From: Bacillota bacterium
GTDB lineage: Bacteria; Bacillota; UBA4882; UBA8346
Reading direction: 5' to 3'
NCBI GenBank assembly: GCA_012728785.1
Contig: JAAYEK010000030.1
Span: forward strand, 1 to 37,759
DNA: 37,759 nucleotides
The stretch's first letter is position 1; each line of letters starts with the position of its first letter. A program made the position numbers and the translations under genes. Positions 1-37,759 of this stretch are shown here, one piece after another. The notes beneath the pieces are model-generated. The model ran no database searches. It was given only the letters and a program-made list of their open reading frames with translations, and was not told the origin of the DNA.

Positions 1-88
1 ATCCGGGAGGATTCGAAGCTATCCCGTTCCTTCCTTCGTGCCGATTCAAAGGTACCGTTTCGTGAAACGATTGACTCGGAACTATATC

Positions 89-1801
89 CTACGTATCGTA
101 GGTCACTATATCCTTCAAGTTTAATTGGACTTGGACTGATCCGTTCCAATTATTTTCTTCTAATGAAAATGCCAAATCCACTTCTTTAGTAGAAGCCAGT
201 TCTTGATGAAGACTACCTAAATTAAAACCGATTCCTTCCCGGATTATATTACTATCTGCCACCTTTAATTTTAAGTGTTTACCGTTTTCACCCACATTAC
301 GGTATTCAACTACTTGCAAGGATTTACAACCCAATACCGGAGTCGGGTTCGCCGGACCGCAGGGTGCCAGTTTACCTAATTCTCTGGCTAAATCCAGAGT
401 GACTCCGTCCAAAGCCACCATACTCTCAATTTTAAGCCAAGGCAGCAAATCTTCTTCGGTTAAAATAGTCTTAACTTGCGTTAGAAATGCCTTCTTGAAA
501 TCGCGGAACTGTTCTCTAGTTACGGTTAAACCTGCTGCAAATTCATGACCGCCATATCGGACCAAATATGGACCGCAGGCTTCAATGGCTTTAAAAAGAT
601 TGAACCCGGCAATACTCCGTCCGGAACCGCGTCCCTCATCTCCTTCAAATCCAATCAAGACTACGGGTTTATGATAGATTTCAACCAACTTAGAGGCAAC
701 AATCCCGATTACACCTAAGTGCCATCCTTCACCGGCTAAAACCAGGGCATACTCTTGAGCTAGCTCCGGTTCGGCTTCTATTTGAGCTAGCGCTTCCATT
801 AATACTTCATTTTCGGTCATTTGCCGGTTCTGGTTTTCCTTTTCCAATTCTTTAGCCAAATCCATGGCTTGAAGATCGTTGTTTGTTAGAAACAATTTCA
901 CTCCGATCGATGGGTTCCCCATTCTTCCGGCCGCATTAATCCGGGGGGCTAATAAATACCCGATATGCCCCGCATTAAGAACCCGCTCTCCCAATCCGGC
1001 GGTCTGAATTAAAGCTTGTAATCCAATATTAGCTGTTTTTTGCATCCGTTCCAATCCGTATTTTACAATAACCCGATTCTCATCTAAAAGCGGGACAATA
1101 TCAGCCACTGTTCCGAATGCAACTAAATCCAGGTTATTAAAAAGCCATTCCTTTATCTCCGGAAACCAGGTCGCCAACCCCTGTAATAATTTGAAGGCTA
1201 CACCTACCCCGGCTAACTGAGTAAAAGGATAACCGGAGTCGGGGATTTTAGGATCAATAACTGCAACTGCTTGAGGAAGTTCCGCCTGGGGTTGGTGATG
1301 GTCAGTCACAATCAAATCAATTCCTTTGGTTTTCAAATATGCCCCTTCTTCAATGGCGGTTATCCCACAATCAACGGTAATTACCAATTGAACCCCACGG
1401 GCAAACGCCTTCTCCAAGGAACTAAGATGCAAACCATAGCCCTCTTCCAAACGCTTTGGAATATAGTAAAGAATTTTCCCCGGGAGAAGTTTACCTAATA
1501 CTCTAACCAACAAAGCCACCGAAGTAACTCCATCAACATCATAATCACCATATATTAATACTTGTTCCTGATTTTTTACAGCTTGTTCCAGTCGATCGAC
1601 GGCTTCTCCCATCTGATTAAAGAGAAAAGGATCATGTAAGCGACTAATATCCGGCGCTAAAAAAGCATCAGCTTTTTCAATATCGGTGATTCCTCGGTTT
1701 ACAAGTAACTGGCCTAAAAGAGGCGACACACCCAATTTCCTTGCTAATTCGTCGCTTAATTCAGGATAAGTTTCTACTAGTTTCCATACTTTACCAGACA
1801 T
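89..1801 (-). CDS. recJ: Single-stranded-DNA-specific exonuclease RecJ
   Basis: 5'-3' single-strand exonuclease of recombination and mismatch repair, cytoplasmic. Visible motifs: YGDYDVDG at residues 84-91, VDCG at 143-146, the DHH triad at 167-169, NAAGRMG at 289-295, and the DHHA1-domain motif GGHEFAAG at 417-424. The C-terminal OB-like region follows. At 570 aa it has the length of a compact bacterial RecJ. The ATG is preceded by TAGGAGTG seven bases upstream. It is the leftmost gene, and no downstream partner is visible before the window ends; positions 1-88 hold nothing recognisable. The family is unmistakable from the DHH and GGH motifs together. Confidence 0.97.
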   Translation of the reverse strand: MSGKVWKLVETYPELSDELARKLGVSPLLGQLLVNRGITDIEKADAFLAPDISRLHDPFLFNQMGEAVDRLEQAVKNQEQVLIYGDYDVDGVTSVALLVRVLGKLLPGKILYYIPKRLEEGYGLHLSSLEKAFARGVQLVITVDCGITAIEEGAYLKTKGIDLIVTDHHQPQAELPQAVAVIDPKIPDSGYPFTQLAGVGVAFKLLQGLATWFPEIKEWLFNNLDLVAFGTVADIVPLLDENRVIVKYGLERMQKTANIGLQALIQTAGLGERVLNAGHIGYLLAPRINAAGRMGNPSIGVKLFLTNNDLQAMDLAKELEKENQNRQMTENEVLMEALAQIEAEPELAQEYALVLAGEGWHLGVIGIVASKLVEIYHKPVVLIGFEGDEGRGSGRSIAGFNLFKAIEACGPYLVRYGGHEFAAGLTVTREQFRDFKKAFLTQVKTILTEEDLLPWLKIESMVALDGVTLDLARELGKLAPCGPANPTPVLGCKSLQVVEYRNVGENGKHLKLKVADSNIIREGIGFNLGSLHQELASTKEVDLAFSLEENNWNGSVQVQLNLKDIVTYDT

Positions 1802-2091
1802 TTATTTACACTCCTAATTTAAAGGCCGGCGGACAGATTCCCCCGGCTATCTTAGGTTAAGAATTCGTTATTCTTCCGTGACGTTCCTGCTTGTTTTAAA
1901 AAGAACTTTAACTAGCATCCGGCAAGTAAAAGTATCAACTAAAGTAACTTTAATCAATATCAATATTTAGCTAGTAACATTCAACTAAGATTAATACGTT
2001 ACCTAATCTTAACAAAAATTTTGCTTCTTATTCATGCCTTGTTTAGCTGCTATTATCGTCAGCTTACAACTTAACTACAGCTAAAATGCGG

Positions 2092-2121
2092 TTGACAGGT
2101 GGCCAAGCTTTTGGATATACT
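2092..2121 (+). promoter_or_regulatory. SigA-type promoter for the lytic transglycosylase
   Basis: TTGACA (2092-2097) and TATACT (2116-2121) are separated by 18 bases and point to the gene starting at 2260. This leaves a leader of about 130 bases that is AT-rich and has no obvious fold. The rest of the 1802-2259 gap is AT-rich and I see no gene in it. Confidence 0.7.
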
Positions 2122-2259
2122 CAAAAACGCGTTGGTTTATCTTAAAAATAATATTTTAACTATTATATCCAATAAATCCAATCTAAGATCCCAATATTAA
2201 ATGCATTCGAGGTTTATTATTTTTGTTTCAAATTTTAATATAAAGGAAGGTATTGCTAT

Positions 2260-2835
2260 TTGTTAACTGTTTTTTATTCGGAAACCACTCCAAAAATCCC
2301 AAAGTGTATTACATTTATAGTATTATTTGTATTACTTAGTTTAACTCCTTGTCTGGTTAGTAATTATTCTGAACAACAAAGAGCCCACCAAGAATGGCAG
2401 CTTATTTCAGATCGGGTGCTTTCAATTATGCGGATGTACAACTGTGATAATCAAGAGATCTATGAATCGATTATGTCTACTTTTGATCCAATATTGGTTG
2501 CAGTCGTAATTGCCATCGAAAGTGAATATCGAGTCGACGCCGTCAGCCGCGTCGGCTGTCGGGGATTAATGCAATTATCCCCCGATAAACTTGAAGATTG
2601 GAAGAATATTCATCAAAATATCCAAGTTGGCGCCGCTTATTTAGAAACCCAGATAAAACGTTTTGGCGATTTGGAACTAGCCTTTGCCGCTTATAACGCC
2701 GGCCCGGAATGGGTTCAGAAATATCAAGGCATTCCCCCTTTTAAGGAGACCATCGCCTATGTGAAAAAGGCAAAAGGTTTTGGAATAGAACACGTCAAAC
2801 CAGATCAAACATGGGAGATTGCCAAACAAATTTAA
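2260..2835 (+). CDS. Membrane-anchored lytic transglycosylase (SLT domain)
   Basis: Cleaves peptidoglycan glycan strands. An N-terminal hydrophobic segment (about residues 17-34) anchors or exports it, and the SLT fold fills residues 75-180. The likely catalytic glutamate is E87 in the AIESEY motif. GLMQLSP (102-108) and AAYNAGP (143-149) are the two other family signatures. The start is TTG, chosen because AAAGGAAGG sits nine bases upstream and no better ATG precedes the hydrophobic segment. At 191 aa it is a short stand-alone SLT protein, like those used in wall remodelling or spore-cortex work. It is transcribed alone, opposite to its neighbours on both sides. Confidence 0.9.
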   Translation: MLTVFYSETTPKIPKCITFIVLFVLLSLTPCLVSNYSEQQRAHQEWQLISDRVLSIMRMYNCDNQEIYESIMSTFDPILVAVVIAIESEYRVDAVSRVGCRGLMQLSPDKLEDWKNIHQNIQVGAAYLETQIKRFGDLELAFAAYNAGPEWVQKYQGIPPFKETIAYVKKAKGFGIEHVKPDQTWEIAKQI

Positions 2836-2858
2836 AACTAGATTAGGTTAAACCTTTA

Positions 2859-2910
2859 TCCGGCAAGTTTATTTTTAAGATTCTTGACTTTATATAGGTT
2901 ACTTGCCGGA
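2859..2910. repeat. 10-bp inverted repeat downstream of the transglycosylase gene
   Basis: TCCGGCAAGT (2859-2868) and its exact complement ACTTGCCGGA (2901-2910) flank a 32-base AT-rich loop. It is not followed by a T-run, so it is a weak terminator at best. The same ATCCGGCAAGT word also occurs at 1917-1927 on the other side of the gene. The remainder of 2836-3139 contains the terminator at 2917-2947 and no convincing gene. Confidence 0.6.
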
Positions 2911-2916
2911 CACAGG

Positions 2917-2947
2917 TAAAAAAAATACCCGGCATGCCTAGCCGGGT
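2917..2947 (-). terminator. Rho-independent terminator of the HAD/HD gene pair
   Basis: Stem ACCCGGC (2927-2933) with GCCGGGT (2941-2947) and a 7-base loop. Read on the minus strand the stem is followed by a run of about nine U residues (A-run at 2917-2925), so it terminates the minus-strand genes that end at 3140. Confidence 0.85.
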
Positions 2948-3139
2948 TCTTCAAAAAAAATATTTTCCGATCCGTATTCCTCTTGTACGGGTTAAGTTTC
3001 ATTCTTTATATCGTGTGTTTACAGAAATAAGTTTAGGGCTATTTTTACTTTTCACCTTTATTTTCATAGTTTTAACAAACGGTAATCCGCTAAACTCTTT
3101 AGACATGGGCTTTCACCCTGGATCTGATATTTTCGAAGT

Positions 3140-3940
3140 TTAAGGAATTATCTCCGCTACTGAATTAACCACCCGCTTCGGCCGATAGGGAAACTTACTT
3201 AACATCTCCTTTTGGGTGACTCCGGTCAACACCATAATTGTCTCCAGACCTGATTCCAGCCCTACTTTGATATCGGTATCCATCCGGTCACCAACCATTA
3301 CCGCATTTTCCGAGTGTTCATCCAAATACCTAAGGGCTAACCGCATTATTAAAGGATTGGGTTTTCCCACATAATAGGCCATATATCCGGTTGCTTTCTC
3401 AAGCATGGCGGCTACCGCGCCACAGCCAGGAATCGCTCCCGTCTCCGCCGGTCCCGAAGGATCAGGGTTAGTGGCGATAAAAGGGACCCCCTCCATAATC
3501 AATTGGGAGGCCCTAATTATCCGATCATAAGAATAAGATTCAGTCTCACCTAAAATTACATACTCAGGGTTATAATCAGTTAAGGTATACCCTACTTCAT
3601 TTAACGCTTGATATAAGCCGGTCCCGCCCAAAACAAAGGCCGATCCACCCGGCTTTTGAGACTGGACAAAACTGGCTGTGGCCATGGCGCTGCTAAACAA
3701 ATGTTGAGCATCAACCGGGATTCCCGATGCGTTTAAACGGTGCTGAAGATCATCCGGAGTGTAGCGGGAATTATTAGTTAGAATTAAGTATTTATGCCCG
3801 CCATCATTAAGCCGGTGGATAAAATCATTGGCTCCCGGGATCGCCCGGGCGCCATGGACCAACACTCCATCCATATCAATTAAATAGGTCTTTTTTACAG
3901 AGACGGAACTTGGGCGTTCCTTTGATTCTTGGCTTGTCAT
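3140..3940 (-). CDS. HAD-superfamily IIA phosphatase (NagD/AraL-like)
   Basis: Predicted phosphatase acting on a small phosphorylated metabolite; the substrate cannot be told from sequence. All four HAD motifs are present: DMDGVL at residues 22-27 (nucleophile D22, acid D24), TNNS at 55-58, K193 in GKPNP, and GDRMDTDI at 217-224. The region between motifs II and III has the length of a type IIA cap. 266 aa is normal for NagD-like enzymes. GGAGG lies nine bases before the ATG. It lies 71 bases downstream of the HD-domain gene on the same strand, and the two probably share a transcript ending at 2917-2947. Confidence 0.9.
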   Translation of the reverse strand: MTSQESKERPSSVSVKKTYLIDMDGVLVHGARAIPGANDFIHRLNDGGHKYLILTNNSRYTPDDLQHRLNASGIPVDAQHLFSSAMATASFVQSQKPGGSAFVLGGTGLYQALNEVGYTLTDYNPEYVILGETESYSYDRIIRASQLIMEGVPFIATNPDPSGPAETGAIPGCGAVAAMLEKATGYMAYYVGKPNPLIMRLALRYLDEHSENAVMVGDRMDTDIKVGLESGLETIMVLTGVTQKEMLSKFPYRPKRVVNSVAEIIP

Positions 3941-4011
3941 TAAGTGTATCCTCCAATTTATTTAATATTGAATATTTCAAAGCTGAAATTTCTCAAACTA
4001 TTAGTTGCAGT

Positions 4012-5211
4012 TTAGGATGTAAAGTATTTAAAAATTTCATCGAAATTGATCCCAGCGATTGTTTTTCCTTGGTACATCTCTTGTAACCTTCTTTTCCCTT
4101 CTTCCAGATGGGGCGCCCTGACTCCGTAACGAATCGACAGCGATGCCTCAATAAAAGCGGCCAAATGGTCACAAGCCTTAATAATTTTCCCATCCAACGG
4201 GCAAAACTGATCTTGATTATACTTTTCGGAGATTTCCTCACTTGATAATCCCTTAATTATTTCGCCTTGATCTATAATTTTATTTTCAAATTCATCCTCC
4301 ACAAAAAACCGGATTTCTCGATGCCAGGCGGGTGGTAGTAACGGTAAGATTCTCTCTTCCACCTGAATTCCCTCATACTCCTTGATCAAGTCTTGAAGGC
4401 CTTCGATCGAGCTTTTCACCGGCGATACAATATCCCTGGTCAATACTTCCGGAAGATCATGAAAAAGAGCGCCGAAGTAATTATTATAGATCCGACGGTC
4501 GCAACCATCAATCTCAATCGTGCATAAATAAGCCAACATGGCTACAATGAGCATATGGCCCAATACCGAAGTCTTCGGAAGGCGCGGCGACTGGGCCCAT
4601 CGTTGTTGAAACCGAAGTTGGCCGCAGAGATCGATGAAGCCGAAAGATTTCTTGCCGAGGGATATTTTTTGGACACCGATCAGATCGAAATAGTCTTCAA
4701 TTTCATTTTCAATCTCTTCCTTGGTCCGTTCGATTCCATAAATAAACGGGTTCATGGTATAAATTATTTTAAACTCCCAATTGGTCGCGAGATAATGGGC
4801 TGCTTTTAATATTTTCCGTTCGAGCTTATATTGAGCAGGTTCTCCCAACAAGTACTCCCGAAACCTACCGGCAAAATTTCCTTTAAGGTTACCGATATCC
4901 GGTATTAATTGTTCCAAGACCCATTCATTGAGTTCCCTGCCTTTCCGATCCATCATCTGATGAAATACCGGTGGTTTAATATCAGTTAAAATCAACCGGT
5001 GGAGAAACTCAAAAAGGCCGCCCTCAATCAGACTAATCCAATTGATGGCGGCGTTCCGCTCATAGGTTTCATACTTGGCAATTACAAAAGCGATCAGCAT
5101 TTTATGGGCTTGTTTGTCCAATTCGGTTAGTTCCACAGGGCGGACATGATCATTCCACCGCTGGATGCTGGCAGCATCATAAAACCGTTCAATAATTCCT
5201 TTTCCAATCAT
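4012..5211 (-). CDS. HD-domain phosphohydrolase (YfbR-like)
   Basis: Metal-dependent phosphohydrolase of the HD superfamily. The C-terminal half carries the HD signature: H219 in SVLGHM, H251-D252 in ALFHDLPEVL, and D348 in KACDHLAAF. The spacing resembles 5'-deoxynucleotidase YfbR. The N-terminal half (residues 1-195) is helical and also has a well-spaced set of histidines, but I do not recognise it. At 399 aa it is about twice the size of YfbR, so it may be a two-domain version. GAGGTAGAAAT precedes the ATG. The partner HAD phosphatase gene lies downstream, which suggests a nucleotide or metabolite clean-up pair. The specific substrate is unknown. Confidence 0.8.
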   Translation of the reverse strand: MIGKGIIERFYDAASIQRWNDHVRPVELTELDKQAHKMLIAFVIAKYETYERNAAINWISLIEGGLFEFLHRLILTDIKPPVFHQMMDRKGRELNEWVLEQLIPDIGNLKGNFAGRFREYLLGEPAQYKLERKILKAAHYLATNWEFKIIYTMNPFIYGIERTKEEIENEIEDYFDLIGVQKISLGKKSFGFIDLCGQLRFQQRWAQSPRLPKTSVLGHMLIVAMLAYLCTIEIDGCDRRIYNNYFGALFHDLPEVLTRDIVSPVKSSIEGLQDLIKEYEGIQVEERILPLLPPAWHREIRFFVEDEFENKIIDQGEIIKGLSSEEISEKYNQDQFCPLDGKIIKACDHLAAFIEASLSIRYGVRAPHLEEGKRRLQEMYQGKTIAGINFDEIFKYFTS

Positions 5212-5340
5212 ATTTCTACCTCAGCTTCTTCAGCTTCTTCTAAACGGACTATTGGATAAATTCGCCCAACTACCATATTTACCTTCTTAGCGGCCTAATT
5301 TTTACATTAGAAGCAATAGAAGCTTTTAAAACGATCTTAA

Positions 5341-5368
5341 TTGACGTAGACGGCTACTTTGTTATAAT
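5341..5368 (+). promoter_or_regulatory. SigA-type promoter for the TPR protein
   Basis: TTGACG (5341-5346) and TATAAT (5363-5368), spacer 16. Predicted transcript start is near 5375, which gives a very short leader with GGAGG at 5379-5383. Confidence 0.8.
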
Positions 5369-5391
5369 ATTCTTAACTGGAGGTTATTTAA

Positions 5392-6216
5392 ATGATGAAT
5401 CTAAAAAAAATCTGGGAAGCCCATCTTTCATTAGTCTTACTACTCTGGATAATTGTTACCGCTGCCATTCGTCCAGGCTGGGGCGTTTTTGGAGCAGGAA
5501 TTCTCATCTGGATTGCTTTACTTTACTTGACCGCCCCCGGTGTTTTTTGGAACTATATTGCGCTAATCACACCTCATTCCGCCACCGTGGACCGATTGCT
5601 AGCCAAATCCGTTTCCTATAAACCATTAATTCCTTCCCCATATTTATTTTTGGGTTTAAGTTATGCCCGTGGTAAAAAGTGGGATCAAGCCATCCCTTTG
5701 CTTGAAAAAGCGGTTGAATACGCTCCGAAGCACCAAAAAAGCCGGAATATGCTACGATTAGGCGAAGTTTACCACGCCAACAGCCTTCATGAAAAAGCGC
5801 TGGCAACCTTTGAAGAGTTATTAAAAAATGGTTTTCATTCTACAGTCCTTTTTCAGAACTTAGCTTTTACCAATCTCCAACTCAACCGTCTTCCCGAAGC
5901 CCTGGAATACGCCAAAAAAGCAAGAGCCGGCAATTTGTCGGATATCAATCCGGTATTAATCCAAGCAAAAATTCATTTTACCATGGGCGATTATCAACAA
6001 GCCAAAGATGATTACCTATGGGTGATCGATCATCTAAAATGGCCGGTGGAATCCTTTTACTGGCTGGGTCGGGCTGAGTTGGAACTGGGTGAAACCGAAT
6101 CTGCCGTCAATCATCTTCAAACAGCTGTGGAAAGAATTACAGCAGATCCCCTCCTGTCCGATGTTAGCAAAGAAGAAGCCGAGGAATGGTTGGACCGGGC
6201 CCTTGAAAGTAGGTAG
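5392..6216 (+). CDS. Membrane-anchored TPR-repeat protein
   Basis: Two hydrophobic segments at the N-terminus (about residues 11-27 and 30-48) are followed by tetratricopeptide repeats from about residue 80 to 255. Repeat cores such as AIPLLEKAVEYAP and SAVNHLQTAVERI show the A..L..A pattern. Such proteins act as scaffolds on the membrane; no partner can be named. Two adjacent ATGs (5392 and 5395) are possible, and GGAGG fits either. The gene is monocistronic, with its own promoter and a terminator at 6247-6280, and converges on secF. Confidence 0.85.
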   Translation: MMNLKKIWEAHLSLVLLLWIIVTAAIRPGWGVFGAGILIWIALLYLTAPGVFWNYIALITPHSATVDRLLAKSVSYKPLIPSPYLFLGLSYARGKKWDQAIPLLEKAVEYAPKHQKSRNMLRLGEVYHANSLHEKALATFEELLKNGFHSTVLFQNLAFTNLQLNRLPEALEYAKKARAGNLSDINPVLIQAKIHFTMGDYQQAKDDYLWVIDHLKWPVESFYWLGRAELELGETESAVNHLQTAVERITADPLLSDVSKEEAEEWLDRALESR

Positions 6217-6246
6217 AAATAGAAGGAGCGATAGAGGCGCAATCTA

Positions 6247-6280
6247 AAAAGGACTGCTTTTTGGGCAGTCCTTTTATTTT
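6247..6280. terminator. Bidirectional terminator between the TPR gene and secF
   Basis: Stem GGACTGC (6251-6257) with GCAGTCC (6265-6271), extended by A/T pairs on the outside. T-rich on the plus-strand side and A-rich on the other, so it can serve both converging transcripts. Confidence 0.88.
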
Positions 6281-6303
6281 TAAAGAGACCTATTAACCGA
6301 TTC

Positions 6304-7239
6304 TTACGCGTATTTCTTCTTCCCCAGCCAATCTTTGAGAATCGACCAAATGGGGCTGGCCACAAAGATTGAGGAATAGGTTCCGGCTGTCATACCGACG
6401 ATTAGGGCAAAGAGAAACTCCCGTAAGTTCGGCACCACCAGAAACATTACTAAAATTGCCAATACCGTAGTGAAGCTGGTATTTAACGAACGGCGAAATG
6501 TTTGTAAGATACTGTAGTTGGCCACTTCGTCAAAGGTTACATCCCTATGCTTTGATCTGTCATTTTCACGGATCCGGTCAAATACGACAATGGTATCATT
6601 GATGGAATACCCGATTACCGTTAAGATCGCCGCAATCATCGTAACGTTAACTTCCAAACCGAATAACGCGAACGCGCCTATAACTAATAAAGAGTCATGA
6701 ATCAAGGCGGCTATCGCCGCTATGCCGGATAGCAATTCAAACCTAAACCAGATATAAACCAGCATTAAAGCTATGGCGATCAGTACCGCGGTAAGCGAAT
6801 TGGTCAATAGTTCCTTACCGATCAACGGAGCAACTCTGGTAATATCCAGTCCCTGGGTTTGTTCGGCTTCACCAAACTTGGCTTCAAGAGCATCAATTAC
6901 GATCTCCTGTTCGGCGTCATTTAAAAACCGGGTATAGACCAAGACTTGATACTGCCTGTCACCATTGGAATCAATATACTCATTTGGTTGAGGCGGGTTG
7001 TAATTAAAATCGGGCAAGTCAATGGTTTTCAACACTGCCGTCACTTCATCCGAGGTTACCGGTCTGTCCACGGGGAAATAAATCTTAGTCCCTCCGGTAA
7101 AATCGACCCCTAGATTTAAGGCAGAGCCCGGGTTTTGCCCCCAGCCGTTATAAGGGTTGACAAATAAGAAGATCACACATAAAAGCATTGCCCCTAAAAA
7201 GATACCAATAAACCACCATTTGTGTTTCATTATGTCCAT
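6304..7239 (-). CDS. secF: Protein translocase subunit SecF
   Basis: Membrane component of the SecDF motor that uses the proton gradient to pull exported proteins across the membrane. TM1 is at about residues 9-28. A periplasmic domain with the family motif LGVDFTGGTKI (about 43-53) follows, then five TM segments between about 145 and 305. The motif around IDDTLLV-like SINDTIVVFDRIREN lies in TM4-5. Length 311 aa is typical. The ATG overlaps the secD stop by one base (TAATG), and its Shine-Dalgarno AGGAGG is inside secD, so the two are translationally coupled. Confidence 0.97.
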   Translation of the reverse strand: MDIMKHKWWFIGIFLGAMLLCVIFLFVNPYNGWGQNPGSALNLGVDFTGGTKIYFPVDRPVTSDEVTAVLKTIDLPDFNYNPPQPNEYIDSNGDRQYQVLVYTRFLNDAEQEIVIDALEAKFGEAEQTQGLDITRVAPLIGKELLTNSLTAVLIAIALMLVYIWFRFELLSGIAAIAALIHDSLLVIGAFALFGLEVNVTMIAAILTVIGYSINDTIVVFDRIRENDRSKHRDVTFDEVANYSILQTFRRSLNTSFTTVLAILVMFLVVPNLREFLFALIVGMTAGTYSSIFVASPIWSILKDWLGKKKYA

Positions 7240-8759
7240 TATTCCGCAACCTCCTTGACCCCAAAATGCTTGGCGTAACGGTCAGGATCATGGTCAATCC
7301 GCCATTCCAGTAAAAACCGGGTCACAAAAACAGCAGTGAACATACTTGCCAAAATACCGATGGTTAATGTCACCGCAAAACCTTGGACTGGGCCGGTGCC
7401 AAAAAAGATAAGCACTCCCGCAGCGATCAAGGTCGTGATGTTCGAGTCCAAAATAGCGGTGAGCGCGCGCCCGAATCCGGACTGGACCGCCGGACGAACC
7501 CGTTTACCATTCCGTAATTCATCTTTGATCCGTTCAAAGATGATCACATTGGCATCAACCGCCATCCCCACACCTAGGATTACACCGGCGATCCCCGGAA
7601 GTGTCAACACGCCCCGGAATAAAGCCATAATCCCTAAGACAAAGATCACGTAAAGGATCAAAGCCACATTAGCCAATATTCCCGGTAAACCGTAAAAGAG
7701 GAGCATAAAGCCGATTACTAAAAGAACTCCAATAACACCGGCGATCATGCTTTGTTTCACTATCTCCTTACCCAAGGTTGGAGCGACTTGGGTGGATTGG
7801 ACCACCCGGAGTGAGATTGGTAAAGCCCCTGATTTCATCAATAACGCATAACGCTCAACTTCTTCCTTGGGAGTACCGCCTAAAGAGATTATTCCCGAGC
7901 CATCGGGAATCGGGTCTTGAATGACCGGATCCATCAGCATGGTCTCGTCTAGATAAACCGCCATCTGTTTGTTAACGTTTTCAGTAGTAATCTTCGCCAT
8001 CTGTCTGGCGCCATCACCCTTGAACTGAAATAAAATCACCCAGCTCCGTTTGTTCTGATCAAAGTTCACTCTCACGTCTTGAAGATGAGTGCCGTCGAGA
8101 ACAATCCGATTATTGATTCGGAAAGTCAACCGCCCGGTAGCGGTAATCAAACCCTTAGCTTCCTGAAGAGACCTAACACCCGGCAATTGAACGTAAATCC
8201 GGTTCTTTCCTTCATCCAATCGGACATCGGCTTCGGACATTCCAACGGACTTTTCATTAATCCGGTTACGGATAATTGCCAATGAACGTTGCAGCGAATC
8301 TTTTGGAAAATTAGCGGCATTTTCCAGGATCTTCAGTTCGATCACATTTCCTTTAATCTCTGGTTCAAAATCAAGTTTCTTAGTTTCACCGAAAACCTTA
8401 AACTGATAATTATTAGTAAAAATCCCTAAATTTCTGGCCCGTTGTAGATCGTTTTCAGTGGCGAAACTAAACCGCAACCCTTCGTAACGATCCCCGTCCA
8501 AAGTGCCGAAGGGTGCAATTTGGAAATCAATATTAGCGTTTCTAATCTTCCTCGACAATTCGTCCTCTAATTTGGTGATAACATTAGCCCCCAACCGGTA
8601 ATCCGGAGTCAACAGTAACTCGATTCCGCCTTGCAAGTCCAAACCTTGTCTTAATGGAGGTCCCTTAAATACCTTGGTTCCAACTGGACTCAAAAGCAAT
8701 CCGAAGATTAGAACCGCGATTAGAATGAGCGCTCCTTTCCAGCGCAAATCATGTCTCAA
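7239..8759 (-). CDS. secD: Protein translocase subunit SecD
   Basis: Partner of SecF. TM1 at about residues 10-28; DLQGGIELLL follows it (family motif at about 42-51). The large extracytoplasmic P1 region is in the middle, and five TM segments run from about residue 335 to 490. The motif GMAVDANVIIFERIKDEL is the conserved TM4 signature. 506 aa is a normal length for a separate SecD. The start is TTG, with AGGAGG eight bases before it. Transcribed after the 56-aa membrane protein gene from the promoter at 9117-9145. Confidence 0.97.
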   Translation of the reverse strand: MRHDLRWKGALILIAVLIFGLLLSPVGTKVFKGPPLRQGLDLQGGIELLLTPDYRLGANVITKLEDELSRKIRNANIDFQIAPFGTLDGDRYEGLRFSFATENDLQRARNLGIFTNNYQFKVFGETKKLDFEPEIKGNVIELKILENAANFPKDSLQRSLAIIRNRINEKSVGMSEADVRLDEGKNRIYVQLPGVRSLQEAKGLITATGRLTFRINNRIVLDGTHLQDVRVNFDQNKRSWVILFQFKGDGARQMAKITTENVNKQMAVYLDETMLMDPVIQDPIPDGSGIISLGGTPKEEVERYALLMKSGALPISLRVVQSTQVAPTLGKEIVKQSMIAGVIGVLLVIGFMLLFYGLPGILANVALILYVIFVLGIMALFRGVLTLPGIAGVILGVGMAVDANVIIFERIKDELRNGKRVRPAVQSGFGRALTAILDSNITTLIAAGVLIFFGTGPVQGFAVTLTIGILASMFTAVFVTRFLLEWRIDHDPDRYAKHFGVKEVAE

Positions 8760-8851
8760 GCTTTTCTCCTCCTTATTAAAAAGAATAAAATCAGGTTTAA
8801 GCGAAATTGTAATTCATAATGTAACAAAAAATGCCTGTAGGACGTTGATGA

Positions 8852-9022
8852 TTACTTTTTTTTGTTCTTGCCGGTTTTCGGTTTTGCTTCCGAGCTGGAT
8901 TTGGCCCGGGCTTCCCGTTCGCTTTTAGCTTTGGCGACTACTTCTCTTTCAGCTTTGAAAGCCGCAAAACCAAATGCGGCAAAAATAACCAACACTAGGA
9001 CAACCGTGGCTATTACAAACAT
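8852..9022 (-). CDS. Small membrane protein upstream of secD
   Basis: A 56-codon gene: residues 1-22 are a continuous hydrophobic helix, and the remainder is strongly charged (AEREVVAKAKSEREARAK, then a lysine-rich tail ending GKNKKK). It has a single-span N-out/C-in or reversed look, but no family is recognised. A GGGGGG tract acts as ribosome-binding site about eight bases before the ATG. A second ATG four bases upstream is in a different frame. It is the first gene of the transcript that continues to secD and secF, under a consensus promoter, so an accessory role in Sec export is an inference from position. Confidence 0.75.
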   Translation of the reverse strand: MFVIATVVLVLVIFAAFGFAAFKAEREVVAKAKSEREARAKSSSEAKPKTGKNKKK

Positions 9023-9116
9023 TCATTATCCCCCCGTTTACCAATGGTAAATACAACTAAAAACCCGCCTAACCAATACCGCTAAAAGGCGAAATCCTCA
9101 CTAAAACAACTCTTTT

Positions 9117-9145
9117 ATTATAACGATTTCAATAAAAGTTGTCAA
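9117..9145 (-). promoter_or_regulatory. Consensus promoter for the small-protein–secD–secF operon
   Basis: Read on the minus strand: TTGACA (9140-9145), 17 bases, TATAAT (9117-9122). Both hexamers are perfect. The leader to 9022 contains a small self-complementary hairpin, TTTACC/GGTAAA, immediately before the Shine-Dalgarno. This separates secDF expression from yajC. Confidence 0.88.
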
Positions 9146-9271
9146 TTATTGTAGGCACTATAACAAAGGTAGTTCAAACCTGTCTTGACACATTTAACCT
9201 TGGATCAGGTCAAACCCTCGCCCAGGCGGGTACTGCTAAACAAGAAGAGAAGGATTATACCCTTAATTAAG

Positions 9272-9297
9272 AAAAAAGAGAGTTTGAACTCTCTTTT
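9272..9297 (-). terminator. Terminator after yajC
   Basis: Stem AAAAGAGAG (9274-9282) with CTCTCTTTT (9289-9297); on the minus strand it is followed by a T-rich run. It closes the long yqfC-to-yajC gene row. Confidence 0.8.
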
Positions 9298-9605
9298 CAG
9301 CTCTTTACTCTAGAAATAGCGCTCTTCGCGAATTTTACTTCCACTTTGTCGGCAACTCTTAATTTGACATCTTCTTCATCAAATTCGATGATTTCACCAT
9401 GGAGTCCACCTATGGTAACTACCTTGTCGCCTTTTTTCAAATTACTAAGCATTGTATTACGTTGTTTTTGTTGTTTTCGTTGCGGCATGATCATTAAGAA
9501 CCAAAATACGACAAAGACCAATGCCATCGAGATTAAAAACGAATAACCACCGCCTTGAGCTTGAGTGGCAGATTGCTGATTGGCAGCCAACATCCAAAAG
9601 TTCAT
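9297..9605 (-). CDS. yajC: Preprotein translocase accessory subunit YajC
   Basis: Small single-span protein that associates with SecDF. One TM segment at about residues 22-41 is followed by PQRKQQKQRN and the conserved LKKGDKVVTIGGLHGEI, ending in a short beta domain. 102 aa is typical. GGGGGTGG lies just before the ATG. It sits 115 bases downstream of tgt, the usual order tgt-yajC. Confidence 0.95.
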   Translation of the reverse strand: MNFWMLAANQQSATQAQGGGYSFLISMALVFVVFWFLMIMPQRKQQKQRNTMLSNLKKGDKVVTIGGLHGEIIEFDEEDVKLRVADKVEVKFAKSAISRVKS

Positions 9606-9720
9606 TATTCCACCCCCTTTATCGTTTTACTTTTATTCGACATAAAAAATTATTTCCCTTTAAGCTAACTATGTTGTATTAAATTTCGTAGCTGCATTGG
9701 GAAAAAATAACGAATTAAAA

Positions 9721-10942
<1,222 letters not shown>

Positions 10943-10953
10943 GCTCCAATCTA

Positions 10954-11976
10954 CTAAAGTATCATCATCGCATCTCCGAAACTAAAAAAACGATAGCCTT
11001 CCGTTACCGCATGGGCATAGCTCTCTAAGACGAACTCACGGCCGGCAAAGGCTGATACCAGCATCAGTAATGTGGATTTGGGTAAATGAAAATTAGTGAT
11101 TAACCCGTCAACCACTTTGAATTGATAACCCGGATAAATAAAAATATTGGTCTCTCCCGAACCAGCCCTTAGTTTACCGTTATCATCCGTTTGGGATTCC
11201 AAGACCCTGACCACTGTGGTCCCTACCGCAATCACCTTTTTCCCTGCTTTTTTCGTGGCTTCAATCCGCTCAATTAACGAGTCTGAAATCGTAAAGAACT
11301 CCGAGTGCATTACATGTGCTTCGATCCGTTCCGTCTGGACCGGTCGAAAAGTACCTAGACCGACATGTAAAGTTAAAAACCCGATTTCAATACCGCGTTT
11401 CGCTAATTCCCCAAATAATCCTTGAGTGAAATGAAGCCCTGCGGTCGGAGCTGCGACCGAGCCCTCAAATTTGGCATAGACCGTCTGATAACGATCCGGA
11501 TTAGCCAAAGATGCAGTGATATAAGGAGGTAATGGTGTTTGGCCAACCTGCCCCAGCCATTCCCTAAAATCAATATCTTTTGAAAATTCAATTACCCTAC
11601 CCCCAGCCGGAGTCGTCTCCAATACCGCTCCGGTTACACCTTGTTCAAAATGTAACTTAACACCGGGTTTTACTCGTTTTCCGGGCCGTACTAAACATTC
11701 CCAAGCGGATCCGGATAGTTGTTTTAATAAAAAAACCTCAATCCGCGATGAACCCCCGTCTTTCATGGCAAAAAGCCGCGCCGGAATTACTTTGGTATCG
11801 TTAAATACCAACAAATCACCAGGCGACAATAGGGCGGGCATTTCCAAAAACATTCGATCACTATATACTTTTCGATTCCGATCCAACAATAATAAGCGAG
11901 AATGATCTCTTGGCTCCATCGGTTGTTGGGCAATCAGTTCGGAAGGTAATTGATAATCAAAATCGCTGACTAACAT
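10954..11976 (-). CDS. queA: S-adenosylmethionine:tRNA ribosyltransferase-isomerase QueA
   Basis: Transfers and isomerises the ribosyl moiety of SAM onto preQ1-tRNA to form epoxyqueuosine. Family signatures: FDYQLPSELIAQQP near the N-terminus, DLLVFNDTKVIPARL, PPYI, and the strongly conserved SVAAPTAGLHFT and HVGLGTFRPV. Near the C-terminus lie NFHLPKSTLLMLVSAFAG and GYRFFSFGDAMMI. 340 aa is normal. The ATG overlaps the era stop by one base, with GTGGGGG upstream, so translation is coupled. Confidence 0.97.
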   Translation of the reverse strand: MLVSDFDYQLPSELIAQQPMEPRDHSRLLLLDRNRKVYSDRMFLEMPALLSPGDLLVFNDTKVIPARLFAMKDGGSSRIEVFLLKQLSGSAWECLVRPGKRVKPGVKLHFEQGVTGAVLETTPAGGRVIEFSKDIDFREWLGQVGQTPLPPYITASLANPDRYQTVYAKFEGSVAAPTAGLHFTQGLFGELAKRGIEIGFLTLHVGLGTFRPVQTERIEAHVMHSEFFTISDSLIERIEATKKAGKKVIAVGTTVVRVLESQTDDNGKLRAGSGETNIFIYPGYQFKVVDGLITNFHLPKSTLLMLVSAFAGREFVLESYAHAVTEGYRFFSFGDAMMIL

Positions 11977-12866
11977 TATTCCCCCACTTCCCCATAACCG
12001 AACTCTTGAAGGTTTTTATCATTATTACGCCAGTTTTTCCTGACTTTGACCCATAAATTTAGGTAAACCGGAGCGTCAAGCAATGCCTCGATTTCAACCC
12101 TGGCTGCAGCGCCAATTGTTTTCAACCGGCTGCCCTTGGCGCCGATAATGATCCCTTTTTGAGAATCCCGTTCTACATAAATAACAGCTTCAATATAAAC
12201 TTGTCCATTGGGGCGATTGACGAAGTCATTGATCTGAACCGCCACCGAATGGGGAATTTCTTCTTCAGTATGATTCAACACTTGTTCACGAATGTATTCG
12301 GCGACAATAAACCGTTCCGGGTGATCAGTGACCATCTCCGGTGGATAGTAGGCCGGACCGTTAGGCAATTCGGCTACCAAGGAGTCGATCAAATCCGAAA
12401 CTCCCGCTCCGGACACGGCGGAAACTCGCAATACTTTCCTGGGTTCGATCTCTTCCGGCTCAACTAAAGGTCCTTGGTCCCCGGTTAAAAGATCGATTTT
12501 ATTCCAAACTACAAAAAGAGGCTGTTTGATTTGGCTTAAGATCTCAGCCACCTTCCGGTCGGCCGGCTTAAACCCGGCCGCCGCGTCAAGGACCCATAGA
12601 ACCACATCTACCTGGGAGAGGGCCCCCTGAGCGGTTTTTACCATTTTGGCGCCTAATTGATGTAAAGGGCGGTGTAACCCCGGAGTATCCACCCATACAA
12701 TTTGGTAATTAGGGCCGGTTAAGATTCCCCGCAATTGATTTCGAGTAGTTTGGGGTTTATCCGAAGTGATGGTAATCTTTTGGCCAACCGCCTTATTTAA
12801 CAAAGTGGATTTTCCTACATTAGGTCTTCCCACCAGCGCAACAAAGCCTGATTTGAAGTCTTTCAT
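11976..12866 (-). CDS. era: GTPase Era
   Basis: Ribosome-assembly GTPase that binds 16S rRNA. P-loop GRPNVGKS at residues 13-20, TTRNQLRG (G2), DTPG (G3), NKID (G4) and a C-terminal KH domain with GSRLKTIGAAAR. I choose the ATG at 12866 (296 aa): GGAG lies six bases upstream, and this ATG overlaps the preceding acetyltransferase stop as ATGA. An in-frame ATG at 12890 would add eight residues but has no reason to be preferred. Normal order next to cdd, dgkA and ybeY. Confidence 0.97.
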   Translation of the reverse strand: MKDFKSGFVALVGRPNVGKSTLLNKAVGQKITITSDKPQTTRNQLRGILTGPNYQIVWVDTPGLHRPLHQLGAKMVKTAQGALSQVDVVLWVLDAAAGFKPADRKVAEILSQIKQPLFVVWNKIDLLTGDQGPLVEPEEIEPRKVLRVSAVSGAGVSDLIDSLVAELPNGPAYYPPEMVTDHPERFIVAEYIREQVLNHTEEEIPHSVAVQINDFVNRPNGQVYIEAVIYVERDSQKGIIIGAKGSRLKTIGAAARVEIEALLDAPVYLNLWVKVRKNWRNNDKNLQEFGYGEVGE

Positions 12867-13336
12867 TCGCTTCTCCATTCCAAAAGCCAACGGTCTTCAC
12901 CGGGGCCATAATAATTAGCAATAAAATTTACCGGTTTCATTCCGAATTTATCCTGGTAGATATGAATAGCCGTATGATTTTCGGGATGGACTGTGAGTTG
13001 AAGTCTTTTAAAACCGGCCAAGGGAAGCCCTTCCAGGATCGTACGCAACATTGTACTGCCAATTCCTTGTTTTTGATAATCACGGGCAATCGCATATCCA
13101 TATAAATAAGCCAGCTCCGGATCGCGCCAGTCACGCATCAATTCAGCCAATCCAACCGGCTTCCCGTTTATTTTAGCCAAATAGACCCGGCCATAATTCA
13201 AAAAGGGAGGCAAGGACCATTCGTTTAGACTGCCTGGGCCAAAAGCCTCCTCATCAATATTCAACATGATCTCGCGCAGTTCATCATCGATTTGAGTAAC
13301 GATCTCGACATTAATTCTATTGATCCCCGGTTCCAT
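12863..13336 (-). CDS. GNAT-family N-acetyltransferase
   Basis: Acetyl-CoA dependent transferase of the RimI type. The acetyl-CoA loop is visible as ARDYQKQGIGSTML, followed by the HPENHTAIHIYQDKFGMK segment typical of helix 4 and beta 6/7. The target cannot be inferred. The ATG at 13336 is preferred (157 aa) because GGGAGG precedes it by a few bases; an in-frame GTG at 13348 overlaps that ribosome-binding site. It overlaps the cdd end by 20 bases and the era start by 4. An acetyltransferase between cdd and era is unusual for this otherwise standard gene row. Confidence 0.9.
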   Translation of the reverse strand: MEPGINRINVEIVTQIDDELREIMLNIDEEAFGPGSLNEWSLPPFLNYGRVYLAKINGKPVGLAELMRDWRDPELAYLYGYAIARDYQKQGIGSTMLRTILEGLPLAGFKRLQLTVHPENHTAIHIYQDKFGMKPVNFIANYYGPGEDRWLLEWRSE

Positions 13337-13745
13337 GAATCCTCCCACCTTTGGCTAACCGTTTCGGAGTGAAAGCCTCCGGTAAATAGTCTTCTAATAT
13401 GGCGTCAACACGTTTCCCCTTGATATTCACCAAGATCAAACGCAACTCCGTCCCAAATTCCGCTAAAAACTGGCGGCAAATACCACAAGGCGTACTTGGG
13501 GCCTCCCCGTCTACTGCTACCGCTAAGGACTCAAACTCTCGTTCGCCTTCGGATACCGCTTTTAACGCAGCGGTCCTTTCAGCGCAAATAGAAGCGCCGT
13601 AGGAAGCATTCTCCACATTGCAACCGGTATAAATCCGGCCCGACTTGCCCAACAAAGCGGCGCCCACCTTATATTGAGAATATGGCGCATAAGCCATCTC
13701 CCTAGCTTGAACAGCGGCCTGAATCAGTTCCTCTTCCTTCTGCAA
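13317..13745 (-). CDS. cdd: Cytidine deaminase
   Basis: Zinc enzyme that deaminates cytidine and deoxycytidine. Zinc ligand C54 and catalytic E56 in CAERTA, with the second ligand pair in PCGICRQ (C87, C90). 142 aa corresponds to the small tetrameric class. Start is TTG, seven bases after GGGGG. It lies 12 bases downstream of the dgkA/PAP2 gene. Confidence 0.96.
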   Translation of the reverse strand: MQKEEELIQAAVQAREMAYAPYSQYKVGAALLGKSGRIYTGCNVENASYGASICAERTAALKAVSEGEREFESLAVAVDGEAPSTPCGICRQFLAEFGTELRLILVNIKGKRVDAILEDYLPEAFTPKRLAKGGRIHGTGDQ

Positions 13746-13757
13746 GGCGCAACCCCC

Positions 13758-14456
13758 TTAGACCATAATTTGAAAAATGAAAAGGGTAATAAAAAACCCC
13801 AATAGCCCTCCGGCCAGTACCTCAAGGGGTGAATGGATTTTCGTCTCAAGTCTGCTTTCCGCTACCAACACCACTAAAAAGAAAGCCATTAAAGCGATTA
13901 AACCATTTCCGGAAAGTAAACTGATTGTTGTTCCGGCGGTAGCTCCTAAAGCCGTATGCCCGCTTGGCATTCCTCCTTGCAGTGGCCTGCCGGTTTGGGT
14001 CCAAGCTTTTCCAGTTATCACCAAGACCACTGTGAGGAAAATGGCGATTAAACTTAAATATGATGGGGTCCTTTGTAAAGATACAATTACTCGGGGAATC
14101 ATCGTCTCGAATTTAGGAAAAAAAATTAAATAACCGACAACTGCCGCTAGAAAAGAGGCCGTCAAAACAGCCCCCGCCGCTACGTTTTTAGCAATCGCCG
14201 CTAAGGGATGCTGTTCTCTGGTGATCATATCGATCGCCACTTCTACGGCGGTATTAATCATTTCCGTAACAATTACAAAAGCAATAACTCCCAAGAGGAT
14301 TATTATTTCTACTTTGGTCAGTTTTAAAACCAAAGAAACTAATAGCACAATCCCGGCCGACAAACAATGAAGCCTGATATTGCGCTGGGTTTTAAATGCA
14401 TAAACTACTCCGTCAAAAGCATAATTGAACGAATCGATTATCGTGCGGGATTTCAA
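13758..14456 (-). CDS. DgkA-type kinase fused to a PAP2 phosphatase domain
   Basis: The N-terminal part (about residues 1-120) matches diacylglycerol/undecaprenol kinase: FxYAFDGVVYAFKTQRN and the catalytic-site helix EMINTAVEVAID (65-76). The C-terminal part (about 125-232) is a membrane PAP2 phosphatase with GMPSGHTALG and ESRLETKIHSPLEVLAGG. Both act on polyprenyl or lipid phosphates at the membrane, so the fusion may cycle undecaprenol and undecaprenyl phosphate. The start is TTG and overlaps the ybeY stop (TTGA). Such fusions are known in Firmicutes; kinase alone would be about 120 aa. Confidence 0.92.
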   Translation of the reverse strand: MKSRTIIDSFNYAFDGVVYAFKTQRNIRLHCLSAGIVLLVSLVLKLTKVEIIILLGVIAFVIVTEMINTAVEVAIDMITREQHPLAAIAKNVAAGAVLTASFLAAVVGYLIFFPKFETMIPRVIVSLQRTPSYLSLIAIFLTVVLVITGKAWTQTGRPLQGGMPSGHTALGATAGTTISLLSGNGLIALMAFFLVVLVAESRLETKIHSPLEVLAGGLLGFFITLFIFQIMV

Positions 14457-14926
14457 AGGGGGTTCCTCCCCAACTCAAACTGTTCTAGTATTCTTTCTTC
14501 CTCAGTTCGCATTTTTTCGGTATCTTCCGGTTTTTGATGGTTATAACCCAGCAAATGTAAAAGCCCGTGGGCGCCCAGGTAACACAATTCTCTAATAAAT
14601 GAATGGCCGTAACTTTCTGCTTGTTCCATGGCTCGCTCCACCGATATATAAACATCTCCTAATAGGATTGGCTCACCCTGGATCTTGACTGACGGAATAT
14701 CGCTAACTTCCTCATTCATGGCAAAAGAAAGCACATCGGTTGGTTGGTCGATCCCCCGATACTTTAAGTTCAACTCTTGGATATATTCATTACTAACTAG
14801 GATGACCCCCATCTCGCAATCCTGTTGATGAAGCTCCAGACCAAATTGGAGGACATCTTCCACCATATTTAACTCTGCCTCGGTTAAATCCCGTTTCTTT
14901 TGAATATTATTTATCAGGACCGTCAT
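14453..14926 (-). CDS. ybeY: Endoribonuclease YbeY
   Basis: Zinc-dependent RNase needed for 16S rRNA 3'-end maturation and ribosome quality control. The zinc motif HGLLHLLGYNH gives H120, H124 and H130. 157 aa is normal. The ATG overlaps the end of pgpH by 20 bases. Standard position between phoH/pgpH and dgkA. Confidence 0.96.
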   Translation of the reverse strand: MTVLINNIQKKRDLTEAELNMVEDVLQFGLELHQQDCEMGVILVSNEYIQELNLKYRGIDQPTDVLSFAMNEEVSDIPSVKIQGEPILLGDVYISVERAMEQAESYGHSFIRELCYLGAHGLLHLLGYNHQKPEDTEKMRTEEERILEQFELGRNPL

Positions 14927-17105
14927 CGTTCTTTTTCCTTTCCATTTCTTTCAATACATTTTCGGGATATTCGATTCGGCTATGGAACATGCCGCCCAAT
15001 ATTTTGATAAAACTGTTCTTAATATGGTTTAAATCTCTCAAAGTGATATTACATTCATCAAATTGACCGTCTTCCAACCGTTCCCGAATTATCTTCTGAA
15101 TCAATCCCTCCACTTTTGCGGGGGAAGGCTTACTTAAGGCTTTGACAGCGGCCTCCACCGAATCGGCCAGCATTACCAGGGCAGCCTCTTTAGTTTGAGG
15201 CTTAGGGCCTTCATAACGAAAGTCTTCTTCAATTAATATTTCTCTTTCTCCTTGGATATTTTCAGTAGCCCGCTGGTAAAAATAACGAACCAAATCGTTA
15301 CCATGATGCTGCTCGATTATATCGATTAATTTCTTTGGCAAACCATGTTCCCTAGCGATCTCTACGCCTTCCTTTACATGGTAGGTAATTATTAAAGTGC
15401 TCAAGCTAGGGTTCAATTTTTCATGAGGATTTTCCAAAGAAAACTGGTTCTCCACGAAAAAGTAAGGCCGTTTAATCTTACCGATATCGTGATAATAGGA
15501 GCCCACCCTGACCCAGAGGGCATCCGCTCCAATCCCTTCGGCAGCGGCTTCGGCCAGATTTCCCACCATAATGCTATGATGGTAAGTACCGGGCGCTTCG
15601 ATTTGTAGCCTTCGCAACAAAGGATTGCTCGGATTGGACAACTCCAATAATCTAATCGGAGTGGTTATTTTAAAAATATGCTCTAAAAAAGGTAGCGAAC
15701 CAATGGCTAGTACTGCTGATAAGAAACCGTTGGTAGCCGCTAGTAAAACCGAATAGTAACTAAATGTGGACCGGAATAACAAGTTTAAGGCCGACACCGT
15801 AAACAAATTCGCGACTATCAGTATTGAACCGCTTCTTACCAGGTCCCGTTGGCGTTGAAAATTATATAGAGTTAAGACGGCAATCACACCGCTGACGAAA
15901 TAAAAAATGGTTAAAGCCAGATTATACTCAGCGATAATTCCGCCCAATAGACTAACAATGGCGGTTAAAACGAACGCCAATTGCCGTTTGATTAAAACCG
16001 CCGCCAACATTGCCGCAAAACTGACCGGCGCCAGATAAGCCAAAGCAGGGATTCTAGTCAACGATAATAACTTAATTAAGCCAACTACCATTAATAACAA
16101 TAATAATAATAGATAAAGCAACCGTTCCTCTTTTAACAAATCGGGGTGAAACTGGACAATATATACAAACCCAACCCCTATTATGAATAAAGTGAAAAAG
16201 GCTAAACTTAAAAAGACTTTCACTCGGCTGGATTCGCCTACAATCAGATGGAGATCCTTGAGCATCTTTAGATCATTCTCGGTAATTACTTGATTTTTAG
16301 CGATCAATATTTCGTTTTTCCGGTAGACCACATCCGGGACATCAGCCCGGACTTGATGTTCCAATTTGGTAAGCTTAGCGGAGTCCAGTACTAAATTGGG
16401 CCGGATTGAAATTTCCAATAATTCATTGATGGTTGGGATAACTTCCGGTGAAACCTCCTGTTCCCGAAGGAGATCCGGCAGTAGAAATCGGATCTCGCTG
16501 ACTTTTTCAACTCCGATCCGGCGGTTAAGTTCAATCTCTTTTAAAATCTGACGCGACTTTTCTTTTAATTCCTGATAAGCCGGGCCTTCCAAAGACACTA
16601 TCCCTTTTAATAAGGTGAAAGTCGGCGGTTCATAGAAGTATTTCTGATATTTGATTACCGGCAAATCTTCCTTGGTGATTGTCTTCTGATCCTGATGATG
16701 TTTGGTATGGATCTCATCGAGCATGCTGAAAACCCGATTTAGGTTATAAGCGACTAAATCACTAACCCCTTCATCAATCCGGTAATATTCCGGATCGAGC
16801 TTTGCAATCTGCAAAGCCTGGTCTACCGCTTCTTGTTGCACTAATTTGGTGGCCTCAGGGTTAACGACTGTTCGCGGCGCAATAATATCTTCCTTGCTTG
16901 CTTGTCCCACTTTGATATCGAGATTCATTGGGAAAAGATCGATTTGAAGCAAAGTAATTAGAAAGAAAAAGCAGATTATAACCAAGGTCCATTCCCGAAA
17001 GGAGGGAATCCGAAAAACCCCTACTACCTTAGAGGAAACATCCAATAGATTACTATTAACGGCCTTTGCTCTTTTACCTAGATTTTGATGATCATTGGTT
17101 TCCAT
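14907..17105 (-). CDS. pgpH: 7TM-HD protein, cyclic-di-AMP phosphodiesterase PgpH
   Basis: Membrane phosphodiesterase predicted to degrade c-di-AMP. An N-terminal TM, a large extracellular 7TMR-HDED domain, seven TM segments in the middle, and a cytoplasmic HD domain with TYHHSIMVGNLAEAAAE, then SYYHDIGKIKRP (HD at residues 539-540 counted from this start). I choose the ATG at 17105 (732 aa), which overlaps phoH by 14 bases with a GGGG tract nine bases before it. A start at 17147 would add 14 residues and a 56-base overlap. Between phoH and ybeY, as in other Firmicutes. Confidence 0.93.
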   Translation of the reverse strand: METNDHQNLGKRAKAVNSNLLDVSSKVVGVFRIPSFREWTLVIICFFFLITLLQIDLFPMNLDIKVGQASKEDIIAPRTVVNPEATKLVQQEAVDQALQIAKLDPEYYRIDEGVSDLVAYNLNRVFSMLDEIHTKHHQDQKTITKEDLPVIKYQKYFYEPPTFTLLKGIVSLEGPAYQELKEKSRQILKEIELNRRIGVEKVSEIRFLLPDLLREQEVSPEVIPTINELLEISIRPNLVLDSAKLTKLEHQVRADVPDVVYRKNEILIAKNQVITENDLKMLKDLHLIVGESSRVKVFLSLAFFTLFIIGVGFVYIVQFHPDLLKEERLLYLLLLLLLMVVGLIKLLSLTRIPALAYLAPVSFAAMLAAVLIKRQLAFVLTAIVSLLGGIIAEYNLALTIFYFVSGVIAVLTLYNFQRQRDLVRSGSILIVANLFTVSALNLLFRSTFSYYSVLLAATNGFLSAVLAIGSLPFLEHIFKITTPIRLLELSNPSNPLLRRLQIEAPGTYHHSIMVGNLAEAAAEGIGADALWVRVGSYYHDIGKIKRPYFFVENQFSLENPHEKLNPSLSTLIITYHVKEGVEIAREHGLPKKLIDIIEQHHGNDLVRYFYQRATENIQGEREILIEEDFRYEGPKPQTKEAALVMLADSVEAAVKALSKPSPAKVEGLIQKIIRERLEDGQFDECNITLRDLNHIKNSFIKILGGMFHSRIEYPENVLKEMERKKNDDGPDK

Positions 17106-18087
17106 TAGGGTCATCCCCTTTTTTTTCGGCATTATGATATCGTTCATAGGCTTGAATGATTTTCTGCACCAATTCGTGTCGAACTACATCACGGTCGGTT
17201 AATGTCACCGAAGCTATGCCGGGTATTCCGGTAAATATTTCGGAAACATTGGCCAGTCCCGAGACAACCCCTTTACCCAAATCAACTTGAGTAATATCTC
17301 CGGTAACTACCGCTTTGGAACCAAACCCCATCCGGGTTAAAAACATTTTCATCTGTTCAGCCGTGGTATTTTGGGCTTCATCCAAAATAATGAAGGAATC
17401 ATCTAAAGTCCGGCCTCGCATATAGGCGAGGGGCGCAATTTCGATTATTCCCCGCTCCATATTTTTCTGAAACAGCTCGACTCCCATGACATCGTAAAGA
17501 GCGTCATAAAGAGGTCTTAAATAAGGATCTACCTTATCCTGAAGGTCACCCGGTAAAAAACCGAGTTTTTCTCCTGCTTCCACCGCCGGCCTGGTTAAGA
17601 TCATCCGATTGACTTCTTTGGCCTGTAAAGCGGCTACCGCTAAAGCTACCGCCAAATAAGTCTTACCCGTTCCCGCCGGTCCGATCCCAAAAGTTAACCC
17701 ATTGCCTTTTATGGAGTCCACATAGAGTTTTTGTCCGATAGTTCTGGGAAAAATCTTCTTCCCCCGCGCGGTAACGGCGACAACTTCGTCGGTAAACCCG
17801 GTGATTTTACTAATCTGTCCTTCTTTAGCCATTTTGACCAGATAATTTATTTCGGAAAGTACTGGATGATATCCCTTCTTGTACTGTTGTTCTAATATAT
17901 TGAGAATAACCGCAGCCTGTTCCATTTGATCTATTGGGCCGGAGAGGGCCAATTCGTTGCCTCGTGAAAAAATCGATATCTCTAGGCCTTTCCCAATTGT
18001 TCTGATATTCTCTTCCATTTTCCCAATAAGTTGCGGCGCGATTCGGGGATCGATCTCAATTTTTTTCTCCTGAGTATGACCGATCAT
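17092..18087 (-). CDS. phoH: PhoH-family ATPase
   Basis: P-loop ATPase linked to RNA metabolism with YbeY; its exact job is not settled. Walker A GPAGTGKT at 136-143, Walker B ILDEAQN at 234-240, and an N-terminal KH-like region. 331 aa is typical. AAAGGAG lies six bases before the ATG, inside the end of yqfD (32-base overlap). Confidence 0.96.
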   Translation of the reverse strand: MIGHTQEKKIEIDPRIAPQLIGKMEENIRTIGKGLEISIFSRGNELALSGPIDQMEQAAVILNILEQQYKKGYHPVLSEINYLVKMAKEGQISKITGFTDEVVAVTARGKKIFPRTIGQKLYVDSIKGNGLTFGIGPAGTGKTYLAVALAVAALQAKEVNRMILTRPAVEAGEKLGFLPGDLQDKVDPYLRPLYDALYDVMGVELFQKNMERGIIEIAPLAYMRGRTLDDSFIILDEAQNTTAEQMKMFLTRMGFGSKAVVTGDITQVDLGKGVVSGLANVSEIFTGIPGIASVTLTDRDVVRHELVQKIIQAYERYHNAEKKGDDPNGNQ

Positions 18088-19285
18088 TAAGTCTCCTTTC
18101 TATAGGCGCTAACATTGCTATATCTTGAGTGATTTCAAAAGTCAGAATTAATTTTAAATAATCCCCCTCATCAATCCAAGTTGCGCTTGGCGCTCCCGTT
18201 ACTAATCCTACCAGATATTTTTGCTTGGCCTTTGCCTCCTGGAGCGCCTCGTTTCTAATCACGCTCATTGATAGAGTTTGTTTTTGCCATCTTACTTTTT
18301 GCCAAACATCCTTAATGATTTCTACACCCTTATCGGGATTCCTTCCATAAAAGATTCGTTTCCGGAAACGCTCCCAAACCTTCTCTCCCTTCAAACGGTT
18401 TGGGTTTCCCCATATCTTCCAAACCCGTTCTCCCCAACGGAGGGAATAAACTGAGTTAGCTTTATTTAAATAGAAGGCCCGCCAAACCTTTTTAGGTTGG
18501 ATTACTTCTAAATCATACCAAACCCGTGCTTCCACAATCCCACTGGCTGGGATGGTTTTGATAAAAGTCGCTCCCGTTTCCGGATCAACATGACAAACTC
18601 TGCCGCTAATCAATAAATCCCCCCGGGCTACGGTGTCCCCTTCACTGACTATAGATTGGCCCCTGATTACGGCTATTTTGGTAATTAGTCCATCCCGTTC
18701 GGCAACTAAGTCGCAGCCTTGATCGGGTGGAGGAGGAGTTTTACGTTTAACCGCTTTGACTTCAGCAACCACTCCTTTAAAATTAACTCCCAACCAGACC
18801 GCTTCGGGGGTCCTAATAATCGCGTCCCTTTCGATCCGGCGTTTTTCCCGGGCCAACTCTCTAGTGGGACTACCCGGCTTCAGACCGACATTCTTTAATG
18901 TTCTAATTAATTCTTCCCGTTCCCTGCCGCTAAATCCCTCTACTTTAATAAATAACATTAAGTTGGATAAATATAATAATAAACCGATAACAAGCGCCGC
19001 GCTAAGCCAAAATATCTTCCGTCGCATAATTTTTTGGCGCAAGAAAGGCCAGCCTCTCCGGTGTCTTATCTTAACCAACACCCCGGCATTTTTTACAAAA
19101 GGCCTAATCTTGACGAAACCACGGTTCCGTATTTTGGCTACCATTATAGTTGGCGCAACTTTTTTGACGTCCCAAAGATAAAAACCGGACCCGGTCAATA
19201 AGTTGATTAATTTTTCTAAATGGACCCCTCTGATGATAATTTCTACATATCCGGCGCAAAAAGAGATGATTTGATTGAACCACAA
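18056..19285 (-). CDS. yqfD: Sporulation protein YqfD
   Basis: Membrane protein made in the mother cell during sporulation in Bacillus; needed for efficient sporulation, mechanism unknown. N-terminal cytoplasmic region (FCAGYVEIIIRG), one TM segment at about 90-110, then a large extracytoplasmic part beginning KVEGFSGREREELIRTL, a POTRA-like segment. 409 aa matches the family. Start is TTG, and GGAGG nine bases upstream is inside the last codons of yqfC. Confidence 0.93.
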   Translation of the reverse strand: MWFNQIISFCAGYVEIIIRGVHLEKLINLLTGSGFYLWDVKKVAPTIMVAKIRNRGFVKIRPFVKNAGVLVKIRHRRGWPFLRQKIMRRKIFWLSAALVIGLLLYLSNLMLFIKVEGFSGREREELIRTLKNVGLKPGSPTRELAREKRRIERDAIIRTPEAVWLGVNFKGVVAEVKAVKRKTPPPPDQGCDLVAERDGLITKIAVIRGQSIVSEGDTVARGDLLISGRVCHVDPETGATFIKTIPASGIVEARVWYDLEVIQPKKVWRAFYLNKANSVYSLRWGERVWKIWGNPNRLKGEKVWERFRKRIFYGRNPDKGVEIIKDVWQKVRWQKQTLSMSVIRNEALQEAKAKQKYLVGLVTGAPSATWIDEGDYLKLILTFEITQDIAMLAPIERRLNDRSYSGEKN

Positions 19286-19291
19286 GTTCAG

Positions 19292-19576
19292 TTACCTCCA
19301 ATCCACCATTTCAATTTGGCCAACTTTACCGGTTATCACCAATTCTTCTTTTAATACCGAGACTAAAACCAATTCCGCACCGGCGATTTTTAGTTCTCCT
19401 AATTTGGTACCTACCCTAATTATGGTAGGTTCGTATTCGATTACCCCCCGGTGGTTTTCGATTACCACTTGTTGGTTGCCGCTGATGACTATTTTTGGTA
19501 GGTCAATCACCGTATCGAGGGGTAACTCTAAAAACTCGGCCAGTTTCGCTTTTAACCGGTTTTGTTTTAATCTCAA
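19292..19576 (-). CDS. yqfC: Sporulation protein YqfC
   Basis: Small sporulation protein of unknown mechanism, co-transcribed with yqfD in Bacillus. The family core LPKIVISGNQQVVIENHRGVIEY is visible at residues 26-48. 94 aa is normal. The start is TTG with GGGAGGG six bases before it. That ribosome-binding site is one arm of a perfect 9-bp hairpin (see 19583-19613). First gene of the long minus-strand row. Confidence 0.92.
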   Translation of the reverse strand: MRLKQNRLKAKLAEFLELPLDTVIDLPKIVISGNQQVVIENHRGVIEYEPTIIRVGTKLGELKIAGAELVLVSVLKEELVITGKVGQIEMVDWR

Positions 19577-19582
19577 GAAAAT

Positions 19583-19613
19583 CCCTCCCCTATGTTTTAT
19601 GCAGAGGGGAGGG
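19583..19613 (-). promoter_or_regulatory. Hairpin masking the yqfC ribosome-binding site
   Basis: On the minus strand CCCTCCCCT (complement of 19605-19613) precedes AGGGGAGGG (complement of 19583-19591) with a 13-base loop. The second arm is the Shine-Dalgarno of yqfC. Nine GC-rich pairs would block initiation unless opened, so a translation-level switch is plausible. It could also be a chance product of the quasi-repetitive DNA next to it. Confidence 0.55.
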
Positions 19614-19740
19614 AAGTTAGTAGTCGAGAGACAAAAGAACAGTAGCTGGGAGTTGGAAGTCTGGGGATAGGAGTCCGAGCGCGGGTGATTCCAAATAAAT
19701 GTTAAGGGTATCTTCCGGAATAGTTACTTGACAGCAACAT

Positions 19741-19783
19741 CCCTCTCCATGAACGTTACCGGGTTTTGAATGTTTGGAGAGGG
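19741..19783. repeat. 9-bp inverted repeat between the HEAT gene and yqfC
   Basis: CCCTCTCCA (19741-19749) pairs with TGGAGAGGG (19775-19783) over a 25-base loop. On the minus strand it lies downstream of the HEAT-repeat gene but lacks a T-run, so termination is uncertain. The surrounding 19614-19835 gap has no gene; 19614-19680 is a quasi-periodic GGGAGTTGGAAGT-like run. Confidence 0.5.
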
Positions 19784-19835
19784 ACAGTTTGTTTTATTTG
19801 TGGTTATAGTTATTTTACCGCCAGGGTTCCTACTT

Positions 19836-20540
19836 TCACCCCAGATCAAGCTCAGCCAGGAACTTAGCGGTCTTTAGCTTTGCTTTCTCAAGATCGCCAT
19901 GGATAATATCCGGATCTTGTTTGTCTTCACGCAAACCCAGTCTTTTAAGGGCGATACTCTCAATCATGACTATGATCCACTGGATAACTTCATCATCGGT
20001 TTCTTTTTCAAATCCCTGTTTTAGACTTGCTAACAGTTTATTTTTGAGTTCAGGCAGTCGGAAATGTATTTGACGATGAGCGCTGGCAGCGGTTATGCGT
20101 AATTTTGAGTTCTTTTCAGTTAATAAATGATGAGTAAGAATAGGTATATCTTCTTCAATTCCTACCCATCCTAACACAAAAGTAGCAACTTCTCGATGAG
20201 ATTCTTGTTCATGTTGTATAAATTCACGCGCTAACTTTCCTGCATAAGAACTCTTTATAGTACCTAAGATTTGCAAGATATCAGCTAACATATTATGATC
20301 TTTTTCATCTTTAATCTTTTTTAATAGAAATTGCTCAATATTAGGGCGTCTTGTAAAGGATGCTCTGATATCGTAATAAAAATCCATATTTTCGCGACGC
20401 CTTAATAAATCATAATGATAATCAATAATTTCATAAGAATTGTCAGATAACAAAAGTTTATTAAACTTTAAATGTTCTGTGAAGTCCCCTCCACTAGCTT
20501 GTGCGTGTTTATATGCTTCTTCTAATTTTTCAATATTCAT
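19836..20540 (-). CDS. HEAT-repeat protein, probable immunity partner of the upstream toxin
   Basis: All-helical protein of about 234 aa. Repeats are visible at about 85-190 in units such as MLADILQILGTIKSSYAGKL, HREVATFVLGWVGIEEDI and SKLRITAASAHRQI, typical of HEAT/PBS-lyase-like repeats. No catalytic motif is seen. I choose the ATG at 20540 because AAAGGTGAT precedes it; an in-frame ATG upstream would run into the toxin stop. It starts 24 bases after the DUF4280-HNH gene. HEAT-like proteins are known as immunity proteins in polymorphic toxin loci, so immunity is inferred from the pairing and not proven. Confidence 0.7.
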   Translation of the reverse strand: MNIEKLEEAYKHAQASGGDFTEHLKFNKLLLSDNSYEIIDYHYDLLRRRENMDFYYDIRASFTRRPNIEQFLLKKIKDEKDHNMLADILQILGTIKSSYAGKLAREFIQHEQESHREVATFVLGWVGIEEDIPILTHHLLTEKNSKLRITAASAHRQIHFRLPELKNKLLASLKQGFEKETDDEVIQWIIVMIESIALKRLGLREDKQDPDIIHGDLEKAKLKTAKFLAELDLG

Positions 20541-20563
20541 AGTTATCACCTTTCTCAAATACA

Positions 20564-21898
20564 TCATTTATACTTACTTGGTGGATATAGATGGTACGTT
20601 TCTCCACAGGTAATATGCGTGTCTCGATGCGCTTTTTTCGGGATGGTTTCCATATTATCAACCACGTCCAATTTCTTTTTCTTTTCAATTATTTTTTCAG
20701 TATAAAGCGGTTTCTTATGTGAAACCTCATACCTTTCCGGTACTTTTTTACCATTCGTCTTCTTAATGAAATCTCTTGCTTCTTGGCTTAAACCACTGTT
20801 GGGATCATCCGCATCCCGCAATAATGCTTTCCGCCTCTCACTCATACTTCGATAAAATTTCTTGGGTTTGAAATTCGGATTCGGCGCCGGCCTCGTCCCC
20901 GTATTCCCTGCCGCTTTCGTCTGCCCAACAGCATCTATCTTTCCTGATTTCAGCTTCAAAGCCGAGGTTGTGCTTTTCCCCCAGCCTCTGGCTATTTTGA
21001 GCTTCCCGGCGGCTGTATCTCCAGTTGCTTTTGTTTGGGTGGATGCAGTCTGATCCATCACTGCTTTAGAGGCGACCTTGTTCGTACCGTCAGCTATCAT
21101 GAAAGGAGCTAGGTAAGGCGCTGTTGCTAATGCGCATGCGCCGACCATTGTGCCGATGAGTTCCGCGTTATGGTAAGCTTCTGGGCCTATCTTCTCTTTT
21201 ACAGGGTTCCTGGATTCCTTTTCATTCCCGCTCAGTCCCCGGAATATATCTTGGGCGCCTTCAGCAACATTAGAAAGACCTGTTGTTCCGCAAAGCGCTA
21301 CAGTGGCTACACCTGCTGCCGCTACACAACCGGCTACTAATAGGATTGGTAATGAAACCCCTCCAGCAATAACCCCTCCAACTGCGATAGCCAACTTAAG
21401 TGCAGATGCAGCAATAAAACATGACAAACCGCCACTAAGTACTTTTGTTAATCCTTCTCCGGCCCTGTCCCAATCAACTTCGCGTTGCCCATCTTTCTCG
21501 ATGCTTATCTTCCCGCCCCAGATGCACACATGCTTGGAGCAGTCAAGCAACGCCGGGGCCCCGTCCACCAGCATGTCTTCCTTGCCGAAGATCCAGGGCA
21601 TAGTCACATTTGGTATGCAGGGCATTTTTTTCAGTCTGCCATCGTTGGCGGCGGTAGCTGCTGCCACGGTAGGATTGGTCAGACTGCGGCATTTCCCGAA
21701 AGACGGGATATTTACCATGGGCTTAAAATCCATAATATTAGCTTGCTGCTTACCTTGGATAAGTATTGATTTCCGGTTCGGGATCTTTAGATTGCATTCT
21801 TCGTCTCCACAGCTACATTTTAGGGTCGCTCCCTCCACCACATGACTTTTAGGTTTTTCATTACTTGGTATTTTCTCTACATTTTCTTCCTCAGCCAT
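20564..21898 (-). CDS. PAAR-like (DUF4280) protein with HNH-type C-terminal toxin
   Basis: Polymorphic-toxin architecture in 444 aa. Residues 18-135 match DUF4280, a PAAR-like spike domain, with cysteines C28, C30, C35, C70, C94, C120 and C125. Residues 156-205 are glycine/alanine-rich and hydrophobic, a likely membrane-insertion or hinge part. A low-complexity linker follows. The tail (about 350-444) has an HNH/EndoVII-like pattern: YEVSHKKPLY (E391, H394), N415, H424 and H428. In known systems DUF4280 proteins load onto contractile injection devices. No such device is in this window. The next gene downstream is a candidate immunity protein. Catalytic residues are my reading of the pattern. 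Confidence 0.75.
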   Translation of the reverse strand: MAEEENVEKIPSNEKPKSHVVEGATLKCSCGDEECNLKIPNRKSILIQGKQQANIMDFKPMVNIPSFGKCRSLTNPTVAAATAANDGRLKKMPCIPNVTMPWIFGKEDMLVDGAPALLDCSKHVCIWGGKISIEKDGQREVDWDRAGEGLTKVLSGGLSCFIAASALKLAIAVGGVIAGGVSLPILLVAGCVAAAGVATVALCGTTGLSNVAEGAQDIFRGLSGNEKESRNPVKEKIGPEAYHNAELIGTMVGACALATAPYLAPFMIADGTNKVASKAVMDQTASTQTKATGDTAAGKLKIARGWGKSTTSALKLKSGKIDAVGQTKAAGNTGTRPAPNPNFKPKKFYRSMSERRKALLRDADDPNSGLSQEARDFIKKTNGKKVPERYEVSHKKPLYTEKIIEKKKKLDVVDNMETIPKKAHRDTHITCGETYHLYPPSKYK

Positions 21899-21964
21899 GT
21901 TTTCCCTCCCCCCGTTTTATAAAAAATTTGGCTTTGTTTTAAATAAGGATGAGAATGAAATACT

Positions 21965-22036
21965 CACCACGAAGGCACGAAGGGGAACGGAAGAATTGAT
22001 TTTCTTCTTCCCTCCGCCTTCGTGCTCTTCGTGGTG
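21965..22036. repeat. Imperfect 19/20-bp inverted repeat upstream of the toxin gene
   Basis: CACCACGAAGGCACGAAGG (21965-21983) pairs with CCTTCGTGCTCTTCGTGGTG (22017-22036) with a single bulge; inner A/G-rich and T/C-rich arms extend it. The arms are themselves internally repetitive (ACGAAGG twice). The rest of 21899-22170 holds a second word-like run at about 22060-22150 built on CAATT/TACATT. No gene or clear promoter seen. Confidence 0.7.
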
Positions 22037-22170
22037 GTAATGTTTTGAAGTATTCAACGTCATTAGCAATTTGCAATTTAGAATTTACAATGAAACCATT
22101 TTGTGGGGTTTAGTAATTGTAAAATGTCAATTGTACATTGTACATTAACCAACCTGGCTGCCTTTCCGTC

Positions 22171-22563
22171 TTACACCTCAACCGGATCTTCGGGGTGGGC
22201 TTCATTCCAAAGAGCGATGATCTCTTCCTCGCTCTTGCCGATATTATCAGAGTTTATCCATTTACCCCTAAACCCTGCGTTGATGCGTTTGTTCAGATTC
22301 GGGTTGACCCGGACTTTAATAGCCACGGAACCGTCACTTTTACCAATGGGTTGATAGTGAGTACTGTTTGGTAATTTGACGATCCGCCCACTTTTAAGGG
22401 CGGACTCGAGCTGTACGTCCAACTCGGAAAGCACCGACTGTATGCTGCCGCGGCTTTGGTTAGTGGCGGCAACGAGGTTTTCGATTAGCTCTTCGCTAGT
22501 CATCGGTTCGGCCCGATTCAACCGTGGTCTAAATTTCGTCCATGCTTGAAGTTTTTTTGCCAT
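22171..22563 (-). CDS. HU-like DNA-binding protein
   Basis: 130 aa. The central part has the HU/IHF pattern: an N-terminal helical pair (SEELIENLVAATNQSRGSIQ, SVLSELDVQLESALKSGR) followed by the strand VKLPNSTHYQP (62-72). A conserved-looking stretch VRVNPNLNKRINAGFRGKWIN (84-104) replaces the usual DNA-binding arm. It resembles atypical HU-domain proteins more than classic 90-aa HU. AAGGAGG is placed correctly before the ATG. The array of 21-22 bp iterons lies about 40 bases upstream of its start, which makes autoregulation or organised binding there an attractive inference. Confidence 0.6.
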   Translation of the reverse strand: MAKKLQAWTKFRPRLNRAEPMTSEELIENLVAATNQSRGSIQSVLSELDVQLESALKSGRIVKLPNSTHYQPIGKSDGSVAIKVRVNPNLNKRINAGFRGKWINSDNIGKSEEEIIALWNEAHPEDPVEV

Positions 22564-22604
22564 TTCAAAGACCTCCTTGAAAATAAATTGTTGTTGACTC
22601 AGTC

Positions 22605-22796
22605 ATACACTATAGTGTTTGTCATGATACACTATAGTTTTTGTCGCAATACACTACGTTCTTGATGTCATACACTACGTTCTTGTCGTAATACGCTACG
22701 TTCTTGATGTCTTACACTACGTTCTTGTCGTAATACACTATAGTTCTTGCTGTCATACACTATAGTGTTTACCGTGATACACTATAGTGTATTTTG
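22605..22796. repeat. Array of nine helically phased iterons
   Basis: Nine units start at 22605, 22627, 22649, 22670, 22691, 22712, 22733, 22755 and 22777, a spacing of 21 or 22 bases or two helix turns. Units 1, 8 and 9 carry the perfect 12-bp palindrome ACACTATAGTGT; units 2 and 7 carry ACACTATAGT; units 3-6 carry ACACTACGTTCT or a one-base variant. Units 3/5 and 4/6 match as pairs, so the centre grew by duplicating a 42-bp dimer. The gap 22564-22850 holds nothing else. Candidate operator, centromere-like or origin-like site. Confidence 0.93.
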
Positions 22797-22850
22797 AAAG
22801 TGAACTTTTCCGATGAAATTTCATGAGTCCGACCAATCCAATTTCCTTAC

Positions 22851-23168
22851 CTACGCAACCGCTTTAATCGCATTCTTCAACACCGCCAGGGCCGCATTGA
22901 TCGCCTTTTCGGCTTCGACGGAGATAATGCCTTTGCCGGTAAGTCCTATTGTTTTGGCGGCATTGATCAGGCTGTCGGTTAAAATCTGGGCTATTCTATG
23001 GTCGATCTCTCCAATTATCCGATTGGTTTCAACTTTGGCGATCTCCTTTGCCAGTTTTTTCAGCTCGGCTTCAACATATTCGTAAGCTTTCGGTACAGAA
23101 TCGCCTAGGCTGACCCGCGCGGCCTCCAGCATTTCCTTGAGAACCTCTTTTCCGTCAAAACTCGCCAT
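22851..23168 (-). CDS. Small all-helical hypothetical protein
   Basis: 105 aa, no signal peptide, no cysteine, rich in alanine, lysine and glutamate. It is predicted to be amphipathic helices from end to end (for example AELKKLAKEIAKVETNRI and AEKAINAALAVLKNAIKAVA). I do not recognise a family. The ribosome-binding site GGAGGTGA is ideal. The lipoprotein gene lies 121 bases upstream on the same strand and the iterons begin about 55 bases downstream. The gap to the lipoprotein gene is a word-like run of GTCAAAAG and its complement. Confidence 0.7.
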   Translation of the reverse strand: MASFDGKEVLKEMLEAARVSLGDSVPKAYEYVEAELKKLAKEIAKVETNRIIGEIDHRIAQILTDSLINAAKTIGLTGKGIISVEAEKAINAALAVLKNAIKAVA

Positions 23169-23289
23169 TGTCTTTCACCTCCTTTCCGTAGGTCAAAAGC
23201 GGAAAGCCAAATGTCAAAAGTCCAAGACCGGGTCGGTGTCAAGTGTCAAAGGCCGGAAACTTTAGACTTTCGACTTATAACTTTTGACT

Positions 23290-23775
23290 TTACTTGGTAG
23301 TCTTCACCCCGCGCTTTAAAGCATTTTGAAGTTTGATGATCGCCTTGAACTGAGTATTGAAGGCGACCTTCATCGGCTCGGCCAGTTCCTGAGAAAGCCC
23401 TTTCTCCCCTTGGAGTTCGTGAAGCTCACGCAGGTTCTCTAAGTTCTTTTGGAGCAGTGCGATCTGTTCGGCGACGATTTTATTGTCGTCCAACATTTCA
23501 GCGCGAAGTGCCAGTGTGGTTAGGGTCCCTTGGATCTCTTCATAGAAGCCGATGTTTTTTATGTAAGTCCCTTCCGTAGTTCCTGCCAGTCGTTCCATTT
23601 TAATGAGAAAGGTTTCGATCTCACTTTGCAGTTCGGTTGCATATTGGTCGATCAGTTCGTCATAGTCGGAGATTAGTTTGATGGAACAGCCGGAGATGAG
23701 GGCTATTAATAAAATTAGGGTCAAAGGCAGCAGGAACCTGCTTTTGATGAAAAGGATCGAAGGTGTCGGAAACAT
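23290..23775 (-). CDS. Predicted lipoprotein
   Basis: 161 aa with a signal peptide ending in the lipobox LISGC (C30), so it is lipidated and exported. The mature part is helical. It shows DYDELIDQYATELQSEIETFL, then a FYEEIQGTLTTLALRAEML segment, and ends KAIIKLQNALKRG. No enzymatic motif. I recall similar short lipoproteins from distant bacteria but cannot name the family from sequence alone. GGAGGTGA precedes the ATG. It is the first gene of the pair with the 105-aa helical protein. Confidence 0.8.
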   Translation of the reverse strand: MFPTPSILFIKSRFLLPLTLILLIALISGCSIKLISDYDELIDQYATELQSEIETFLIKMERLAGTTEGTYIKNIGFYEEIQGTLTTLALRAEMLDDNKIVAEQIALLQKNLENLRELHELQGEKGLSQELAEPMKVAFNTQFKAIIKLQNALKRGVKTTK

Positions 23776-23921
23776 GTTTTCACCTCCTTTTTTTAAATCT
23801 ATGGAAGAAAAAGACTAGTATATAGTTTCTATGTTTGTTAAATAGTTCCTGCCGGATTAAATAATTTTTTGGGATTAAATTGTATTGTTTGGGAATTGTT
23901 GTGGGAATATAAAACGTTAGA

Positions 23922-23930
23922 TGATATAAT
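23922..23930 (+). promoter_or_regulatory. Extended -10 promoter for the AbrB-like gene
   Basis: TG-A-TATAAT gives an extended -10 with no good -35. A second weaker pair, TTGTTT (23885-23890) and TATAAA (23908-23913), spacer 17, lies just upstream. Confidence 0.55.
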
Positions 23931-23964
23931 GGGATTATTATTGGCGCGAGGTGATGAAACTATT

Positions 23965-24198
23965 ATGGAATCAGTAGGAATAATTAGGTTAATTGATCAT
24001 GTGGGAAGAGTAGTTTTACCAATGGAATTACGCAATACTATGAATTTAGGAGAAAATGCCCCCTTGGAGATTTTTGTTGACGGTAATAAAATTGTCCTTA
24101 AAAAATATTTATCCGGCTGTTTATTTTGCGGTAATGGGGATGGGTTGACGGATATTAAGGGGAAGAAAGTGTGCGGGGTGTGTTGGGAGGAGATTTAA
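23965..24198 (+). CDS. AbrB/SpoVT-type regulator with C-terminal zinc ribbon
   Basis: 77 aa. Residues 1-48 form a swapped-hairpin AbrB DNA-binding domain (GIIRLIDHVGRVVLPMELRNTMNL, with LEIFVDGNKIVLKKY). Residues 52-73 are a zinc ribbon, CLFC and CGVC. This is a transition-state-regulator design common in Clostridia. I choose the ATG at 23965 because AGGTGAT is nine bases upstream and the AbrB domain begins exactly there; the longer in-frame start at 23869 adds residues unlike the family. Transcribed away from the lipoprotein gene. Targets unknown. Confidence 0.85.
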   Translation: MESVGIIRLIDHVGRVVLPMELRNTMNLGENAPLEIFVDGNKIVLKKYLSGCLFCGNGDGLTDIKGKKVCGVCWEEI

Positions 24199-24312
24199 AG
24201 AGTTTTGATTGGGGCTAAGGACCGGACTGTCGGGGCACGGGAATCTTGGTTTAAAATCCCCATCTTTATAGCACTTAACTTTAAAGTCTGGATGTCTTTT
24301 TATTCCGAGCGG

Positions 24313-24341
24313 TGTTATAATTAATTTCAAACAAACGTTCG
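24313..24341 (+). promoter_or_regulatory. Extended -10 promoter overlapped by a LexA-like SOS box
   Basis: TG-T-TATAAT (TATAAT at 24316-24321) is followed at 24328-24341 by CAAACAAACGTTCG. The Gram-positive LexA box is CGAAC-N4-GTTCG (also written CGAACRNRYGTTYG); this site matches at 13 of 14 positions. It lies between the -10 and the start codon of the next gene, as a repressor site should. Confidence 0.6.
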
Positions 24342-24350
24342 GGTGGGGTC

Positions 24351-24608
24351 ATGCAGGTACAGAAAGTAAACGATAACATCGATATGATTGCCTCTTTTAA
24401 GGGAGGAAAGATTAAACCGCTGGTCTTTTTATGTCGAGGCCGGAGGATTAAAGACTTTGAAGTCCTTTCTTCCTGGGAGATCAGGTATGGGGAAGGGAAA
24501 AGGGTCTTTTTTAGGATATCCCATGAAAATGATACTATTTATCAGGTTTATCTCGACACCGATTGCTGGAGATGGACGCTGGAGACGGTGGTTGTGAAGT
24601 GGTTGTGA
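24351..24608 (+). CDS. Small hypothetical protein, probably SOS-regulated
   Basis: 85 aa, mostly beta-strand by pattern: FKGGKIKPLVFLCRGRRI, WEIRYGEGKRVFFRI, TIYQVYLDTDCWRWTLE. The GRRI...W...FFRI...YQVYLD....W.L layout resembles the small DUF6504-type proteins that accompany error-prone polymerase genes, but I cannot be sure of the family. The ribosome-binding site GGGTGGGG is unusually close to the ATG. The LexA-like box just upstream makes induction by DNA damage a testable idea. No polymerase gene is nearby. Confidence 0.65.
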   Translation: MQVQKVNDNIDMIASFKGGKIKPLVFLCRGRRIKDFEVLSSWEIRYGEGKRVFFRISHENDTIYQVYLDTDCWRWTLETVVVKWL

Positions 24609-24769
24609 AGTGTTATATTGCCATGGAAGGGTTAAAACCATATAGCTCCGAGTTTGTATGTGAGCCACAACTGTCTGTTAGGGCTTGTAATAAATTAAAC
24701 GATTGACGATTATAGTAAAATAACTACAAATAATTCTTATTATATTTTTTATCGATTCGCAGGATTTTT

Positions 24770-24778
24770 TGATATAAT
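24770..24778 (+). promoter_or_regulatory. Extended -10 promoter for vsr
   Basis: TG-A-TATAAT (TATAAT at 24773-24778) without a good -35. Leader to 24824 is AT-rich. The 24609-24769 stretch shows no gene. Confidence 0.55.
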
Positions 24779-24823
24779 AGTCGAAAATTTACTTTGTTAT
24801 TCTATTTATGGTGGTAATGTTTT

Positions 24824-25228
24824 ATGGATAAATTTTCTCCAGAATTACGAAGCGCAACAATGAGAGCTGTTCATTCTAAAAAGACCAAACTAGAAGATTC
24901 CGTTTCTAAAGCTCTTTGGAAAAAAGGCGTTCGATTTCGAAGAAATGTTGTAGACTTAGTTGGAAAACCTGATATTTCAATAAAAAGGGAAAGGTTTGTC
25001 TTATTTATCGATTCTTGTTTTTGGCATGGTTGTGAGGAACATTGTAGGTTGCCAGAAACTAATAAAGATTATTGGACTAAAAAGATCGAAAGAAACCGTG
25101 AACGCGATCAAAAGATAACTAATTATTATTTAAATGCAGGCTGGAATATTGTAAGGATTTGGGAACACGAGTTGAAAGTTGACTTTAACCAGACTATTCT
25201 CAAGATAATAACAAAAAGTAGATTATAA
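24824..25228 (+). CDS. vsr: Very short patch repair endonuclease Vsr
   Basis: Nicks next to T:G mismatches that arise when 5-methylcytosine deaminates. Family signatures: RSATMRAVHSKKTKLE at the N-terminus, GKPDI at 47-51 (catalytic D50), FIDSCFWHGCEEH at 61-73 (metal and intercalating residues), the NRERD segment at 91-95, and RIWEHE at 111-116. 134 aa is normal. It converges on the small helical gene that ends at 25232 and belongs to the restriction-modification island with the C5 methylase. Confidence 0.96.
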   Translation: MDKFSPELRSATMRAVHSKKTKLEDSVSKALWKKGVRFRRNVVDLVGKPDISIKRERFVLFIDSCFWHGCEEHCRLPETNKDYWTKKIERNRERDQKITNYYLNAGWNIVRIWEHELKVDFNQTILKIITKSRL

Positions 25229-25231
25229 GCT

Positions 25232-25480
25232 TTACTTTTTCTTTTTAGACTGTTGATACTCGACGTTTAACTTAATTGCTCTTTTAAGTTGAGATTGAAC
25301 AGTTCGGTTCAAATTCTTAAATTCCTTATTTTGACCCATTTCAAAGATAAAATAGTCTGCTTCTTCTTCTTTGCAAAGGTCGACAAATTTTCCGGCCCGT
25401 TTGAGACGGGACTCAACATCAGAAGCTGATTCATTTTTAAGTCCCACTTCATCCATTAACCAATCTTTAAAGTCTCCCAT
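25232..25480 (-). CDS. Small helical protein of the restriction-modification island
   Basis: 82 aa from the ATG at 25480, overlapping the end of the methylase gene by 25 bases. It contains GDFKDWLMDEVGLKNESASDVESRLKRAGKF and a lysine-rich C-terminus, YQQSKKKK. No helix-turn-helix is evident, so it does not look like a classical controller (C) protein. The ribosome-binding site AGGAGG is 12-13 bases before the ATG, a little far, which suggests coupling to the methylase. No function can be named. Confidence 0.65.
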   Translation of the reverse strand: MGDFKDWLMDEVGLKNESASDVESRLKRAGKFVDLCKEEEADYFIFEMGQNKEFKNLNRTVQSQLKRAIKLNVEYQQSKKKK

Positions 25481-26394
25481 CCGGTTTGAGACACCTCCTG
25501 GTTTGTGGCAGTACAATATAATTTTATAGCGTTTGCAACAAATTCTGCAAGTTTAACCGGAACAGCATTTCCGATCATTTGTTCGAGTTCTGTTTTGGAA
25601 CCTACCCATTTATAGTCTTTCGGAAAAGTCTGAATTCTAGCCCTTTCAAAAGTAGTCAACGACCTGAGTTCTTGATTAAGACTGATTGGATCATTTGGAT
25701 GACCGGGGTAACCCTTTGGAACAGGTCGGTTCACACCCCTGATAGTTGGAGCAGGTTCGTCGATAGAAAATATTCCTCTCCGGTTGTAATTACGGGGATG
25801 GCGATAATAAAACTCAATTCCAAACTCATTTCCGATGTATTCTCTAATAGTCATAGCCTTATCTGAAAGCAGTTCATCAATAACGTTATTTAAAAAACCG
25901 TCTAGCGCTCCAATAAAGCCAATGCAGAAAAAACGTTTGCGATTTTGCGGTGTGCCGCAGTAACTAGCGTTAAGAATTCTTTCTGTAAGTCCATATCCGG
26001 CATTTTTATATATTTCTCGCGCTTTAGCGTATGCTTTACTTTTGTAAGCTCGATCAACGTTTTCCATTAGAAACCATTTAGGCCTAATTCTACTGATAAT
26101 CGCTGCATATGCTTTAGTTAAATTAGCTCGATCTCCTTCGCTGCGTTTACCAGCATGAGAAAAGTCTTGACAAGGAGGTCCACCGATAATAATATCAGGA
26201 TTGTAACGTTCGATCATCGGAATAACCAAATCGACATTGCTTAAGTCCTCTTGGAAAATGGGATGATTAAAATTATTTTTATAACATTCTACGGCGGGCG
26301 ACCAAGCGTCGAAGGCTGAAACCACATTAAAACCAGCGTTAGTGAATCCTTTTGACAAACCGCCACAACCGGCAAAAAGATCAACGACTCTCAT
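25456..26394 (-). CDS. DNA (cytosine-5-)-methyltransferase
   Basis: Type II modification enzyme. SAM-binding VVDLFAGCGGLSKGF (motif I) at residues 3-17, catalytic GGPPCQDFSHAG with C75 (motif IV), MENV at 110-113 (motif VI), QNRKRFF at 150-156 (motif VIII), and QMIGNAVPVKLAE near the end (motif X). 312 aa is a small but complete C5 methylase. Specificity is not readable from the enzyme; the HindVP-family endonuclease next door suggests GRCGYC. AAGGGG lies about eight bases before the ATG. Divergent from the endonuclease gene, 88 bases apart. Confidence 0.95.
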   Translation of the reverse strand: MRVVDLFAGCGGLSKGFTNAGFNVVSAFDAWSPAVECYKNNFNHPIFQEDLSNVDLVIPMIERYNPDIIIGGPPCQDFSHAGKRSEGDRANLTKAYAAIISRIRPKWFLMENVDRAYKSKAYAKAREIYKNAGYGLTERILNASYCGTPQNRKRFFCIGFIGALDGFLNNVIDELLSDKAMTIREYIGNEFGIEFYYRHPRNYNRRGIFSIDEPAPTIRGVNRPVPKGYPGHPNDPISLNQELRSLTTFERARIQTFPKDYKWVGSKTELEQMIGNAVPVKLAEFVANAIKLYCTATNQEVSQTGWETLKIG

Positions 26395-26425
26395 AGCGTT
26401 AACCCCTTATATTTTTTCTATAGCA

Positions 26426-26454
26426 AATATATCATATTTATAAAAAGACGTCAA
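26426..26454 (-). promoter_or_regulatory. Promoter of the C5 methylase gene
   Basis: Read on the minus strand: TTGACG (26449-26454), 17 bases, TATATT (26426-26431). The -35 hexamer overlaps a GACGTC site (26447-26452). Predicted transcript start is near 26419. Confidence 0.75.
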
Positions 26455-26466
26455 TATTTTGACGCC
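26447..26466. promoter_or_regulatory. Two GRCGYC motifs in the methylase/endonuclease intergenic region
   Basis: GACGTC (26447-26452) and GACGCC (26461-26466) start 14 bases apart in a short AT-rich gap. Both fit GRCGYC, the specificity recorded for the HindV system. The first sits on the methylase -35. They also form imperfect direct repeats (GACGTCAATATT and GACGCCATATT). Methylation-sensed regulation is inferred. Confidence 0.5.
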
Positions 26467-26482
26467 ATATTGAGGTGAGAAA

Positions 26483-27553
26483 ATGATTGATTTGAAGGCG
26501 CCCAGATTATATGGAATTTATAACTCTAATAGAGGTTCAAACGACTTTTGGGGTAAGAATGAGTTTAATTCCAGTTTTCCAGTAGCATTGGCATGCTATA
26601 TGCGCGATAAAAAAATTCCGGCTGTCTATCTGACGCTCAACAAAGATTTAAAAGTTACTGCATCCGAACTGTCATTTGACGATATATTCAATACCAAACA
26701 ACCGAACAACGAATTATTTTTTGCATTTGAATCAAAGTATGAACCCTATCAAGAATTCTCGCTTGAAAACATTGGAGGAATTGATCTCGTAGTTAAAAAT
26801 GATAATGGCGACTTTCTTAGACCTATTGAAATTAAACTAACTGTAATTCCTGATAATTCCACATGCTCCGAGCCGGAGAAAGAATGGGGGTCAGAAATTG
26901 TCTTTCGCCCAGCGACAACTACATACTGTGGTTTAGGAATTGCTGCTTCCTGTAAAAACGAAATGAGAAAAATTCGAAAAATTTTTGAACCAGTTTGTCA
27001 TAAGATGGTCAATTGGGGTAACCCTTTTGAAATTAACGCCAAGAGAACAATTTTACTTGATGCAATTGATGAATTTGAATATAATTGGCATTTAAAACAA
27101 AAACCATTATTAATGCAACCCATTTGGAAAACCCAAGGTAAAAGTCCAATATTAGCAAAAAACGCATTTGACATATTCGTTTGGAGTGATTTCGCTTTTA
27201 CTCGCTTATTTCTTGATTCTTCAAAAGTTAATGATAATGGAGAAGTTGTAACGCGCCAAATGAGAAGTTCCGCGAGATTAGCAAGGTTTTTATACGAAGC
27301 AAGCACTAGCGGCAAACCACGATTAGCTGAAATATACAAACAAATGACTTTCGATCTGCAAACTGACAAAGAGTTTGCTGTAAGCGGGAAGGTTACACGA
27401 CGTTACATGAATACTCCTCGAAGAGTAACGCCAGCAATTCAAAGCAGTGAATTAAACAATATTATTCTAAATGGAGGAGAGCATAAACTTAGCCCTGAAC
27501 GCCGTTTTGACCAAACAATTTATTTCACTGTAGCTCACACCCATAATAAATAA
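26483..27553 (+). CDS. HindVP-family type II restriction endonuclease
   Basis: 356 aa. The N-terminus RLYGIYNSNRGSNDFWGKNEFNSSFP and the LFFAFESKYEPYQEFSLENIGGIDLV stretch are the family hallmarks. A PD-(D/E)xK nuclease core is visible: D101 in GGIDLVV and E116-x-K118 in RPIEIKL, followed by IPDNSTC. The HindVP enzyme recognises GRCGYC; whether this one does is unproven. GAGGTGA precedes the ATG. Cognate methylase is divergent across an 88-base gap, and Vsr is on the far side of the island. Confidence 0.92.
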   Translation: MIDLKAPRLYGIYNSNRGSNDFWGKNEFNSSFPVALACYMRDKKIPAVYLTLNKDLKVTASELSFDDIFNTKQPNNELFFAFESKYEPYQEFSLENIGGIDLVVKNDNGDFLRPIEIKLTVIPDNSTCSEPEKEWGSEIVFRPATTTYCGLGIAASCKNEMRKIRKIFEPVCHKMVNWGNPFEINAKRTILLDAIDEFEYNWHLKQKPLLMQPIWKTQGKSPILAKNAFDIFVWSDFAFTRLFLDSSKVNDNGEVVTRQMRSSARLARFLYEASTSGKPRLAEIYKQMTFDLQTDKEFAVSGKVTRRYMNTPRRVTPAIQSSELNNIILNGGEHKLSPERRFDQTIYFTVAHTHNK

Positions 27554-27739
27554 GGATTGACTAATAGTTGAATTAATGCTTAAGTTATAAGGACCAGTAA
27601 AAGATCCTAAAATTATTTCCTAGACCCTTATTACAAATTTAATTCCCGAAGCATGGTGTTTCTGTGTTCCAAGATGCTACAAAATCACGAAGGACAAAAA
27701 AATCCAAGAGTAACCCTTTAATAGGTAAAATGTCTGGTT

Positions 27740-29215
27740 TTATCCCTCCCAACTCACCGCCACTTCTTCATCCACCCCAATCCTTTCTGTCACCCCCTTC
27801 TCCCCAAACAAAAACCGTTCCGCATTCACTGTGCAAAACTGCTGCTTTTCTTCCAAACTAAAATAAGGACTCTCCGAAAAAATCTTCAAATACTCATTGT
27901 AAGACTCCACCCCGGTCAGATTAATCATAAAGTCGGACCCAAACAAAATCCTTTGCTTCAATTTCTCCCGCAGCCCCGCCGGACTGCCGTCGATATACCG
28001 CCTCAACTCCCGATAATAATCTTTATCCAAACCATTAAAGGAGAAATCGACGTACAAATAATCAAACCTATCGATCATTTTAATAATCTTCCTGGTCCAC
28101 CCTTCCGCCGGGAAGAGCATGAACTTCTTGTTTTCCTTACCAAAGTGGGCCAGATTTAAGATTAACTCCGGATAGTTATTTAAAACCCGCTCCCAGCGAT
28201 AGGGACTGGTTATCTTGCTAGAAAACTTCTTATCGGTCACCACAAACCCGCCGGAATTGCAGTGGGAGGTGATGGGTATTCTTTTCGCGGAGCAGTATTC
28301 GTATAACAACTTAACTTTGGCCAATTCCACCGGATCATCTTCCGGCCAAGGGTCATAACCGAGCGGCGGGTAGACCTTGATCCCGGCGAAGAAGTTACAC
28401 CCCATCCGATCAATGTTCCCGGTAAACTTCCCTTGCTTTGCCGCCAGTTCTTCCGGGAGGGCGTGATAGTCGGCGAAGTATTTATTCAGGAGCTTTCTTA
28501 AGGTAGTTCTGGTCTTAATCTTTTGGGACTTATCGAACAATAACTTAACCCCGTGCTTGTCCTGGTCATTATTAAAAAGCCTTTCCAAGACTTGCTCTTC
28601 CTTCTTCAGCATCTTCCCGTAAAAGGTCAACTTTCCGGTAGCTACATTATATTTAACCTTTTGGCGCAAAGTATCATTTAATTGTCCCAAGTCCGGCCTT
28701 TGGATAACCTTTTCGCTGGTTTCGTCATTGAGGGGATAGTTTTGGGTGTTGAGTCCGAGGAAGGGGTAAATCGCAAATAACCGGTTCTTGCTCTCTTTGG
28801 TGTATTTCCTAATTCCGTTGAAAAGATCGCAAACTTGCTCGACAATGGGCTTTTGGGAAGGGAGGTTGTAGTAGATACCGGGGTCGGTCCGGCCTTTATA
28901 ACCGAAATCCATCAACAGCGGAGTTAAGACTATTTTAGAGTATAGGTTACCGCCAATCCTTAATCGTCCGTTCTCCCAAAATCCTTCGTCTTTTAGTAGG
29001 AACCGTTCCATCATTAAAAGTATGGTTCCCAAGTCGTTTTCCATCACCGACAACAGGTTCTTGATCTTGTTATAATTCCGTTTCAGCAAAAATGGGAGTA
29101 TCGGGGCGAGTAACATGATCATCGGCAAGTTCAGCCTTTGCAGGAAAGCCAAGAGGTTAGGATGGCTGAGATTCATGATGTGACAATGGGCGTCGTAAAA
29201 TTTCGCTTCACTCAT
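27740..29215 (-). CDS. Metal-dependent hydrolase of the amidohydrolase superfamily
   Basis: 491 aa TIM-barrel-type hydrolase. Metal-binding HxH is at residues 10-12 (DAHCHI). Later motifs are FAGIKVYPPLGYDPWPED, the histidine in ITSHCNSGGF, NLAHFG and the active-site aspartate in RILFGSDFMIN, in amidohydrolase order. An insertion of about 200 residues (roughly 60-260) separates the first motif from the rest, larger than in most family members. Substrate unknown. GGAGATGAG precedes the ATG. Stands alone between the restriction island and the excisionase-like gene. The preceding gap 27554-27739 holds no gene. Confidence 0.8.
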   Translation of the reverse strand: MSEAKFYDAHCHIMNLSHPNLLAFLQRLNLPMIMLLAPILPFLLKRNYNKIKNLLSVMENDLGTILLMMERFLLKDEGFWENGRLRIGGNLYSKIVLTPLLMDFGYKGRTDPGIYYNLPSQKPIVEQVCDLFNGIRKYTKESKNRLFAIYPFLGLNTQNYPLNDETSEKVIQRPDLGQLNDTLRQKVKYNVATGKLTFYGKMLKKEEQVLERLFNNDQDKHGVKLLFDKSQKIKTRTTLRKLLNKYFADYHALPEELAAKQGKFTGNIDRMGCNFFAGIKVYPPLGYDPWPEDDPVELAKVKLLYEYCSAKRIPITSHCNSGGFVVTDKKFSSKITSPYRWERVLNNYPELILNLAHFGKENKKFMLFPAEGWTRKIIKMIDRFDYLYVDFSFNGLDKDYYRELRRYIDGSPAGLREKLKQRILFGSDFMINLTGVESYNEYLKIFSESPYFSLEEKQQFCTVNAERFLFGEKGVTERIGVDEEVAVSWEG

Positions 29216-29410
29216 TAGTCACTCATCTCCTTGGATTACAAAATTAGTTACAATCATTTGAAATTTATCTTAATTATTATAATGTTACCATATTGTAAAT
29301 AGATAAACAATTCTTGTAAATAAATATCATAATCAATTTTCCATAATTAAATGATAATTAATTAAACAATTAAGTTGCGACAGCGGGAGGCGCATCCTTC
29401 CTTCCCCAAT

Positions 29411-29434
29411 AAAAAAGCCGCCATGTTTAGCAGC
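29411..29434 (-). terminator. Second terminator-like hairpin upstream of the hydrolase gene
   Basis: On the minus strand GCTGC/GCGGC (one G-U pair) with an 8-base loop is followed by six T. It lies behind the terminator at 29500-29528, so it would catch read-through. The 29216-29538 gap is otherwise AT-rich; a TATAAT for the hydrolase may lie at 29276-29281, but its -35 is poor. Confidence 0.55.
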
Positions 29435-29499
29435 TTAGACTTGAATAATTAAGTCCTATTGTTCAAGCCAGTTATCCTAGACCTAAACAATAAAATAAT

Positions 29500-29528
29500 A
29501 AAGACCGTATCTCCAATCAACGGTCTTT
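29500..29528 (-). terminator. Terminator of the excisionase-like gene
   Basis: AAAGACCGT (29500-29508) pairs with ACGGTCTTT (29520-29528), loop 11; the minus-strand side is followed by a T/A-rich run. It begins just after the stop at 29539. Confidence 0.82.
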
Positions 29529-29538
29529 CAAATTAATC

Positions 29539-29715
29539 TTAATTTCCGCTCTCATTTGATTTCTCAACAAACTCCTCCAAAGCATCTTTGGAAATTCGCC
29601 ACAAAGTACCGATCTTTTTTGATTTAAGCTTTCCTTCATGAATCCATTTATAAACAGCCCGCAACGAAACCTTGAGCATCTTTGCCACTTCTTGAGGAGT
29701 ATACAATTCTTCCAT
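29539..29715 (-). CDS. Excisionase-like HTH protein
   Basis: 58 aa and easily missed. Residues 4-50 match the HTH_17/excisionase family: YTPQEVAKMLKVSLRAVYKW (5-24) is the helix-turn-helix, followed by the wing IHEGKLKSKKIGTLWRISKD. These bind DNA as excision or recombination factors or as simple regulators. The ribosome-binding region is GAAGGATGTGAT. No integrase is in the window, so it may be a regulator or a remnant of a mobile element. Its own promoter and three tandem 10-bp repeats are upstream. Confidence 0.88.
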   Translation of the reverse strand: MEELYTPQEVAKMLKVSLRAVYKWIHEGKLKSKKIGTLWRISKDALEEFVEKSNESGN

Positions 29716-29746
29716 CCAATATCACATCCTTCATATATCTTCATAT

Positions 29747-29775
29747 AGAATATCATAAACGACCAGTTATGTCAC
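29747..29775 (-). promoter_or_regulatory. Promoter of the excisionase-like gene
   Basis: On the minus strand: GTGACA (29770-29775), 17 bases, TATTCT (29747-29752). Confidence 0.6.
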
Positions 29776-29797
29776 TGCTTTCAAAGTTCACTTTCTT

Positions 29798-29827
29798 TAT
29801 GAATCAATATGAATTAATATGAACTCA
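29798..29827. repeat. Three tandem 10-bp repeats between divergent promoters
   Basis: TATGAATCAA, TATGAATTAA and TATGAACTCA follow one another without gaps, one helix turn each. They sit between the -35 of the excisionase-like gene and a plus-strand TTGACA at 29828. A likely binding site for the HTH protein or another regulator. Confidence 0.65.
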
Positions 29828-29854
29828 TTGACATTTGATTGCACATGTGATACT
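29828..29854 (+). promoter_or_regulatory. Candidate promoter for the GGA-hairpin transcript
   Basis: TTGACA (29828-29833) followed by GATACT (29849-29854) with an upstream TG, spacer 15. The -35 is perfect and the -10 weak. It would start a transcript near 29862 through the hairpin array and the RadC-like fragment. Confidence 0.4.
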
Positions 29855-29993
29855 TTAATAATGAAAATTTTTCTAAAAATACTAAAAGCCAATCGATAGA
29901 CATCGAAGCATGGATCTCCTCTGGATCCGAATTGAGCTGTAAGAGTAAGATTTTGAAGTTTGAAAACTTTGCAGTATTCCCTAAACCGTCTCC

Positions 29994-30241
29994 CGCCTTC
30001 AAGGATGAAGGCGAGCGATGCTTCTTTACAGGACGTAAAAAAGCGGTCGCCAACGGAAGGCTAAACTTGGTTGACAGACAAGAGGCCAGGGATGTGTGGT
30101 CCAGGATGGGCCGAACTAGCGGAGGACATGGAAGTCCGAGAGCGGGCGAAGACATTCTAAAAACCGGGATGACTTGCAGGAGGTCGGGAACCACGCCGGT
30201 TCCGGCGCATTTTTGGTTCTTTTTGTGCGCCCAAAAAGAAC
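29994..30241 (+). other. Array of hairpins presenting GGA in their loops
   Basis: On the plus strand: CGCCTTCA-AGGA-TGAAGGCG (29994-30013), TTTAC-AGGAC-GTAAA (30025-30039), GGTCC-AGGAT-GGGCC (30098-30112, one G-U) and GGAC-ATGGAA-GTCC (30124-30137). The last contains ACATGGAAGT, which fits the CsrA/RsmA consensus ACANGGANGU. A weaker fifth may form around 30171-30185, and a 10-bp AT-rich hairpin closes at 30216-30241. No T-run follows. It could be a CsrA-titrating RNA, the leader of the RadC-like gene, or a mobile-element relic. The rest of the 29716-30307 gap has no convincing gene. Confidence 0.55.
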
Positions 30242-30307
30242 TCGCCGCCGAAACCGTGGACCCGCAGAAGAGTGAAGTTTGAAGTTTAAAGAAAAGGACT
30301 GATATTA

Positions 30308-30577
30308 ATGCTTTCCATCAACATCTACACCCTAAAACAAATCCGCATCTCTCGCCACCGTTACGACATCGAAGACAGCCGGATCTCTTCTCCGGTCGTT
30401 TGCTATCAAATCCTAGACCTCCTCCTCGACCTGAAACGGGAACCCGTCGAAAAGTTCGGCATCATCTCACTTAATACCAAACACAAATTCCTCGGCCTCC
30501 ATATCCTGGGCCAAGGCAGCCTGGACAAGGATATCCATCAATGCCAATATGATGCTACTTCGCATAACATTACCTAA
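30308..30577 (+). pseudogene. Truncated RadC/JAB-domain gene
   Basis: 89 codons that match only the start of RadC-like JAB proteins: LKQIRISRHRYDIEDSRISS, then PVEKFGIISLNTKHKFLGLHILGQGSLDKDI. In intact members the next residues lead to the HxH...D metal site. Here the frame turns to unrelated sequence (CQYDATSHNIT) and stops, so the catalytic motif is absent. AAAGGA sits before the ATG, so the fragment may still be translated. Likely a remnant of a mobile or defence locus. Confidence 0.7.
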
Positions 30578-30650
30578 AGGAAGGCCTCCCTAAAGGTAGA
30601 ATTACATCGACGTCAGGCTGGACAAATAATTTTTTTGGAGGCAATAATTA

Positions 30651-31289
30651 ATGAAAAAATTAGTCGCACTCACCATGGCTCTCGTATTGACCTTTGCCTT
30701 TGGATACGTAACAATGGCTAGTACCATCGGCATTGGCGCCAACGAGGGTTTCGCCGCAGAAATTAAAAATCAAATCGAACCTTCCGAAGATGAAATCAAT
30801 GTTACCGGTTACTATGGCCTCAACGAGCAAACCCAATTTTCATTAGGTTACGGCACAGACAGCAAAGATATTACCTTAGGAGCCCGTTATGCATTTGCCG
30901 ATAATATGGCGGTCACTTTAGACCATACCATGGCCGACGCCGAAGACGGCATTGACACAACCGTTTTGGGTTTCCGTTACAAACATCAACTCAATGATGT
31001 TTTGGCTTTAGTAGGTGTAGTCAGCTACACTGATATGGATGAAATTACCATAATGGGCCTCGACGGTCAAGCCGAATACCAATTCAACGATCAGGTAGTT
31101 GGTAATCTCGGATTCCAATACGGAAGCCCCGATAGCGACTTGATCGAACTCGACGCTTACACCAATATCGTAGCCGGTGTCGAAATCAAACCGATTGAGA
31201 ACGTCACCGCTTTCCTTGACTACACCATGGTTGACGAAGAAATTGCCGACGACGATACCATCGACCTCGGAGTAGCCTATTCCTTCTAA
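30651..31289 (+). CDS. Outer-membrane beta-barrel protein, copy 1
   Basis: 212 aa. Signal peptide at about residues 1-24, then alternating polar/hydrophobic strands such as TQFSLGYGTD, ITLGARYAFADNMAVTLDH and TTVLGFRYKHQL. It ends in LGVAYSF, with a C-terminal phenylalanine as in proteins assembled by the BAM machinery. Strongly acidic (many D/E). The function may be a small porin-like barrel or a surface protein. TTGGAGG precedes the ATG, and a terminator follows at 31321-31350. Paralogous to the next gene. Confidence 0.8.
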   Translation: MKKLVALTMALVLTFAFGYVTMASTIGIGANEGFAAEIKNQIEPSEDEINVTGYYGLNEQTQFSLGYGTDSKDITLGARYAFADNMAVTLDHTMADAEDGIDTTVLGFRYKHQLNDVLALVGVVSYTDMDEITIMGLDGQAEYQFNDQVVGNLGFQYGSPDSDLIELDAYTNIVAGVEIKPIENVTAFLDYTMVDEEIADDDTIDLGVAYSF

Positions 31290-31320
31290 GCTCAAACTAA
31301 GCATTAATCCAGCCTGAACA

Positions 31321-31350
31321 AAAACGCCCACCAGGGCGTTTTTTATTGTC
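31321..31350 (+). terminator. Terminator after beta-barrel copy 1
   Basis: AAAACGCCC (31321-31329), loop ACCA, GGGCGTTTT (31334-31342), followed by TTTTATT. Textbook rho-independent terminator. Confidence 0.95.
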
Positions 31351-31447
31351 GAAATTTATCAAACAGCGATTTTTCATTGGGCTTTTATAGGGATTTCTTT
31401 AAAAATAGCGAATATCTAAAGATATCAATAGCTTTTTGGAGGGAAAC

Positions 31448-32053
31448 ATGAAAAAGCTTTTATTGTTCGTCAGCGCTATATTGGTAATGTTATTTAGCTT
31501 CAGTTATTCTACCTCAGCCAAGGTTATAGATATTGAAGTCGTCAAAGGTGTCTCGGTTTCATTGGAAAAGTACCTTGAACCTTCTACCATGACGGATCCG
31601 GTCCTAGTTACCGGAAGCTGGGGCCTAAACGAACATTTACTGCTAAAATGCGCCTATCTCACCGAAGAAGAACGGAATATGCTCGGGGGCCGTTACTCCT
31701 TTAACGAAAAAATGGCGGTTCTCTTCGAACATCAATGGAAAGATAGTGACCATTCCAACAAATATGGTTTTATCTATAAGTTCAATCTGGGTGACCGCTG
31801 GGATCTGGTGGGACTAGCGGAATATGAGTCCAAGAAGATAACTTTAACCGGTCAAGCCGAATATCAATTGTTCAACGGGATTACCGCTTACGCCGGATTT
31901 GAATACGCCAAACCGGATCAAGGGGATGCATTTACCAATCTATTAGTGGGAGCGGAATATAAACCCATCGATATCTTTGCGCTTTATTTCGATTATCTTA
32001 TCCCCGAAGAAGGTGACGAATTAATATACGTTGGGGTTACTTATTCATTCTGA
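31448..32053 (+). CDS. Outer-membrane beta-barrel protein, copy 2
   Basis: 201 aa from the ATG at 31448, with GGAGGG four bases upstream; an in-frame TTG at 31436 overlaps that ribosome-binding site. Signal peptide to about residue 24 (STSA-K), then beta-strand repeats aligned with copy 1: GSWGLNEHLLLKCAY, GGRYSFNEKMAVLFEHQW, TLTGQAEYQLFNGITAYAGF. C-terminus YVGVTYSF. Clearly a diverged tandem duplicate. The stop codon is one base from the stop of the converging transporter ATPase gene, with no terminator between. Confidence 0.8.
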   Translation: MKKLLLFVSAILVMLFSFSYSTSAKVIDIEVVKGVSVSLEKYLEPSTMTDPVLVTGSWGLNEHLLLKCAYLTEEERNMLGGRYSFNEKMAVLFEHQWKDSDHSNKYGFIYKFNLGDRWDLVGLAEYESKKITLTGQAEYQLFNGITAYAGFEYAKPDQGDAFTNLLVGAEYKPIDIFALYFDYLIPEEGDELIYVGVTYSF

Positions 32054-32054
32054 A

Positions 32055-33101
32055 TCACTGATCCAGCACCCTAACCATTCCCGGATCAAAACTAAACCCA
32101 ATCCGTGTTCCTTTATTGAAAGCACCGGCCTCTTTCCCGGCTATTAATTTAAAGTTAAACCGGCCGGTATCGGCCTCCAAGCGATAAAGGGGACCAAAAT
32201 ACTCAATTCGAACTATTTCCCCTTCAAATTGAGGGTTTTCCGCATCAAGCCGGATATCTTCAGGCCGGATCATTAACCATTGCAGATCCTCTTCATAATA
32301 TTCACGGGAGACAAGCTCCATTTTTTGACCATTCTCCAAGATAAACAGCTGTCCTTCCGATTTGGCTCCGGCTAAACGGCAGGGTATTAGGGTAGCGTCA
32401 CCCAAAAACATAGCCGTAAAAATATTTACCGGGTTTTGATATACCTCCGCCGGCTTTCCAACCTGGATTACTCTCCCTTGCCGCATCAGTCCGATCCGGT
32501 TCGAAATTGAAAGTGCCTCCTCTTGTTGGTGAGTAACGAAAATAGTGGTAAATCCTATATCCTGCTGGAGTTGGATTAATTCTTCCCGGAGACTGCTCCT
32601 GATTTCGTAATCCAGCGCTGAAAAAGGTTCGTCCAAAAGCAAGATTTCAGGCTCTACCGCCAAAGCCCGCGCCAAGGCAACCCGTTGCTGTTCCCCGCCG
32701 GATAATTGCAAAATCGCCCTTTTTGCTAAATTATCCAGCTGAAATAAGTTTAACATCTCTTCAATTTTATGATTACGCTCAACCGGCGAATATTTACCCA
32801 GTTTTAATCCATATTCGATATTTTCATAAACATTCAAATGGGGGAAAAGGGCGTAGTTTTGAAACACCAATCCGATACGACGTTTATCCGGGCTAAGCTT
32901 GGTAATGTCCCGGCCGTTTAAAATGATAGTTCCCCGGTCCGGCTTCTCTAAACCGGCAATCAACCGCAATAACGTTGTTTTCCCACATCCGCTCGGCCCC
33001 AGTAACGAAAAGAACTCGCCGTTGTCAATGGTCAGTTCCAGATTAATATTAAATTCGGGATAGGTTTTTTCGAGGGCCAATTTCAAAATTGGTTTTGACA
33101 C
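32055..33101 (-). CDS. thiQ: Thiamine ABC transporter ATP-binding protein
   Basis: ATPase of an importer. Walker A GPSGCGKT (35-42), Q-loop QNYALFPH (81-88), signature LSGGEQQ (133-139), Walker B LLLDEP (154-159) and H-loop H191. At 348 aa it is longer than enterobacterial ThiQ and carries a C-terminal TOBE-like regulatory domain as in PotA/CysA. The thiamine assignment rests on the TPP riboswitch and the adjacent thiB-like gene. Last gene of the operon, 11 bases after thiP. Confidence 0.85.
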   Translation of the reverse strand: MSKPILKLALEKTYPEFNINLELTIDNGEFFSLLGPSGCGKTTLLRLIAGLEKPDRGTIILNGRDITKLSPDKRRIGLVFQNYALFPHLNVYENIEYGLKLGKYSPVERNHKIEEMLNLFQLDNLAKRAILQLSGGEQQRVALARALAVEPEILLLDEPFSALDYEIRSSLREELIQLQQDIGFTTIFVTHQQEEALSISNRIGLMRQGRVIQVGKPAEVYQNPVNIFTAMFLGDATLIPCRLAGAKSEGQLFILENGQKMELVSREYYEEDLQWLMIRPEDIRLDAENPQFEGEIVRIEYFGPLYRLEADTGRFNFKLIAGKEAGAFNKGTRIGFSFDPGMVRVLDQ

Positions 33102-33112
33102 AATGCCACTCC

Positions 33113-34756
33113 TTAATCCTGGATTGATACCTTATTACCCTTTGAATTTTCTTGGACTAACGAATATAAAAATACCGATACACCTATAAAAAGAACGCCC
33201 ATGGCCAATGCTTGGGGAAAATGATAGTGGCCGATCAAACGATAAATCACCATCGAGACTGTGGTCAACTTACCCTGGCCCAACATTAAAACCGCGGCTA
33301 AGTCTCCTAATGAAAAAGCCATAGCATATGCAGCCGCAGTGGTAATAGTTTTCCGCATCATTGGCAACTCCACAGTCCAAAAAACCTGCCTTGAGTTTGC
33401 CCCTAGGCTCCTCGCAGCCTCTATAACCGGTTCCCCCAGATCGCGCCAAGCCGTCCTTAACAAAGAGTAGACCAATGGAAACGCCAAAAATACTTGCGCC
33501 CATAAGACTAAAATAAATGGCGGAAACCGGCGCGCTACTAAAGAAACACCAAAGGAAAAGGTAACAAAAGAGATCCCTACCGGTAATTGAAGCCAAAGAT
33601 CCCCCAATTGCCAAGGTTTTGCTCTCCGGCCACGGGCCAAGCAATAGGCAATTACCGTAGTAATGATTGCCACTGTAAGGGCTAGGCCGATACTAGTCAC
33701 TATAACCGCGGTTAAACTCTTACCGATGATAAATCGAAATCCGCTCCCAAAAAGGGAACGGTAATTATCCAAAGTCCACCCGGAACCGGGCAAACCCCGT
33801 CTCATTAATGAACGAAAACAAATCGCCCCCAAAGGAGCTGCAAAAAAGAGACCGGCTAACAAACCGCAACCTAAAACGGACAGGCAAATCAAGGGGCGTT
33901 TCCTCCAAGATAACTGCGGCAGTAACCTGCTAAACCTTCCTGTTACTCTAATTCTTCGGCTGGACCAAGTTTGGAGGTATAATACTGCTGCTAAAATCAG
34001 CATTTGGACCACAGCAATCATGGTAGCCCGGTCAAAATTCAACTTACTATTATATTCAATATATATCAGCACTTCGAAAGTTTTATATAAATAACCGCCT
34101 AGGGTTAACACAACAGTAAAACTTAGAAAGGAATATAGAAATATTAATAAAAACAAATAGCTGATTGTCGGAGCCAATAACGGTAAAGTGACTCCCCAAA
34201 AAGTCCGGAGCCGGGAGCCGCCTAAAGATGCGGAAGCTTCTCTCAGACTAGGATCGATCCGCTCCCAACTCTCCCCCAAAACCCGGATACAAAAGGAAAA
34301 ATTATAAAAGACATTAGCTAGGACAATTCCGGAAAAACCGTAAAGCCCGGTGAATCGAAACCCGCTTTCCGGGAATAAAGCAGCCAGCCAGTGGTTGAAA
34401 GTACCATTTTGCCCGTAAAATACGATCATCCCTAAAACCACTAATATACCGGGAAGCATAAATGGTAAAACCAAAAGGTTACGCAAAAATCTTTTACCCG
34501 GGAAATCATAATTACCAAAATAATAAGCTCCGGGCAATGCTAAGAGCAGGCTAAAAGCCGCGCTTAAAAAAGCTTCCCTAACACTGAAGGAGAGCGTGTT
34601 CCATAATAACCCAGAATGGATAAATTCGGCCAATTCCAGGTAGAGCTGTTTATTAAATAAGACCTTCCCCAAGATAGCCAGTACCGGTAGGTAAAATAAA
34701 ATAGTTACCCCAATATATAAAGGAGAAGTCCTTTTAATCCGCTCCAAACTGATCAT
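33113..34756 (-). CDS. thiP: Thiamine ABC transporter permease, two-domain fusion
   Basis: 547 aa with about 12 TM segments. Two EAA loops are visible, EASASLGGSRLRTFWGVTLP in the first half and EAARSLGANSRQVFWTVELP in the second, so both permease domains are in one chain, as in ThiP. Coupled to thiB by a one-base overlap at 34756. Substrate inferred from the operon. Confidence 0.88.
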   Translation of the reverse strand: MISLERIKRTSPLYIGVTILFYLPVLAILGKVLFNKQLYLELAEFIHSGLLWNTLSFSVREAFLSAAFSLLLALPGAYYFGNYDFPGKRFLRNLLVLPFMLPGILVVLGMIVFYGQNGTFNHWLAALFPESGFRFTGLYGFSGIVLANVFYNFSFCIRVLGESWERIDPSLREASASLGGSRLRTFWGVTLPLLAPTISYLFLLIFLYSFLSFTVVLTLGGYLYKTFEVLIYIEYNSKLNFDRATMIAVVQMLILAAVLYLQTWSSRRIRVTGRFSRLLPQLSWRKRPLICLSVLGCGLLAGLFFAAPLGAICFRSLMRRGLPGSGWTLDNYRSLFGSGFRFIIGKSLTAVIVTSIGLALTVAIITTVIAYCLARGRRAKPWQLGDLWLQLPVGISFVTFSFGVSLVARRFPPFILVLWAQVFLAFPLVYSLLRTAWRDLGEPVIEAARSLGANSRQVFWTVELPMMRKTITTAAAYAMAFSLGDLAAVLMLGQGKLTTVSMVIYRLIGHYHFPQALAMGVLFIGVSVFLYSLVQENSKGNKVSIQD

Positions 34757-35772
34757 TAGCGGTTAATTGCCTTCTCCCAATCGGCTAACCACCGGTCTAT
34801 TTTAGCCGCGACTTGGTCCGAAGGCAGGTTTAGAATCCGTTTGGCTTGAGCCGCAATTCTAAAACTAGCCGGAAGTTTGGCATCGCTAGTCGCCGGATAC
34901 ATGAACTGACTCTCCGGAATTAGGCTTTGAAAATCAGGCGAAAGCAAATAATCCACTAACTGTTGGGCTTCTTTAAGATTAGCCGAACCTTTGACAATAC
35001 CCATCCCCTCGATCTGGGCATAAGCCGTTTCATCTAATACCAATGCCTGATAACGTTCGGTTTTGTCATAAAGCAGGTGATAAACTGGGCTAGTTCCGTA
35101 TGAAAGCACTATCGGCGCTTCTCCGGCGGTATATATCCCATAAGCTTCGTCCCATCCGGGAGTAATCGCCAACAAGTTTGGTTTCAATTGCCGCCAATAA
35201 TCGAGATAACCCTTTTCCCCGTAAAGCGCGACTGTGGTTAATAGAAACACTTGTCCCGGAGAAGAAGTTAGCGGGTTTTCAATAATAATTTTACCTTTAT
35301 AGTATGGGTCTAGTAAATCCCGATGGCTCTTGGGAACGCGATCCAACCTTTCCCGGTCGTAATTAAAAACTACATAGCCATAGTCGAAAGGTATCATCCG
35401 GTATTGGGGGTCAAAAACCAATTCCGGCCGGATCTTGGAGGCGGCTTTGGGTTTATATGCTTGGAAAATATCCTTCTCTATCGCTTTGTTAAAATAGTTA
35501 TTGTCCAATCCTATTACCAAATCAGCCTGGGGTTTTTGTTTCTCTTGGATTAATTGATTGAACAGTGGTCCAGTATCGGAGAAAGACCGAAACTCAACCT
35601 TAATCTGTTCGGTTTTTGCAAAATGATCCTTGATTGTGTCGGCCAAACTTACTGGAAAGCTGGAATATGTATAAACGGTTAGTTTTCGGGAAGCTCCATC
35701 CGCAGCTCCAAATTGAAACATTAAACTGAAAAATAAGCTTCCCAACATAATTGTCATGATTTTGGATCTCAT
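34756..35772 (-). CDS. thiB: Thiamine-binding periplasmic protein
   Basis: Solute-binding protein of 338 aa. Signal peptide with a hydrophobic core at residues 5-20 and cleavage near 24-27, without a lipobox cysteine. The mature part follows the ThiB family: KLTVYTYSSFP, then DLVIGLDNNYF, IPFDYGYVVFNYD, SPGQVFLLTTVALYGE and APIVLSYGTSPVYH. Its place after a TPP riboswitch supports thiamine or a phosphorylated form as ligand. A soluble binding protein suggests a true periplasm. Confidence 0.9.
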   Translation of the reverse strand: MRSKIMTIMLGSLFFSLMFQFGAADGASRKLTVYTYSSFPVSLADTIKDHFAKTEQIKVEFRSFSDTGPLFNQLIQEKQKPQADLVIGLDNNYFNKAIEKDIFQAYKPKAASKIRPELVFDPQYRMIPFDYGYVVFNYDRERLDRVPKSHRDLLDPYYKGKIIIENPLTSSPGQVFLLTTVALYGEKGYLDYWRQLKPNLLAITPGWDEAYGIYTAGEAPIVLSYGTSPVYHLLYDKTERYQALVLDETAYAQIEGMGIVKGSANLKEAQQLVDYLLSPDFQSLIPESQFMYPATSDAKLPASFRIAAQAKRILNLPSDQVAAKIDRWLADWEKAINR

Positions 35773-35824
35773 TTTGACAACTCCTTTTTACTTGATTCAT
35801 TTAGCAGAATCCGATTAATCCCGA

Positions 35825-35851
35825 CAAAAAAATAACCCCCAAAGCGGGGGT
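35825..35851 (-). terminator. Riboswitch-controlled terminator before thiB
   Basis: On the minus strand ACCCCC (complement of 35846-35851), loop, GGGGGT (complement of 35835-35840) and then a T-run at 35825-35834. It lies between the TPP aptamer and thiB, so it is the likely expression platform (transcription attenuation). Confidence 0.92.
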
Positions 35852-35865
35852 GAAAGTAACCTATT

Positions 35866-35932
35866 TCCCTACGCCAGCATTACCCGGATCAGGTTAAGGG
35901 TATAATCTCAGCCTCGTATATCGAAGCACCCC
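35866..35932 (-). promoter_or_regulatory. TPP riboswitch (THI element)
   Basis: On the minus strand the conserved THI cores are present in order: GGGGTGC, CTGAGA, ACCCTTAACCTGATCCGG and GTAATGCTGGCGTAGGGA. These match the thiamine pyrophosphate aptamer, including CUGAGA and the CCUGAUC/UAAUGC parts. It should stop transcription of the transporter operon when TPP is plentiful. Confidence 0.97.
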
Positions 35933-35950
35933 TTTAAAAATCTTAATCAA

Positions 35951-35979
35951 ATATTAGCACAAGAAGGCTTTCAAGTCAA
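35951..35979 (-). promoter_or_regulatory. Promoter of the thiB-thiP-thiQ operon
   Basis: On the minus strand TTGACT (35974-35979), 17 bases, TAATAT (35951-35956) with an extended TG. The predicted start lies about 12 bases before the riboswitch. Confidence 0.82.
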
Positions 35980-36032
35980 ATAACACCCGGACACTAATCC
36001 CTTTTATCCGCTTGATCAGGCTAATCCTGGTT

Positions 36033-37370
36033 TCATTTCTGTTTTGAAAGACTCTGGAACTTGCTGAATTCTTTCTGGAAGTAGAAATCAACCGATCCTA
36101 CCGGGCCGTTCCGTTGCTTGGCGATGATTAACTCGGTGATATTTTTCCGGTCAGTCTCCGGGTTATAATAATCTTCCCGATACAGGAACCCGACAATATC
36201 GGCGTCTTGTTCCAAAGAACCTGATTCCCGAAGATCAGCCAAAGCCGGCCTTTTGTCGGCCCGCTGTTCTACCGCCCGGGACAGCTGGGAAAGGGCAATC
36301 ACCGGAACATCTAATTCCCTTGCCAACGCCTTTAAGGAACGGGAGATATCTGAAACTTCCTGCTGTCGGTTTTCGCTTCGAGAACGTGACTGCATCAATT
36401 GCAAGTAGTCGATGATGACCAATCCCAACCCATGCTCAGCTTTGATCCTCCTGGTCTTAGCCCTGATTTCCAAGGCGGAAATTCCCGGAGTATCGTCAAT
36501 AAAGAGCATGGCTTCGGAGAGTCGCCCCAATGCATGGGAAAGTTTGGGCCAATCATCATCCTTAAGAGTGCCGGTACGAATCCGTTGGTTATCAACCCCC
36601 GCCTCGGAACAGAGTAACTTCAAGGCCAGCTGTTCCTTGGACATTTCCAAGCTGAAAATAATCGCCGGGATTTTTAGCTCTACCGCCACATGACTGCCTA
36701 AGTTTAAGGCAAAAGTGGTCTTTCCCATACTGGGCCGGGCAGCCAAGATAATCATGTCGGAAGGTTGGAGACCGGCGGTCATCCGGTCAAAATCCGGATA
36801 TCCGGTAGGCAGTCCGGTGACTCCCCCCTTGGACTCATAAAGCTTCTCGATGCGCTCGAAGGTTTCCACCAAGATACTCCGAAGACTGACAAAACCTTTA
36901 ATATTTCGCTTTTGAGAAATCTCGAAGATATCTTTTTCAGCCCGATCTAAAATTACATCCACTTCTTCGGAGCCTTCGTAACCCATTTTTACGATATTAG
37001 TGGCAACAGTGATAATCGACCGTAGCAATGACTTCTCAGCGACAATCTTAGCATAATGCTCAATATTGGCAGCAGTAGGTACGAAATTGGCCAACTGGGT
37101 CAGGTAGGACACGCCCCCGATCTTATCCAGCATACCCCGCTGTTTCAATTCTTCGGAAACGGTGATCAGATCCACCGGTTCGCCTTTATTGGCCAAATGA
37201 ACCACTACTTCGAAGATGACCCGGTGGGCTTCCCGGTAAAAATCTTCGGCGCGTAAAAGCTCGGCGCCTTTATAAATGGCATCTTTCTCCAGAAGCATCG
37301 ACCCTAAGGTCGATTGCTCGGCGTCCAGGTTCTGAGGGGGTATTCGTTCCAAAGCTGTAGCGCCGTTCAT
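36033..37370 (-). CDS. dnaB: Replicative DNA helicase DnaB
   Basis: Hexameric 5'-3' helicase of the replication fork. N-terminal primase-interacting domain begins PPQNLDAEQSTLGSMLLEKDAI. The RecA-like core has Walker A ARPSMGKTTFALN, IFSLEMSKEQL, Walker B VIIDYLQLM and DLRESGSLEQDADIVGFLYR. 445 aa is standard, with no intein. GGGAGG precedes the ATG. Apparently monocistronic here, with an AT-rich 230-base gap to the divergent MarR gene. Confidence 0.98.
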   Translation of the reverse strand: MNGATALERIPPQNLDAEQSTLGSMLLEKDAIYKGAELLRAEDFYREAHRVIFEVVVHLANKGEPVDLITVSEELKQRGMLDKIGGVSYLTQLANFVPTAANIEHYAKIVAEKSLLRSIITVATNIVKMGYEGSEEVDVILDRAEKDIFEISQKRNIKGFVSLRSILVETFERIEKLYESKGGVTGLPTGYPDFDRMTAGLQPSDMIILAARPSMGKTTFALNLGSHVAVELKIPAIIFSLEMSKEQLALKLLCSEAGVDNQRIRTGTLKDDDWPKLSHALGRLSEAMLFIDDTPGISALEIRAKTRRIKAEHGLGLVIIDYLQLMQSRSRSENRQQEVSDISRSLKALARELDVPVIALSQLSRAVEQRADKRPALADLRESGSLEQDADIVGFLYREDYYNPETDRKNITELIIAKQRNGPVGSVDFYFQKEFSKFQSLSKQK

Positions 37371-37521
37371 GTAGTTCCTCCCAATTGGTGGTCAAAAAAC
37401 ATTACTATCAATATTCTTCTTTGAGTTGATGACTCCCTGCCGCCAATTGAAAAATATTGGTCCAATAAATATTTTTACTCTAAAAGTATTCTTACGTAAT
37501 TATTACAAATCCTTTTATTCA

Positions 37522-37550
37522 TTGACAATAAGCTTCGGTTGGCATAAAAT
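37522..37550 (+). promoter_or_regulatory. Promoter of the MarR-family gene
   Basis: TTGACA (37522-37527), 17 bases, TAAAAT (37545-37550). A near-consensus SigA promoter. Confidence 0.85.
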
Positions 37551-37551
37551 A

Positions 37552-37583
37552 ATTAAACGTTTAATAGTTTAATGGTTAACCAT
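37552..37583. promoter_or_regulatory. Two palindromes downstream of the MarR gene promoter
   Basis: ATTAAACGTTTAAT (37552-37565, perfect 14-bp palindrome) and ATGGTTAACCAT (37572-37583, perfect 12-bp palindrome) occupy the stretch between the -10 and the ribosome-binding site. Centres are 19 bases apart, just under two helix turns. Probable autorepressor operators. Confidence 0.7.
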
Positions 37584-37600
37584 AGTTAAGGAGCGCGGCG

Positions 37601-37759
37601 ATGAAAATAAAGTTGACAGAGATTGTCGGCCGGTTTTACCAGTTGGAGATCTTAAGGCGGGGTTACATTCAGGAAGCAACGGCGGATATAGGCTTGTACT
37701 TCGGACAACTGCCTATTTTAGAATACGTAATCGCCCATGATGGCTGCACTCAAAAAGAG
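37601..37759 (+). CDS. MarR-family transcriptional regulator, N-terminal part
   Basis: 53 codons are in the window and the gene runs off its end. The sequence shows the MarR layout: an N-terminal helix (EIVGRFYQLEILRRGYIQEA) followed by GLYFGQLPILEYVIAHDGCTQKE, the start of the winged-helix domain. AAGGAG lies seven bases before the ATG. Ligand and targets cannot be told. The palindromes in its leader suggest autoregulation. Confidence 0.82.
   Translation, partial: MKIKLTEIVGRFYQLEILRRGYIQEATADIGLYFGQLPILEYVIAHDGCTQKE

Follow-up and report, generated by a model that had tools for sequence, protein, structure and literature searches.

A gene encoding an HU-like protein lies next to an array of nine phased, mostly palindromic repeats, and related genes in other genomes are frequently accompanied by arrays of the same period. 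These findings suggest, with somewhat better than even confidence, that a sequence-specific protein of the HU-HIG type and its own array of phased palindromes constitute a stand-alone module, for which we infer binding, cooperativity, autoregulation and an organising role from sequence comparison.

Structure of the array

In the window, by which we mean the whole stretch of DNA that was analysed (37,759 nucleotides), the array is flanked by two minus-strand reading frames, a 105-aa ORF and the 130-aa HU-like gene (Table 1). The initial annotation had described nine phased repeats, a distinct inner core with one base change that arose as a duplicated 42-bp dimer, and an HU-like gene starting about 40 bases away, and our analysis bore out each of these points. 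The nine units of 21-22 bp start at positions 22606, 22628, 22650, 22671, 22692, 22713, 22734, 22756 and 22778, giving spacings of 22, 22, 21, 21, 21, 21, 22 and 22, and every unit opens with TACACT or TACGCT. TRF detected both a period of 21/22 (8.5 copies) and a period of 42 (3.2 copies, score 205) at 22605-22788. The start codon of the HU-like gene, at position 22563, is 41 bp away from the array, which was the only strong 19-24 bp periodicity in the 37.7-kb window.

The outer units (1, 2, 7, 8 and 9) retain ACACTATAGT, with the full ACACTATAGTGT present in units 1, 8 and 9; unit 9 reads ATACACTATAGTGTAT, a perfect 16-bp palindrome. The inner units 3-6 share a different core, ACACTACGTTCT, with the variant ACGCTACGTTCT in unit 5. 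Relative to unit 7 (CTATAGTTCTTG), the inner units have C in place of TA, a change that accounts both for their length of 21 bp, one base shorter, and for the loss of the palindrome. Units 3+4 and 5+6 are two copies of a 42-bp dimer, with 2 of 42 positions changed between them; the dimer has clearly been duplicated recently. No Rfam family matched 22605-22794, and a sigma-70 promoter scan at the array gave no convincing site, the latter counting against the module reading. Sub-threshold Rfam matches fell outside the array, at 21952-22114, including miRNA matches at a hairpin-forming stretch (21957-22064); dispersed copies of 22005-22064 were observed on contigs C225, C103, C10, C182 and C76.

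Table 1. Coordinates of the array, its units and the two flanking reading frames in the window.
Feature	Position	Strand	Basis
HU-like gene, 130 aa, proposed cognate binder	22171..22563	-	Pfam HU-HIG, AlphaFold, Foldseek
Nine-unit array (units of 21-22 bp, most of them palindromic), intergenic, 5' of the HU-like gene	22605..22794	.	TRF and unit reading
Outer units 1-2, ACACTATAGT core, 22 bp, nearest the HU-like gene	22605..22648	.	
Inner units 3-6, ACACTACGTTCT core, 21 bp, 42-bp dimer x2	22649..22732	.	
Outer units 7-9, ACACTATAGT core, 22 bp; unit 9 holds ATACACTATAGTGTAT	22733..22794	.	
ORF of 105 aa, no family match	22851..23168	-	

The adjacent gene encodes an HU-HIG-type protein

The window protein matched the Pfam family HU-HIG (PF18291) over residues 9-66 (29.0 bits against a cut-off of 26.2; E 1.2e-6), and 23/23 aligned relatives matched the family at E <= 0.01. 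A profile of the relatives, compared with the PDB, aligned residues 18-71 with the HU structure 5eka (E 7.6e-7). The same structure was retrieved by Foldseek (TMt 0.75, prob 1.00, E 1.2e-3) using an AlphaFold model of the window protein that is itself modest (pLDDT 67, pTM 0.38). The Foldseek and profile matches place the helix-helix-beta body of HU in the window protein. The long beta-arm is absent from the model, in which strands 69-74 and 80-85 are joined, at low confidence, by a 5-residue turn. As the model is without the arm that would make the canonical minor-groove contacts, no known mode of base reading applies to it. The C-terminal segment is conserved (W-N and P) and ends in ALWNEAHPEDP in the window protein. 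HU-HIG proteins have their HU domain joined to a wHTH, an Ig or a Gly-rich motif; in the window protein the C-terminal 30-35 residues match no family and are weakly modelled by AlphaFold.

Arrays accompany HU-like genes in other genomes

An ORF was scored as associated when a tandem array with a period of 20-23 or 41-46 bp lay at most 350 bp away, and control ORFs were taken from the same genomes, in random stretches amounting to 400 kb. Arrays were found near 36/72 HU-like copies and 13/328 control ORFs (Fisher 1e-20); the stricter controls, with an intergenic side of 200 bp or more, gave 7/144 (Fisher 2e-14). Periods near HU-like genes were almost exclusively 21, 22 and 42-44 bp, and in the scanned 12-kb relatives, as in the window, the gene-adjacent array was the sole strong 19-24 bp periodicity. 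Consensus units were more palindromic than their shuffles (p 6e-6), 16 of 43 being so individually at 0.05. At this threshold no array was detected for half of the HU-like copies, which counts against the module reading.

The arrays lay 3' of the gene in 24 of the 36 cases and 5' in the remaining 12. An upstream ACACTATAGTGT array as a constant companion of the family, the test proposed in the initial annotation, fails when taken literally, since relatives carry a different unit and most of their arrays are 3'. The idea that the array has its natural partner in the HU-like protein is well supported on comparative grounds, by co-occurrence, by the tracking of protein clade by unit sequence, and by the three arrays of this type in the genome, all joined to the gene or its remnant; the latter two lines of evidence are described below.

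Unit sequence follows the protein clade

Between genomes, the similarity of arrays increased with protein identity (Mantel permutations, 0/2000). For pairs above 50% identity the excess over shuffles was 0.8 of 12 bases, falling to about zero below that value, and the arrays of the former were more alike than the non-array DNA flanking them, the pairs in both the identity and the flank comparisons not being independent. Paralogues within one genome showed little or no such array similarity.

By inspection, GGCTTAA-type arrays lie 3' of the gene in the IQAW clade, CTCGGCGAG arrays 5' in the ITAIRKYRPE clade, ATATCCTG arrays 5' in the YRPQIEYG clade and CCTAnTAGG arrays 3' in a further clade; these motif classes were picked by eye after the arrays had been seen, and the Mantel test is independent of them. 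Within the IQAW clade the window gene stands apart, in that its array is 5' and of the ACTATAGT type as opposed to GGCTTAA and 3', and this too counts against the module reading. An exact scan for CTCGGCGAG pairs in 395 genomes returned 7 matches, the reversed control giving about 6, and known arrays escaped it because the units vary. At two loci with 5' arrays, L074 and L078, a TATAAT-like box directly adjoins the last palindrome.

Cognate units were also found away from the gene. Pairs of TTGGCTTAA at array spacing occurred in 3/42 HU-positive genomes (G101, G135 and G167), the 353 HU-negative genomes yielding one match only, inside a coding gene. Beyond the gene-adjacent array there were three such places in G135 and two in G167, and two of the random-control arrays consisted of cognate units far from the HU gene (L144 in G101 and L149 in G135). 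The dispersed TTGGCTTAA places and the L144 array are mostly intergenic, and no HU-like remnants were detected near them, which argues that the cognate arrays of those genomes are not just leftovers of gene copies. Also in G135, a second palindromic array (ATATCATGACATCTTT, about 22 bp) was seen at about 1600-1700 of locus L169, shortly after a GGCTTAA array.

Copies within the genus and a probable lateral origin

In a partial census, the ACTATAGT type of array was found at three places in the genome, namely the window and contigs C26 and C224, each time with an HU-like gene, or what remains of one, after it in the same orientation. On C26 the array precedes a frameshifted HU-like copy, and on C224, at the contig end, 39 bp left over from an HU-like 3' coding end (82% identity). 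On its other side the C26 array is bordered by the 3' end of the 105-aa ORF, so this ORF was carried along in the duplication; it is probably outside the core module. An intact second HU-like copy, with 68% identity to that of the window, is present on C287 and a fragment on C139; these two, and a fragment in the single same-genus genome (G001), are associated with another 22-bp array having CTCTAGAG and GGCTTAAT-type cores. Mixed TTTCTCTAGAGAAA and TTGGCTTAAT units of 22 bp, a second array type, adjoin HU-like copies or fragments of the genus at L028 2857-3031, L029 4105-4200 and L027 3515-3668.

The closest outside relatives belong to the Chloroflexota (59-67% identity). Among genomes that are nearly all draft MAGs, with several HU-like copies at contig ends (L072 and L086 in relatives among them), matches were obtained in 42/395 of the Chloroflexota class and in 2/398 of the window's phylum, both from one genus; there were up to 11 matches per genome, and remnants were frequent. 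As the family is nearly confined to the Chloroflexota and so rare in its own phylum, the window module appears to have been acquired laterally, probably from the Chloroflexota, both the transfer and its direction being inferred from this distribution. The window is chromosomal (secDF, tgt, queA, dnaB), and in Chloroflexota the copies are found on contigs of Mb size, among varied neighbours. No relative of the HU-like protein was found in 72,556 plasmids, in 50,697 phages or in a scan of viral contigs. A scan of viral contigs for ACTATAGT pairs gave more than 120 stretches, several of them iteron-like and none with an HU-like relative; iteron-like rows with a spacing of about 21-23 bp, again with no HU-like relative found, were noted on L188, L193, L244 and L261. 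Reading by eye of the ORFs around 16 relatives revealed no conserved neighbour genes, and no motor gene (ParM/ParA/TubZ) was recognised next to the window copy. The earlier statement that the window holds no replication gene was not strictly right, because a DnaB-like replicative helicase is encoded at 36033-37370, 13 kb from the array.

Several neighbouring genes were recorded in passing. A MazE/AbrB-like gene lies at 23869-24198 of the window, about 1.3 kb 5' of the HU-like gene, and a similar-looking ORF was seen by eye about 0.8 kb 5' of the C287 copy (L027, about 4890-5140). At L095, an ORF read by eye as a RAYT-like transposase adjoins the HU-like copy. The window also contains a Type II restriction-modification island at 24824-27553 (Vsr endonuclease, C5 cytosine methyltransferase and HindVP-type restriction enzyme) and, at 19836-21898, a DUF4280 (PAAR-like) protein whose C-terminal part resembles a nuclease-type toxin; the adjoining HEAT-repeat protein could be its immunity partner.

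Alternative explanations

Palindromes phased with the helix and located 5' of a gene are characteristic of operators, and the array could serve some unrelated transcription factor, one that regulates the HU-like gene, without being read by the HU-like protein itself. The TATAAT-like boxes next to the 5' arrays of L074 and L078 would fit such a role. We nevertheless regard it as unlikely: a separate factor poorly explains why unit sequence tracks the HU-like clade, the arrays are mostly 3' of the gene, and there is no conserved neighbour gene. Neutral tandem duplication without function would account for the recent inner dimer and for the half of HU-like copies without a detectable array, yet it sits badly with the strong enrichment at the HU-like family, the narrow 21-22 bp period, and the palindromicity and conservation above flanks of the units. 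Tandem duplications near a gene can be co-inherited, and conservation above the flanking DNA argues against this explanation, albeit from non-independent pairs; we consider a neutral origin very improbable.

The sporadic distribution in the two phyla, the many matches and remnants within single genomes, the lack of fixed neighbours and the transfer between phyla would all be expected of a selfish gene-and-repeat element that multiplies and decays like REP with its RAYT transposase and has no host role. However, the HU-like protein is without a catalytic domain and has no mobility gene as a consistent neighbour, so that we hold this reading to be quite unlikely. The combination of phased iterons and a small DNA-binding gene recalls ParR/parC or StbA, and the initial annotation had named a plasmid or phage origin among the possible roles of the array. 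Origin iterons, or a parS/parC-like partition site, of a plasmid, phage or integrated element seem to us hardly tenable: the plasmid, phage and viral-contig searches described above brought up no relatives, no Rep or ParA-type gene is adjacent, and the copies are located on a chromosomal window or on Mb-size contigs.

A model for the module

In the model that we favour, in which the HU-HIG-type protein reads its own array, one dimer would bind each palindrome. Since the palindromes are phased two helical turns apart, the dimers would be on one face of the DNA, where those on successive turns could cooperate and build a nucleoprotein complex of bent or filament-like form. Where the array is 5', as in the window and the 5'-array clades, it covers the upstream or promoter region and the protein would probably repress its own synthesis, which the TATAAT-like box abutting the last palindrome of L074 and L078 suits. 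Arrays 3' of the gene and elsewhere in the chromosome may be further docking sites, used for local DNA organisation or regulation. The window module would have been acquired, probably from Chloroflexota, then duplicated in the genome and partly decayed.

A wider reading, to which we give a little less than even weight, is that these are an undescribed class of mobile chromosomal modules, in which armless HU-family proteins and their own phased palindromic arrays co-diversify into protein-site pairs that are mutually orthogonal, share one chromosome and give it local organisation. Our comparisons suggest an undescribed family of DNA-binding proteins that may each carry their own binding sites. 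If true, this would be a new route to specificity for the HU fold, HU proteins being otherwise low-specificity DNA benders; it would provide several naturally occurring protein-site pairs with which to test the evolution of specificity, and could expose a layer of chromosome organisation, or of selfish spread, in Chloroflexota. Since diverged pairs are numerous, the gene-array pairing is open to direct testing by co-variation or swapping.

Comparison with known systems

Nothing in the literature searched on HU, HU-HIG and repeat arrays, a scope outside which the main 2017 HU/IHF clade survey fell, describes phased arrays as companions of HU genes, and we know of no report of HU-HIG genes so accompanied. 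The window protein is linked to HU-HIG (PF18291) and to the HU/IHF (DNABII) superfamily by its family match and its HU fold. It differs from them in that the match covers only its first half, in having, in the model, a short turn for the long beta-arm, and in an added C-terminal WN..P segment. IHF and TF1 of phage SPO1 are sequence-selective relatives of HU that share its fold, and a sequence preference is what we propose for the window protein. However, IHF and TF1 act through long arms on single sites and not on self-adjacent arrays, whereas the HU-like module, armless by the protein's model, has an array next to its own gene.

In ParR-parC, TubR-tubC and StbA, a small DNA-binding protein is encoded beside a phased array of short repeats and is often autoregulated. 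The HU-like module resembles them in joining a small DNA-binding gene to phased short repeats, but has a protein of another fold and no motor ATPase or partner gene; it is chromosomal, its arrays are more often 3', and it has dispersed copies. REP/REPIN sequences with their RAYT genes are palindromic repeats located beside a cognate gene, with copies elsewhere and a repeat type that tracks the gene clade. Palindromes by the gene, further copies and clade tracking are likewise found in the HU-like module, which is set apart by an HU-family protein as against a Y1 HuH transposase, and by tandem, phased units of 21-22 bp with few dispersed copies as against paired hairpins.
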